Shown here: in pieces, positions 1 through 60,915 of the stretch
Numbering within the stretch: position 1 is the stretch's first letter
How the letters are laid out: each line of letters starts with the position of its first letter
From: Chitinophagaceae bacterium
GTDB lineage: Bacteria > Bacteroidota > Bacteroidia > Chitinophagales > Chitinophagaceae
Assembly: GCA_025449645.1 (NCBI GenBank)
Contig: JANWIY010000167.1
Span: 1-60,915, forward strand
Direction of reading: 5' to 3'
Length of the DNA: 60,915 bases
Notes under the pieces: generated by a model
Database searches by the model: none
What the model was told of the DNA's origin: nothing
The model's input: only the letters and a program-made list of their open reading frames with translations
Position numbers and translations under genes: made by a program

Positions 1-134
1 GATTGTTCAGCATTTTCCCTAGCCTCGTTCGGATTCCGCGCAGGATATTTTTGCCAAAGGACTTATTTTGCATCTATATTATTTCAGGAAGCGTACAATT
101 TACAGAGAACACCTGAATTCCATCAAATCTGGTT

Positions 135-1010
135 TTGAATATGTTTTCTATAATTATTTGTTCGGTAAACAAATCCTACCTGGAGGCATTGAAAACAAAT
201 ATCCGCTCAACTATCGGTCAGCCTTATGAATTATTGAGCTGGGACAATCTGGCATCACCGAAACCTATTTCGGAAGTTTATAATATTCTTGGTGACAAGG
301 CCAGGTTCCCTTACCTGTGCTTTATTCATGAGGATATTGTTTTTCAAACGCCTGGCTGGTCGTCGAACCTGCTGACAGCTTTTGAACAGGATCCTGCACT
401 TGGTATGATCGGGGTGGCCGGATCGAAATACAAAAGTAAAACGCCTTCCGGATGGTCAACCGGTGTCCCTTCTTTCGATTGCATGAATATTTTTCACCAG
501 GATAAAAACCGGCACACATCTCATCTTTATTCCAATCCCAACGGCGGCTTGCTTGAACCGGTGGTGAATGTGGATGGTGTTTTCATCTGCATTCGAAGGG
601 AGGTATGGCAGGTGGCTCGTTTCAATGAAACTTTACTGAAAGGATTTCATTTGTACGATATTGATTTTTCATTTCAGGTGACATCACAATATAAAGCGGC
701 CGTGATCTTTTCCATCGATATTATTCATCTCACTGAGGGGGGTAATTTTGGTAATGAATGGGTGGAAGACACCCTGCGCTGGCATGAACAAAATGCGGAA
801 AACCTTCCACGGCTCACCCCGGAAATTCTTTTTGATCCGCGCAGGGAAATGAAGATCCGTAAAAACTGGCTTCACCGGCTGAGCACTGAAATGATCACCG
901 GGAAAAATAAAATGGGTTGGGTGAAAGCGGGCGGTTCTCTTTCGGATCTATCGGCATGGCCTTACATCGCACTTTTTTTGCTTGGCAATCCCTTCAGAAA
1001 AAGGGATTGA
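135..1010 (+). CDS. Glycosyltransferase, GT2-like family
   Basis: ORF with N-terminal FSIIICSVNKSYLEALKTNIRSTIG and FIHEDIVFQTPGW, typical of GT2-like enzymes. Confidence 0.75.
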   Translation: MNMFSIIICSVNKSYLEALKTNIRSTIGQPYELLSWDNLASPKPISEVYNILGDKARFPYLCFIHEDIVFQTPGWSSNLLTAFEQDPALGMIGVAGSKYKSKTPSGWSTGVPSFDCMNIFHQDKNRHTSHLYSNPNGGLLEPVVNVDGVFICIRREVWQVARFNETLLKGFHLYDIDFSFQVTSQYKAAVIFSIDIIHLTEGGNFGNEWVEDTLRWHEQNAENLPRLTPEILFDPRREMKIRKNWLHRLSTEMITGKNKMGWVKAGGSLSDLSAWPYIALFLLGNPFRKRD

Positions 1011-1242
1011 AAAGGAATCTTTCTGTGTTCTGATCATTCTTTATGCAAAGCCTTTAGGTCTTTGGCAGTTTGGATTGGAAAAGCTAAACTGACCCAAAGG
1101 CTGGCTGGAGATTTGGTTTTCTGCCCATAACAGAAGCTTTTAAGCAGTAATTTACTGCCATTTTTACACCTCGGGCTCCATGGCATAATGATTGACATTC
1201 AGTTATGAATCTATATCACTAACCTTAAAGTAAATCAATTAT

Positions 1243-3156
1243 ATGGGAAAAATAATCGGAATTGACCTCGGTACCACCAATAGCTGTGTTGCCGTAATGG
1301 AAGGGAATGAGCCGGTGGTCATTGCCAATGACGAAGGACGCAGAACCACGCCCTCCGTAGTGGCTTTCCTTAAAAACGGCGAACGCAAGGTGGGGGATCC
1401 CGCCAAGCGCCAGGCCATAACCAATCCGGTAAATACCATCATGTCGGTCAAGCGTTTCATGGGACGCAGATATGATGAAGTTACCAATGAAATAAGCCAC
1501 TGGGCTTATAAAGTGGTCAAAGGTGACAATAATACTTGCCGTATTGACATTGACGGCCGTCAATATACACCTCAGGAAATCAGCGCAATGATCCTTCAGA
1601 AAATGAAGAAAACTGCGGAAGATTACCTGGGTCAGGAGGTTTCGGAAGCTGTAATTACCGTGCCTGCCTATTTTAACGATGCGCAGCGCCAGGCAACCAA
1701 AGAGGCCGGTGAAATCGCTGGTCTGAATGTCCGGCGCATTGTGAATGAACCAACTGCAGCAGCCCTGGCCTACGGCCTGGATAAAGCAGGAAAGGATGAA
1801 AAGATTGCCGTATTTGACCTTGGCGGTGGAACATTTGACATATCCATCCTCGAACTCGGGGACGGTGTTTTCGAAGTAAAATCCACCAATGGAGATACCC
1901 ATTTGGGCGGTGATGATTTCGACAAGATCGTCATGGACTGGCTTGCTGAAGAATTCAAGAAAGAAGAAAATATGGATCTCAGAAAGGATCCCATGGCTCT
2001 TCAAAGGCTTAAAGAAGCTTCTGAAAAAGCAAAGATCGAATTGTCTTCTTCCACTGAAACGGAAATCAACCTGCCCTATGTTACCGCGGTGGATGGCGTC
2101 CCCAAACACCTTGTAAAAAAACTCACAAGGGCCAAATTTGAACAGTTGTCCGACAGCCTCTTTGAAAGATGTCTCAAGCCATGTGAGCAGGCATTGAAAG
2201 ACGCAGGCCTCCAGGCCTCCAAGATAGATGAAGTGATCCTGGTCGGTGGCAGCACCCGTATTCCCAAAGTGCAGGAAATTGTCGAAAAATTCTTTGGCAA
2301 AAAACCCAATAAGGGGGTAAACCCGGATGAAGTGGTTGCTGTAGGCGCCGCTATCCAGGGAGCCGTACTGACTGGTGAGGTAAAGGATGTTCTCTTGCTG
2401 GATGTTACCCCACTGAGCCTGGGCATCGAAACCATGGGTGGTGTGATGACCCGTTTGATCGAAAGCAATACCACGATCCCAACCAAAAAATCAGAAACCT
2501 TTTCCACCGCCAGCGATAACCAGCCCGGAGTTCAGATCCATGTATTACAAGGTGAAAGGCCCATGGCTAATCAGAACAAAAGCCTGGGTATGTTTAACCT
2601 GGACGGTATCCCGCCAGCACCGAGAGGCGTTCCCCAGATCGAAGTCATCTTTGATATCGACGCAAACGGAATCCTTCATGTAACTGCAAAGGATAAGGGA
2701 ACCAGCAAAGAACAAAAGATCCGCATTGAAGCAGGAAGCGGCCTGAGCAAGGAGGAAGTGGAAAAGATGAAAGCGGAAGCCAAGGCAAATGAAACAACGG
2801 ATAAGGCTGCAAGAGAAAGAGTAGACAAGCTGAATTTGGCCGACAGTCAGATTTTCCAGACGGAAAAACAACTGAAGGAATATGGCAATAAAATACCGGC
2901 TGATAAGAAAGCTCCGATCGAATCCGCGCTTGCTAAACTGAAGGACGCGCACAAGAGCCAGGACATCGCACAAATCGACGCAGTTATCGCGGAAATGAAC
3001 AACGCATGGACTGCCGCTTCAGAAGAAATGTATAAGGCAACACAGGGAGCCGGCAATCCATCAGGAGCAAATGGCGGCTCTAACACAGAAGGGCAACCGA
3101 ACAGCGACAAAACCGCGGAGAACGTTACGGATGCTGAGTTTGAGGAAGTAAAATAA
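1243..3156 (+). CDS. dnaK: Molecular chaperone DnaK (Hsp70)
   Basis: [47 protein letters not shown] and C-terminal DAEFEEVK. Confidence 0.99.
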
Positions 3157-3157
3157 T

Positions 3158-3230
3158 TAAATTAAAAAGTAAAAATTATAAAGTAAAAAAGTGTCCCTTT
3201 TTTACTTTATAATTTTTACTTTTTAATTTA
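3158..3230. repeat. Perfect 33-bp inverted repeat built of TTTTTAC-like heptads (hairpin/possible bidirectional terminator)
   Basis: Left arm 3158-3190 taaattaaaaagtaaaaattataaagtaaaaaa, loop gtgtccc, right arm 3198-3230 is its exact reverse complement. Confidence 0.9.
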
Positions 3231-3290
3231 TCACCCGATTGTGAATAAAATGCAAAATGACACTTATTCCCCAATTACTTCATAATATGC

Positions 3291-3321
3291 TTGCATGATT
3301 GAAAAATAATGTGTATATTTG
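3291..3321 (+). promoter_or_regulatory. Bacteroidota-type promoter (TTG-N20-TATATTTG)
   Basis: TTG at 3291-3293 and TATATTTG at 3314-3321, upstream of a structured leader and a small ORF. Confidence 0.65.
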
Positions 3322-3448
3322 CATCGCAATTGAGCAATTTCAAAGCCTTACAAGCCTGACCCGGGATTCGACACTTCTTCCTAACGATTCTTTCGTGTTC
3401 TTCCACTCATTGCTCAACATTAATTTTAAATTTTAAACACGAACGTTT

Positions 3449-3646
3449 ATGAAACAAGATGTCATGCCCTCTGTTGTCCGCATGGACAAGGAAACCCTGA
3501 AAAACCTGACAGCTGAAGTGAGAGAAACAATAGCTACTAACTATGTTTTACCGAAAGCAAAAAAGCGGTTTACTTCAGTTAATCTGTGGAATATTCACAG
3601 GAACAGAAAACAGATTTCCCGGACAAACAATAAATGGGCTATTTAA
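3449..3646 (+). CDS. Small basic protein (65 aa), function unknown
   Basis: ATG ORF MKQDVMPSVVRMDKETLKNLTAEVRETIATNYVLPKAKKRFTSVNLWNIHRNRK, preceded by a good promoter and an AT-rich translation-initiation region. Confidence 0.7.
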   Translation: MKQDVMPSVVRMDKETLKNLTAEVRETIATNYVLPKAKKRFTSVNLWNIHRNRKQISRTNNKWAI

Positions 3647-3766
3647 ACTGAAATCAGAAACACAGTTGCTTGACCATGGAAAAGATAAAATACGGTAATC
3701 AAATCTGACAACACTGCTGTAAAAAGCGGTGTTTTTTATTTACTGGAAGAATCGGAATTGAACCCT

Positions 3767-3922
3767 TTACATGATATCGAGGGCCTTGGCCAGGAAGGTG
3801 CACACAAATGGAAGTATCATAATGCAAGGGCCTCCTACAGTTACATAAACACCAAAAAATGCAATGACAGAGAGGACGAAAAGCCCCCAAAACAGGCCCG
3901 TATACTTTTTCGTTTTTTCCAT
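3767..3922 (-). CDS. Small membrane protein (51 aa, two predicted TM helices), function unknown; below the ORF-track cutoff
   Basis: Reverse-strand ORF MEKTKKYTGLFWGLFVLSVIAFFGVYVTVGGPCIMILPFVCTFLAKALDIM*; TATATTTG on the minus strand at 3942-3949, about 20 nt upstream of ATG. Confidence 0.7.
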   Translation of the reverse strand: MEKTKKYTGLFWGLFVLSVIAFFGVYVTVGGPCIMILPFVCTFLAKALDIM

Positions 3923-4063
3923 TCCGGAGAATTTAGATCCACAAATATATTTTAAATACGGAATCCGAAAGACATTAATTTTATTTCAAGTTCTCTTTTG
4001 GTAATTTCGCGACTTATCCGGCATGATTCCTCACCGCAATCCATCCAGAATTTTGAACGGAAG

Positions 4064-6766
4064 ATGAAACTACATTTTTACCTGCGTTTTTATAGCAGAC
4101 CCGGCCAGGCTCTCTTTGTGAGTGGTAACATTCCCGAGCTCGGTCATGAACCAAATAGGAAACCCGACGAGGCCATACAGCTCCGTTATATGAATAGCGA
4201 ATACTGGCAGCTAAGCCTGGATCTGATGAACAGACCACATGCTCCAATTCACTATCATTACCTGTTGAAAATGGAGGATGGGAGTACAGTCAGCGAATGG
4301 GGAAATGATCGCGAGATCCCTGTTCACCTGAAACCTTCAACAGAAATCCAGGTGATCGATACCTGGAACTATGCCGGTGAATATGAGAACGCATTTTATA
4401 CCGCTCCCTTTCAGAAAATATTGCTCTCCCGCCACACGAAAAAAACCCACACCAAAAGCCCCAGGATTTTTACGCATATTTTCCGGGTGAAAGCCCCTTT
4501 ATTGCATGCCGACCAATGTGTTTGCGTGGCCGGAAGTGGAGATGGGCTGCAAAATTGGTCTGAAGAGGAGCCTATCCTCATGAAGAAGGAAGGACCCTGG
4601 TGGACCGTTCCGGTAAATCTTCCCAGAGAATACCTTCCGGTCAGCTACAAATATGGAGTCTATGACATAAGGAATAAACGATTTCTATATTTTGAAAACG
4701 GGGCAAACAGAACGCTGCCAGGTGACGCCCTTGATCAAAAACTCATCCTTGTTCACGATGGATTTGTTCACCTCCCCAATAATACCTGGAAGGGTGCGGG
4801 CGTGAGTATCCCTGTTTTCAGTTTGAGAAGTAAGCATTCATCAGGTACCGGCGAATTCCCGGATCTGAAATTACTGGTTGACTGGGCAAAAAAAACAGGA
4901 TTAAAGATGATTCAGATCCTGCCCGTAAATGATACGTCGGCAACCGGGACCTGGCTTGATTCTTATCCTTATGGATCGATTTCCGCATTCGCCCTTCATC
5001 CCATCTACCTCAATATCGATGTTGTTGCAGGAAAAAAATACGAATCGCACCTCAAGTCGTTCAGGAAGAAACAGAAACAACTGAATGAGCTCCCTGACCT
5101 GGACTACGAAACCGTGGTTAGCAGTAAGCTGGCCATTCTGAGAGAACTCTATGAGGCGCAGAAAAAAGACCTTAACGAGGATACGAAATACCTGAAATTT
5201 TTTGAAGCGAATAAATTCTGGCTGGCTCCTTATGCCGCTTTCTGTTACCTGAGAGATGTAAACGGTACAACCGAATTTACGAAATGGAAAAATTACGGCC
5301 GTTATAATAAACTTACGATTGACAGGCTGACTGCGCCACAATCAAGACATTATGATCAGATTGCGGTATACTATTTTATTCAATATCATCTACATCTGCA
5401 ACTTGGTGACGCTGCCGGCTATGCGCACGAAAAAGGAATCGTGATCAAAGGAGATATTCCAATTGGTGTGTATCGTTACAGCTGCGACGCCTGGATGTCA
5501 CCTGAACTTTATCATCTGGACCAGCAGGCCGGAGCTCCGCCGGATTCTTTTGCACTAAAAGGACAGAACTGGGGTTTTCCGACCTATAATTGGGAGCAGA
5601 TGGAGAAAGATAATTATCTGTGGTGGAAGAACCGTTTTGAACAAATGGCCATATATTTTGACGCATTCCGCATAGATCATATTCTGGGATTTTTCCGGAT
5701 CTGGAGCATACCGATCACTGAAATCGAAGGCATCATGGGCAGGTTTGATCCGGCAATTCCGGTGTACAGAAAGGAATTCAATGAAAGAAATATCTGGTTT
5801 GATGCTGACCGCTACACAAAACCATTCATCAATGATGCTGTACTCTGGGAGCACTTCACCCAGGATACCGAAAAAGCAAAACTTCTTTTTTTCCTTGAAC
5901 GCCCAAATGGCAATTACCTGCTGAAGGATTTCGTGGATACCCAAGGAAAAGTAGAAGAGTATTTCTCCAATAAGATGGAAGATCCCTTTGAAGTAAAAAG
6001 CCGGCAGGGCCTGCTTAACATAATATCCAATGTCATCCTTTTTGAAGTGGAGGGTAGCGAAGGAAAAGAATTCCATTTCAGGATACGGATGGAAACCACG
6101 TCTTCATTCCGTTACCTGGACTGGCATGTTCAAAATCAGCTGAGAGACCTGTATGTGAATTATTTCTATAGGAGGCAGGACGCATTCTGGAAAAAAGAAG
6201 GAATGAAAAAACTTCCGGCCCTTAAAAAATCCACCGATATGCTGGTTTGCGGTGAAGACCTGGGCATGGTTCCGGATTGTGTGCCGGAGGTGATGAAACA
6301 GCTGGGCATTCTCAGTCTTGAAATCCAACGAATGCCCAAGGACGTGAACAGCGATTTTTTCCGCCCCTCGGATGCGCCATATTTGTCTGTAATTACGCCT
6401 TCGACGCACGATATGAGTACCATACGCGGATGGTGGGAAGAAAACAGGACGGTGACACAGAAATTCTTCAACAATGAACTGGGGCAATGGGGAGATGCCC
6501 CCTTTTTCTGTGATGCATGGATCAATAAAACGATCGTTAACCAGCACCTGCATTCTCCCGCCATGTGGAGCATTTTTCAATTGCAGGACCTTTTGGGTAT
6601 GGAAGAAAAAATACGGCGCGAAAATCCGAATGACGAAAGGATCAATGTTCCGGCCAATCCCAAACATTACTGGAAATACCGCATGCATTTATTCCTGGAA
6701 GATATGCTGAAGGAAAAAGAATTTAACGACCAGCTAAAGGAAATGCTCAAATCTTCCGGAAGATAA
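4064..6766 (+). CDS. malQ: 4-alpha-glucanotransferase with N-terminal starch-binding (CBM20-like) domains
   Basis: GAGVSIPVFSLRSKHSSGTGEF, FRIDHILGFFRIWSIP, CGEDLGMVPDCVPEVM; ATG at 4064 preferred over the TTG at 3998. Confidence 0.93.
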   Translation: MKLHFYLRFYSRPGQALFVSGNIPELGHEPNRKPDEAIQLRYMNSEYWQLSLDLMNRPHAPIHYHYLLKMEDGSTVSEWGNDREIPVHLKPSTEIQVIDTWNYAGEYENAFYTAPFQKILLSRHTKKTHTKSPRIFTHIFRVKAPLLHADQCVCVAGSGDGLQNWSEEEPILMKKEGPWWTVPVNLPREYLPVSYKYGVYDIRNKRFLYFENGANRTLPGDALDQKLILVHDGFVHLPNNTWKGAGVSIPVFSLRSKHSSGTGEFPDLKLLVDWAKKTGLKMIQILPVNDTSATGTWLDSYPYGSISAFALHPIYLNIDVVAGKKYESHLKSFRKKQKQLNELPDLDYETVVSSKLAILRELYEAQKKDLNEDTKYLKFFEANKFWLAPYAAFCYLRDVNGTTEFTKWKNYGRYNKLTIDRLTAPQSRHYDQIAVYYFIQYHLHLQLGDAAGYAHEKGIVIKGDIPIGVYRYSCDAWMSPELYHLDQQAGAPPDSFALKGQNWGFPTYNWEQMEKDNYLWWKNRFEQMAIYFDAFRIDHILGFFRIWSIPITEIEGIMGRFDPAIPVYRKEFNERNIWFDADRYTKPFINDAVLWEHFTQDTEKAKLLFFLERPNGNYLLKDFVDTQGKVEEYFSNKMEDPFEVKSRQGLLNIISNVILFEVEGSEGKEFHFRIRMETTSSFRYLDWHVQNQLRDLYVNYFYRRQDAFWKKEGMKKLPALKKSTDMLVCGEDLGMVPDCVPEVMKQLGILSLEIQRMPKDVNSDFFRPSDAPYLSVITPSTHDMSTIRGWWEENRTVTQKFFNNELGQWGDAPFFCDAWINKTIVNQHLHSPAMWSIFQLQDLLGMEEKIRRENPNDERINVPANPKHYWKYRMHLFLEDMLKEKEFNDQLKEMLKSSGR

Positions 6767-6776
6767 TTCGCCGACA

Positions 6777-7817
6777 ATGACCATTGAATATTTTTCCTTT
6801 AACCTTCGATTCAAATATCCTTTTACAATCTCCAGGGGAACCAAGACCCACCAGCCTACATTTGTCGTTTGCCTGGAACAATCCGGACTAAAAGCATACG
6901 GGGAAGCGCCGGCTATAACCTACTATCATATTCCCGTCGAAAAAATGAAGGCGGATCTTGCCGGAAAACTAAAGAGTATTGAAAAATTTGCATTCACCGA
7001 GCCTGAAAGATTCTGGCACTTTCTTCATCAGCTCCTTCCGGATAATGCCTTCCTCGTTTGCGCACTGGACATTGCGGGGTGGGACCTCTATGGTAAATTG
7101 AAAGAGAAACCGGTGTATGCCTGCCTGAACCTGGACATGCAGCAGGCACCACTGACTGACTATACCATCGGCATTGATACCATTGATAAGATGGTTCAGA
7201 AAATGCTGAAGACGCCCTGGCCGATTTATAAAATAAAACTCGGAACAGACCAGGACGCAGAAATTATCCGCGCACTTAGAAGCCATACGGACGCCACTCT
7301 GCGGGTGGATGCCAACGCCGGATGGGATTTGGATCAGGCGTTGGAAATTCTGCCAGCGCTCGCGGCCTGCGGCGTAGAATTTGTTGAGCAACCCCTGGCG
7401 AAAGATGATCTTGATGGCATGCGGGTCCTGTTTGAAAAATCGCCGCTGCCCCTAATCGCTGATGAATCCTGTGTGGACGAGCAGGATGTTGCAAAGCTAC
7501 ACGGTTTGTTTCATGGCATCAATATTAAACTCACCAAATGCGGTGGAATTACGCCCGCCCTCCGTATGATTCAGACAGGCCGCAAATTGAACATGAAGGT
7601 AATGGCCGGCGGAATGAATGAAAGCACAATCGGATCAGCAGCCGTCGGCCACCTGCTACCCCTTCTGGATTATGTTGATATGGACGGAATACTTTTACTG
7701 GATGAAGATATTGCCACAGGGTTATCCATTGAAAACGGCCGGGTTATCCTTTCCGGAAAACCAGGCCTTGGGATTGAATACACTAATTTATACAGCCGGG
7801 ACAGTGATGACAATTGA
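6777..7817 (+). CDS. Dipeptide epimerase (enolase superfamily, L-Ala-D/L-Glu epimerase-like)
   Basis: YKIKLGTDQD, RVDANAGWDLDQA, FVEQPLAKDD, IADESC, NIKLTKCGGITPAL. Confidence 0.88.
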   Translation: MTIEYFSFNLRFKYPFTISRGTKTHQPTFVVCLEQSGLKAYGEAPAITYYHIPVEKMKADLAGKLKSIEKFAFTEPERFWHFLHQLLPDNAFLVCALDIAGWDLYGKLKEKPVYACLNLDMQQAPLTDYTIGIDTIDKMVQKMLKTPWPIYKIKLGTDQDAEIIRALRSHTDATLRVDANAGWDLDQALEILPALAACGVEFVEQPLAKDDLDGMRVLFEKSPLPLIADESCVDEQDVAKLHGLFHGINIKLTKCGGITPALRMIQTGRKLNMKVMAGGMNESTIGSAAVGHLLPLLDYVDMDGILLLDEDIATGLSIENGRVILSGKPGLGIEYTNLYSRDSDDN

Positions 7818-7890
7818 CAATTGCAATTGACAATGGGCAATTGACAGTTTTTTACTTTTTACTTTTCACTTTTTACTTTTTAATTTGCAG
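7811..7890. repeat. Two adjacent heptad arrays: (CAATTGA)n at 7811-7844 and (TTTTTAC)n at 7849-7890
   Basis: caattga caattg caattga caatggg caattga, then tttttac tttttac ttttcac tttttac tttttaa tttgcag. Confidence 0.85.
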
Positions 7891-7891
7891 C

Positions 7892-8377
7892 ATGTCTGAG
7901 GACCTGACAATAATAAAAGGAACAAAGGCGGAGCAGTACCGCGCACTGATCCCGCAGATAGATGCCCTGATTGGTGGCGAACCGGATCTGATTGCCAATC
8001 TCGCTAATATTGTAGCTGCCCTCAGGGAACAATTCGGTTGGCTCTGGGTAGGATTCTACCTGGTTAAGCAGGATGAGCTGGTGCTTGCACCATTCCAGGG
8101 TCCCGTTGCATGCACCCGCATTCGCAAAGGAAGGGGCGTTTGTGGAACAGCCTGGCAGGAAATGAAAGCACTGATCGTTCCGGATGTCAGTGCTTTCCCA
8201 GGTCACATTGCCTGCAGCAGTTTATCCAGATCTGAAATTGTTATGCCACTCATCAGGGAAGGAAAACTTCTTGGCGTACTGGATGCAGACAGCAGCACAT
8301 TGAGCGCATTCGATACCGTCGATCAGGAATATCTTAGTCAGATCCTCTCACTCATCCGCTTGTCCAAAAATGTTTAA
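7892..8377 (+). CDS. msrC: GAF domain free methionine-(R)-sulfoxide reductase (fRMsr)
   Basis: WVGFYLV, CTRIRKGRGVCGTAW, HIACSSLSRSEIVMPL, GVLDADS; ATG 7892 chosen because the track start at 7814 only translates the heptad repeat. Confidence 0.85.
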   Translation: MSEDLTIIKGTKAEQYRALIPQIDALIGGEPDLIANLANIVAALREQFGWLWVGFYLVKQDELVLAPFQGPVACTRIRKGRGVCGTAWQEMKALIVPDVSAFPGHIACSSLSRSEIVMPLIREGKLLGVLDADSSTLSAFDTVDQEYLSQILSLIRLSKNV

Positions 8378-8412
8378 ACGACTGTTTAATTCATGTTTAA
8401 CCACTATTTTTG
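8374..8412 (+). promoter_or_regulatory. Promoter -7 element (TATTTTTG, 8405-8412) with upstream palindrome TTAAAC-GACT-GTTTAA (8374-8389): candidate TetR-like operator
   Basis: Exact 6-4-6 dyad followed by a third GTTTAA at 8395-8400, directly upstream of the efflux operon. Confidence 0.55.
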
Positions 8413-8497
8413 CAGACTCATTTTGGTTGCTCTCCTGATTATCTGGTTAAACCCATAAATGATCGTGGATCAACGACATTTATTTTCTCTGCTCATT

Positions 8498-9811
8498 ATG
8501 AAAAGAATTATATTATTTCTATCTGTCCTGGTACTATGTGGATCCTTAAACGCCCAAAAGCCGGACAGCTCCGCACCAGGCAAAACGCTGGGGCTTTGTA
8601 TTCAGTATGCGTTAGAGCATCAGACGAATATCCGCCAATCAATGATTGATCAGCAGATTGTTGACCGCGAAATAAAAAGCGTCCTGGCTGACTGGTATCC
8701 GCAGATTGGACTCAATGCAAATTACCAGGACAACTTTCAATTGCAGACCAGCATTTTCAATAACGCGGCCAGCCGTGTTGGCACTTATAATAGTTCTTCT
8801 GCTTTGTTTGGAGTTACCCAAACGCTTTTTGATCGCGATGTTTTACTGGCCAAACAGTCGGCAACGGACGTAAGGAACAGCGCCAGGCAATCCACAGTCA
8901 GTACACAAATCGATGTGGTTTCCAATGTAAGCAAGGCTTTTTATGACGTCCTTTTATCGAAAGAACAGATTCGCCTGTTCGATGCGGACCTGGTATTACT
9001 TCAGAGGAGCCTGAAGGATGCTTACAATCAGTATAAAGGCGGTCTGGTCGATAAAACAGATTATCAGCGTGCCACCATTTCCCTGAACAATTCTAAAGCA
9101 CAGAGAAAAACTGCCGAGGAGCAATTAAAAAGCCGTTATACCATCCTGAAGCTCTATATGACTTATCCTTCCGAATCTTCTTTGACTCTGGTTTACGATA
9201 GCGCAGAAATGGTGAATCAGATCACCGCTGTGGATACGAACCTGGCAGTAGATTATAATAACAGGATAGAATATCAGCAATTACTCACACAGAAAAGACT
9301 GGAGCAGGCTGATTTAAAGTATGCAAAAAATTCTTATTTGCCTTCCGTGTCTCTGTATGGAGAGTACAATCTGAATTATTACAGTGATCAGTTCTCCAAA
9401 TTATACTCGACCAACTATCCGAATTCTTATGCTGGTCTGATGCTTACATTGCCTATTTTCCAGGGAACGAAAAGGGTTCAACAAATCCGGATCGCGCAAC
9501 TTCAACTGGACCGGCTCGATTACAATTTCACTTCGCTGAAAGATTCGATCAATGCTGAATATGTTCAGGCCCTTGGAGCTTACAAATCAAACCTGGCCAA
9601 TTACTACCTTCAGAAGGATAATCTGAACCTCGCTCTCGAAGTGTACAATGTCATACAGCTTCAATACCGCTCAGGTGTCAAAACTTATCTTGAAGTCGTG
9701 ACCGCCAATAACGATTTGTTTGGAGCACAGATCAATTATACAAATGCATTGTATCAGGTATTGAGCAATAAGGTAGACGTGGAAAGGGCCCTGGGCGCAC
9801 TTCGATATTAA
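8498..9811 (+). CDS. TolC family outer membrane efflux protein
   Basis: Signal peptide MKRIILFLSVLVLCGSLNAQ; TolC-type coiled-coil repeats; first gene of an RND operon. Confidence 0.9.
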   Translation: MKRIILFLSVLVLCGSLNAQKPDSSAPGKTLGLCIQYALEHQTNIRQSMIDQQIVDREIKSVLADWYPQIGLNANYQDNFQLQTSIFNNAASRVGTYNSSSALFGVTQTLFDRDVLLAKQSATDVRNSARQSTVSTQIDVVSNVSKAFYDVLLSKEQIRLFDADLVLLQRSLKDAYNQYKGGLVDKTDYQRATISLNNSKAQRKTAEEQLKSRYTILKLYMTYPSESSLTLVYDSAEMVNQITAVDTNLAVDYNNRIEYQQLLTQKRLEQADLKYAKNSYLPSVSLYGEYNLNYYSDQFSKLYSTNYPNSYAGLMLTLPIFQGTKRVQQIRIAQLQLDRLDYNFTSLKDSINAEYVQALGAYKSNLANYYLQKDNLNLALEVYNVIQLQYRSGVKTYLEVVTANNDLFGAQINYTNALYQVLSNKVDVERALGALRY

Positions 9812-9825
9812 ACAAAATATATAGG

Positions 9826-10956
9826 ATGATTATGAAAAATTACGTTTACGGGATCGGAAAGCAGGCAGCGCTGGCCTTGTTGCTTGTGGCCTGTGGAAGC
9901 AATAAAGATCAGTCAAAGCCACCGACGCCACCGGTATCTGTGGCTACCTATGTGGTGAAGGCGGGAAGTGCTGTATATTATGATCTTTATCCTGCAACCA
10001 TTACACCGTTGAATCAGGTGGACATTAAGCCTCAGATCTCAGGAAACATTGTGAATATCTTTTTTAAGGATGGACAATATGTTCACAAGGGACAAAAACT
10101 TTATGAAATCGACCAGCAGCAATATCGCGCTGCCTACGAGCAGGCTATAGCAAACCTGGATGTATCCAAAGCCAATCTGGCCAAGTCCCAGCAGGATGCT
10201 GACCGCTACGAGGAACTCGCCAAGCAGGATGCGATCGCGAAGCAGACTCTGGATCACGCTGTAGCAGATCTTGAAAGTTCAAAGAAACAGGTTTCAGCCG
10301 CACAGGCAAACGTACAAAGTGTGGAAACAAATCTGAAATATTCCGTTATCTCAGCACCATTTAACGGTACGATTGGTATTTCGAGCGCGAAGATCGGAAC
10401 AGCAGTCTATCCGCAGACATTGCTAAATTCAATTTCCTCGGATGATCCCGTGGCGGCTGATATTGCAATTAACCAGTCTGAGATCCCTCTATTTTCAAAG
10501 TATTTACAAAATGGAACGAACCCCAAAGACTCCGTATTTACCGTGGCACTGCCGGATGGTTCAATCTATCCTTTTCCCGGCAGTCTTTACTTATTGGATC
10601 GCGCAGTTGATCCCCAAACCGGAACAATAAAGGCGCGTTTGATTTTTCCGAATAAAAAAGACGAACTCAAGCCAGGCATAACAACCAATATCCGGATTAA
10701 ACATGGTTCCGGAGAAGCAAGTTTGCTGATCCCTTACAAAGCTGTGGTTGAACAGCTCGGAGAATCTTTTGTCTATACCGTCAATAATAGCCGGTCAATC
10801 CAGCGCAAAGTAACCCTGGGCAGCAAGATCAATGATAAGGTTGTCGTAAAAAGCGGACTGCAGGCCGGAGACAGCGTGGTAACAGAAGGAGTGCAAAAAT
10901 TGAAAGACAGTACGCTGGTGAAAGCCGGCAGTCCGGCAATACCTGCGCCAAAATAA
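9826..10956 (+). CDS. RND efflux periplasmic adaptor (MFP), lipoprotein
   Basis: Lipobox LLVACGS; VDIKPQISGNIVNIFFKDGQYVHKGQKLYEID; SAPFNGTIG. Confidence 0.93.
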   Translation: MIMKNYVYGIGKQAALALLLVACGSNKDQSKPPTPPVSVATYVVKAGSAVYYDLYPATITPLNQVDIKPQISGNIVNIFFKDGQYVHKGQKLYEIDQQQYRAAYEQAIANLDVSKANLAKSQQDADRYEELAKQDAIAKQTLDHAVADLESSKKQVSAAQANVQSVETNLKYSVISAPFNGTIGISSAKIGTAVYPQTLLNSISSDDPVAADIAINQSEIPLFSKYLQNGTNPKDSVFTVALPDGSIYPFPGSLYLLDRAVDPQTGTIKARLIFPNKKDELKPGITTNIRIKHGSGEASLLIPYKAVVEQLGESFVYTVNNSRSIQRKVTLGSKINDKVVVKSGLQAGDSVVTEGVQKLKDSTLVKAGSPAIPAPK

Positions 10957-11018
10957 AATGCAAAAGAAAAAGAAGGAGTTGCAAAGGATATTGCCGGATT
11001 AAATAAAATAATTTTCTT

Positions 11019-14000
11019 ATGGCTTCTACAAATATATTTCTCAAGCGGCCTGTAACGGCAATTGTGATTTCAGTTGTTATTTTACTTGTCGGAACCCTTG
11101 CCATACTGAACATGCCGGTAAGCCAGTACCCCAATATCACTCCAGGCACGGTACAGATCACGAGTAACTTTACGGGTGCGGACGCTCAAACGGTGGAACA
11201 AACAACCACTACAGCCATCGAGACGCAGGTGAACGGTGTCCCCGGAATGGCCTATATGGCGAGCAACAGTGCAAACAACGGACAGTCATCGATTACCGTA
11301 ACCCTGGATATTGGTGCTGATCCGAATATTGTTGCACTTGATATCCAAAACCGGGTAGGCATTGCTACCCCGACGCTGCCAAGCCAGGTACAAAAACTGG
11401 GCATCACTGTATTAAAACGCAATCCAAGCATTTTGATGCTGGTGGCAATATATTCTCCCAAGGGATCGCACAGCATTCCCTTTATGGACAATTACGCCAG
11501 TATATATGTGCGCGACCAATTACTCCGTGTGCCCGGCGTGGGAGATGTACTTAGCCGTGCCGATAATTTCAGCATGCGTATCTGGCTTCAAACAGATAAG
11601 CTGGCCCAACTCGGTCTTACTTATAATGATGTCCAGAATGCCATCAATGAACAGAATTTACAGATTGCCGCTGGTTCCGTGGCTGCTCCCCCGCAAAATT
11701 CCAACTCTGCCTTTGAATTCACGGTATTTACGAATAGCCGGCTTACTACTGAACAGCAGTTCGGAGACATTGTCGTCCGTTCCGATCCCCAGAAAAATTC
11801 CATCGTTTATCTCAAGGATATCGCCAGGGTTCAGTTGGGTAAAGTAAGTTATACTGCAAATTCATTTGTGGACGGAAAGCGGTCTTCTTATCTGCTGGTT
11901 TACCAGGCCCCGGGCAGCAATGCTTTGTCCACGGCAGAAGGCGTTTACCAGACCATGGCGAGGATGAAAAAATATTTCCCTTCGGATGTGGATTATTTGG
12001 TTCCCTTCGAATCAGTATCCGTTGTAAAAGTTTCCATCTCTGATGTTGTGCGTACATTGCTGGTGGCACTTGGGTTGGTTACTCTTGTAGTCTTTCTTTT
12101 TCTCCAAAACTGGCGCTCCACCTTAATTCCGGTACTGGCCATTCCGGTTTCAATTATTGGAACATTTATATTTTTTATACCTCTGGGTTTTACGATCAAC
12201 ACGCTCACCTTATTTGGTTTTGTATTGGCAATCGGGATTGTTGTGGATGATGCTATCGTAGTGGTGGAGGCCGTTCAGCATTACATTGATACGGAAGGGC
12301 TGACTGCCAGGGAAGCAACCGCCAAGGCGCTGCAGGATATATCGGGTCCGGTAATTGCCATCGCCCTGATCCTTGCATCTGTATTTGTGCCGGTCGGATT
12401 TATTCCAGGTATTGTCGGCAGGTTATATCAGCAGTTTGCCATCACCATCGCGATATCAGTACTGATATCCGCCTTCGTTGCCCTTTCCCTTACACCGGCT
12501 TTATGCATGCTGCTCCTAAAGCCCCATCACATTGATAAGGATTCCAGAGGGCTGAATAAATTCTTTTATAAATTTAACCAGGGCTTTGGCTGGTTTAACC
12601 GCAAATACACATCGGGCGTTGGAGGATGGGTAAGAAAGGCGCCTTTAGTATTGGTTTTGCTCGGCTGTATTGCGGCTGGCGATATATTTCTTTTTAAGAA
12701 TAAGCCCACAGGCTTTATACCTTCGGAAGATGAAGGCCGTGTATATCTTTCCTACGAAATTCCCGAAGCAGCTTCCACTGCAAGATCATTGGTGGTTCTG
12801 AATGAAATGATGAAAATCTGTCAACAGGTTCCCGGTGTTTTTCATGCAGCTGCTTTAGGCGGTCTAAATGTGCTGACCGGAGGATCAAAATCAAACAGCG
12901 GAACCATCTTCATGCAATTGAAACCATGGGATGAAAGGAAAGAGAAAAGCCAGCAATTATCGGGCGTGATCGCAGAATTAAACAGGCGTTTTGCGGCCAT
13001 TAGGGAAGCTAAAATAGTTGTCATCCCACCGCCTGCCATTCCTGGTCTCGGCAATGCCGGTGGTTTTAGCATTCAGATCGAACAGAGACAATCGAATGAT
13101 GACATAAAGACTTTTGAAAATGTAGTGAATAATTTTGTTGCTGAAGCGAATAAACAACCGGAAATCGCCGGGGCCTTTACTTTCTTCAGCGCGCATACGC
13201 CTGGATACGAGGTGGAAGTGGACAGGGTAAAATGTAAAAAACTCGGGCTCAATCTGGAAGATGTATATAGTACTATGCAAATGTATATGGGAAGCACTTA
13301 TATAAACCAGCTGACCATTTATGGAAGGAATTTTTATGTAGTGGCGCAGGCAGACACAGCCTTTCGAAAAGATATTCAGAATATAGGCCAGTATTATGTA
13401 AAGAACAGCGCCGGCGAAATGATTCCATTAAGCACCGTAGTTACTTATAAGGTAACGGAAAGTGCACCGGTGATTTCACATTTTAATATCTACCGCAGCG
13501 CAGAAGTGGATGGAAATGCCAGGCAGGGATATAGCAGCGGTCAGGCGATTGAAGCCCTGCAACGCACGGCCGACAGGGTTTTGCCGGAAGGCTATGGATA
13601 CGAATTTTCAGGGCTCAGCCTTCAGGAACTCAAATCGGGATCCAGTGCCGTTTACATTTTTGCGTTGTCCATAGCATTCGTGTTCCTGTTTCTTGCGGCC
13701 TTGTACGAGAGCTGGGCCGTGCCTTTTTCCGTTTTGCTGGCTGTACCCATTGGTGTTTTTGGCGCCATTTTCGTCCTCACCCTGATACCCAGACTTTCAA
13801 ATAATGTATATGCACAGATAGGCTTGATTACCTTGATCGGACTTTCCGCAAAAAATGCGATCCTGATCGTGGAATTTGCTAAAGAGAGAGTCGATCGTGG
13901 CATTGACATTGTAGAAGCAACGCTTGCGGCTGTGCAACTTCGGCTGAGGCCGATCCTAATGACCTCTATCGCTTTTATATTGGGAGTGCTGCCACTTGCG

Positions 14001-14189
14001 CTGGCCACAGGAGCAAGTTCAGTTGCCCGGAACACCATCGGATGGACCGTACTTGGGGGAATGATCGCAGCTACCTCACTGGCGATCTTTATTGTACCTG
14101 TGCTATTTGTGGTTATCTCGAAAAGAACTTATAGCAAAAAGAAACTGGGTGCATTACAGCGACATGTTACCTCAGGGTTGACAGAATAA
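11019..14189 (+). CDS. RND efflux transporter permease (AcrB/HAE1-like)
   Basis: FLKRPVTAIVISVVILLVG, VSQYPNITPGTVQITSNFTGADAQTVE, GIVVDDAIVVVEAV, 1056 aa. Confidence 0.96.
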   Translation: MASTNIFLKRPVTAIVISVVILLVGTLAILNMPVSQYPNITPGTVQITSNFTGADAQTVEQTTTTAIETQVNGVPGMAYMASNSANNGQSSITVTLDIGADPNIVALDIQNRVGIATPTLPSQVQKLGITVLKRNPSILMLVAIYSPKGSHSIPFMDNYASIYVRDQLLRVPGVGDVLSRADNFSMRIWLQTDKLAQLGLTYNDVQNAINEQNLQIAAGSVAAPPQNSNSAFEFTVFTNSRLTTEQQFGDIVVRSDPQKNSIVYLKDIARVQLGKVSYTANSFVDGKRSSYLLVYQAPGSNALSTAEGVYQTMARMKKYFPSDVDYLVPFESVSVVKVSISDVVRTLLVALGLVTLVVFLFLQNWRSTLIPVLAIPVSIIGTFIFFIPLGFTINTLTLFGFVLAIGIVVDDAIVVVEAVQHYIDTEGLTAREATAKALQDISGPVIAIALILASVFVPVGFIPGIVGRLYQQFAITIAISVLISAFVALSLTPALCMLLLKPHHIDKDSRGLNKFFYKFNQGFGWFNRKYTSGVGGWVRKAPLVLVLLGCIAAGDIFLFKNKPTGFIPSEDEGRVYLSYEIPEAASTARSLVVLNEMMKICQQVPGVFHAAALGGLNVLTGGSKSNSGTIFMQLKPWDERKEKSQQLSGVIAELNRRFAAIREAKIVVIPPPAIPGLGNAGGFSIQIEQRQSNDDIKTFENVVNNFVAEANKQPEIAGAFTFFSAHTPGYEVEVDRVKCKKLGLNLEDVYSTMQMYMGSTYINQLTIYGRNFYVVAQADTAFRKDIQNIGQYYVKNSAGEMIPLSTVVTYKVTESAPVISHFNIYRSAEVDGNARQGYSSGQAIEALQRTADRVLPEGYGYEFSGLSLQELKSGSSAVYIFALSIAFVFLFLAALYESWAVPFSVLLAVPIGVFGAIFVLTLIPRLSNNVYAQIGLITLIGLSAKNAILIVEFAKERVDRGIDIVEATLAAVQLRLRPILMTSIAFILGVLPLALATGASSVARNTIGWTVLGGMIAATSLAIFIVPVLFVVISKRTYSKKKLGALQRHVTSGLTE

Positions 14190-14206
14190 ATAAAATGTAT
14201 ACAAAT

Positions 14207-14242
14207 AAAAAGGGGATGCTATATATGCAGCATCCCCTTTTT
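14207..14242. terminator. Bidirectional intrinsic terminator
   Basis: aaaaaggggatgct-atatatgc-agcatccccttttt, perfect 14-bp stem between convergent genes. Confidence 0.93.
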
Positions 14243-14256
14243 TATAATGCAATTTA

Positions 14257-15153
14257 CTATCGAAGTGTAATTTGTTTTGTTACATTGCCTGCTACAAGGG
14301 TAGCGGCATTATCACAGGTACCATCTCCAAAATCAATGGTTCCGTTAATGGTTTGATTATATACAAAGGAGATTACCCCTGCACTGATATATTTACATAT
14401 AAAAGATCTGACCAGCGGCGTTGTAACGGTGCTGACCATGCTGGTGCCATCTGATGCAGAGAAATTGCTGTTCCCTGTAATTGAATAGACATCATCGGAG
14501 AAATTAAAAGGTGTATTGCTTCCTGCAGTCATTTGCACCGTTTTATTTCCGCTATAATGAAAATTGGTTAGATCAGGGAAAGTAAAAATCCCATTGGTGA
14601 CCTGAAGCGTAAAGCTTACTCCGTTGGCAAGGGAAGAAGTATTCGCAATAGAACAACTTCCCTGCAATCCATAACCATTTACATAATACTGATCGAAATT
14701 GGCTGAAACGGTCGTTCCGGGAGTCAGCAGAGGACCTGAAAAAACGTAAATAATCTTTCCTTTGCGGAATACACTGTCCACACTTCCTGAACAGCCGGCC
14801 CCAAAGTCAAGTGTAAGTGTTTTAGGATATCCGCCGCTGTCAGTTGCCAATGTGTAGGTGGCACAGCTAAATGGAACAGTATTCACCTGATTCACCGAAT
14901 TAACAGCAGTTCCTCCATTATGCAGCTGGTTAATCGCTCCGGAAGTCAGTTCGTCGTTGTAACCAAAAAATGCATTTAAAAGCACGTCGTTGTACGCGTT
15001 GTCGGCGACGGTAGACGAATCTGAAAGGATAGCAGCTGCACCATCCTGTGAAGGCGTGGTAATATTTGTTATACTTTTCTTACATGCCGTAGTTAGCAGG
15101 AAAGCTGAAAAGGCCAGGGTTTTTAGGGAATGATTAATCGTTCGGATTTTCAT
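14257..15153 (-). CDS. Hypothetical lipoprotein
   Basis: SPII signal MKIRTINHSLKTLAFSAFLLTTACKKS. Confidence 0.75.
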   Translation of the reverse strand: MKIRTINHSLKTLAFSAFLLTTACKKSITNITTPSQDGAAAILSDSSTVADNAYNDVLLNAFFGYNDELTSGAINQLHNGGTAVNSVNQVNTVPFSCATYTLATDSGGYPKTLTLDFGAGCSGSVDSVFRKGKIIYVFSGPLLTPGTTVSANFDQYYVNGYGLQGSCSIANTSSLANGVSFTLQVTNGIFTFPDLTNFHYSGNKTVQMTAGSNTPFNFSDDVYSITGNSNFSASDGTSMVSTVTTPLVRSFICKYISAGVISFVYNQTINGTIDFGDGTCDNAATLVAGNVTKQITLR

Positions 15154-15350
15154 AGTGTCTATTGTTTAGTTGATTCTCTCTAACGAATTCGTTTTCCGCT
15201 TATTACCCGAAGGGCGTACAAAATCGATTTATTAATATCAACAAATTGATAATCAGCTAAATAACACCTTAAAAATCAAGTAAAGGATAGGCTCACTGCA
15301 GGCTGATTTTAGAACCTTGGTATACCCCTGGGAAAGAAAAAGAACCGCCT

Positions 15351-15767
15351 TTAGATTCTTTCCAGATTTGAGAAGAAAAAATCGCTTTCTGTTCGCGCAT
15401 TTTCATCGCTGTCGCTGCCATGGATGGCATTTTCTCCAAGCGATGCTGCAAATAATTTGCGGATCGTTCCCGGATCAGCTTTTGCAGGGTCAGTAGCTCC
15501 GATGAGTTTCCTGAAATCTGCAACTGCATTTTCTTTTTCCAGAATGGCAGCGATGATAGGACCCCGGCTCATGAATTCAACCAGTTCGCTATAAAATGGA
15601 CGCGCCTGGTGAACAGAATAAAATTCGCCTGCTTTTTGGGAGGAAAGAGATGTCATTTTGAGGGCAACCAGCCTGAAACCTGCTTTTACGATCATGTCCA
15701 GGATTGCACCTGAATGACCGTTCGCAAAGGCATCCGGCTTTATCATCGTGAAGGTGCGGTTACTCAT
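15351..15767 (-). CDS. ndk: Nucleoside diphosphate kinase
   Basis: [35 protein letters not shown] active-site His motif. Confidence 0.97.
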
Positions 15768-15855
15768 TGGTTTTCGTTTGGCGGGCAAAGGTAATACATT
15801 TTGCAGCAGATTTGGGAATGGTCATATTATTCTGCACCTTTGCCAACCATTTTAT

Positions 15856-16863
15856 ATGCAGTCTATTACGAACTTATTTCCCTTATTGAAAGATCCCAAA
15901 ACCACCGTCATTGTCATGCATCAGAAACCGGATGCAGATGCAATGGGATCTTCCCTCGGACTCTATCATCTGCTGCAGGCAATGGATTATCCGGTGACCG
16001 TAATATCGCCTACAAACTGGGCAGACTGGCTGAAATGGATGAAGGGTGCAGATAAAATAATAGATTATGAGCTCAACACAGTAAAGGCAAACGAAGCCCT
16101 GGATAAGGCAGCATGGATATTTTGCCTTGATTTTAACACTCTCATGAGGACGAGGAAAATGGCTGATCCGATCGCCAGGTCCCAGGCAGTCCGAATATTG
16201 ATTGACCATCACCAGCAACCGCAGGAAGAAATGTTTGCATATGGAATCAGCGACATATCGAAAAGCTCCACGAGTGAGATGATATTTGATTTCATTATTT
16301 CTTCCGGGAATGCCGATAAGATTCACCAGGATATAGCAGAATGTTTATACGCCGGCGTAATGACAGATACGGGATCTTTCCGATTCAGCTCTGCGACAGC
16401 ATCCGTACATCGAATGGTTGCAGAATTAAAGGATACGGGACTTGACCATGCCAAAATACATGAAAACCTTTTTGATAATTTTCTGGAGAACAGGTTACGG
16501 TTTACAGGACATGCCTTGCTTAACAGGCTGGAAATATTCTACGAATACAATACGGCCCTCATTTGCATCCCCTGGAAGGACCTCGTAAAATTCCAGATCC
16601 GTACCGGAGACACCGAAGGCCTTGTTAATTTTCCGCTGACAATTCAGGGAATTAAATTCGCCGCCCTTATCATAGACCGCGACGAAGAGATCAAATGTTC
16701 ATTCAGAAGTAAGGGCGGGTTTGACGTAAACCGCTTTGCCCGTCAGTATTTTGAAGGCGGAGGTCACATTAACGCAGCCGGCGGCAGGAGCAGTGAAACC
16801 CTCGAAATGACCGCTCAAAGATTTCGCGCTTCATTAAAAGAGAACGCTTTACAATTACAATAA
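15856..16863 (+). CDS. nrnA: DHH family phosphoesterase (oligoribonuclease/pAp phosphatase NrnA-like)
   Basis: VIVMHQKPDADAMGSSLGLY, DHHQQP, GGGHINAAGG. Confidence 0.9.
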   Translation: MQSITNLFPLLKDPKTTVIVMHQKPDADAMGSSLGLYHLLQAMDYPVTVISPTNWADWLKWMKGADKIIDYELNTVKANEALDKAAWIFCLDFNTLMRTRKMADPIARSQAVRILIDHHQQPQEEMFAYGISDISKSSTSEMIFDFIISSGNADKIHQDIAECLYAGVMTDTGSFRFSSATASVHRMVAELKDTGLDHAKIHENLFDNFLENRLRFTGHALLNRLEIFYEYNTALICIPWKDLVKFQIRTGDTEGLVNFPLTIQGIKFAALIIDRDEEIKCSFRSKGGFDVNRFARQYFEGGGHINAAGGRSSETLEMTAQRFRASLKENALQLQ

Positions 16864-16871
16864 AACTTAAA

Positions 16872-17816
16872 ATGAAAAAAATCAGTGCTTATGTATTTGC
16901 CTTAGTAGGGATCCTGCTGATGGTGGCCTGTAACAATCAGGGCTTGAAAAAGACCAAATCCGGATTGTTATATAAAATCATATCGGATCAGAAAAATCCC
17001 CTGGTGAAGAAAGGTCAGTTCATCAAAATAAATTTCAAGCAAAAATTGCGGGACTCCGTGCTTTTCAGTTCTGAAAACAGCATGCCGGCCTATGTAAAAA
17101 TTGATACTGCTTCCCCTACGAGTTATAGTCCCCTTGAAATATTCCCCCTGTTGAGAAAAGGAGATAGCGCTGTGGTGGTTCAAACAGGAGACAGCATACA
17201 GAAAAAGAGTGGCCAGCCTCTTCCCCCTTTCATAAAGAAAAGGGATAAGATTGTGCTGACGCTTAAGGTGGTAGATGTTTTCGACAGCCAGGATCTTGTG
17301 GAAAAGGATCGCCAGATCGCTTTGGATACCTTTCATGCGAGAGAAACCAGGGAAGTAGAAGATTATCTGACAAAAAATCATATCGCCGCACAAAAAACAG
17401 AGAAAGGAACTTTTGTTCTGATCAGTAATCCGGGAGAAGGAGCGGCGGTGGATTCCGGAAAGGAAGTTTCGGTTCTGTATACCGGGAAGCTGTTCCCTTC
17501 AGGAAAAGTATTTGAAACAAACATGTCCCCTGGAAAGCAACCAATCAAGTTTGTGATCGGAAAAAGACAAATCATTCCGGGATGGGACGATGGTCTCAGG
17601 ATGTTTAAGAAGGGAGGAAAGGGCACACTTTACTTACCAGCATTCCTGGCTTACGATGCCCAGCCGGGCCCGGGCAAAACGCCAAATGAGAATCTGATTT
17701 TCGACGTTCAGATCGTGGACGTTAATGATGCTCCAGCCGAACAACCGATGATGAGGATGCCGCAGAGAGCCCTGCCAGGCAAGACGTTGCCAAAAGCTCC
17801 CGCTAAAACAAAATAA
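16872..17816 (+). CDS. FKBP-type peptidyl-prolyl isomerase lipoprotein with two FKBP-like segments
   Basis: Lipobox LLMVACNNQ; C-terminal VSVLYTGKLFPSGKVFETN...IIPGWDDGLRMFKKGGKGTLYLP. Confidence 0.9.
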   Translation: MKKISAYVFALVGILLMVACNNQGLKKTKSGLLYKIISDQKNPLVKKGQFIKINFKQKLRDSVLFSSENSMPAYVKIDTASPTSYSPLEIFPLLRKGDSAVVVQTGDSIQKKSGQPLPPFIKKRDKIVLTLKVVDVFDSQDLVEKDRQIALDTFHARETREVEDYLTKNHIAAQKTEKGTFVLISNPGEGAAVDSGKEVSVLYTGKLFPSGKVFETNMSPGKQPIKFVIGKRQIIPGWDDGLRMFKKGGKGTLYLPAFLAYDAQPGPGKTPNENLIFDVQIVDVNDAPAEQPMMRMPQRALPGKTLPKAPAKTK

Positions 17817-17823
17817 ATCGGGT

Positions 17824-17859
17824 TATGGACGTCCTATGATTTCGCATAGGACGTCCATA
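17824..17859. other. Perfect 15-bp hairpin spanning the folP stop codon, without a U-tract
   Basis: tatggacgtcctatg-atttcg-cataggacgtccata. Confidence 0.85.
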
Positions 17860-18661
17860 GCTTAATCGCTTCAATCGCTTCTTTCACGTCATGAACCCTT
17901 AAAATGGACGCACCATTGTGCAGGGCCAGGGTATTCAACACCGTAGTTCCATTCAATGCTTCTTCCGCTGTAATACCAAGTGTTTTATAAATACTGGATT
18001 TTCTGGATAACCCGGCAAGGATGGGCAATTCCAGGATCTTCAAAACTGAAAGCCCCTTTAGCAGCTGAAAATTCTGCTCCTTATTTTTGGCAAACCCAAA
18101 TCCGGGATCAATGATGAGGTCCTTAATTCCCCGCTGGACATATACCGCTTTCCGCTGAATAAAATAATCCAGTACTTCCCCGATCAGGTTGTTGTAATGG
18201 GTTAGGCTTTGCATCGTTTGAGGAGTACCTCGCATATGCATGCAGATATATGGAACTGATGACTCCGCTGCCAGATCAATCATTCCCGGCGAATTTCCTC
18301 CACTGGTATCGTTGATCATACAGGCCCCGGATGCAATCGCATCTCTCACCACCTCCAACCGGTAACTGTCAACTGAAATAAAAGCTTCCGGAAAATGCCT
18401 GGATATGGATTCTATGGCAGGAATAATCCTTTTTAATTCTTCATCCGGACTGATTTCAGTTGCTGAAGGCCTTGTACTCATTCCACCTACATCCAGCAGG
18501 CTTGCACCTTCTTTCAACATTTTTTCGGCCGCATTTAATAATGCGGCGCTCGTCTGGATACGGCTTCCCGAATAAAAAGAATCAGGCGTTACATTGATTA
18601 TGCCCATGACGATGGGCTCATCCCATGCCAGCAAGCGGCCATTGCAATTGAATGTATACAT
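17834..18661 (-). CDS. folP: Dihydropteroate synthase
   Basis: IMGIINVTPDSFYSGSR, LDVGGMSTRPSA, ISVDSYR, MINDTSGG, DLIIDPGFGFAKN. Confidence 0.97.
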   Translation of the reverse strand: MYTFNCNGRLLAWDEPIVMGIINVTPDSFYSGSRIQTSAALLNAAEKMLKEGASLLDVGGMSTRPSATEISPDEELKRIIPAIESISRHFPEAFISVDSYRLEVVRDAIASGACMINDTSGGNSPGMIDLAAESSVPYICMHMRGTPQTMQSLTHYNNLIGEVLDYFIQRKAVYVQRGIKDLIIDPGFGFAKNKEQNFQLLKGLSVLKILELPILAGLSRKSSIYKTLGITAEEALNGTTVLNTLALHNGASILRVHDVKEAIEAIKLWTSYAKS

Positions 18662-18713
18662 GCGTTTGAATCCGTAAATTTAGGCCGATCAATACTAAAT
18701 ATTACTTTTGAAC

Positions 18714-19265
18714 ATGAAAGATACGCTGAGCCAATATGAAAAAGCAGTTACTTGCTGCCGGGAAATCTTTATGAAAAAAACAGCGGATTATGGCACTTCC
18801 TGGCGCGTGTTGCGGATGATTTCGATCCTGGATCAATTACTCATAAAAGCCAAACGAATTCGCACCCTTCAGCATACCGGCGTCAGCATGGTAAAAGAAG
18901 GCGTTCGCGGCGAGTTTCAGGCTATAGTGAATTATGGCGTTATTGGGCTGATCCAGCTTGACCTCCATGCGGATTCCATGGAGGACCTGGACAATTCCCA
19001 AGCAGGCGGATTGTACGATGAAAAAATCCGGCTGGTGCGGGCAGTCATGGAAAAAAAGAATCACGATTACGGGGAAGCCTGGCGTGAAATGAGTCAGGAG
19101 GGTTTTGTGGATCTCATCCTGATGAAGCTGCTCAGGATACGGCAGATTCTCGCTAACGAGGGGAAAACCCTGGTTAGTGAAGGCATCGATTCAAACCTGA
19201 CAGATATTATTAATTATTCCTTGTTTGCGTTGATAGGAATTGAAGAAGGCAGACATAACCCCTAA
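18714..19265 (+). CDS. DUF1599 (nucleotide modification associated domain 1) protein, internally duplicated
   Basis: Two similar halves: KKTADYGTSWRVLR...VNYGVIGLIQLDL and KKNHDYGEAWREMS...INYSLFALIGIEE. Confidence 0.85.
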   Translation: MKDTLSQYEKAVTCCREIFMKKTADYGTSWRVLRMISILDQLLIKAKRIRTLQHTGVSMVKEGVRGEFQAIVNYGVIGLIQLDLHADSMEDLDNSQAGGLYDEKIRLVRAVMEKKNHDYGEAWREMSQEGFVDLILMKLLRIRQILANEGKTLVSEGIDSNLTDIINYSLFALIGIEEGRHNP

Positions 19266-19280
19266 ATTGAATTCGTATTC

Positions 19281-20438
19281 ATGAAAAAAACCTTACTGAA
19301 TATCGCCCGTGTTCTGGTTGGAATTTTGTTTATTTTTTCCGGGCTTATTAAGGCCAATGACCCGCTGGGGTTGAGTTACAAGATGCAGGAATTTTTCGAC
19401 GTCTGGCACATGCCTGCATTAAACCACTTCAGCCTTGTATTTTCGGTTGTCATGATCATCTTTGAGATCGTAGCGGGCGTAGCTGTTCTCCTTGGCTGGC
19501 GGATGCAGGTGTTCGGGTGGTTGCTGCTCGTCCTGATTTTATTTTTCAGCTTTCTTACCGGTTATGCGGTAATCTCCGGAAACATCAGGGAGTGCGGATG
19601 TTTCGGCGACTGTATACCACTGCAGGCCATGGATTCATTTATCAAGGATCTCATTTTGCTGCTGTTGATCCTTTTCCTCTTTGCACACAGGAAAATAATA
19701 CATCCCATATTCTCAGGAAATACAAGCATCCTTGTGCTTGCATTCAGTTTGATCCTTTCATTTTCTATCCAGTGGTATACGCTTCAATACCTGCCTGTTA
19801 TTGATTGCCTGCCTTATAAGGCCGGCACAAATATCGCCGAAAAAATGCAACCTCCTGCAGGATCCGTTCCGGACAGCACAGTGATTGATTTTGTATATGA
19901 AAAAAATAATAAACGGGTAGATTATACGGCAGACAAACTTCCCGCCGATTTCGACAGCAGCTACAAATTTATAAAGCGATATGATAAACTCATCCGCAAA
20001 GGAAATGCGGAGGCTGCCATAAAGGATTTTTCCCTCGTTACCGAATCGGGCCATGACAGCACATTGGAAATCCTTGACAGACCGGGCTATAAACTGATCT
20101 TATTCTCCCGGAATTTACCCGAAACTAATCCGTCATGGAACAAATCATTCAGCGTTTTATATGCTATGTCCAGATCAAAGAATATCCCGGTTTATTTTGT
20201 TACAGGAAACAGGGGAGAAGCTGATGCATTTCTTGGTGCAAATGATATCTCGCGTGAAGTGCCTGTTTTCACTTGCGACGTGACTGCGATTAAAACAGCG
20301 GCCCGTGCTGACCCAACCCTTTACCTTCTGAAAAAAGGAACTATTTTGAATAAATGGAGTAATGCGGAATTCGAATCGGCTTTTCCGACGCTGAATGAAC
20401 TTGCTCGTCAAATTTCCGTTCCCGGCAATCAACCATGA
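19281..20438 (+). CDS. BT_3928-like / DoxX-MauE type membrane protein
   Basis: LVGILFIFSGLIKANDPLGLSYKMQEFF; ECGCFGDCIPL; C-terminal periplasmic region. Confidence 0.85.
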   Translation: MKKTLLNIARVLVGILFIFSGLIKANDPLGLSYKMQEFFDVWHMPALNHFSLVFSVVMIIFEIVAGVAVLLGWRMQVFGWLLLVLILFFSFLTGYAVISGNIRECGCFGDCIPLQAMDSFIKDLILLLLILFLFAHRKIIHPIFSGNTSILVLAFSLILSFSIQWYTLQYLPVIDCLPYKAGTNIAEKMQPPAGSVPDSTVIDFVYEKNNKRVDYTADKLPADFDSSYKFIKRYDKLIRKGNAEAAIKDFSLVTESGHDSTLEILDRPGYKLILFSRNLPETNPSWNKSFSVLYAMSRSKNIPVYFVTGNRGEADAFLGANDISREVPVFTCDVTAIKTAARADPTLYLLKKGTILNKWSNAEFESAFPTLNELARQISVPGNQP

Positions 20439-21475
20439 GATCCAGCTTCACATCGAAAATCTTTTACGGAGGCCTGGTGATGGCCGGTGTTATAGTAATC
20501 GTTTTTATTTTATTCGAGGGATTCGGCGATCCTGCGAGGTTGATCATGGGCCAGCGCGCAGATGCCGGAACGCTGAGCAACATCCGAAAAGAACTTTATC
20601 TGGACCAGCCGAAATGGAAACAGTTCATTTTCTATCTAAACGATGTGAGTCCCGTCAGCATTTACCGAACCCAGGAGCTAAAAGAGAAAAATATTAAATA
20701 TATCGGCATCGGATCGGAAACCAAACTGGTTTTAAAATTCCCCTACCTGAGGCGTTCCTATCAGACACGCAAGGATGTTTGGAGTATGCTGACCAATGCC
20801 CTGCCGGGCACCATCATTCTGGCATCGACTGCCATGTTGATTGCGACAGTTCTTGGCATCGGGCTTGGTGTGCTTGCAGCTGTGAAAAAAAATACCTGGA
20901 TGGATACCACCGCCATCATAAGCAGTGTTATCGGGATCTCCGCACCTTCCTTTTTCATGAGTATTGTAATCGCCTATGTATTTGGTTTCGTATTCAGCCA
21001 ATATACCGGCCTGCATATGACGGGCAGTCTTTTCAACACGGATCCCTTTGCAGGAAGGCAATGGGAATTGAGAAATCTGATACTCCCTGCCATCACCCTT
21101 GGCATTCGTCCGCTGGCGATCATCGCGCAGCTGACACGCGGATCCATGCTGGATATTCTGAACCAGGATTATATCAGAACAGCCTATGCAAAGGGGCTAA
21201 CCAAAAGTCAGGTGATCTGGCGCCATGGATTAAGGAACGCGCTGAATCCCGTCATTACAGCGATCACCGGGTGGTTTGCAGAACTGCTGGCGGGTGCTTT
21301 CTTTGTAGAATATATTTTTGGGTGGAATGGGATAGGGAGACTCACCGTAGACGCGCTTGCAAAGCTCGATTTCCCCGTCGTGATGGGATCGGTGCTTGTT
21401 ACTTCATTTTTTTTTATCGTGATGAATATGCTGGCGGACTGGCTATATCGAGTGGTGGATCCGCGGGTCATCTAA
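20435..21475 (+). CDS. ABC transporter permease (DppB/OppB family)
   Basis: BPD_transp_1 features: RGSMLDILNQDYIRTAYAKGLTKSQVIWRHGLRNALNPVIT; ATGA overlap with the previous gene. Confidence 0.92.
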   Translation: MRSSFTSKIFYGGLVMAGVIVIVFILFEGFGDPARLIMGQRADAGTLSNIRKELYLDQPKWKQFIFYLNDVSPVSIYRTQELKEKNIKYIGIGSETKLVLKFPYLRRSYQTRKDVWSMLTNALPGTIILASTAMLIATVLGIGLGVLAAVKKNTWMDTTAIISSVIGISAPSFFMSIVIAYVFGFVFSQYTGLHMTGSLFNTDPFAGRQWELRNLILPAITLGIRPLAIIAQLTRGSMLDILNQDYIRTAYAKGLTKSQVIWRHGLRNALNPVITAITGWFAELLAGAFFVEYIFGWNGIGRLTVDALAKLDFPVVMGSVLVTSFFFIVMNMLADWLYRVVDPRVI

Positions 21476-21749
21476 TCACCACCTCCCTGATCAGTTTGTC
21501 ACCAAGCGCTTCATTTACTCTCTCCATGATCAGTTCCTTCTTATATAGCAATTCCTGTTTCAATGGCGCCACGGTAGTCTGGATATAGAGTGTGTGGCCG
21601 TGGATCTCAATCTCGTCCGTATATCTTGCGATCGTTTTGCCCATGATATTTTCCCAGACATCCTTGATTTGAAGGGCAAGTACACTGCCCTTCAAACGGC
21701 TTTTGTCCAGAAACTCTTTCATGGCTTCTGATATGGAGTATTCTGACAT
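21468..21749 (-). CDS. DUF721 (DciA-like) protein
   Basis: MSEYSISEAMKEFLDKSRLKGSVLALQIKDVWENIMGKTIARYTDEIEIHGHTLYIQT; next to recF. Confidence 0.85.
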   Translation of the reverse strand: MSEYSISEAMKEFLDKSRLKGSVLALQIKDVWENIMGKTIARYTDEIEIHGHTLYIQTTVAPLKQELLYKKELIMERVNEALGDKLIREVVIR

Positions 21750-21762
21750 AATGCAAAGATAA

Positions 21763-21804
21763 GGTTGATGGCTGATGGTTTGGTTGATAGTTGAGCCATC
21801 AACC
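21763..21804. repeat. TTGATGG-type heptad repeat folding into an 11-bp hairpin
   Basis: ttgatgg ctgatgg tttgg ttgatag ttgagcc; arms ggttgatggct (21763-21773) and agccatcaacc (21794-21804). Confidence 0.85.
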
Positions 21805-21823
21805 AACAAACGCGGTCCCATTA

Positions 21824-22906
21824 TTACAACCCGATCATCCCATAGTCCACCGATAACTTTTCCAAATGTTCCCTTATGCGGCTTCCGTGCGTATCTGTGA
21901 TAAAAAGCTGGCCGTTGCCGGGAGCGCAGACTCTTGCCAGTAGTTGATGCATGCGGGTGGCATCAAGTTTCTCAAAAACATCATCAAGCAGGATGATCGG
22001 GGCAAACCCTTTATTGGATTTGAGGATTTCGTATTCCGCAAGCTTCATGGCAAAAAGAAGGCTTTTTCGCTGCCCCTGGGATGCAATATTTTTGAAATGC
22101 TGACCTTTGAGCCGCAATTCGATATCGTCTTTATGAATGCCCGCATGGGTTCGCTGTAAAAGCAGGTCCCTGTCCCGGGCATTGTGGAGGATCTCCGCGA
22201 ATGAAGAATGCAACAAATCACTCTGATAAGAAAGTTCCAGTTCGTCGTCGGATCCGGCGATATACTGATAAATAGAACTTATGGCAGGAAGGATCTCCCG
22301 GAAAAATTCCTGGCGCCTGACAAAAATATACGTGCCCGGCACCAGCATTTGCGCATCGTATACATCAAGCAGTATTTTGTCCGTAGTCACGCGGTCCGCC
22401 AGCGCCCTGAGCAGATTATTCCGTTGCTGGAGCAGCCGGTTATATTCTATCAGGTGCTGAAGATACTGGCTGTCTAACTGGCAAAGTAGCGCATCCGTAT
22501 ATCTCCGACGCTCATCACTTCCTTCCGTGACGATGCGCGCATCATCAGGTGTCACAATCACGCTGGGAAATTTTCCTATGTGGGATGAGAGCCGCTGATA
22601 AATTTCATCGTTCACCAACACTTCCTTCTTTCCGGTCTCCCGCAGAATACAGATCACTTTCTGATCCCGGCCTCCTGCGTCAAACTCCCCTTCGATCCGG
22701 AATCCCGATTGCCCGTGATATACATTCTGCAGATCGGATTTATAAAAATAGCTGCGGGTAAAGCTTAGGTAATAGATGGCATCCAACAGGTTTGTTTTTC
22801 CTACACCATTATTTCCATAGATGCCAATGATCTGCTTATCAAAAGAAAAGGATTCCTTTAAATAATTCTTGTACTGGACCAGGGATATATGCTTAAGTGA
22901 CAGCAT
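21824..22906 (-). CDS. recF: DNA replication/repair protein RecF
   Basis: IIGIYGNNGVGKTNLLDAIYYLSFTRSYF (Walker A); SQGQRKSLLFAMKLAEYEIL; ILLDDVFEKLD. Confidence 0.96.
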   Translation of the reverse strand: MLSLKHISLVQYKNYLKESFSFDKQIIGIYGNNGVGKTNLLDAIYYLSFTRSYFYKSDLQNVYHGQSGFRIEGEFDAGGRDQKVICILRETGKKEVLVNDEIYQRLSSHIGKFPSVIVTPDDARIVTEGSDERRRYTDALLCQLDSQYLQHLIEYNRLLQQRNNLLRALADRVTTDKILLDVYDAQMLVPGTYIFVRRQEFFREILPAISSIYQYIAGSDDELELSYQSDLLHSSFAEILHNARDRDLLLQRTHAGIHKDDIELRLKGQHFKNIASQGQRKSLLFAMKLAEYEILKSNKGFAPIILLDDVFEKLDATRMHQLLARVCAPGNGQLFITDTHGSRIREHLEKLSVDYGMIGL

Positions 22907-22937
22907 GAGGGGTAATCGGCATGGAAAGCAATGTAAT

Positions 22938-23336
22938 TTAGTCAATGCGGGTCATCCGGATGATATTATCAATTCCGGAAACGATGGAATCCACATCCTG
23001 ACTTACAATTGCATCCGCGAGAAAAGCCACTGCACTGACCAAATCGAGCACCTCCTGTATCTTTTGGGCCTTGTGTAAAAATCTCCTGAGATCTTGAGTT
23101 GCACCCTGCATTTTCTGGATCAGGGGTTGCATCTGTTCGAATTCAAGTTGCACTGCATTGGCATACAGCAGGCCGGCACCTGCAGCCAGGCGCGAGAGCG
23201 CCAGCTCGATTTGGTTGTGTTGACTATTGTTCAGGCTGCCATAATGATCCAACTCATAGCCGGTGAGGTCCGACTGAAAATGGGTCAGGCATTTTGCAAC
23301 CGCAATCAAATCCCTTGGAGTTAGTCTGCTAGCCAT
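22938..23336 (-). CDS. Hypothetical protein (132 aa, helical)
   Basis: ORF 6 bp downstream of the following lipoprotein gene on the same strand; no recognised motif. Confidence 0.65.
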   Translation of the reverse strand: MASRLTPRDLIAVAKCLTHFQSDLTGYELDHYGSLNNSQHNQIELALSRLAAGAGLLYANAVQLEFEQMQPLIQKMQGATQDLRRFLHKAQKIQEVLDLVSAVAFLADAIVSQDVDSIVSGIDNIIRMTRID

Positions 23337-23342
23337 GTATGC

Positions 23343-24203
23343 TTATTTTGTCAACCTGATTATATCTTCAATCAGATGATTGATCAGTATAATATCTTCC
23401 GTAATTTCCTTTTCCGTTTCAATGAACTCCGGTTTATTTTTTTCGATGGCCAGCAAATGATGGCCTGCCCGTATGGTTTCCAGCATCCGGACCGATTTTC
23501 GGAGTTTTAGTCGTTCATCATTCATTAATGAGAGAAAATCCTGATAACGGGCATTAACAAACGCTTTTTCAACAGGACTGTCTGACCATGCAAACAACCG
23601 CGCATAAACAAACGAAATATAGTTTTGTGTTGCCTGATCGATCTCCCCCTGCATAGCGGAATCAAGAATAAATTCATATCCCCGGATAACGATTGCCAGC
23701 GCCGAATCGTTTTGTTCCATGATCTCATGGAGTTTTTTTGCCCGATAGACTTTAAGCGGTTCGTTAAGCAGGGTATTAAGTATTCCTTTTGTGGCTGTCA
23801 TTTTCTCAGCTGAAAAAGATAAGCCCGGCAGGAGACGGCTTTGAATGTCTTCCAGGGAAGAAACCAGGGGCCGGGCATTGTACGCGATCAGTTTCTTATC
23901 AGATACTGCCTGCAGCAGTGAAAAATAATTAGAAAGGGTTTGATTGATAATGCCAACCAGGCTATCGCTTGCCTTAAATAGCTCGCAATGCACTGCTGCA
24001 TGGGAAGACTTTGCAAAGCGTGAAGTATCTGTTAATTCTATGAGTGTGGCCGGATCATACAGCTTGCAAAATTGACCAAAGCCAAAAGAAGCCCGGTCTA
24101 TTTCCCTAATACCTGAAGTAGCAGATCTGGCAAAACGATTTATGGATTCGACGGATTTGCATGAAGCAAGAAAGAGAAATGCAGCGATAATGGTGTTCTT
24201 CAT
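23343..24203 (-). CDS. Hypothetical lipoprotein, mostly helical
   Basis: MKNTIIAAFLFLASCKSVESINRFARSATSG lipobox. Confidence 0.75.
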   Translation of the reverse strand: MKNTIIAAFLFLASCKSVESINRFARSATSGIREIDRASFGFGQFCKLYDPATLIELTDTSRFAKSSHAAVHCELFKASDSLVGIINQTLSNYFSLLQAVSDKKLIAYNARPLVSSLEDIQSRLLPGLSFSAEKMTATKGILNTLLNEPLKVYRAKKLHEIMEQNDSALAIVIRGYEFILDSAMQGEIDQATQNYISFVYARLFAWSDSPVEKAFVNARYQDFLSLMNDERLKLRKSVRMLETIRAGHHLLAIEKNKPEFIETEKEITEDIILINHLIEDIIRLTK

Positions 24204-24283
24204 AGAAATAATCAGGTTTAAGCAACAGAAGGAAACAGCCATTCAAAACTCGTCCTTTACTCGCAAATTTCCTGTTTACCCCT

Positions 24284-24291
24284 TATCTTTG
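24284..24291 (+). promoter_or_regulatory. -7 element TATCTTTG upstream of pdhA
   Basis: Matches TAnnTTTG 47 nt before the GTG start. Confidence 0.5.
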
Positions 24292-24337
24292 CCCCTCCTT
24301 AGCCGGTCCCCGGCGGGTAAAAATCAAATTTACGCAA

Positions 24338-25333
24338 GTGGCGACCAAGTTTTCAAAAGAAACCTATTTATACTGGTACGAATTGATGCAATTGATCCGC
24401 CAATTTGAGCTGATGGCAGAGGAAAAATATAAGATGGAAGGGAAGATCCGCGGGTTTTTCCACGCGTACATCGGACAGGAAGCCATTGCAGCAGGTTGTA
24501 TGACGGCATCCCGTCCGGATGACCCTTTTATTACAGGATACCGCGATCACGGTCTTGCGCTTTCCAAGGGGGTTAGCGCCAATGCCTGTATGGCCGAGCT
24601 TTACGGAAAATCGACCGGAGCAGCCAAAGGAAAGGGGGGAAGCATGCACTTTTTTGGCGTCGGCGTAAAGTTTTTTGGAGGCCACGGAATTGTTGCTGCA
24701 CAGATCGGTACGGGTGCAGGACTTGCCTTCGCGGAAAAATACAAAGGAACCGATAACGCAGTGCTGACTTTTTTCGGCGACGGTGCGGCACGCCAGGGCA
24801 TGCTCCATGAAGTATTTAACATGGCTATGTTGTGGAAATTGCCAGTCGTGTTCATTTGCGAGAACAACAATTATGCAATGGGTACGTCAGTGGAGAGGAC
24901 TTCCAATGTAGTGGATATATACAAACTCGCTGACGCTTATGAAATGCCCGGCGATTCAATTGATGGCATGAGTGCAGAGGCTGTGCATGAAGGTGTAACG
25001 AGGGCTATTAAAAGAGCACGCGAGGGAGGCGGGCCGACCCTTCTGGAAATCAAGACCTATCGGTACAAGGGCCATTCTATTTCCGACCCCGCAAAATACA
25101 GAACAAAGGAAGAAGTGGAAGAATATAAACAACGCGATCCCATTGCGCAGGTAACAAACAGCATTCTGACGAAAAAATTTGCTACCCAGGCTGATCTTGA
25201 TCTGATTAACAAGCGGGTTGCCGACAAGGTTACTGCAGCTGTAAAATTTGCTGAAGAATCTCCCATCCCCGATGATGATGAAGTTTATAAAGACATCTAC
25301 ATCGATAAGAATTATCCATTTATAAAAGACTGA
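24338..25333 (+). CDS. pdhA: Pyruvate dehydrogenase E1 component, alpha subunit (GTG start)
   Basis: GFFHAYIGQEAIAAGC, GKGGSMHFF, FFGDGAARQGMLHEVFNMA, YRYKGHSISDPAKYR. Confidence 0.95.
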   Translation: MATKFSKETYLYWYELMQLIRQFELMAEEKYKMEGKIRGFFHAYIGQEAIAAGCMTASRPDDPFITGYRDHGLALSKGVSANACMAELYGKSTGAAKGKGGSMHFFGVGVKFFGGHGIVAAQIGTGAGLAFAEKYKGTDNAVLTFFGDGAARQGMLHEVFNMAMLWKLPVVFICENNNYAMGTSVERTSNVVDIYKLADAYEMPGDSIDGMSAEAVHEGVTRAIKRAREGGGPTLLEIKTYRYKGHSISDPAKYRTKEEVEEYKQRDPIAQVTNSILTKKFATQADLDLINKRVADKVTAAVKFAEESPIPDDDEVYKDIYIDKNYPFIKD

Positions 25334-25368
25334 TATTTAATCGCGGTCCCTTTATATAATACGTAAAC

Positions 25369-26049
25369 ATGAGCGAAATCAAACATCCCGAACACCTCGT
25401 CCACAAAAAAACCGTTACAGAAAACTGGATGCTTTATCAGGAGCGATACGGCAAACAGACACTGATTGCCGTGCTCGTGCTGGTTATTCTGGCCGGAGGT
25501 TATTTTGGGTATAGATACCTGGTTCAGGAACCAAAGGAAAAGCAAGCAACCGAAGCGATGTTCCGGGCAGAAGACTATTACCGGATGGATTCCACCAGGC
25601 TGGCCCTTTATGGAGATAACGTGAATGCCGGATTCATAAAGATTATTTCTAAATATCCTGGGACCCGTGCTGCCGCGCTGGCATCGTTTTACGGCGGCAG
25701 TTGCTATCTCAAGCTGGGTGATTTTAATAATGCCGTCAAATACCTTAAAGATTTCAACACGCCTGCCCTGCAGGTTCAGGCAAAGGCATACGGATTACTC
25801 GGTGACGCTTATTCTGAACTAAATAAAAAGGAAGAAGCAGTTGACGCTTACAAAAAAGCGGGAACCACTTTCGACAAGGATGCTATCATTTCTCCTGAAT
25901 ATCTTTTCCGCGCAGGCTATCTCTATGAAAGCATGGGCAGGAACAAGGAAGCGATTGAAATGTATCAGCTCGTAAAAGATAAATATCCCGCCTCACAAAG
26001 AGGTTTCGATATTGATCGTTACCTGGCCAGGCTCGGCGCCGTTAAATAA
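25369..26049 (+). CDS. Tetratricopeptide repeat protein with N-terminal TM (YfgM-like)
   Basis: TM LIAVLVLVILAGGYFGYRYL followed by TPR-like repeats. Confidence 0.8.
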   Translation: MSEIKHPEHLVHKKTVTENWMLYQERYGKQTLIAVLVLVILAGGYFGYRYLVQEPKEKQATEAMFRAEDYYRMDSTRLALYGDNVNAGFIKIISKYPGTRAAALASFYGGSCYLKLGDFNNAVKYLKDFNTPALQVQAKAYGLLGDAYSELNKKEEAVDAYKKAGTTFDKDAIISPEYLFRAGYLYESMGRNKEAIEMYQLVKDKYPASQRGFDIDRYLARLGAVK

Positions 26050-26054
26050 TATTC

Positions 26055-26549
26055 ATGTCATCTTCCGGGAAAACAAAAACATCCAATCCGAAAATCAAAA
26101 AAGCTTCAGTGGTTTTGGTGAGAACGGAATGGAATGCACAGGTGGTTGATGAGCTTTATGCGGGCTGTAAAAAAATACTTTCGGCTGAAAAAGCCCTGCT
26201 CTCCGGTGATATCCTTGTTCCCGGTGCATTTGAAATTTCTTTTGCAATTAAAAAATATTGGGATGAAAGAAAACACGCCAAATCTATCCGGCCTGAAGCG
26301 TTTATCGCACTGGGTTGCGTGATTCGTGGAAATACACCGCATTTTGAATATGTTTGCCGCGCTGTAACAGATGGCATTGTGCAGCTCAACCTCAGCCTGC
26401 CTGTGCCGGTGATCTTTGGTGTTCTTACCGTAGACAACCTTGAACAGGCCATGGAAAGGATCGGAGGTCCTCACGGACATAAAGGGGAGGAAGCAGCCCA
26501 TACCGCGCTGAAAATGATTTCCCTTTGCCGGTCTCTCCGTAAATCTTAA
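26055..26549 (+). CDS. ribH: 6,7-dimethyl-8-ribityllumazine synthase
   Basis: VPGAFEISFAIKK, FIALGCVIRGNTPHFEYVC, PVIFGVLTVDNLEQAMER, HKGEEAAHTALKM. Confidence 0.96.
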   Translation: MSSSGKTKTSNPKIKKASVVLVRTEWNAQVVDELYAGCKKILSAEKALLSGDILVPGAFEISFAIKKYWDERKHAKSIRPEAFIALGCVIRGNTPHFEYVCRAVTDGIVQLNLSLPVPVIFGVLTVDNLEQAMERIGGPHGHKGEEAAHTALKMISLCRSLRKS

Positions 26550-26564
26550 AATAAGCCTCCTATT

Positions 26565-27284
26565 TTGAAAGTACAGATTTTCATACCCTGTTTTATTGAC
26601 CAGCTTTTTCCTGAAACGGCGTTCAATATGGTCAAGGTGCTTGAAAAAGCCGGATGCTCTGTCGTTTACAATAAGGAACAAACCTGCTGCGGTCAGCCGG
26701 CATTCAATGCGGGCTTCTGGGAAGATGCCCGGGAAGTATGCGTCAAGTTCCTTCATGATTTTGAAGGAACTGATTATATTATTTCGCCAAGCGCTTCCTG
26801 CACGGGTTTTGTAAAAAACTACTATCCAAACCTTTTCCCTGATTCCTCCCATTATAAAGCGGTAAAACAAACGGCAAAACGCATCTAAGAATTCTCGGAC
26901 TTTCTGGTTAATATACTAAAAGTGGACCAGTTTCCCTCTGCGCTTTACGGAAAAGCGACCTATCATGATTCCTGTGCCGCCCTCAGGGAATGTAAAATAA
27001 AAATGGAGCCCAGAAAGCTACTGTCTCATGTGAAAGGCCTGGAACTCGTTGAAATGAAAGATGTGGAAACCTGTTGCGGATTCGGAGGAACTTTTGCCAT
27101 AAAGTTCGAATCTATTTCGCTTGCAATGGCAGATCAGAAAGTGCACCATGCCCTGGATACCGGTGCGGAATTTATGATTTCCACCGATATGTCCTGCCTC
27201 ATGCACCTGGATGGATATATACGGCACAAAGAACTTCCCATGAAAACCATGCATCTCGCCGACGTATTGGCACATGGCTGGTAA
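26565..27284 (+). pseudogene. lutA: LutA-like (Fe-S)-binding protein (CCG domains) interrupted by a single in-frame TAA at 26886-26888
   Basis: 26565-26885 and 26889-27284 share one reading frame and together give a near full-length LutA: QTCCGQPAFNAG, SPSASCTGFV, KRI*EFSDFLVNIL, TYHDSCAALREC, TCCGFGGTFA. Confidence 0.85.
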
Positions 27285-27424
27285 AAAAAGACCATCCCCC
27301 GTGCCAGAAAAGGCAGGCAGATGGTCTGACCTTAAAACAACCTGTCGCAAACATTTAAGCCGGTAATAAGCGACTCATCTTCATTATACGTAAGGTTTTA
27401 AAAAAGGATGTTTCCGGTCCCTCC

Positions 27425-27560
27425 AAGATTGCATATTATTTGTTAAAGACCTCAGGTTCCCGACGGAGAGAATTTCCGGGACCCAGCTTCCCGGGATTGA
27501 TACGGTAAACCTGAACCCTCGTCGCCTGACAGGGAACCTGAAATCCGCCCTGTCGGGTGG
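27425..27560 (+). ncRNA. Candidate structured RNA (class unknown) upstream of the EVE gene
   Basis: caggttccc 27453-27461 / gggaacctg 27532-27540; ccggga 27476-27481 / tcccgg 27489-27494; competing cctgacaggg 27525-27534 / ccctgtcggg 27548-27557. Confidence 0.35.
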
Positions 27561-27618
27561 ATGGCGTATTTTCTGAAAAATTTACAAGATGGGTTCTCAC
27601 GCGTATTCTTTGCCAGCC

Positions 27619-27626
27619 TACCTTTG
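27619..27626 (+). promoter_or_regulatory. -7 element TACCTTTG upstream of the EVE gene
   Basis: Matches TAnnTTTG; hairpin aatcaga-ctgaa-tctgatt (27632-27650) immediately downstream. Confidence 0.5.
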
Positions 27627-27664
27627 GCCTGAATCAGACTGAATCTGATTTTTATTTATTCATT

Positions 27665-28075
27665 ATGGCCTACTGGCTCATCAAATCTGAACCGGAAGTG
27701 TACGGTTGGGACCAACTCGTGAAAGACCGGCAAACCCGGTGGGACGGCATTCGGAATTATGCTGCCCGCAACCACCTGCGGTCTATGAAAAAAGGCGATC
27801 AACTGTTTTTTTATCACAGCAACAAAGGGATGGAAATAGTCGGCATAGCTACAGTTTCCAGGGAGCCTTATGCCGATCCCACCACAACTGAAACAGCCTG
27901 GCTTACAGTTGATATAAAACCTTTAAAGAAATTGAAAACAGCCGTAAGCCTCGGTCAGATCAAAAAAGAAAAAAAATTATCCGGGATGGCGCTCGTCAGG
28001 ATTGGCCGTCTGTCTGTACAACCTGTTACGGAAGAAGAGTGGAACCTCGTCATGAAAATGGGGGGTATGGAATAA
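27665..28075 (+). CDS. EVE domain protein (thymocyte nuclear protein 1-like)
   Basis: MAYWLIKSEPEVYGWDQLVKDRQTRWDGIRNYAARNHLRSMKKGDQLFFYHSN. Confidence 0.95.
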   Translation: MAYWLIKSEPEVYGWDQLVKDRQTRWDGIRNYAARNHLRSMKKGDQLFFYHSNKGMEIVGIATVSREPYADPTTTETAWLTVDIKPLKKLKTAVSLGQIKKEKKLSGMALVRIGRLSVQPVTEEEWNLVMKMGGME

Positions 28076-29412
28076 TGGTTAATATGCGAATCAAAAAGAT
28101 TGCTGCTTTCCTTATCGTGTTTCTTGTCATGGCCAGGAAATCCCCCGCGCAGCCCAATAGCGAATTGAAGGAATTAAAGGCTTTTGCCGACTCGGGGAAA
28201 TCACACGTTTTTGATTCCTCCCAACGGCAAATCATTTACATGCCCGGCGACAATCTGCATTATCTGTATCCGTTGTATCAATTGCTTGGTGCCGAAAATA
28301 AATTCAGGAAAGAATTATCAGACCCCGTTTATTATGACATGTTAAGCCGCGCTGTTGCGCGCGCCGGCGATTATGCAGCAGCCCTCGAATATGAACAGAT
28401 GACGGACACCACCCAGGTTTCTGAAGTGGAAAGAAGGCAGATATTCAAAAGTATCCAGGGTCTGGGGAATATTAAACATGCTGACGCGCGACGATACATT
28501 GGTTTTATCGCACCGGGGTACCGGGTTATTATGCTGAACGAAGCGTATGGCAAGCCCCAGCACCGTGCTTTTGCTATTTCTCTTCTGGATGAATTGTACA
28601 AAAAAGGGTTCCGTTATCTCGCAATGGAAATGCTGAATCCGGGACCCGATCAGGAACTGAGCAAGCTCACATATAAAACAGGCCTTGCTGCCACCGAGCC
28701 CGTCGCCGGGGAGATGGTTAGGATTGCCCTGGATATCGGTTTTAAACTTGTAGCTTATGATGACCCGGATGCAGCGAAGCATACAGCGCGCGAAAGAGAT
28801 TCCATTGAGGCGTCCGGCCTCTTTCAGATTTTGAAGGAAGACAGCACCGCGAGAATTTTTGTTTATGCAGGCTATGGGCATATTGCAGAGAAAAGCAGCT
28901 CAGAGAAGTTTGTTCCTATGGCCATGGCTTTTAAAAGAATATCCGGTATTGATCCCCTCACGATCGACCAGACCGACATGTGCGAGAAAAGCAATTTTGG
29001 ATTCGGAAGGGTTTTCTATGAAACCTATCTCCAAAAATATTCGATCAGCACGCCTTCCATCGCGCTTGCAGATGACGAACCGGTCAATGTAACGGGCAGT
29101 GATCTTTACGACCTTACGGTAATTCAACCGAGGACAGTGTTCCGCGATTTCCGGCCGACCTGGCTCAATCTGGACAACAGGAAACAACCTGTGTATATAA
29201 AATCTGCTGACAAAAATACTTTCCTCGTACAGGCCTATTACCAGTATGAATCCTTCAACAGCAGGCCCGGTCAGGTGGTTCCTGCAGATCAGACCTACCT
29301 TCAGACCGCCAAGGGAAATTATTTACTATACCTGCGGCGTGGTAAATACATTGTAATGTTCCGTGACATTCAGTATAAAACGCTGTATACGCAGCACGTT
29401 GAAGTCAACTAA
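28075..29412 (+). CDS. Secreted TraB/Tiki-like hypothetical protein
   Basis: Signal peptide MRIKKIAAFLIVFLVMARKSPAQ; MLNEAYGKPQHRAFAISLLDELYKKGFRYLAMEML, FVYAGYGHIAE; TAATG overlap with the EVE gene (start may be 28084). Confidence 0.65.
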   Translation: MVNMRIKKIAAFLIVFLVMARKSPAQPNSELKELKAFADSGKSHVFDSSQRQIIYMPGDNLHYLYPLYQLLGAENKFRKELSDPVYYDMLSRAVARAGDYAAALEYEQMTDTTQVSEVERRQIFKSIQGLGNIKHADARRYIGFIAPGYRVIMLNEAYGKPQHRAFAISLLDELYKKGFRYLAMEMLNPGPDQELSKLTYKTGLAATEPVAGEMVRIALDIGFKLVAYDDPDAAKHTARERDSIEASGLFQILKEDSTARIFVYAGYGHIAEKSSSEKFVPMAMAFKRISGIDPLTIDQTDMCEKSNFGFGRVFYETYLQKYSISTPSIALADDEPVNVTGSDLYDLTVIQPRTVFRDFRPTWLNLDNRKQPVYIKSADKNTFLVQAYYQYESFNSRPGQVVPADQTYLQTAKGNYLLYLRRGKYIVMFRDIQYKTLYTQHVEVN

Positions 29413-30679
29413 CAGTTTCGTGGAACCGAATTTCATGGCTTTCCAATTCTTTCAGCACCGGCCGATAGATTTCTGGCCTGACCGGTATATGCAATCCACG
29501 TAGCTCAATCTTATTTTCAAGAATTAGCCTGGCTGCGATACCAAGGGGAAGACCCACAGTTTTGGCCATCGCAGTTTGTCTGCTGTTTTCCCCTTTGACC
29601 ATTAAGCTGCTTTTCACTGAATATTTTTTTTGCCCGTGGGTATAACCCAACTCATGAATCATAATAATCAGGTCTTTGTCACGCTCCTGCATTTGCCATT
29701 TGGATTCGATGAGAGATTGGAGAACATCCGCTGAAGTAGCAGCACCCTCTGGCAGCAAAACATCTTCGAACAGCCCGAGAAAATCAAAAAGTGGCTTGTT
29801 GAAAGCATTGACATAAGGCCTTAAATCCATACTCCACTGCATGATTGTCTTGACAGATGAGCCAAGAAGCTGGAGATCATCCGTTAATTTTGCTGCTACG
29901 ATATCTTTCCAGGCCCTGCAAAAATCAGGATGCCGGAGCGTAGTCCTTAGAAAAGTCACCGCATCCTCCAGCCCGTACACGGAAATATATTCCAGTGAAT
30001 CCCTGTTGGGATACCAGGCATAGGTTGCGCCAAGCCCGTCCTTAACAGTACCTGGGTTTTCAAAAATATGCTGGTAGGGGATCCGGCGAACTTTGTTTAG
30101 CTCCCTAAAAACCGCTCCCGCCGATCCAGCCCGGACCACGTTCCTGGAGTTCCAGCTGATTTTATAATGCCATGGATTATCGTCGCTCTCCGGGGCAATT
30201 AAACCTCCGGCATGCGATATGAAATATGATATTTCCCCTCCTTCAGTCCGGATGCGGTCAATTATAGACATTGCACTCATATGATCAATGCCCGGATCAA
30301 GACCCATTTCACCCAGAAATAAAAGTCCTTTTCTTTCTATTTCCGGTTGAAGTAACCTGATATTTTCATCTATATATGAAGCAGTTAAGAGATTTTTTGA
30401 TTTAACCACACAGCTTCGGGCAACCAATATATGGAGTGCTGGAGGCAGAAGAGAGATAACCAGGTCGGATTTCTCAATAAGCGGGTCCCGCTCAAATTCA
30501 TTTTGTGCATTTGCCTGAACCGGGCAGACACCTGTTAGGCCTGCCAGTTTTTTATGCAGCATGTCCGGGTTGTTATCTGCAACGGAAATGGTCCATTGAT
30601 TCCTGAGGCAGATCCCTGAAAGATAATCAATCAGACAGGTAGCTGATTTTCCCGCACCGAAAAGCAGGATATTTTTCAT
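29405..30679 (-). CDS. Saccharopine dehydrogenase family protein
   Basis: MKNILLFGAGKSATCLIDYL, LFLGEMGLDPGIDHMSAM. Confidence 0.9.
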   Translation of the reverse strand: MKNILLFGAGKSATCLIDYLSGICLRNQWTISVADNNPDMLHKKLAGLTGVCPVQANAQNEFERDPLIEKSDLVISLLPPALHILVARSCVVKSKNLLTASYIDENIRLLQPEIERKGLLFLGEMGLDPGIDHMSAMSIIDRIRTEGGEISYFISHAGGLIAPESDDNPWHYKISWNSRNVVRAGSAGAVFRELNKVRRIPYQHIFENPGTVKDGLGATYAWYPNRDSLEYISVYGLEDAVTFLRTTLRHPDFCRAWKDIVAAKLTDDLQLLGSSVKTIMQWSMDLRPYVNAFNKPLFDFLGLFEDVLLPEGAATSADVLQSLIESKWQMQERDKDLIIMIHELGYTHGQKKYSVKSSLMVKGENSRQTAMAKTVGLPLGIAARLILENKIELRGLHIPVRPEIYRPVLKELESHEIRFHETVS

Positions 30680-30704
30680 GATCAATGATAAACCATTTCA
30701 ACCA

Positions 30705-30736
30705 AAAAAAACAGCCCAACCCGGAGGTTGGACTGA
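30705..30736 (-). terminator. Intrinsic terminator for the 30768-31082 gene
   Basis: Minus strand cagtccaacc-tccg-ggttgggctg followed by T8. Confidence 0.88.
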
Positions 30737-30767
30737 TTTTGGTTTTCACCATCCTTTCTGCATTATT

Positions 30768-31082
30768 TTATTCGGCCAATTTGATTTCCCCGAGATCGAC
30801 GCGTTCCCCTTCAGAAACCAATACATTTTTTTCCACAGATCCCGAATTGGGTTCCTTCATGGCAAATATCACTTTCCACACACCAGGCTGAACACGCATT
30901 CCGAAGTGCCCGTCGTTGCTGACAGCCTTTACCGAATCATTTCCCCTGACTGCCACTACAGAGGGCGTAAAATTCGACGGATAAACGCTACCCTCAATCG
31001 ATCCGCTGTGAATGACCCGTTCAGCATGAATTCCAATAATGACTACGATGATTATGCAGAGCTCCAATAATCCCCTTCTCAT
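30768..31082 (-). CDS. Small exported protein with carboxypeptidase-regulatory-like beta domain
   Basis: Signal/TM followed by SGSIEGSVYPSNFTPSVVAVRGND...VKVIFAMKEPNSG-like fold. Confidence 0.65.
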   Translation of the reverse strand: MRRGLLELCIIIVVIIGIHAERVIHSGSIEGSVYPSNFTPSVVAVRGNDSVKAVSNDGHFGMRVQPGVWKVIFAMKEPNSGSVEKNVLVSEGERVDLGEIKLAE

Positions 31083-31244
31083 CTGATTAAATTGAACTGT
31101 TTCTGATAAACCTGAAAATTTTCTAAATAAAATCTAAGCCAGTCTTTGGAGTTACACAGGATGTGATTACGGATATATTACTTTTCAACTTTTATGCCAA
31201 GGAAAAATTACGTGGAAAAAAATCAGGTAACAAGTGGTTAAGCT

Positions 31245-32384
31245 TCACAAATTGGAATAGGACAAATCAATTTGCTGTGCATCAGCAATCGTTAGGCGAC
31301 AGGAGATTTTCACACCCCGCGGGCATTTGGGTGCTTCAGCGGTAACGGTTGTCCCGGAAGCAAGATTATGAAAACTGATGTTTTCAGTTTTAAAGATTTT
31401 ATTATTTCGCTGAATATAGTCAACCGCCACAACCACAAGGTCCATCGTCACTCCGGACCGGTTGGTAACTATCAGCGGAACCTCGGAAATTCCGCCCAAT
31501 ACACCTACTTTGTATTTTCCTGCTGTTATGATAAGGTAATCTGAGGGATCAGCTTTTATTTTTGCTGCCAGCGTGTTGTTCTTCTTCTCTGTTGCCTGCT
31601 GGTTTGCGGCTGAATCTGAAACTTTTAATACGGGAATCTGGATGGCAGCCAGATGTTGCGAATCTTTTTTTGCAAAGGGTATGGGCCCTGTTTTCTTTTT
31701 ATTTTTTAAACCTGCTGTAATAATCATTTCCGGATGGTTGCCGGCATCCCGGGGTTTTAAGCCCTGATCTGGTCCCGTACCCGTAACCGATTCAGGCTGC
31801 AACTGATTTGTCCGGAGCCGGGTTTGCAATTTCCTGGGCCGGACAGGAGTTTGGGTAGAAATTGCATTTGCTGAGTAAAAAATTCTACGATTTGAGATAA
31901 AAAATCCTGTCATCATACCAGCCAGGAACATCAGAAGGACGCTAAAAATGAGCAGGCTTTTCCCGGTGGAACGTTTAGGCCTCACCGTGATCTTATTTTC
32001 ATCAGGCAGCCTTATAGGTTCCTCCCAATCTATTCTAAAGCCTTCGGGCTTCTGGGATACTGAAACAACGCCGGAAAGCCTTTTTTCAAGGGCAGGGTGG
32101 TTTACGTAAACCGATTGATTGGGCAAAATAATACGCGGTGGGCTAATGGCTGCCTCCCTTTTGGCGGTTTCCGAATCAGGTCTTTTAAAAAAGCGATCGT
32201 ATGGCTGTTCCGGAACAGCAGGGGCAAAGGAGGTGAATTCAGTGATTTCGCCTGGATAACGCCAGGCAGCGCTTTTTCCTTCAATCCATACGAGATCGTA
32301 GGATTTGAGGGACATGCGTTTGATCTCTTCAATAGTGAATGGTCCCGTTTGTTTATTGTTACGCAACAATAAATAAGTACTCAT
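31245..32384 (-). CDS. GYF_2/DUF4339-like domain membrane protein
   Basis: YLLLRNNKQTGPFTIEEIKRMSLKSYDLVWIEGKSAAWRYPGEI plus central TM segment. Confidence 0.7.
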   Translation of the reverse strand: MSTYLLLRNNKQTGPFTIEEIKRMSLKSYDLVWIEGKSAAWRYPGEITEFTSFAPAVPEQPYDRFFKRPDSETAKREAAISPPRIILPNQSVYVNHPALEKRLSGVVSVSQKPEGFRIDWEEPIRLPDENKITVRPKRSTGKSLLIFSVLLMFLAGMMTGFFISNRRIFYSANAISTQTPVRPRKLQTRLRTNQLQPESVTGTGPDQGLKPRDAGNHPEMIITAGLKNKKKTGPIPFAKKDSQHLAAIQIPVLKVSDSAANQQATEKKNNTLAAKIKADPSDYLIITAGKYKVGVLGGISEVPLIVTNRSGVTMDLVVVAVDYIQRNNKIFKTENISFHNLASGTTVTAEAPKCPRGVKISCRLTIADAQQIDLSYSNL

Positions 32385-32487
32385 ATTCCAGCTTAAGAAA
32401 AGTTAAGGGGCGACAATCCAACGTCCAGTCAAAAATACCTAATTTTTTTGTGAAGGCAACGTTATAACGCCTGGGGCGCAGGGTTAC

Positions 32488-33441
32488 CTAGTAATAAAAG
32501 GGATGAAACCGGAAACCCTTCAGCCCGCTCCATTCCAGAGTTGGGGCTGGTATTTTTGAAACCCGCGTCAGGTACGCCGCCGTATTAAAAGGGGCCGAAG
32601 AGGTTGGTATCCGGAAAAGGTCTGCATCGGGCGAAAAATAAAACTGCCTGTACCTGGGAAAGGAGGGTATTTTAACGCCATTGACGGAATCCGGGTTTGA
32701 TCTGGCACCAATCATACCCTCAGCGCCATATCCCAGGTTCATGTTGAGCCAGCAGGGATAATCCGTTTTTGAAGGGAGAAAGGAAGCCACGTTGAAAGAT
32801 AGCCAGTAGGTCTGACCGTTATAATCCTTGATCATTCTCGAAATCAGGTTTTTTCCCAGCTCGGAAGGATAGTACTGGGCGTAAATGGTTGTATGAAAAG
32901 AGAACTTCAGCGAGATGCGTTGCTGATTCCATACTTTTTGCTGGGCAGCAAAGAGGGCTGTGCCAAATAAATTGGCCAACATATCGCCTTTTGAGAAGCC
33001 CCATTTGGAAGAAAATCCATCCAATATTTCAATGATGGACATATAGCTGATTGCGGTTACCGATCCGATGGCAATGGAAGCATCATTTTTCACCCCGCAC
33101 CATCGCATGAGGTCATATTGTATTGTGCCAATATTGTAAGCAGTCGTTGCATGTCCTGCTTTATCCATCTGAAGCCATTCTTCATTGTCATTAAAAAAAT
33201 GAAACCGGCTTCTTGGATGTTTGCGGTACCATAAAAAATACAGGCCAGCAGAGATCGCCACGCCACTCGCCAGTTCGGTTATGATTACGGTACGCATCCT
33301 GCCTGAATTATATTCGGATGCCGGTGGCAAAAAATCGCTCTGGGCCCGCGAATGCTGAAAATCAAATACAAAAACCATTAAAAAACTGATACGCAAAAGC
33401 GCATTCCCAACGATGCATCTGGATAAGAAATATGCCTTCAA
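32488..33441 (-). CDS. DUF2279 domain protein
   Basis: WLQMDKAGHATTAYNIG; GFSSKWGFSKGDMLANLFG. Confidence 0.8.
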   Translation of the reverse strand: MKAYFLSRCIVGNALLRISFLMVFVFDFQHSRAQSDFLPPASEYNSGRMRTVIITELASGVAISAGLYFLWYRKHPRSRFHFFNDNEEWLQMDKAGHATTAYNIGTIQYDLMRWCGVKNDASIAIGSVTAISYMSIIEILDGFSSKWGFSKGDMLANLFGTALFAAQQKVWNQQRISLKFSFHTTIYAQYYPSELGKNLISRMIKDYNGQTYWLSFNVASFLPSKTDYPCWLNMNLGYGAEGMIGARSNPDSVNGVKIPSFPRYRQFYFSPDADLFRIPTSSAPFNTAAYLTRVSKIPAPTLEWSGLKGFRFHPFYY

Positions 33442-33531
33442 TCAGCAATGAATTTTAGCCGGTACCAATGGAAATGAGATTTTGTTTCGTACAAAAATCA
33501 ATACCTTAGGTTCAAATTTAAAGCAAGTTTT

Positions 33532-35259
33532 ATGGATGGAGCCATTCTGGCCAAAGTGAATAGCTGGTTAACCGGGAATTATGATGAAAATACAAAAGCA
33601 GAAATTGTCAGGCTGCAAAAGGAAAATCCGGAAGAACTTACAGAAAGCTTTTACCAGAACCTGGAATTCGGAACCGGCGGATTGCGCGGCATTATGGGCA
33701 TAGGCACTAACCGGATCAATAAGTACACAATAGGCATGGCCACCCAGGGTTACTCGAATTACCTGAAAAATTCCTTTCCTTCCCAGATGGTTAAAGTGGC
33801 CATTGCGCATGACAGTCGAAATAGCAGCCGTTTTTTTGCTGAGACTGCCGCCAAGATATTTGCGGCCAATGGGATCAAGGTTTTTCTTTTCCAATCCCTC
33901 CGGCCAACTCCAGAACTCAGTTTCACCATCCGTTATCTGGGCTGCCAGGGTGGTGTGGTTTGTACGGCCTCCCACAATCCCAAGGAATACAATGGATACA
34001 AAGCTTATTGGAATGACGGCGGGCAACTGGTGCCGCCGCACGACCATAACGTGATTGCTGAAGTGGAAAAAATCAGCTCGGTGGACGAAGTCAGGTGGAC
34101 TGGTGGCGAATCACATATCACCATGATTGGAAAGGAAATTGATGAAGCTTATATCAGTATGGTCAAAAACCTTTCTGTATATCCGGAAATCATAGAACTC
34201 CAGCACAACCTGTGCATCGTTTACACGCCGATCCATGGAACCGGCATCAAGCTGGTTCCCGATGTTTTGCAACGATTTGGATTCAGCAATGTGCACGTGG
34301 TGGATGAGCAGGCCGGGCCGGATGGTAATTTCCCCACCGTTTTGTATCCTAACCCCGAAGAAAAGGAAACGATGAGCCTGGGATTGAAAAAAGCTCGGGA
34401 AATCGATGCGGACATATTACTGGGAACCGACCCCGACGCAGACCGCGTCGGGGTCGGCGTTAAGAATGACAGGGGAGAATGGATTCTTCTGAATGGCAAT
34501 CAAACCGCGGTACTGGCTTTTAATTATCTGATAGAAGCCCGAAAGGTAAAAGGAATTGCACAGCCGAATGATATCGTAATAAAGACAATCGTAACTACGG
34601 ATATGATCGACGATATCGCCAGGGAAAGTAACATTAAATGTTACAATGTGCTTACCGGATTTAAGTGGATTGCTGAATTGATAAAAGAAAAGGAGAAAAC
34701 AGAAAATTATGTGATTGGCGGGGAGGAAAGCTATGGATTGATGATCGGTTCAAAACTTCGGGACAAAGATGCCGTGAGTGCAGTAGCAATCCTATGCGAA
34801 ATGGCCGCATACGAAAAAAATAGAGGCAAGACCTTATATGAGAAATTAATTGACCTCTATCTTCAATTCGGGTTTTATAAAGAATTCCTGATCTCGATCA
34901 CCAAAAAAGGAATGGATGGTCAGAAACAAATTGCCGATATGATGAGCACCTTTCGTCAAAATCCTCCGTCAACCATCAATGGGTCAGCCGTGATTCGCCT
35001 GCTCGATTACGAAACCCGTAAAGAAAAGAATCTTGGCACGGGCGAAACCAGGAATATCGAATTGCCGGCGAGTAATGTACTTCAGTTCATCCTGGAAGAC
35101 GGAAGCAAGATTTCCGCGCGACCATCGGGGACCGAACCCAAAATCAAATTCTATTTCAGTGTAAACGATAAATTAAAAACCATATCCTCCTTTCATGCCA
35201 TGGATGATTTATTGCAAAAAAGAATCGATGGCATCATCAGCGATATGAAGCTCATGTAG
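33532..35259 (+). CDS. Phosphoglucomutase/phosphomannomutase family
   Basis: TASHNPKEYNGYKAYW, GTDPDADRVGVG, GGEESYGLMIG, RPSGTEPKIKFY. Confidence 0.96.
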   Translation: MDGAILAKVNSWLTGNYDENTKAEIVRLQKENPEELTESFYQNLEFGTGGLRGIMGIGTNRINKYTIGMATQGYSNYLKNSFPSQMVKVAIAHDSRNSSRFFAETAAKIFAANGIKVFLFQSLRPTPELSFTIRYLGCQGGVVCTASHNPKEYNGYKAYWNDGGQLVPPHDHNVIAEVEKISSVDEVRWTGGESHITMIGKEIDEAYISMVKNLSVYPEIIELQHNLCIVYTPIHGTGIKLVPDVLQRFGFSNVHVVDEQAGPDGNFPTVLYPNPEEKETMSLGLKKAREIDADILLGTDPDADRVGVGVKNDRGEWILLNGNQTAVLAFNYLIEARKVKGIAQPNDIVIKTIVTTDMIDDIARESNIKCYNVLTGFKWIAELIKEKEKTENYVIGGEESYGLMIGSKLRDKDAVSAVAILCEMAAYEKNRGKTLYEKLIDLYLQFGFYKEFLISITKKGMDGQKQIADMMSTFRQNPPSTINGSAVIRLLDYETRKEKNLGTGETRNIELPASNVLQFILEDGSKISARPSGTEPKIKFYFSVNDKLKTISSFHAMDDLLQKRIDGIISDMKLM

Positions 35260-35288
35260 CTGCCTGCATTGCCTGATGATGGTCCACA

Positions 35289-36482
35289 TCAACTTTCAAC
35301 TTTTTCAGAAATCCTGCCAGTCTTTTTATTTTTAATGATCACTTTTTTCGCGCCATAGTGCGTCATTTCTTCTTTGATCAGGTAATGATCCCCGTCATAT
35401 TCCACGAGATGACTGTCTTTACCGATTCCGGTCCGGCCCCTCCAGATATCCAGCTGTACGGGCTCCCACAATTTTGTTTTTGCTGACTTGTACGCCGCAT
35501 CCAGGATAGCGTTCACTACATAGCCATCGTAGAAAGTCTCTTTTGGCGCCTTTCCCTTCTCCATTGCGTTGAACATATCGGTAAACATATGGTTGTACCC
35601 CAGATCGTTGAGCTCATCGCCAACAGGAAACAGCCAGCCGGTATTTGATTCCGCTTTTTCCGAAACATAATCGGCTCCCTTTCCGGTAGTGAACATTTCC
35701 AGCCCCGTTCTTAAAAAATTATTTATCCAGATAGTTCCCTCTGTGCCCATGACCTCATCCCGTAAATCGAGTCCCCCGCGAAAGGTCCAGCTTACCTCAA
35801 ACTGCCCGATGGCGCCATTTTCATATTTAACCAACCCTATGGCATGGTCTTCCGCTTCAATTGGCTTCACTTGTGTATCAGCCCAGCACATCACTTCCAC
35901 CGGCCTGATGTCTTTACCAATAAAACTCCTTCCGATTTCCACACAGTGGCAGCCCAGGTCGAGTATACAGCCGCCACCGGCCTGCTCCAGATCCCAGAAC
36001 CAGTCACTGTGGGGACCAGGGTGCGTTTCTCTGGATTTGGACCACAGGATCCTACCCAGGGCCCCATTCTTCACGCTTTCATATGCTTTCAGAAATTTGG
36101 GAGTATACACAAGGTCCTCCAGGTATCCGTTGAAAATTCCTGCTTTTTCAACTGCTTCAAGCATTCGCTTCGCTTCCGCTGCATTGCGGCCCAGGGGCTT
36201 AGTGGTAATAACCGCTTTCTTGTGTTTGCAACAGAGCATAACAGCAGCCTCGTGCAGATTATTCGGAAGAGAAATACAAACCACGTCCACTTCAGGGTGG
36301 GAGACTGCTTTTTCCATATCTGTTGCCCAGAAAGAGCATCCATAATCGGAAGCAAATTTTTTCGCACTCTCTTCGCGGCGCGAATAAATAAATACGATAC
36401 GGTCCTGGCTTCTCTGTCCCTGCAATGAGTCGGCATAAAACCTGCCGATAAATCCTGAACCTAACATGGCAATTCTCGTCAT
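35289..36482 (-). CDS. Gfo/Idh/MocA family oxidoreductase
   Basis: RIAMLGSGFIGRFYADSL; ITTKPLGRNAAEAKRMLEAV. Confidence 0.94.
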   Translation of the reverse strand: MTRIAMLGSGFIGRFYADSLQGQRSQDRIVFIYSRREESAKKFASDYGCSFWATDMEKAVSHPEVDVVCISLPNNLHEAAVMLCCKHKKAVITTKPLGRNAAEAKRMLEAVEKAGIFNGYLEDLVYTPKFLKAYESVKNGALGRILWSKSRETHPGPHSDWFWDLEQAGGGCILDLGCHCVEIGRSFIGKDIRPVEVMCWADTQVKPIEAEDHAIGLVKYENGAIGQFEVSWTFRGGLDLRDEVMGTEGTIWINNFLRTGLEMFTTGKGADYVSEKAESNTGWLFPVGDELNDLGYNHMFTDMFNAMEKGKAPKETFYDGYVVNAILDAAYKSAKTKLWEPVQLDIWRGRTGIGKDSHLVEYDGDHYLIKEEMTHYGAKKVIIKNKKTGRISEKVES

Positions 36483-36514
36483 GACTTCTTATTTAAATGA
36501 TGATTAAAAGAGAA

Positions 36515-37732
36515 TCATTGGCCGCTGATTGCTGCGGCCGCCCGTTTCTCGCGAAAAAATAAAATAAAATATATGAGTACCCCGAGGGCAATATATGCCG
36601 GAACATACCAGATCTTCAGCCAGTCATGGCCCGCGCCTGCTTTATAATTATCCACCACAAAACCGGAAAACCAGGTACCGATAAACATGCCAACACCATA
36701 AGTTGCAAAAGTAAACAGACCCTGCGCCGCATTCTTTATTCCAGCACCGGCTTTTTTCTCCGTGTACATATATCCGGTAACGAAAAAGAAATCGTAACAA
36801 ACACCATGAAGAATGATACCGGCATACAACATCCACAAATGACTTCCCAGGTTCCCATAAGCAAAGCAGACATACCTCAGCATCCAGGCGGTCATTCCCA
36901 TCATCAACATTTTTTTTACCCCGATCCTGTTAAACAAAAAGGGAATGGCGAGAATAAACAATCCCTCCGAAAACTGGCCGAGGATCATTTTCGAAGCAGC
37001 ATTTTTCATTCCGATCTCGTTTAAAAAATCATTGGCAAAGCCATAATAAAATGAAAGTGGGATGCAAACAAGGATAGCCGCGATGAAAAACACCAGGTAA
37101 GAACTACTCTTAAAAAGAACAAAAGCGTCTGGTCCCAGGGCCTTTGTTGCCGTAACCTCTATTGATCTCGCTTTGGGTGCTGTGTTGGGAAGAAAAAAAC
37201 TGATCAAACCAAGCAGGGCCGAAGCGCCCGCGGCGAGATAAAAAGTATTGAGCAGGGTAATGCCTGACTTCTCCCATTGCAAGCCGCCGATCAGCAAGCC
37301 TGCAACAATCCATCCCAGGGTCCCGAAAACACGTATCCACGGAAACTGCCTGCCCGGGTCGCTCATCTGATAAAAAGCAATACTGTTGGACAAAGCAATG
37401 GTGGGCATATACAACAAGGAATAAACCAGGATTATCCAATAAAACGGCGAATTCACCGAAACGGTTGTTGCAGAAAATAAGAGGACTGCACCTGCGAGAT
37501 GAAGTACGCCCATAATACGCTGCGCGGCAAAGAACCGGTCTGCAATCAATCCGATAAAAAATGGAGAGATCATCGTGGCAATAGCCAGGGCGCTGTATGC
37601 TGCCCCGATCTGAACGCCGGTAGCATGCAGGTTAGTCCCCATGTAAGTGCTCATAGTCACGTACCAGGATCCCCATACAAAATATTCCAGAAACATCATC
37701 AGGCAAAGAAGAAAAACGGTAATCGACTTCAT
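36515..37732 (-). CDS. MFS transporter, nucleoside permease-like (NupG/XapB)
   Basis: LLCLMMFLEYFVWGSWYVTMSTYM; multiple TM segments. Confidence 0.88.
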   Translation of the reverse strand: MKSITVFLLCLMMFLEYFVWGSWYVTMSTYMGTNLHATGVQIGAAYSALAIATMISPFFIGLIADRFFAAQRIMGVLHLAGAVLLFSATTVSVNSPFYWIILVYSLLYMPTIALSNSIAFYQMSDPGRQFPWIRVFGTLGWIVAGLLIGGLQWEKSGITLLNTFYLAAGASALLGLISFFLPNTAPKARSIEVTATKALGPDAFVLFKSSSYLVFFIAAILVCIPLSFYYGFANDFLNEIGMKNAASKMILGQFSEGLFILAIPFLFNRIGVKKMLMMGMTAWMLRYVCFAYGNLGSHLWMLYAGIILHGVCYDFFFVTGYMYTEKKAGAGIKNAAQGLFTFATYGVGMFIGTWFSGFVVDNYKAGAGHDWLKIWYVPAYIALGVLIYFILFFREKRAAAAISGQ

Positions 37733-37825
37733 GAAATATAATTTATAATGGGAGGATTCAACCGAAGTGAAAAGTTACTAATGAAAAGACGCATTGTAAA
37801 AAATTCTTCAATTATCTTGCAGTGT

Positions 37826-38482
37826 ATGCGTGTGTTATCCGATTCTTACCGCCATAAGGGTCTAAGAAAACAACTGGTAGCGCTGATCAGGAAAAAGGGA
37901 ATCACGGATGAGCTGGTGCTGGCCGCCATCATGGAGATCCCGCGCCATTTTTTTATTGATTCAGCTTTCGACCAGATTGCCTACGAAGACCGTGCCTTCC
38001 CAATCGCTGAGGGTCAAACAATCTCACAGCCATATACGGTTGCCTATCAGACCCAATTGCTGGAGATGAAACCGAACGAGAAAGTACTTGAAGTGGGCAC
38101 GGGCAGTTCTTATCAGGCATGTGTGCTGGCTGAACTGGGCGCCCAGGTGTATACTATTGAAAGACAAAAGAATATTTTTGAACAGAACAAACAATTCAGT
38201 TATCCCAGGAAATATCCGTCAATCCGGTTTTTTTACGGGGATGGCTATGAAGGGCTTCCGACTTTTGCTCCATTCGATAAAATCATTGTTACAGCAGCGG
38301 CGCCTGAAATTCCTCAAAAATTACTTCATCAGCTGAAACCAGGAGGCAAAATGGTAATACCGGTAGGAGACGGCAAAGTGCAAAGGATGGTTCGCGTTAA
38401 TAAATACCCGGATGATTCCGTGCTGGAAGAATCATTTGATGATTTCTCATTTGTCCCGATGCTCCAGGGGAAAAATAATTGA
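37826..38482 (+). CDS. pcm: Protein-L-isoaspartate O-methyltransferase
   Basis: ISQPYTVAYQTQLLEMKPNEKVLEVGTGSSYQACVLAELGAQVYTIE. Confidence 0.95.
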   Translation: MRVLSDSYRHKGLRKQLVALIRKKGITDELVLAAIMEIPRHFFIDSAFDQIAYEDRAFPIAEGQTISQPYTVAYQTQLLEMKPNEKVLEVGTGSSYQACVLAELGAQVYTIERQKNIFEQNKQFSYPRKYPSIRFFYGDGYEGLPTFAPFDKIIVTAAAPEIPQKLLHQLKPGGKMVIPVGDGKVQRMVRVNKYPDDSVLEESFDDFSFVPMLQGKNN

Positions 38483-38490
38483 TCCACTTC

Positions 38491-39072
38491 ATGACACCCG
38501 AGAGACTGCAACGGCTCAGACAGGTCCTGGATAATCGCCAGAACGACCTTACGGTGGTGTTGGAAAATGTTTTTGACCCTCATAATATTTCCGCCGTCAT
38601 GCGAACTTGCGATGCTGTCGGAATACAGGAAATCAGCGTATTAAACACCCGTATCGGGCCCCATAAAAAATGGGGAGCAAAAAGCAGCAGCAGTGCGGCC
38701 AAATGGATGACAATTCATCAGTATTCTGATCCCGTTGAGTGTTTCAGCTCACTGCATAAAAAATATGAACTGATCTTGACTACGCATCTATCCTCAGACG
38801 CCATATCCATGTATGAAATTGATTTCACACGACCAGTTGCCCTGGTTTTCGGAAATGAACATGATGGCGTCAGCGAAGAAATCCGTCACCTGGCAGATGG
38901 GAATTTCGTGATACCCCAGGTAGGGATTATCAGATCCTTGAATATTTCCGTTGCCTGCGCAGTTACACTCTATGAGGCATTCCGGCGGAAACAATCCGCC
39001 TACCATTATGATAGGGTAAAATTACCGCCCGCGCAATATGATCAATTGCTGAAAGAATGGATTGAAATTTGA
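38491..39072 (+). CDS. TrmH/SpoU family RNA 2'-O-methyltransferase
   Basis: VLENVFDPHNISAVMRTCDAVGI, ALVFGNEHDGVSEE, IPQVGIIRSLNISVACAVTLYEAFR. Confidence 0.94.
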   Translation: MTPERLQRLRQVLDNRQNDLTVVLENVFDPHNISAVMRTCDAVGIQEISVLNTRIGPHKKWGAKSSSSAAKWMTIHQYSDPVECFSSLHKKYELILTTHLSSDAISMYEIDFTRPVALVFGNEHDGVSEEIRHLADGNFVIPQVGIIRSLNISVACAVTLYEAFRRKQSAYHYDRVKLPPAQYDQLLKEWIEI

Positions 39073-39086
39073 AAATTCTTAACAAA

Positions 39087-39545
39087 ATGCCACATACCAT
39101 CAAGTTAATCCTCATTGCCGGTTTTATTGCCGGAACATTGGACGCACTCGCAGCCGTTTTCTTCTTTACACCGGCGATCACAATGGAAAATATCAGTAAG
39201 ATTTTTGAGGGTATCGCGAGCGGATTGTTTGGAAAAAACGCTTATTCGGGGAATTCATTTTATCCGGTGGCAGGATTACTTCTTCATTATCTTATTGCTT
39301 TTATCTGGACTGTACTTTATTTTATCATATCCCGTTTTTTGCCGCGAAATTATATTTTGCTCAAAAGCATTGGCATCGGTATCGTTATTTTTATTGTGAT
39401 GAATTATGTCGTGGTGCCCTTATCGCAGGCTCCGGTTTTCCACTACCTCGTTAAGGACGCCATCTTTAGCATATTGATCCTTAGCGTAGCCATTGGCTTA
39501 CCACTTAGTCTTATTATAAGAAAACGTTCAACAGATCAGGAGTGA
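39087..39545 (+). CDS. Hypothetical membrane protein
   Basis: Four hydrophobic segments; ATG 39087 preferred over the TTG at 39069. Confidence 0.7.
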   Translation: MPHTIKLILIAGFIAGTLDALAAVFFFTPAITMENISKIFEGIASGLFGKNAYSGNSFYPVAGLLLHYLIAFIWTVLYFIISRFLPRNYILLKSIGIGIVIFIVMNYVVVPLSQAPVFHYLVKDAIFSILILSVAIGLPLSLIIRKRSTDQE

Positions 39546-39613
39546 GCGCGCGGCAGAACGCCGCCGAGGGCTTGTCGGAATCTAAATTTAGATTGATTCT
39601 GCCTTACGCACTC
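39540..39613. other. Composite hairpin covering both stop codons of a convergent gene pair
   Basis: gagtg/cactc outer, ggcagaa/ttctgcc, and palindrome aatctaaatttagatt (39579-39594). Confidence 0.65.
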
Positions 39614-40560
39614 AGCGATATGCGCTCTTCGTTAAGCGTTGACCGTTTTAAAGAATGTATGCTTACGTTCAGCTCGTATCCTATCAGCAGAATCATAGAA
39701 TTAATATATACGACCACCATGAGGATAAGGATTGTGCCGATAGAACCATATACCTTATTGTAGGTTCCAAAATTATTGACCCAGAAGGAAAATGCAAAAG
39801 TGACAAAAATCATTAACATCGTTGCAAGCAGGGTTCCGGGAGAATAAAACCTCCATTTTTCCTTCAATGCAGGTGCGTGGCGGTAGATGAAAGCAATGGA
39901 AAAATAAAAAAGGGGAATGATCACGAACCAGCGAACGGTTTTAAAAACGCCTCTCATGGAATGATTCCGGATATTCAACTCCCTGAACAGGAGCCGAAGC
40001 AATTCATCCTGAGTAACGAGAATAATAACGGAACCAATCACCAGGAGGAACACCACCAGGGTCAGGCGAATGGCTATTATACGGTTTTGAAGAAAATTCC
40101 TTTTTGTATAATGGATCAGGGATTTGTTGAAAGAACGCATGAGTCCGAGCATGGCATTCGAAGAATAAAATAGAGCCACGATAAGTCCGACGGAGAGCAA
40201 TCCTCCCCTTGGCTTGTTGAGAAAATCATTTAGAAAATCACTCACCAGCTGATAGGTGTTCTGATTGGGTGTGATCTCCCGGGTTAGCATGAGCAATTGT
40301 CTGGTCAGCTTCTTAGATACCGGCAGATAGGGAATCAGGGTGCAGATAAAAATGGTCCCTGCAGGAATAGCCATTAGAAAGCTGAAGGCGATGGATCTGG
40401 CACGGTCATTTAATCCCACCTTTTTCACCTGGCTACTAAAAAAAACCACCACCTCATAAAGTGATGCGCCTTCAAAGCCAGGAAGAAATATGTTTTTGGC
40501 TTTGTCGGTGGTCCACCTCGACAATTTATTGTTCTTTATGATTTTTTCCAGGTTTGTCAT
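39604..40560 (-). CDS. YihY/BrkB family membrane protein
   Basis: RARSIAFSFLMAIPAGTIFICTLIPYLP, PGTLLATMLMIFVTFAFSFWVNNFGTYNKVYGSIGTILILMVVVYINSMILLIGYELN. Confidence 0.92.
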   Translation of the reverse strand: MTNLEKIIKNNKLSRWTTDKAKNIFLPGFEGASLYEVVVFFSSQVKKVGLNDRARSIAFSFLMAIPAGTIFICTLIPYLPVSKKLTRQLLMLTREITPNQNTYQLVSDFLNDFLNKPRGGLLSVGLIVALFYSSNAMLGLMRSFNKSLIHYTKRNFLQNRIIAIRLTLVVFLLVIGSVIILVTQDELLRLLFRELNIRNHSMRGVFKTVRWFVIIPLFYFSIAFIYRHAPALKEKWRFYSPGTLLATMLMIFVTFAFSFWVNNFGTYNKVYGSIGTILILMVVVYINSMILLIGYELNVSIHSLKRSTLNEERISLSA

Positions 40561-41624
40561 GGACTCCCTTTGGCTTCCCCGCCGATACGCATTTGTTCAT
40601 CGAGGGCCTTTTGATATTCCCGCGCATATTGAAGGTGCTCAGCAAAAGTTTCGGCAAAATGAGAATAGCCGGAAAAATCGGGCTTGGCGACAAAATATAA
40701 ATACCTGGTATCCGGTGCGTTCAGAACGGCTTCAATTGTTTCCCTGGAAGGCGTGCAAATCGGTCCGGGAGGAAGACCGGGGTTCATATAGGTGTTATAA
40801 GGCGATGGCACAGTCAGGTATTTTGAATACACTCTCTTCAGTTCAAAATTTCGAAGAGCAAATTTTATTGTCGGGTCAGCGGCCAGTTTCATTCCTCCGG
40901 CCAGCCGGTTGAGATAAACGCTTGCTATTTTTGGTTTATCATCTTTGCGTGTGGTTTCTTCTTCAACGATAGAGGCCAGAATATATGCGGAAATAGGACT
41001 GAGATGATGTGCTTCCGCCAGATGCATGCGTTCAGGCGTCCAGAATTCGCGGGAAGTGGCTTCCATTTTCCTGAAAACCCGGGATACTGTAGTGTTCCAG
41101 AAATAGGTATACGTGTCGGGGAAAATGGCGGTCATTACCGTATTGCTGTCGAGTGCATAGGTTTTCAGCGAGTCGTCATTATTGAGATAGGCCATGAAGG
41201 CAGCGGAATCGCATTCCAGCTTTCGCCCGATCATACCTGCGAGATCGGATTTGGTCCGCAACTTTGTGATGGTCAGGTTTATCGGAACCTGGTGACCGTT
41301 CCGCAGTATTTTCAGAAGATTGAGGAGGCTCATTCCGGATTCTATTTCATATTTACCGGCTCTGATTTTCTCAGGATAACCTGTTCGTCCTGCCACCCAG
41401 TCAAATACTGACGGATAGCTGAGTACGTGGTCCTGCTTCAGCCTGGAGAGCATAGCTTCATAGCTCATACCCGTGCGGATATATAAATCGTATTTACCAC
41501 CGCCAAAAGCCGTAGCTGATCCAAATAATAAATAACCCGCTATGGCAGCTGCAATAAGAACGGCAATGAGGAAAATAAGGAATAGCTTTTTCAATGTATT
41601 TGGATTAGGCTTCAAAATAAACAA
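40557..41624 (-). CDS. mltG: Endolytic transglycosylase MltG (no ATG start available; TTG assumed)
   Basis: ASIVEEETTRKDDKPKIASVYLNRL, MKLAADPTIKFAL, YNTYMNPGLPPGPICTPSRETIEAVL. Confidence 0.93.
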   Translation of the reverse strand: MFILKPNPNTLKKLFLIFLIAVLIAAAIAGYLLFGSATAFGGGKYDLYIRTGMSYEAMLSRLKQDHVLSYPSVFDWVAGRTGYPEKIRAGKYEIESGMSLLNLLKILRNGHQVPINLTITKLRTKSDLAGMIGRKLECDSAAFMAYLNNDDSLKTYALDSNTVMTAIFPDTYTYFWNTTVSRVFRKMEATSREFWTPERMHLAEAHHLSPISAYILASIVEEETTRKDDKPKIASVYLNRLAGGMKLAADPTIKFALRNFELKRVYSKYLTVPSPYNTYMNPGLPPGPICTPSRETIEAVLNAPDTRYLYFVAKPDFSGYSHFAETFAEHLQYAREYQKALDEQMRIGGEAKGSP

Positions 41625-41653
41625 AAAAGCCCTGTCATTGGAATGACAGGGCT
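41623..41653 (-). terminator. Intrinsic terminator of secG
   Basis: agccctgtcatt-gg-aatgacagggct (41628-41653), T-tract on the minus strand. Confidence 0.9.
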
Positions 41654-41678
41654 ATCAATAACGTTTATTGGGCATATA

Positions 41679-41987
41679 TTATTTTCCTGCCGGAATCTGG
41701 GGCAGGTTTCCTGAAGGGACAGAAGTAGGCGTTGCCTTTACGTCTCTAACCCGGTTTGTACCTGCTCTGGGAATAAACAAGGTGGAAAAAATACAAAATA
41801 GAGCTACCACTACCGCCAGTAACCAGGTTCCCTTTTCCAGCACGTTATTAGTCTGCTTTACACCCATGAACTGATTACTGAATCCGGCAACGTTTCCTGC
41901 AAGGCCGCCGCCCTTCGGGTTTTGAATCAGGATGATCAGCCCGAGTAATATGCAAGCCAGTAAAAGAAGGATAACAAAAAAGATCAT
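41679..41987 (-). CDS. secG: Preprotein translocase subunit SecG
   Basis: LIILIQNPKGGGLAGNVAGFSNQFMGVKQTNNVLEKGTW. Confidence 0.93.
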   Translation of the reverse strand: MIFFVILLLLACILLGLIILIQNPKGGGLAGNVAGFSNQFMGVKQTNNVLEKGTWLLAVVVALFCIFSTLFIPRAGTNRVRDVKATPTSVPSGNLPQIPAGK

Positions 41988-43636
41988 GATAAAGAGGCTT
42001 TTAATTGCTCAATTCTGGATGCAAAATAAGCGCTTTTAGGAGGATAAATCAAACTTAATTTCTGGTAAAGCGCAATGGCATTCTCATACATCCCCTGCTT
42101 GGCCAGCACTTCTGCCATAGTCTCGGTCAGAATATCCCTGTCTTCTATGGAACTTGCCGCAAACCGGCGGATTCGTTCTGCTTCCCGGTCGTCGGGTTTT
42201 TCGGCGAGAGCCTGGGCGGGAAGTCTTTTCATCACCTTGAGCCAGTCGGTGAAACTTTTCAGCTGCCTGCCAAACTGATCTGTGGGATGATCTTCAACGG
42301 TCAGCCCGATTCCCTGTGAAGCGAAATAATCGATCATGTGATATGGCTCTAAAACAATCGACTCTGCTTTTTTTGAGTCGAACGGGGCATGAGGCTCCTT
42401 GATGGTTGATAGTTGATGGTTGATGGTTGATCCGGATTCTGCAAATTCCACATGTATTGGTTCTGCGGGCCGGGGATCTTCGTATTTTTCATTTATTGAA
42501 ATTGCCTCTCCCGGCTCATTGTTTTCTTCGTTGATGGCCTCGTTCCCCGCGGCGAATCCTGGAGGGGGTGATGATTCATGGTTGACGGAAGATTCTGCTT
42601 CTGCAAATTCTTCATTTATTGTTTCTGCAGGCCGGGCTTCTTCGTATATTTCGTTAACAATTATTGTTTCCTCTCGAGCCGCGAATTCTTCATTTATTGT
42701 TTCTGCTGGCCGGGCTTCTTCGTAATGCGCATTAACTGTGGTTGTTTCTTCAGGAGCCGCGAATTCTTCATTTATTGTTTCCGCAGGCTGCGGTTCTTCG
42801 TATTTTTCGTCAACAATAGTTGTTTCCGCCGCGAATTCTTCATTTATTGTTTCTGCTGGCCGGGGTTCTTCGTATTTTTCATTAACAGTTGTTGTTTCCT
42901 CAGGAGCGACAAATTCTTCGCTGATGACCTCGCTCCCGGAAGCGAAACGTAGGTGGGTTGATGCTTGAAGGTTGATGGGAGATTCCGTTTCTGCAAATTC
43001 TTCATTTATTGTTTCTGCGTTCTGGGCTTCTTCGTATTTTTCATTCACAGTTGTTGTTTCTTCCGGAGCCGCGAATTCATCGTTGACGCTCTCGTGTCCC
43101 AAGGCAAAACCCAGAGGGGTTGATGCCTGATGGATGACAGGAGATTCTATAATTGCCTCATCATGCTCCTGATATTCGCTGAAGGTTGACGCCTGATAGT
43201 TAACAGGAGGTTCCGTTTCCTGGTATTCCTCAGCAATTGCCCCGGCTGGCTGCGGTTCATTGAATTCCTGAATGAATGTTGGAATGGACGGTTCCTCATT
43301 GGCATATTCTTCACTGATTTCGATTGCCGGTTGAGGTTTTTCAAAGTTAGATGCGTGATCAGGGATCAGAAAGTTATCGCCTGTAACAGGCATTTCGTTC
43401 TCTTCCTCGAGCAGGGATTGTAACCAGACCGGATTGTTAAAATACAAAGCCGTTTTCATCGTCTCCCTGAGATAAGCCTGATCATTTTCCAGCTTTAATT
43501 TTTTTGAAAGCAGGAAATGGGCCGCATTGAAGGATGGAAATTCGTTGATTACCGAATGAATTTCTTCCAGTGAAATTTCCTCCAGATTTTGTTTTCCAAA
43601 TATGGAATCTAACAGGGATGGCATGCTGCTTGTCAT
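41984..43636 (-). CDS. TPR-like protein with a low-complexity acidic repeat expansion in the middle
   Basis: C-terminal AEVLAKQGMYENAIALYQKLSLIYPPKSAYFASRIEQLKA; central 26-aa repeats EEFAAPEETTTVNEKYEEPRPAETIN. Confidence 0.85.
   Translation of the reverse strand: MTSSMPSLLDSIFGKQNLEEISLEEIHSVINEFPSFNAAHFLLSKKLKLENDQAYLRETMKTALYFNNPVWLQSLLEEENEMPVTGDNFLIPDHASNFEKPQPAIEISEEYANEEPSIPTFIQEFNEPQPAGAIAEEYQETEPPVNYQASTFSEYQEHDEAIIESPVIHQASTPLGFALGHESVNDEFAAPEETTTVNEKYEEAQNAETINEEFAETESPINLQASTHLRFASGSEVISEEFVAPEETTTVNEKYEEPRPAETINEEFAAETTIVDEKYEEPQPAETINEEFAAPEETTTVNAHYEEARPAETINEEFAAREETIIVNEIYEEARPAETINEEFAEAESSVNHESSPPPGFAAGNEAINEENNEPGEAISINEKYEDPRPAEPIHVEFAESGSTINHQLSTIKEPHAPFDSKKAESIVLEPYHMIDYFASQGIGLTVEDHPTDQFGRQLKSFTDWLKVMKRLPAQALAEKPDDREAERIRRFAASSIEDRDILTETMAEVLAKQGMYENAIALYQKLSLIYPPKSAYFASRIEQLKASLS
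42598..43080 (-). repeat. Degenerate ~78-bp coding tandem repeats
   Basis: Recurrent gcgaattcttcatttattgtttctgcnggccgggnttcttcgta. Confidence 0.9.
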
Positions 43637-43647
43637 CTGAAATAGAA

Positions 43648-44199
43648 TTACCAGTTAGAAAAAAGGCGGTTAAAAATATCATCCGTCATATCACTGACAA
43701 TCATCGGTGTCAGGGTTGCCTGGGCATCGTTCAGCGTCTGGGACGCGGAAAATTCAAAATTCCGGCTCACGTCCGCTTCAAAATCAGGTGTTCCCAGTTT
43801 CTGATCATTTAGCCGGTTCTTCAGGGAAATGTGCACACTCACAGTTAACCGGTTCGTGGAAGCTGTCTGATTGGACACGCCTGAAGTACTCACTGTATAA
43901 TCCGAAATATATGCCGTCACATCGTAGTCCGCATCATCCGATTGTACCTGGGTGAGTTTTGTTTGACTATTTACTTTCTGCTTCAGTTTATCGGTTAGTT
44001 GCGGACTCAGTGTCGGATCCACGATACGTGCTCTGTTTTCAATAAATCCGATACGGATGGTCTTCACCTGAGGTGGGATGGAGACATCCTTAAATGAATA
44101 AATCTTGCAGGAACCCATGCATATAAAAAACACAACAAGCAGGATTGCAGGGCGAATGCCGGAAAAAAAATTTCCACCTGGCTTAATCGTTAATGTCAT
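43648..44199 (-). CDS. lptE: LptE family LPS-assembly lipoprotein
   Basis: ICMGSCKIYSFKDVSIPPQVKTIRIGFIENRARIVDPTLSPQLTDKLKQKV; gene context. Confidence 0.88.
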   Translation of the reverse strand: MTLTIKPGGNFFSGIRPAILLVVFFICMGSCKIYSFKDVSIPPQVKTIRIGFIENRARIVDPTLSPQLTDKLKQKVNSQTKLTQVQSDDADYDVTAYISDYTVSTSGVSNQTASTNRLTVSVHISLKNRLNDQKLGTPDFEADVSRNFEFSASQTLNDAQATLTPMIVSDMTDDIFNRLFSNW

Positions 44200-45430
44200 A
44201 TTCCTTTAGTTTTCTATAAAGAGTCCGTTCGCTGATCCCCAGATCCGATGAAGCGTCCTTGCGTTTTCCTTTATGCTTTTTGAGCGCCTTTACGATCAAT
44301 TCCTTTTCCTTGTCCACAATACTCAGTGATTCTTCCACTACCTCGTGCTGATGAATGTTATTGTTTCCATTGTTGTGAATCACAACAGGCTGCGCGCTGT
44401 ATTGGCTGGAAGGCATTCCCGATCCATAGTGTTCCTGGGGATTAAGTTCCTTCATTTCATGGGCAAACGCATTATGGGTATCTGCAGCCAGTGCAGGGTT
44501 TTTAAGTATCTCCAGGAACATTTTCTTCAGTTCCGTGACATCTTTTTTCATATCAAAAAAAAGTTTGTACAAGATTTCCCTTTCATTGGAAAAATCATTT
44601 GGTGCATGTCCGTTTGCCGTCGGCACCACCATCGGAAGCCGGTTCCCGGTGTTTTCCGGAATAAACCTGCTGAGCTGGCTCATCGAGATCAGTTTGTCTT
44701 CTGAAAGTACCGAGATCTGCTCGGCAATATTCTTTAACTCCCGCACATTCCCCGGCCAGCTGTAATTGATTAACAGATTTTTTGCATCTTCATCCAGCTG
44801 AACGGGAGAGGTTTTATAACGTTCAGCAAAATCCACGGCAAATTTTCTGAACAACAGGGGAATATCTTCTTTACGGTCACGAAGGGAAGGAACCCTGATG
44901 GGTACAGTACTTAAACGGTAATAGAGATCCTCCCTGAATTTACCGCGGTCCGTTAGTTGAAGAAGATCCTTATTGGTAGCAGCGATCACCCGGACATCCG
45001 TTTTCTGAACCTTGGATGAACCGACACGGATAAATTCACCTGCTTCAAGCACGCGAAGCAACCTGGCTTGCGTTCCCAGGGGAAGCTCGCCAATTTCATC
45101 CAGGAAAATAGTACCGCCGTTCACGGTCTCAAAATAACCCTTGCGCGAATCCACCGCTCCTGTAAAAGACCCTTTTTCGTGCCCGAATAATTCCGAGTCT
45201 ATGGTTCCTTCAGGAATTGCGCCGCAGTTTACTGCAATAAAAGGATTGTGCTTTCGGGCCGACAAGGAATGAATGATATGCGAGAATGCTTCCTTACCAA
45301 CACCACTCTCCCCAAAAATTAAGACGGTCAGGTCGGTATTAGCTACCTGCGTGGCCACAGTTAGCGCATAGTTCAACTCGGTGGCGTTCCCGATGATACC
45401 AAACCTGTTTTTTATTGACTGAAGTTCCAT
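44183..45430 (-). CDS. Sigma-54 interacting transcriptional regulator
   Basis: GESGVGKEAFSHIIH, NCGAIPEGTIDSELFGHEKGSFTGA, GGTIFLDEIGELPLGTQARLLRVLE; Fis-type HTH at the C-terminus. Confidence 0.95.
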   Translation of the reverse strand: MELQSIKNRFGIIGNATELNYALTVATQVANTDLTVLIFGESGVGKEAFSHIIHSLSARKHNPFIAVNCGAIPEGTIDSELFGHEKGSFTGAVDSRKGYFETVNGGTIFLDEIGELPLGTQARLLRVLEAGEFIRVGSSKVQKTDVRVIAATNKDLLQLTDRGKFREDLYYRLSTVPIRVPSLRDRKEDIPLLFRKFAVDFAERYKTSPVQLDEDAKNLLINYSWPGNVRELKNIAEQISVLSEDKLISMSQLSRFIPENTGNRLPMVVPTANGHAPNDFSNEREILYKLFFDMKKDVTELKKMFLEILKNPALAADTHNAFAHEMKELNPQEHYGSGMPSSQYSAQPVVIHNNGNNNIHQHEVVEESLSIVDKEKELIVKALKKHKGKRKDASSDLGISERTLYRKLKEYDIND

Positions 45431-45484
45431 GTTTTCAAATAATTAATGCGTGCATTCAACCGGAATCCTCAGACAGATCCCTCT

Positions 45485-46933
45485 TCAAGCTTTTGAAATC
45501 GCTTCCCCTATCAGCGTTGCTCCGGTGCTACGCCCAATCTTCACATTGGCATACTCACCCTTTGTGAGTGTATGGCCAAGTTTCGGAAAAACCACCACTT
45601 TGTTCTGGTCGTTGCGCCCCATCCAGTCGGTATTACTTTTTTTTGAGTCCCCTTCAATGAGTACTTTGGAAATAATGCCAATGTCCTTCATGTTGCTCGA
45701 CCGGGACATCCTGTTTTGGGTCTTCACGATTTCATCAAGTCTTCTTTTTTTCTCTGCCTCGGGAATATCATCCGTGTATCTTTTGGCAGCAAGTGTTCCG
45801 GGTCGCTCACTGTAAAAATACATGTAGCTCATATCGAACTTTGCATCCTCCATAAGTGACAAAGTTTCCGCGTGATCATCTTCCGTTTCGGTACAAAACC
45901 CGGATATAATATCTGAACTTATACCGCAATCCGGAATGATTTCACGGATCCTGTTTGTCCTGGCCAGATACCATTCCCGCGTATAGCCCCGGTTCATGAG
46001 CTGTAAAATGCGATTGGATCCGCTTTGAACAGGAAGATGTATATAATTACAGATATTACCGTGCCTGGCGATCGTGAATAACACTTCATCCGTAATATCT
46101 TTTGGATGGGAAGTGGAAAATCTTACTCTCAAATCCGGTGAAATGCAGGCGACCTTTTCCAGGAGCATAGCAAATGTGACATCCTCTTCCTTTTCCGAAT
46201 ACCAATGATAGCTATCCACATTTTGGCCGAGCAGGGTCACTTCCCGGTATCCTTCCACAAACAATTCGGTGCACTCGTGAATGATGGATCCGGCATCACG
46301 GCTCCTTTCCCTGCCCCGCGTAAAAGGCACTACGCAAAAGGAACACATGTTGTTGCAACCACGCATGATACTCACAAAGGCATTGACACCATTGCTGTTG
46401 AGCTTTACAGGTGAGATGTCGGCATAGGTTTCCTCCCGGCTGAGCAGTACGTTAACTGATTTCTGACCATCTTCTGCGGCATCAATCAAAACCGGAAGGG
46501 TTCGGTAGCTATCGGGTCCCACGACCAGATCAACCAGCTTTTCTTCCTCTAAAAGCTTTGCTTTCAGCCTTTCGGCCATGCATCCCAGCACCCCGATAAG
46601 CAGGCCAGAATTTGATCTCTTGGCCTGCCGGAAAATATGGAGCCTGCTCCGGATGGTCTGCTCTGCCTTTTCCCTGATTGAACAGGTATTGATAAGTACA
46701 ACATCAGCCCGCCGGAAGTCTGTTGTTGCCTCAAACCCGCTTCCGCCCAAAATGGAAGCTACAATCTCACTGTCAGCAAAATTCATTGCACAGCCATAGC
46801 TTTCAATATAAAACTTTCTGACAGGTAATGCAGCGGGGCCGGACTCCGGCACCCGGGGCCCAGCCTGTATTCCTTCATCATGCAACCTTGCGGTGAGTAC
46901 TTCCATGAGTGGTTCATCCATTATGGACTGCAA
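45485..46933 (-). CDS. miaB: tRNA-2-methylthio-N6-dimethylallyladenosine synthase MiaB
   Basis: [55 protein letters not shown]. Confidence 0.96.
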
Positions 46934-46984
46934 AATTAATTAAAAGAAAGGAGAAATGACAGGATGACAGGGGAGGGGAGAATA

Positions 46985-47060
46985 TGGAGCGGAAGACGGG
47001 GCTCGAACCCGCTACCTACAGCTTGGGAAGCTGTCGCTCTACCAGGTGAGCTACTTCCGC
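46985..47060 (-). tRNA. tRNA-Gly (CCC), CCA encoded
   Basis: GCGGAAGTAGCTCACCTGGTAGAGCGACAGCTTCCCAAGCTGTAGGTAGCGGGTTCGAGCCCCGTCTTCCGCTCCA folds as a cloverleaf; anticodon loop TTCCCAA. Confidence 0.95.
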
Positions 47061-47333
47061 TTATTTGATAAAGATCGTTATACCGGCGATTGGAGCTAAG
47101 TTAAGCATTAGAGAAATAAAAAATTCCTGTTTGGGAAAGGGATGAACCCAATCCTCACGACATTCTAAAAAAAATCTCACTTACTATAAGAACGAATCTC
47201 ACTTGCCACGGGGCCCGGCATAAACTGCCAATAAAGAGGCAATTCCTGCTTTTTAGAATTAATTGCCCGATTGCAGGTTTTCCGGCAATTACAAAGCCGT
47301 AAATTCGTTTTAATATCTCCAAAACCTGCATTC

Positions 47334-47924
47334 ATGAAAAGAAATCTGCTTACGGTTTCCATTGTCATTTCCTTTTGCCTTGCTATTTCCTGCAAGAAAA
47401 ATAATAATGATACAGCAGCAAATAATCTCGCCGGTAACTGGAAATTTACATCCATGACTGCACAAACGGAGAGTGATAACCAATATTCTGACGGAGGAAT
47501 TTTGTACAAAACCGTTACTATTTCCCAGTATACGACCTTAAATAATAAAGGGACTGTTGTGATTACTTCCTCCTCGATGAATAGTGATAGTATTGCTTAT
47601 GCTGTCTCCACCAATGCCACAGCTTATAATTATCAGAATGGCACGTTGACGGATTCCACCGTTTATCCCTTGATTTTTTCGGTTTCGCCAACCAGCATTG
47701 CCGTTACTTATAATCTGATCGGAAAGGATTCTATCTATTTCCCGGGCGGGGGACTTTTTGGTGTTCCGGGATCATCTTCCGGATCCGGAGCGAAATATAC
47801 CGTAAACGGAAATGCACTTAATTTAATCACTACAATTGTACAAGATTCAACCAATTCTTCTTATGGGATTCCCATAACTGTTCACCTTACGGCCACGGTA
47901 AATTCTGTGTTAACTAAACAATAA
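47334..47924 (+). CDS. Hypothetical lipoprotein (lipocalin-like start)
   Basis: MKRNLLTVSIVISFCLAISCKKNNNDTAANNLAGNWKFTSM. Confidence 0.75.
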   Translation: MKRNLLTVSIVISFCLAISCKKNNNDTAANNLAGNWKFTSMTAQTESDNQYSDGGILYKTVTISQYTTLNNKGTVVITSSSMNSDSIAYAVSTNATAYNYQNGTLTDSTVYPLIFSVSPTSIAVTYNLIGKDSIYFPGGGLFGVPGSSSGSGAKYTVNGNALNLITTIVQDSTNSSYGIPITVHLTATVNSVLTKQ

Positions 47925-47932
47925 ACCAGGCC

Positions 47933-48451
47933 CTAATCCGCTAATTCCTTTAGCGCGATCCGGTTTTTCAACCAGCTATCCTTTAACGGAATGATCCAGT
48001 TTTTCACGAGATCCGTCTTTGTTTGAATGGTATTATTAAAGTAAAGCGTATCCGGCTTTATAAATCCATTTTCCAGGGCGTATATTAATTGCGTGTAAGG
48101 CAGAAGTTGGATTTTATCTTTTACAAGGAAAGCCAGGGATTGACGGTCAAACAAGTGTACCTGAAACCGGGACTCGATTGATTTTATTAATCTCACGGAA
48201 CTGTCCGTGCTGCAGCCTCCCACAGAAGTTGCCGTTTCGTCTGCCATGAAAATGATAAATTGCCCGAAGAATACAGTTGAAAATCCTTTTACCGGTTCAC
48301 CGTGCGATTCCCAATTGTGCGTAAAGTAACTTAATTCATCCTCCAGCAAAAGCAATTCCGAAACCGTAAACAAACGGTTGGATTGATAAATCCAAACCCG
48401 CGAACTCCCGTGAAACTCTCCAGGTAACAGATTAAGGTAATCGAGATTCAT
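47933..48451 (-). CDS. Hypothetical protein (172 aa)
   Basis: ORF MNLDYLNLLPGEFHGSSRVWIYQSNRLFTVSELLLLEDELSYFTHNWESHGEPVKGFSTVFFGQFIIFMADE; no family recognised. Confidence 0.7.
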   Translation of the reverse strand: MNLDYLNLLPGEFHGSSRVWIYQSNRLFTVSELLLLEDELSYFTHNWESHGEPVKGFSTVFFGQFIIFMADETATSVGGCSTDSSVRLIKSIESRFQVHLFDRQSLAFLVKDKIQLLPYTQLIYALENGFIKPDTLYFNNTIQTKTDLVKNWIIPLKDSWLKNRIALKELAD

Positions 48452-48538
48452 AATGTAAAAATAATTCTTTTTATGGTGAATACGAAACGAAGGGAATAAG
48501 TTGGCCGGAACCGGTTTGTCAACGAATATGCATGTGCA

Positions 48539-50203
48539 CTAAATTACAATGACCTCTCCTCCCTGGATTTGAAGCTGAATTCGCAGATGATTGATTTCTT
48601 TCATTTTCAGTTGAATATCTTTCTTCAAATTAAGTATTAGTGGCTGAAGGTTTTTTTGGCTTTGCCGGATAAGTATGCTGTTTTCTTTTTCCAGGCCACG
48701 CAGGGTACTTAATTTGGAGCATATTTCTTTATTAAGCCTGGCCTGCATTTCTTCAGTTTTAATCCTGCTGATAACCGCCAGTGCACTCAGTTGATTTTGC
48801 AAAAGCAAATCCGGCTTCAATGTATCCGTTGCGGGCTGATAGAAAAAACTCGCTGATGGAACATAAGGAGCACCAACAAGGTCCGCTGCCACCGGGGGTT
48901 GGGGGTCAGGAGCCTTTTCATTAGAATAATTCCGCACTTCATTTTGATCCGCGTAGTGAAGCTGAGCATTGGCCTTCGCCTCATCCATCTTCATAAGGAG
49001 CAGAGGATCTTCCGTGCCTATATCTATTTTTTGATGTTTTACCTTGATTGTATGTCTCCTCATCCTGAAAACGAAAACAGAAGATTCAATCAGCCTTGGC
49101 CTGGTTCTGACCGATTCAGGAGTTTTACTTAATTCTCCGGCAGGCAGGTTGGATTTCTCACTGATCGTCATAAAAGTAGCCGCGGTTGCGGCCATCAGGT
49201 TCGCCTTGCCTTGAAAGCCAGTGCCTGGTGCAGGGAGGCGGGAAACGGAATTTATCGTAAAAATAAACAGAGCCGCGATCAGACTAAAATACATCAAAGG
49301 TGAAAACGGATTTTTGTTTGAGACAGGTTGTCCGACAACACGACGGATTCTGTTCACCAGCAAGCGTGGGTTATGACCATTTGCAGCCATTGCAAAAGAA
49401 TGAGGAAACTGTCTGAATTTCTCAAGGGTAAACAAGGCTTCCGCATATACCGGCGGCGGATAATTCCATTGCAAAACCCCGTCATCACAGGCATTTTCCC
49501 TTTCCTCGGCCACCGTTTTAAAAAATAGCCTGGCAAAAGGATTAAAAAAGAATATGGTTTGAAACAGGGTCATCAAAATATTGATCAGATAATCATGGCG
49601 ACGAATATGATGAAGCTCGTGCATGAGGATGGTTTCCGTCTGTTCCACTGTAAGCTGATTTACAAGCGCTACAGGCAGAAGCACCAGGGGTCTTAGAAAG
49701 CCTACAGTCTGAGCGGAATCCACCCAATCCGCCAGCATCACTTTTATTTTTTTCCTGATGCCCATGACCGGTGATACTTTGTTCGCAAAAAATTGCAATG
49801 GCGAAGAAAAGGGAATGCCTGATCCCCGCTTTCTGATCTTCAGCTGAAAAAATTCCATGATATAGCGGGCGCTCCTGAATACAATAATAATCAGGTAAAT
49901 ATCTGTAAGCGTATAAATAAAAGTGGATAAAATGGAAGATCGGACAGCCAAAATGAAAGCAAGGGGAGCCCAATTAATAAATCCTTCCGGATGTGCCAGG
50001 CCCATGATCAGGGAGAATGAGAACCAAATAAATCCCAGTCCGCTAAATAGCAATGCCAGATTGTGACGCGCGGCGGCTGAAAAGCGCTTGTGGTTGCGGG
50101 TGAGTGCAAGGTAGGCCAGCCACAGGATTGCCATTTGCCAAATACCATTCAGCAGCGACCAGCCCAGGGCAGTCAGGCCGTCAGTATTCAGAAATCGAAA
50201 CAT
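48539..50203 (-). CDS. M56 family metallopeptidase (BlaR1-like)
   Basis: ETILMHELHHIRRHDYLINILMTLFQTIFFFNPFARLFFKTVAEERENACDDGVLQ (HExxH). Confidence 0.92.
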   Translation of the reverse strand: MFRFLNTDGLTALGWSLLNGIWQMAILWLAYLALTRNHKRFSAAARHNLALLFSGLGFIWFSFSLIMGLAHPEGFINWAPLAFILAVRSSILSTFIYTLTDIYLIIIVFRSARYIMEFFQLKIRKRGSGIPFSSPLQFFANKVSPVMGIRKKIKVMLADWVDSAQTVGFLRPLVLLPVALVNQLTVEQTETILMHELHHIRRHDYLINILMTLFQTIFFFNPFARLFFKTVAEERENACDDGVLQWNYPPPVYAEALFTLEKFRQFPHSFAMAANGHNPRLLVNRIRRVVGQPVSNKNPFSPLMYFSLIAALFIFTINSVSRLPAPGTGFQGKANLMAATAATFMTISEKSNLPAGELSKTPESVRTRPRLIESSVFVFRMRRHTIKVKHQKIDIGTEDPLLLMKMDEAKANAQLHYADQNEVRNYSNEKAPDPQPPVAADLVGAPYVPSASFFYQPATDTLKPDLLLQNQLSALAVISRIKTEEMQARLNKEICSKLSTLRGLEKENSILIRQSQKNLQPLILNLKKDIQLKMKEINHLRIQLQIQGGEVIVI

Positions 50204-50204
50204 G

Positions 50205-50588
50205 CTATTGTTTTTTCAGGTTATTGAGCAGTCGTTGAATCTCATCCAACTCCTCCGGGGAGGCTTTGTGATTACCCAGGGCGTGAAGTACAAGCTCCGT
50301 CGGGGATCCTCCGAACAGGGTGGTGATCATCTTTCCGATCAGATGCTTTTGTGTTTTCTCACGACTCACTTCAGGATGGTAAATATGCGATTTTACTGAA
50401 TCATCCCTGCCTACCAAACCCTTTTCATGCATGATCTGCATGAGCTTTAGGGTTGTCGTATAACCTGCTTCCTTGGTTTTGGAAAGTTCTTCATGAACTT
50501 CCCGGACACTGGCCGTATTCCTTTCCCACAAGATCCTCAGGATCTCCAACTCGCTTTCTGTTGGTTTAATATACTTTGTGGTTACCAT
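50205..50588 (-). CDS. BlaI/MecI/CopY family transcriptional regulator
   Basis: KPTESELEILRILWERNTASVREVHEELSKTKEAGYTTTLKLMQIMHEKGLVGRD. Confidence 0.95.
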   Translation of the reverse strand: MVTTKYIKPTESELEILRILWERNTASVREVHEELSKTKEAGYTTTLKLMQIMHEKGLVGRDDSVKSHIYHPEVSREKTQKHLIGKMITTLFGGSPTELVLHALGNHKASPEELDEIQRLLNNLKKQ

Positions 50589-50612
50589 GACGCTTTATTT
50601 TGTAAAGCAAAA

Positions 50613-50628
50613 TACGATATAATTCGTA
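50613..50628. promoter_or_regulatory. Candidate BlaI-type operator (dyad TACGA-TATAAT-TCGTA)
   Basis: Exact 5-6-5 dyad 25 bp upstream of the blaI-like start. Confidence 0.45.
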
Positions 50629-50654
50629 AAAGAACCCCATTTTAACACAAAACT

Positions 50655-50662
50655 TACATTTG
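50655..50662 (+). promoter_or_regulatory. -7 element TACATTTG upstream of ppk2
   Basis: Matches TAnnTTTG 46 nt before the start codon. Confidence 0.5.
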
Positions 50663-50708
50663 TTAAGCTTGGGCGCTGGCCCGATTATTTAATAATCAAA
50701 AGTTATAT

Positions 50709-51611
50709 ATGGCAAATCAGCACGGTACCGAATATTATGCGGAAAAATATAGAATCCCGGAAGGCAAGCCGGTTTCTCTCAAAGACAGGCCCACAGATGA
50801 CGAGGATAAGGGAGTAACCAAGGCGGATGGGGAGAGCCTGCTGAATTCCGACATTGTCCAGTTGACAAACCTGCAGCAAAAATTGTATAGCAATAACCGA
50901 TACAGTATATTAATTGTATTCCAGGCCATGGACGCTGCAGGAAAAGATAGTGTGATAAAGCATGTGATGAGCGGTTTGAATCCCCAGGGTGTAAATGTAA
51001 CATCCTTTAAAACGCCCACACAGCAGGAACTGGATCATGATTTTCTATGGCGACATTATATCGCCCTGCCCGCCAGGGGAATGGTTGGTATTTTTAACCG
51101 CTCCCATTATGAAAATGTGCTGGTCACGCGTGTTCACCCGGAATATTTGCTCAAGGAGCAGTTGCCCGGAGTGAACAAACCGGAGGATATAGACAAATCT
51201 TTTTGGGAGAGAAGGTTTAAAGAAATCAATCATTTTGAAAAGACTCTGGTTGATAACGGAACAGTAATCCTCAAATTCCACCTGCACGTCTCAAAAAAAG
51301 AACAAAAAAAACGATTCCTGGAGCGGATTGACGACCCTGGCAAGAATTGGAAATTTTCTTCAGCAGATCTGAATGAAAGGGCTTTGTGGAAAGATTATCG
51401 TAAGGCCTATGAGGAAATGCTGGAACAAACTTCCCGGGAAACAGCTCCCTGGTTTACTGTACCGGCAGATGACAAATGGTTCACCAGGCTGGTAATAGCA
51501 AATATTATTGTCAATGAACTGGGCAGGCTGGATCTGCACTACCCCGTCATAAACGCTCAACAAAAAATAGAATTGGCGAAAGCAAAAGAAGATTTGCTGA
51601 AGGAAGGGTAG
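50709..51611 (+). CDS. ppk2: Polyphosphate kinase 2 family (class III-like)
   Basis: ILIVFQAMDAAGKDSVIKHVMSGLNPQGVNVTSF, GIFNRSHYENVLVTRVHPE, FLERIDDPGKNWKFSSADLNERALWKDY. Confidence 0.92.
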   Translation: MANQHGTEYYAEKYRIPEGKPVSLKDRPTDDEDKGVTKADGESLLNSDIVQLTNLQQKLYSNNRYSILIVFQAMDAAGKDSVIKHVMSGLNPQGVNVTSFKTPTQQELDHDFLWRHYIALPARGMVGIFNRSHYENVLVTRVHPEYLLKEQLPGVNKPEDIDKSFWERRFKEINHFEKTLVDNGTVILKFHLHVSKKEQKKRFLERIDDPGKNWKFSSADLNERALWKDYRKAYEEMLEQTSRETAPWFTVPADDKWFTRLVIANIIVNELGRLDLHYPVINAQQKIELAKAKEDLLKEG

Positions 51612-51649
51612 GCTGTACGAAATGTTCAAATCATTTTCTACATTACGGA

Positions 51650-53260
51650 ATGAATTCAGGTTCCGGCTTACCAAATTATCCGCAATCCCAACTCTTTAAA
51701 TTAAAAGCCATTGGATTAGTGGCGATAGCAGGGACTGGTATCCTGCTGTTGGTTTTTACATTGATGAAAATCAGGGAAGGATTATATTTCGATGATACAT
51801 TCATGTTCGTGCGATATGCGCACAATATCATTAAGTATGGCAACTACGGATGGAACGCGCACGAGCACACCTATGGATGCACTAATATTCCCTTCACTTT
51901 TTATATTGCGCTTTTAAAGATATTTCACGTTGATCAGTTGTTTGGATTGTCTGCCTCACTGCTCTTGTCTTCTTTTTTCTGGGCCGTTTTATCCCTGGTA
52001 TTTCTATATAAGATAATTGTCAGCGTGGCCGGGAACTTTTTTGGATCAGCCCGCTGGCCGATCATACTGTTCGTCTGTACCATTGCAATAGCGCCTGTAT
52101 TTTCATATAATATTATAACAGGCATGGATACGACCTTTTCCTTGTTTTTTAACGTACTCATGATCTATCTTCTTTTCAGGTATATTTCAAAACCGGGAAT
52201 TGTTTCCATCCTGCCTGCTGCCTGGTTTGCCTACTTCATTTTTCTATTGAGGCCCGATTGCGGTATATATTCCGTGTTGTTACCTGTGCTGCTTTTCCTG
52301 GACGCAAAACTTCCGGTAAAAAAAATTCTTTTCTTTTATATCCTGCTTTTCACATTTTTCGGCGCGGATACACTCATCAAGTATTTTTATTTCGGGAATC
52401 CATTGCCCCTGCCTTTTTTTATTAAAAAAAGCGGTTTTTATCTCGGTTACCTGGGTAAGTCAACCTGGAATGCCGTTCAGTACAGCTTCGATTTCTTCAT
52501 TGACTTTGGCTTTCTGTTTTTTGCACTTCTTTTATTCTGTACGGGACAGGCTTTAAAAAAATTCCTGGTCTTCGGAATACCTGTTTTACTCACGCTGGTT
52601 TATTATTTCACGGTCAACCAGATCATGGGATTCCACTCCAGGTATTATCTTCCGTCAATGCCTTTCTGGATCATTGGTACAATCTACGGCTTCCGGGAAA
52701 TCAGGACCCTGAGGATAACCACTTACAGTCTGCTATGGCCCACACTGTATATGATCTTCTTATTGTTTCTTCAATTTGCTTCGCCGGTTTATGAATTGTA
52801 TGTGCAGCGAAAATCGGTGGCCGAAGCTGCCCGGTTTTCCCTGCCACCGACGGTCACGAACCGGATGGCATGCCGGACCATGGATTATAAAGAAGGAATT
52901 CAGGCAATGCAGGACCTCATCAGTTTACTGCCTGCAGATGCAACAATCGCTGCAACGGAGTACGGATATCTTTCCGTGAAAGCGCCAGATAACAAATTCA
53001 TGGATTTGTGCGGGCTGCACAATTATGAATTTGCATTGCACGGGTACAGCGACCATATGCTGGGCATGTGGAGCCCAACCCTGATCTGGCTGCCTGCAAA
53101 TGAATATACTGCGCTGCGGAAACAAATAATCTCGGGAGATTATTTCAAAAAATACTACGATTTTTTCCCGGACGCATTGAGTTACGGCATTGCTATTCTG
53201 AAAAATTCTCCTTATCACGATAAGCTCGTTAGCAGAATGGCTGCATTGGATTGCCAATAA
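51650..53260 (+). CDS. Multi-TM protein, GT-C type glycosyltransferase-like
   Basis: About 10 TM segments; YFDDTFMFVRYAHNIIKYGNYGWNAHEHTYGCTNIPFTF resembles GT-C first-loop motifs. Confidence 0.6.
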   Translation: MNSGSGLPNYPQSQLFKLKAIGLVAIAGTGILLLVFTLMKIREGLYFDDTFMFVRYAHNIIKYGNYGWNAHEHTYGCTNIPFTFYIALLKIFHVDQLFGLSASLLLSSFFWAVLSLVFLYKIIVSVAGNFFGSARWPIILFVCTIAIAPVFSYNIITGMDTTFSLFFNVLMIYLLFRYISKPGIVSILPAAWFAYFIFLLRPDCGIYSVLLPVLLFLDAKLPVKKILFFYILLFTFFGADTLIKYFYFGNPLPLPFFIKKSGFYLGYLGKSTWNAVQYSFDFFIDFGFLFFALLLFCTGQALKKFLVFGIPVLLTLVYYFTVNQIMGFHSRYYLPSMPFWIIGTIYGFREIRTLRITTYSLLWPTLYMIFLLFLQFASPVYELYVQRKSVAEAARFSLPPTVTNRMACRTMDYKEGIQAMQDLISLLPADATIAATEYGYLSVKAPDNKFMDLCGLHNYEFALHGYSDHMLGMWSPTLIWLPANEYTALRKQIISGDYFKKYYDFFPDALSYGIAILKNSPYHDKLVSRMAALDCQ

Positions 53261-53307
53261 AGGATGGAGGACACTTGGTCGTGGCGACGGGACTGTAGAT
53301 TTCGCAG

Positions 53308-55512
53308 CTATTGTTTTGAGTGTCCGTTTAACGGCTTCTGAAGAAAAACCATATTCTTTTCAATTTTCTTCTGAGCGCCGGTATCTCCGTCCAGCGTATG
53401 ATGAATTTGCGCCAGCGTCGGGGCTATCACCAGGGAAACAATTGACATGAGCTTAATCAGAATATTCATAGAAGGGCCTGATGTGTCCTTGAATGGATCA
53501 CCGACCGTATCACCGGTAACTGAAGCTTTGTGTGGTTCCGATTTTTTATAATGCATCTCCCCATTGATCTCAACGCCTTTTTCAAAAGATTTCTTTGCAT
53601 TGTCCCAGGCACCGCCGGCATTATTCTGGAACATGCCCATTAAAACACCACTCACTGTTGCGCCCGCAAGAAATCCACCAAGTGGTTCCGGTCCAAGTGC
53701 AAATCCAATAATCAGCGGTGAAATGATGGCAATAGCGCCGGGAAGCATCATTTTCTTAATGGATGCATCCGTGCTGATGGCAACGCATTTATCGTATTCG
53801 GGTTTACCGGTGCCTTCCATAATACCCGGTATCGTGCGGAACTGTCTTCGCACTTCTTCCACCATGGCCATTGCAGCCTGACCAACGGCGCGTATCGCAA
53901 GGGAGGAAAAGATAAAAGGAATCATGCCCCCAACAAAAAGACTGGCCAAAACCTTGGCCTTATAAATATCGATTCCCGAAATGCCGGCCACACCTACAAA
54001 AGCTGCAAACAGGGCCAGTGAAGTCAATGCAGCCGAAGCAATGGCAAAACCTTTACCGGTGGCCGCAGTCGTATTCCCAACCGCATCGAGCACATCCGTT
54101 TTTTCCCTGACATCCTTCGGCAGTTCGCTCATTTCGGCAATCCCGCCCGCATTATCTGCAATAGGCCCGAATGCATCAATGGCCAGCTGCATGGCCGTTG
54201 TAGCCATCATCCCGGCTGCGGCTATTGCCACGCCGTAGAGTCCTGCACAGGCAAATGACCCCCATATTCCGCCAGCAAGTACCAGGATAGGAAGACAGGT
54301 AGATTCCATGCCAATCGCCAGGCCTCCGATAACATTTGTAGCATGACCCGTGGATGACTGCCGGATAATAGAAAGAACCGGCCTTCTGCCAATGGCCGTA
54401 TAATATTCGGTGATCAGGCTCATGCAGGTACCAACAACCAATCCCACCCCAATAGCACCCAGCACGCCCCATTTGGTGAATTCAATTCCGCGGAGGGTCA
54501 TGGTATCCGGAAGTATAAAATAAACCAATGCCACCGAGGCTATAGCCGTCATGATGATCGCACCCCAGTTGCCCATGTTCAGCGCTTTCTGAACGCTGAC
54601 CGTACTGACAATCGCCGATTCGCTGATCCGGACAAACAAAGTAGCTACTATAGAAAAAAGAATTCCAACGCCGGCAATCATCATGGGAAGCAGGATGGGA
54701 GCCATGCCACCGAATGCATCATCAGAAACGGTTTCCTGCCCGAGTACCATGGTTGCCAACACCGTGGCAACATAAGATCCGAAAAGATCGGCACCCATTC
54801 CGGCAACATCACCCACATTATCACCGACATTGTCTGCAATCGTTGCAGGATTCCGGGGATCATCTTCAGGAATTCCAGCTTCGACCTTTCCTACCAGGTC
54901 CGCGCCCACGTCTGCCGCCTTGGTGTAGATACCACCACCTACCCGGGCAAAAAGGGCTATGGATTCGGCACCCAGGGAGAATCCGGTAAGTACTTCAATG
55001 GTGCGTAACATTTCCTCGGAATTCACTTCAGCATCCGGCGCAAAAACAGCCTTCAGTATAATGAAAAGTCCTCCTAATCCCAATACCGCAAGGCCCGCCA
55101 CGCCCAGGCCCATCACTGATCCGCCCGTAAAAGAGACCTTAAGTGCCTTGCTCAGGCTGGTTCTGGCAGCATGAGCGGTGCGCACATTTGCCTTGGTGGC
55201 AACGCGCATCCCGATATATCCTGCGGTGGCACTTAACACAGCGCCAAGAATGAAAGAAATGGAAATCGCCCAGTGGGAGTGTGGGTTAGTGCTTGCCATA
55301 AAGCCAAGAAGCAGCGCTACGATAACAACAAAATAGCCTAGAATACGCCATTCCGCCTTCAAAAAGGCCATAGCGCCTTCGGCGATATGTTTGCTGATTT
55401 CTCTCATCCGGTCCGTTCCATCCTCTTGCTTCGCCACCCACCTGAATTTCACATAAGTGTAGAACAAGCCAATAATTCCCATAAGCGGCACCAGATAAAT
55501 CAGATTGTCCAT
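53308..55512 (-). CDS. hppA: Membrane-bound ion-translocating pyrophosphatase
   Basis: [73 protein letters not shown]. Confidence 0.98.
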
Positions 55513-55645
55513 GGTAAGTTAATCGAGATTTTAAGGGAGGCAAAAATAGTGGAAAACTGTTAAAATAAGGATAAATGATCTGCTTATATTGCGTGGTATT
55601 CGTATAAAGATCAGGATATTATTCCCTTTTTTCTAAATATAATCA

Positions 55646-55775
55646 TAGCTTTGCGATCCATTTTTAATTGCAGGTCCATCCCGGAAACGGGAAATCCTGA
55701 TTGCCCAAATGGCCCCTTAAGTGTTTTGCCCGTGCAAAACCGCCAGCAGGGTATCACATAAAACCTCATCATAAG
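55646..55775 (+). promoter_or_regulatory. rpmI promoter (TAGCTTTG, 55646-55653) and structured ~115-nt leader
   Basis: TAnnTTTG match; GNRA-type hairpin tcccg-gaaa-cggga at 55679-55692. Confidence 0.5.
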
Positions 55776-55973
55776 ATGCCAAAGGTTAAAACAAATTCGA
55801 GTGCCAAAAAAAGATTTAAGATCACGGGCACCGGGGAAATCACTTACCAGAAAGCTTTCAAAAGGCATATTCTCACCAAGAAATCCAAGAAACGCAAACG
55901 CCTGATGAAAAAGAAAGGATCCGTCAGCCCAGCCAACCAGGATTTTGTAAAGCGACTGCTGAGATTGAAATAG
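55776..55973 (+). CDS. rpmI: 50S ribosomal protein L35
   Basis: [48 protein letters not shown]. Confidence 0.98.
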
Positions 55974-56077
55974 TCTCCGCCTGCGGCTGCCTCCGGTGGG
56001 GAGCAATTTTCACATGCTTTCGGCCTGCCTGGTTGGGAAAGAATTATCAAATTTTCAAATTTTCAAATTATTTTCAT

Positions 56078-56422
56078 ATGCCACGTTCAGTAAATGCGGT
56101 CGCTTCCAGAGCCCGAAGAAAACGCATCCTCAAACAGGCGAAGGGTTTCTATGGAAAGCGCAAAAATGTATATACAGTTGCAAAGAACGTCCTGGAGAAG
56201 GGCCTTACCTACAGGTATGTCGGCCGCAAATTGAAAAAGAGGGAATACCGCTCCTTATGGATCGCACGCATCAACGCTGCGGTCCGGGCAGAGGGACTTA
56301 CCTATTCACGTTTTATCCACCTTTTGAATGCAAAAGGAGTGGAACTGGACAGGAAGGTACTGGCTGATATAGCCATGAATGAACCCGATGCGTTTAAGCA
56401 GCTGATCGAGTCTGTAAAATAA
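56078..56422 (+). CDS. rplT: 50S ribosomal protein L20
   Basis: [51 protein letters not shown]. Confidence 0.98.
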
Positions 56423-56576
56423 AAGCTGACTTTTAAATATTTACCGGGTTTCTTAAAGGTTCCTGACTACTTTTAAGAAACCTGTTTTATTTTGTGCTTA
56501 TCTTCAAAAAATTACATTTGTACCTAAATTTTCTTCACATCTAAAACTTCAGACCATCATCAACCCGAATGAATCC

Positions 56577-57974
56577 ATGAATAACACCTATGCCGACCTG
56601 GTGAAACAGACCTTCAATTTTCCCCAGGAAGGCTTCGAGGTCAAGGAAAATTATCTTGAATTCAACGGGGTGGATATCAAGGCCCTGATCGACAAATACG
56701 GCACTCCGCTAAAGCTTTCCTATTTGCCTAAAATCGGAATGCAGATAAAAAAGGCTAAAAAGATGTTTGCCACGGCTATGTCGCGTCATCGTTATGAAGG
56801 AAAATATTTTTACTGCTATTGCACCAAAAGCTCTCATTTTTCTTTCGTCGTAGAGGAAGCGCTAAACCAGGATATCCATTTGGAGACCTCATACGCTTAT
56901 GATATAGATATCGTCAAAAAACTTTATGCCAGAAAGAAGATCACTAAGGAAACCTACATTCTCTGTAACGGGTTTAAACAAAAATCATATACCAGTCGTA
57001 TCGCTTCCCTGCTGAATACGGGTTTTAAGAATGTAGTGCCGATCCTCGATAATAAGGAAGAATTACAACAGTATAAAAAATCAGTGAAATTGCCATTCAA
57101 GCTTGGCATTCGGGTAGCAGCGGAGGAAGAACCGAATTTTCCTTTTTACACCTCGCGACTTGGATTCAGGCCACGGGACGTTCTCGAATTTTATGTAGAC
57201 AAAATAGAAGGGAATGAGGACCGGTTCCAGCTGAAAATGCTGCACATTTTTCTAAACAAGGGGATTAAGGATGATATTTATTACTGGAGCGAACTGAATA
57301 AGGTAATCAACCTTTACTGCCAGCTAAAAAAAATATGTCCGGAGCTGGATTCCATTAATATCGGGGGAGGCTTTCCGATCAAACATTCACTGGGATTTGA
57401 ATATGATTATCAGTTCATGATCAATGAGATTGTCGGGAATATAAAAAAAGCATGCAAACGCAGCCACGTTCCCATGCCCCATATCTTCACAGAATTCGGA
57501 AGCTATACAGTGGGGGAGAGCATGGCCCATGTTTACAGCGTGGTCGGACAGAAGATGCAAAACGACCGGGAAATCTGGTACATGATAGATTCTTCATTCA
57601 TCACTACCTTACCCGATACCTGGGGCATCGGAGAGCGGTTTCTCATGCTTCCAATTAACAAGTGGGAAGTAGAATATCAGCGTGTGGTGCTGGGAGGAAT
57701 AACTTGCGACAGTCATGATTATTATGATTCGGAAGAACATATCAATGAAGTATTTCTGCCGAAGCTGAACAACGGAGAACCTCTATACCTCGGTTTTTTC
57801 CATACAGGCGACTATCAGGATCAGATCAGTGGGTATGGCGGTATCAAGCACTGCCTGATTCCATCCCCAAAACATGTATTGATGAATTATGACAAGAACG
57901 GGAAGCTGGTTGACTGGCTCTATTCCAAAGAGCAGACTGCTCAAAGCATGTTAAAAATTCTCGGTTACAAATAA
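56577..57974 (+). CDS. Arginine decarboxylase (PLP-dependent, alanine-racemase fold type)
   Basis: GTPLKLSYLPKIGMQIKKAKKMF, FYCYCTKSSHFSFVVEEAL, LDSINIGGGFP, GGITCDSHDYY. Confidence 0.88.
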   Translation: MNNTYADLVKQTFNFPQEGFEVKENYLEFNGVDIKALIDKYGTPLKLSYLPKIGMQIKKAKKMFATAMSRHRYEGKYFYCYCTKSSHFSFVVEEALNQDIHLETSYAYDIDIVKKLYARKKITKETYILCNGFKQKSYTSRIASLLNTGFKNVVPILDNKEELQQYKKSVKLPFKLGIRVAAEEEPNFPFYTSRLGFRPRDVLEFYVDKIEGNEDRFQLKMLHIFLNKGIKDDIYYWSELNKVINLYCQLKKICPELDSINIGGGFPIKHSLGFEYDYQFMINEIVGNIKKACKRSHVPMPHIFTEFGSYTVGESMAHVYSVVGQKMQNDREIWYMIDSSFITTLPDTWGIGERFLMLPINKWEVEYQRVVLGGITCDSHDYYDSEEHINEVFLPKLNNGEPLYLGFFHTGDYQDQISGYGGIKHCLIPSPKHVLMNYDKNGKLVDWLYSKEQTAQSMLKILGYK

Positions 57975-57984
57975 AGGACGGTGC

Positions 57985-59292
57985 CTATTGCCTTTTTAGT
58001 TTATATTTCTTGCTGACCTTTTTACTGTTGAAATATTCATTCAACTGTTCCTCCGTCATGTTGCTATTTTCATCGATCGGTATGTCTATTAGCTGGATCT
58101 GGATCTGTGTCATTTCATCTTTAAGCTTATTGATTTTCTTTGCGATATCGGGGTCCTTTTCGCCATTCAGCGAATTTTGATGCAACTGATATTCAAGGCG
58201 CTTGATAGAAGAACGGATCAGGGAGGCGCCGTTTTGCTCCGCTGTTTTCGTTGGAGCAACGGCTTCTTTCACCGGAACCAGTGCAACCCCGGCACTTGGA
58301 AGGATCTTTCCCGTATTCTGCGCTGCCGTGCTGCTGGCCGAAGAAAAAACAGTTCCTCCCAGTGCGGAAGTGGCCGTAGTCAAATCAAAAGTAGTCCGGG
58401 TGCCATTCGTACTTTTTACTCTTTTATCCAGCTGGACGAAAGCGTATTTGAGCTGAAGAATATAGGTTGAAATTCCCTTTACCGTGCGCAGGTATTCCTG
58501 GAGCATTTCAGGATAATTAAGTGCATCCCTGACATATATTCTTACAATAGCCGTGTCCCTGGCAAAAAATTTATTGACGCCGACGAAATTCAGCAATACC
58601 AGTCGTTGCCTGGTACTATCCGAAGGTTTGATAAAATCGTAAGAAGGGCTCCAGATAAAATCATCATCGCATTTTTTAACGATGCTGTAGTTTCTCAGGG
58701 GCACGTTGGAATAAAAACTAATAGACTCCACAGGGAAACTACCCGCTTCACATTCAACTTTGAAATTGACGGTGTCTCCTTCATCAATATATAGCGTGCT
58801 GTTGACGGTGGGCTTAATATGAGAGGGAACAATATCCGTTGTGAAAAAAAGAATGGTGAATGAAGTATCAATCCGTTCCCGCGGATCATGGAGGTTCTGA
58901 ACGCCAACGATCACCTTGTAGGGATAATCATATTTGAGTTTGCCAGACAAAAAATAGGATTTATCTGCCTTAAAAGAAAGAAGGCCATTGTCTTTATTGA
59001 TTTTCAGCCCGAGCGGAGAGTTTCTCAAATACCAGAAATAATGGGAGGGATTTTTATTGATTTCCAGGTTATAGGTCATGGTGGAATCCACATGCAGCGT
59101 AATGTAAGGATTAAGATTGCGTATCCGCAAAACCGTATCCTCCGATTCCTGAAGGGAATCGATTACCGTTTGGCGAATTGAATCGAGTACTGTTGGTAAA
59201 CGGGAATCAGGCGTTTGGGAAAGGCAGGAAAAACTGATCATCATCCCGAAAATGAAAAGTCCAATATTTTTTCGGTGTTTGGCTTTATTCAT
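57985..59292 (-). CDS. Exported hypothetical protein with Ig/cadherin-like N-terminal region
   Basis: Signal peptide GLFIFGMMISFSCLSQ; beta-rich region then coiled segment. Confidence 0.65.
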   Translation of the reverse strand: MNKAKHRKNIGLFIFGMMISFSCLSQTPDSRLPTVLDSIRQTVIDSLQESEDTVLRIRNLNPYITLHVDSTMTYNLEINKNPSHYFWYLRNSPLGLKINKDNGLLSFKADKSYFLSGKLKYDYPYKVIVGVQNLHDPRERIDTSFTILFFTTDIVPSHIKPTVNSTLYIDEGDTVNFKVECEAGSFPVESISFYSNVPLRNYSIVKKCDDDFIWSPSYDFIKPSDSTRQRLVLLNFVGVNKFFARDTAIVRIYVRDALNYPEMLQEYLRTVKGISTYILQLKYAFVQLDKRVKSTNGTRTTFDLTTATSALGGTVFSSASSTAAQNTGKILPSAGVALVPVKEAVAPTKTAEQNGASLIRSSIKRLEYQLHQNSLNGEKDPDIAKKINKLKDEMTQIQIQLIDIPIDENSNMTEEQLNEYFNSKKVSKKYKLKRQ

Positions 59293-59420
59293 GGATAATG
59301 AGGCAACAATTTATGCCGCGAAATTAGCTAAAACAATTGAAAGTTCTAAATGGAAAATCCCTTCCACGACTGGAAGGGACCGATCAAAACAAACTGCAAA
59401 AAGTATTGTGACGGACGCTG

Positions 59421-59864
59421 TTAGTCAATATTGATTTGACGAGCGCCTTGTTTTACTTCTTCCTTTTTGGGGAGTAGAAGTTTTAACAAACCGTTTTCAT
59501 ATTTTGCCTGAACTCCATTGATATCAACGGTTTCATCAATGGAAAAACTGCGCTTAAAACTTTTGTAAGAAAATTCCCTGCGGATAGTTTTGTAATTTTC
59601 GGGTGCCGGCGCTTCTTCTTTCTTTTCGAAACTAATGGTCAGCAGTCCGTGTTCAACCTGAATCTTGAAGTCTTCCCTTGACCGGCCCGGGACGTTTAAC
59701 TCAAGGTGGTAGGCATCTGGTGATTCGTGAATATTGGTTTCAGGAAACTGGAAAGCATCCTGGGTAAATGATCTTGCCACTCCTGGAAATTCATTCAAAA
59801 AGTCTCCGAATAAATTTCCAAAAGGTCGGTTGTTAACTTTAACGAGTGTCATAATTTTATCCAT
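59421..59864 (-). CDS. Hsp20/alpha-crystallin family protein
   Basis: NIHESPDAYHLELNVPGRSREDFKIQVEHGLLTISFEKKEE...YENGLLKLLLPKKE. Confidence 0.96.
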   Translation of the reverse strand: MDKIMTLVKVNNRPFGNLFGDFLNEFPGVARSFTQDAFQFPETNIHESPDAYHLELNVPGRSREDFKIQVEHGLLTISFEKKEEAPAPENYKTIRREFSYKSFKRSFSIDETVDINGVQAKYENGLLKLLLPKKEEVKQGARQINID

Positions 59865-60064
59865 TTAGGTTATAAAATAAATAGTATATCCGGAATGGAC
59901 AAAGGGCATACCATGCCGGTTTTTTGCGTATTTCGGCGACAATATGTCTTTCATCAGCAAAAACAGATGTCATTATTTCTTATCTGGTGTGGTAAAAGAT
60001 GCCAGAACATGCTTACTTGAATGAACTTTTTAACTAATTTTGCGTTGTTATAAAAAAGTAAATA

Positions 60065-60478
60065 ATGTATCCTGCAGATATTGTAATACCCATGAAAGAG
60101 GAGCTGACCGAAAATGGTTTCAGCGAATTAAAGACCTCTGAAGAAGTTATCAATCAACTGGATCAGAAAGGAACGACCCTGGTCATGATCAATTCTGTTT
60201 GCGGTTGCTCCGCAGGAACTGCAAGACCAGGTGTCCTGATGGCCGTTGCCACTTCCAGTAAGAAGCCGGAATATCTAACGACAAGCTTTGCCGGTTTCGA
60301 TATTGATGCGGTTAAAGCTATCAGGGAGCGTTTATTGCCTTATCCGCCCTCATCACCATCTGTCGCGCTTTTTAAGGATGGCCAATTGGTTCATATGATT
60401 GAGCGTCATCATATTGAAGGCCGCTCGGCACAAATGATCGCGCATAATCTGATCGCTGCTTTTGATGAATATTGCTGA
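60065..60478 (+). CDS. BrxA/BrxB family bacilliredoxin
   Basis: MYPADIVIPMKEELTENGF; TLVMINSVCGCSAGTARPGV (CGC); RHHIEGRSAQMIAHNLIAAFDEYC. Confidence 0.95.
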   Translation: MYPADIVIPMKEELTENGFSELKTSEEVINQLDQKGTTLVMINSVCGCSAGTARPGVLMAVATSSKKPEYLTTSFAGFDIDAVKAIRERLLPYPPSSPSVALFKDGQLVHMIERHHIEGRSAQMIAHNLIAAFDEYC

Positions 60479-60531
60479 GGACCGGCGCATAAAACAAAGG
60501 ATTCAGCCGTTATAGGCAGTATCCTTTATTT

Positions 60532-60702
60532 ATGAAATCCAGCAGAAAGATCCCCACTAGAGCAATTCCTGTTCCCCGCAAGCCCGAAAGTCCCAATGCA
60601 ACTTCGATTGCCATTGGCAGAAAGCTTCTCGAAATCAAAAGAATATCCGGCGAAGGAGAAATGACCGAAATCAATCTGGCCCTATTCCGTCATTTGAAAT
60701 AG
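60532..60702 (+). CDS. Small basic protein (56 aa), function unknown; below the ORF-track cutoff
   Basis: ATG ORF MKSSRKIPTRAIPVPRKPESPNATSIAIGRKLLEIKRISGEGEMTEINLALFRHLK*. Confidence 0.5.
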   Translation: MKSSRKIPTRAIPVPRKPESPNATSIAIGRKLLEIKRISGEGEMTEINLALFRHLK

Positions 60703-60915
60703 AGCAAAGCGGGAGAGATGCCCCAGAGATAATTATTCTGGTTCCCTGATTTTAGGATCTTGTTACGTAACGGGGTCATTTCCTTCTTTCTTCAGGTTCT
60801 ATTTGACATAATGAATATTATAAGAAAGATATGGGTTTTTACTATACGCGATGCATCGAAAATTTACGTTTTTCAAAGAAAATCAATAGATTCGCATTTG
60901 CTAATCTTCCTTTGC

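Follow-up and report, generated by a model that had tools for sequence, protein, structure and literature searches.

Non-coding repeat DNA has repeatedly been turned into protein sequence in the genome of the Chitinophagaceae bacterium examined here (G000). We consider it likely that heptanucleotide repeats, scattered through this genome chiefly in the form of intergenic palindromes, made their way into permissive protein linkers and loops in several genes through slippage, template switching, ectopic copying and selection. The evidence consists of a dispersed repeat family, turnover of its sites, agreement between the arms of its elements, lineage-limited entry into a host gene, and peptides whose origin lies at the level of DNA. 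Entry into genes appears from comparison among genomes rather than from direct observation of a transfer from donor to gene.

The window, i.e., the whole stretch of DNA that was analyzed (60,915 nucleotides), is an entire contig (C167) of G000, whose assembly amounts to 3.59 Mb in 190 contigs and is 86% complete; all sequences compared, from relatives in the Chitinophagaceae and Bacteroidota, are metagenome assemblies. The host gene encodes a protein in which a Pfam search matched no domain. An AlphaFold2 run that used an alignment of four sequences gave confident helices at about residues 10-75 and 500-549 and a pLDDT below 50 for most of residues 79-480; helical N- and C-terminal domains are thus connected by a long acidic repeat linker that is unstructured, and all five heptad clusters of the gene lie within this linker. 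The features of the gene are:

41984..43636, minus strand: host gene between lptE and secG, 550-aa protein (ORF, Pfam, orthologue alignment, AlphaFold2)
42399..42433, minus strand: cleanest of the coding arrays, reading (CCATCAA)4-5 on the coding strand and giving the peptide STINHQLSTIK (sequence, shuffles, recoding test 0/20000)
42568..42588, minus strand: degenerate coding heptads, VNHESSP (sequence, reading frame)
42606..42919, minus strand: acidic coding repeat tract of about 78-nt (26-aa) units, without heptads (TRF)
42834..43147, minus strand: super-unit of about 162 nt with heptads, two copies (TRF)
42958..42978, minus strand: degenerate coding heptads, INLQAST; counterpart INDQPSTIN in the relative G156 (orthologue comparison)
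43120..43140, minus strand: degenerate coding heptads, VIHQAST; counterpart ISHQPSTIN in G156 (orthologue comparison)
43186..43206, minus strand: degenerate coding heptads, VNYQAST; counterpart xQPSTIN in G156 (orthologue comparison)

The coordinates, sequence and minus-strand peptides (INHQLST and the four degenerate peptides listed) are exactly those of the original prediction. The cleanest array reads directly as TTGATGG, TTGATAG, TTGATGG, TTGATGG and TTGATCC, and each of the degenerate clusters contains three heptads. Three consecutive TTGATRG units, allowing up to three mismatches, match four times in the window, always inside this ORF, and never in 100 dinucleotide shuffles; two units with up to two mismatches match 12 times, compared with 1.9 ± 1.4 in dinucleotide shuffles. 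The proposed co-amplification of heptads with the 26-aa units holds for the 162-nt super-unit, though not for every 26-aa unit.

Genome-wide, the heptad proved strongly enriched in G000 and mostly intergenic, as had been expected: the exact TTGATRG double-unit (TTGATRGTTGATRG) occurs 249 times (132 + 117), against 6 (1 + 5) for the reversed control. Among 90 arrays of at least two units, 74 are intergenic and 16 overlap predicted ORFs (several of these being overlaps with ORF ends or with ORFs of doubtful start), where ORFs occupy 89% of the bases; these figures come from 676 kb, comprising the window and 40 stretches mostly chosen for hits, and densities are accordingly biased upward. There were 32 arrays of period seven in 168 kb; a Markov control gave 2, and neighbouring periods gave 1-6. 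An Rfam 15 search of the window and four element-rich stretches matched only tRNA, and a survey of the open-access literature, with subscription papers outside its scope, returned no paper on Chitinophagaceae heptads or on such a combination of features.

Many heptad arrays are the arms of one main element, in which (TTGATGG)n is followed by a conserved, imperfectly palindromic 28-nt core (consensus ATTTCAGGTGCGGATTCGCAAnTAAAGT) and then by (CCATCAA)n. When neighbouring arrays are on opposite strands, TTGATGG comes before CCATCAA by 27 to 0, and the commonest spacing is 28 nt. At up to three mismatches, the core alone matches 67 times in G000, 46 in G156 and 94 in G178, compared to 2-12 in the other 30 genomes of the genus; the same core also occurs with other arms (TGGATGG, TTGACGG, TTTATGG and TATATGG). 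The two arms of an element agree in heptad kind, with a mean of 1.76 mismatches versus 2.47 ± 0.10 after re-pairing (0 of 2000 re-pairings as low; the effective sample is smaller than 63, as some palindromic cores were counted on both strands). Base-level RNA covariation across 19 elements did not exceed that of shuffles, and therefore we make no claim of a functional RNA.

Elements are enriched between convergent genes (13/37 versus 42/276 gaps of at least 60 bp; Fisher p = 0.005), and those in codirectional gaps mostly start between -18 and +31 bp relative to the upstream stop. Comparison of orthologous gaps reveals their turnover: a full element faces a remnant in four pairs (L167/L066, L168/L083, L189/L185 and L201/L078), an element faces none in two others (L187/L266 and L185/L196), and the heptad kind itself has switched in L196/L067, which has a TTGACGG element in G178 and an AAAAAGT-type element in G000. 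Outside the host gene, the window contains:

3146..3229, no strand: palindrome with unrelated heptad arms AAAGTAA / TTTTTAC and the same architecture (intergenic)
7808..7886, no strand: period-7 arrays TGACAAT and TTTTTAC (at gene 3' end)
21765..21809, no strand: small coreless inverted pair of heptads in the gap between recF and the DUF721 gene (intergenic)

The last of these had been described as a hairpin of the same heptad; a small inverted repeat is indeed present, without the conserved core of the main element.

The likeness between coding and intergenic heptads extends beyond the encoded peptides. When six heptad peptides were recoded with the codon usage of G000, the observed heptad match was reached at most once in 20000 trials per peptide; because synonymous recoding cannot reproduce it, the match resides at the DNA level. 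The two strands of the repeat differ in what they permit: (CCATCAA)n is free of stops in all frames and yields the same repeating peptide, PSTINHQ, in each (three heptads making seven codons), whereas (TTGATGG)3 contains TGA in every frame. As such, one arm alone can persist in a gene but a whole hairpin cannot, and within genes the heptads are found on the stop-free strand only. Coding arrays comprise CCATCAA arms with no clear remnant of the core, and so the donor could be a plain array; single-arm coding copies are expected from selection alone and are no proof that only arms insert. A core-like stretch directly after position 42433, beside the cleanest array (GGATTCTGCAAATTC), was out of register and was rejected as a core remnant.

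Relatives of the host gene are present in 143 of 150 family genomes, with conserved ends and a middle that is not conserved. Among the orthologues read, G156 is the only carrier of heptads besides G000: its copies are near-perfect, consist of purer CCATCAA than those of G000, and match them in position (the counterparts listed above, and QPS(T/S)IN for INHQLST), in a gene that is broken across two contigs at the repeats and has the same sequence as PLEB01000350 of palsa_953 (PLEB01). Apart from G156, no heptad peptides were found in the genus orthologues read or in about 30 loci across the family, and no orthologue encodes the same peptides with non-heptad codons, in keeping with the original prediction. 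The genome G178 has the intergenic heptad family and a host gene with acidic TVNEEY-type units that lacks heptads, which implies that the acidic repeat type is older than the heptads. In a tree of the C-terminal domain, G000 and G156 form a clade (96/87), with G178, G164 and G154 adjacent. Since the heptads of the host gene occur in G000 and G156 and not in G178 or the other orthologues read, they entered before the split of G000 from G156. The state of G178, with heptads between genes but none in this one, agrees with the proposed order, in which the repeat was intergenic first and genic later, and what can be followed into the gene is the arms, the entry of a whole hairpin being unsupported. 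Because G178 groups with G164 and G154, both without the heptad family, this distribution requires either loss or horizontal gain.

Only G000, G156 and G178 are element-rich among the 33 genomes of the genus. In stretches of which some were picked for heptads, period-7 arrays exceed all neighbouring periods in G000, G156, G178, G161, G162, G163 and G154; G130 and G164 have few such arrays or none. The leading units are AACCATC in G000 and G156, ACCATCC and AACCGTC in G178, AACCGTC and AACCGCC in G161, and AAAGCCT in G162. In part of G162 (L264/L261-L263), AGGCTTT, GTTGGCG, TTAAGCG and TCAACTG adjoin one another in long mixed arrays that lack the 28-nt core. Beyond the genus, 20 samples of 20 kb showed a comparable period-7 excess only in G112, G072 and G028; the counts per 20 kb were 21 in G112 (L293) and 10 in G072 (L291), which belong to other genera of the family and have other units, and the strong excess in these two indicates that period-7 abundance crops up sporadically across the family. 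The element itself is not family-wide, given that a search for the TTGATGG hairpin found 79 in G000 and 0-22 in other genomes.

Further coding arrays were sought with four copies of PSTINHQ in long open frames, and the claim that the repeat is a source of new protein sequence was borne out, albeit for several invaded genes and not as a single event. Alignment to relatives without the arrays backs those in PheS (G000, G178 and G162), MetH (G000, G156, G178 and G161) and the gamma-glutamyltransferase of G000, which still has a short run of GCGTTCA next to its CCRTCAA arrays; the gamma-glutamyltransferase of G162 has a GCGTT-type heptad in the linker where G000 has CCRTCAA. Coding heptads in an anti-sigma-like protein (G000, G156 and G178) and in the MutL linker of G156, at a contig end, are supported by reading frame and not by alignment. 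The coding CCATCAA-type arrays encode linkers or loops (PheS, MetH, gamma-glutamyltransferase and the anti-sigma-like protein), even in PheS, a tRNA synthetase subunit that is essential.

In MetH of G000, the array is inserted sequence that the solved structure 4ccz lacks. The PheS linker is of ordinary length compared with chain 4p71_C, from which it follows that heptads replaced linker sequence; its seven-base self-match is 21/21 in G000 (CCATCAA), 21/21 in G178 (CCATCCA) and 19/21 in G162 (CCGYCAA), versus 7-16/21 in nine other genomes. In a predicted permease of an ABC transporter (L183, on contig C177 of G000), heptads precede the first membrane helix in frame and no clear ATG follows them; this array may belong to the N-terminal coding sequence. 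Inspection by eye led us to reject NuoL, DapA and a nitrilase-like ORF as carriers, their start codons being downstream of the array. Two heptad-like units in frame in the phosphoglucomutase gene of the window (34966-34979, NPPSTING) were set aside as probably due to chance; NPPxxIxG is presumably a native motif of that enzyme.

The differences among PheS arrays suggest that the heptads within genes are rewritten to follow the one current in each genome, but MetH of G156 does not fit, in that it carries CCGTCAA when CCATCAA dominates that genome. A broader version, in which a genome-wide heptad pool overwrites intergenic palindromes and protein linkers alike and coding arrays are rewritten as the common heptad of a lineage changes, is possible although we would not favor it. 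If true, the turnover of non-coding repeats would drive concerted evolution of linkers in essential proteins.

A different origin for these sequences would be a miniature element of the MITE or REP-like kind, mobilized by a transposase and leaving coding heptads as its insertions, much as Rickettsia palindromic elements do. The conserved core, inverted arms, dispersed copies and presence or absence at orthologous sites would all suit such an element, as would in-frame coding copies, which are known from Rickettsia (PMC10969869). Against this, Y1_Tnp (the RAYT transposase, the only type searched) was absent from G000 (86% complete), G156 and G178 when control genomes were positive; the length and heptad kind of the arms vary; coding copies are single arms without core; and in G161 and G162, which do carry heptads, the core is no more frequent than background. 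We view this origin as unlikely. On a par with it is independent expansion in place, by slippage within each gene and with no copying from intergenic copies. Slippage alone is able to build and homogenize an array, and the PheS arrays differ cleanly between species; yet the coding units are words common genome-wide in these species, which local slippage does not predict.

Very little weight attaches to the idea that these are contingency tracts, in which the gain or loss of one 7-nt unit switches a gene on or off by frameshift. Such a unit does shift the frame, a tandem tract of four to five units is present, and simple repeats act in this way in host-adapted bacteria (PMC4679880). However, the tracts are short and four of the five in the host gene are degenerate, the MetH genes of G000 and G156 differ by 14 codons, a multiple of 21 nt, and a gene as indispensable as PheS carries one. 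Selection for INHQ(P/A)ST as a protein motif, with its DNA likeness to the intergenic heptad due to coincidence or composition, is hardly credible and is already contradicted by the present data: the peptide is found five times in one protein, but the recoding trials, the same DNA in unrelated genes and gaps, and the other heptads and peptides in the same linkers of sister species all oppose it.

Under the preferred reading, that of intergenic heptads entering permissive linkers, the heptads would have been in the host gene by the common ancestor of G000 and G156, and its arrays would have been duplicated together with the 162-nt coding repeat, four of the five having since decayed in G000. 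Replication slippage would alter the number of units. Template switching, which homogenizes the arms of inverted repeats in other organisms (PMC8604942, PMC8794818), would keep the arms matched and, along with ectopic copying from the genome-wide pool, could bring heptads to new sites. Selection would then purge coding copies except for those that keep the frame in tolerant, disordered linkers. The peptide itself probably does nothing specific apart from serving as an acceptable disordered linker.

For gains of protein from non-coding DNA, the donor family, the invaded genes and their uninvaded sisters are rarely all caught, and here they can be compared within one genus. The case is also relevant to the reported, as yet unexplained preference of many bacteria for repeats of seven bases, and it cautions against reading PSTINHQ-type linkers of conserved genes as conserved motifs when they consist of repeat DNA.

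Among known systems, the TAACTGA heptamers of Beggiatoaceae, cyanobacteria and some Bacteroidetes are likewise seven-base tandem repeats, mostly intergenic and patchy among species, with stops in all frames on one strand and reverse-orientation copies in ORFs (PMC4679880). The TTGATGG units of G000 differ in forming inverted arms that flank a conserved core, mostly close to the 3' ends of genes. The TAACTGA repeats comprise 169 direct sets and one indirect, upstream of starts and with no core, and most of their coding copies occur at the ends of proteins or in ORFs that are short or hypothetical (PMC4679880), as opposed to internal linkers of PheS and MetH with known uninvaded orthologues. The GGGAATC / GGGGAYT heptamers of Xanthomonas and Nostoc are also over-represented in gaps, near starts and stops, but are of G-quadruplex type, form no palindromic element and are under-represented in coding regions (PMC4692102). 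REP sequences with their RAYT transposase resemble our elements in being palindromes scattered between genes, often close to 3' ends; however, the three carrier genomes have no Y1_Tnp, and the arms in G000 are tandem heptads. Rickettsia palindromic elements are likewise dispersed and palindromic, and they too occur in frame within unrelated genes, as heptads do in PheS, MetH, gamma-glutamyltransferase and the host gene; but their units are about 150 bp and are translated over the whole body (PMC10969869), whereas the genes of G000 translate arm heptads without the core, and the arm kind of the heptad element changes between species. The closest kinds are thus bacterial heptamer repeats and Rickettsia palindromic elements, each of which shares part of the features described here.
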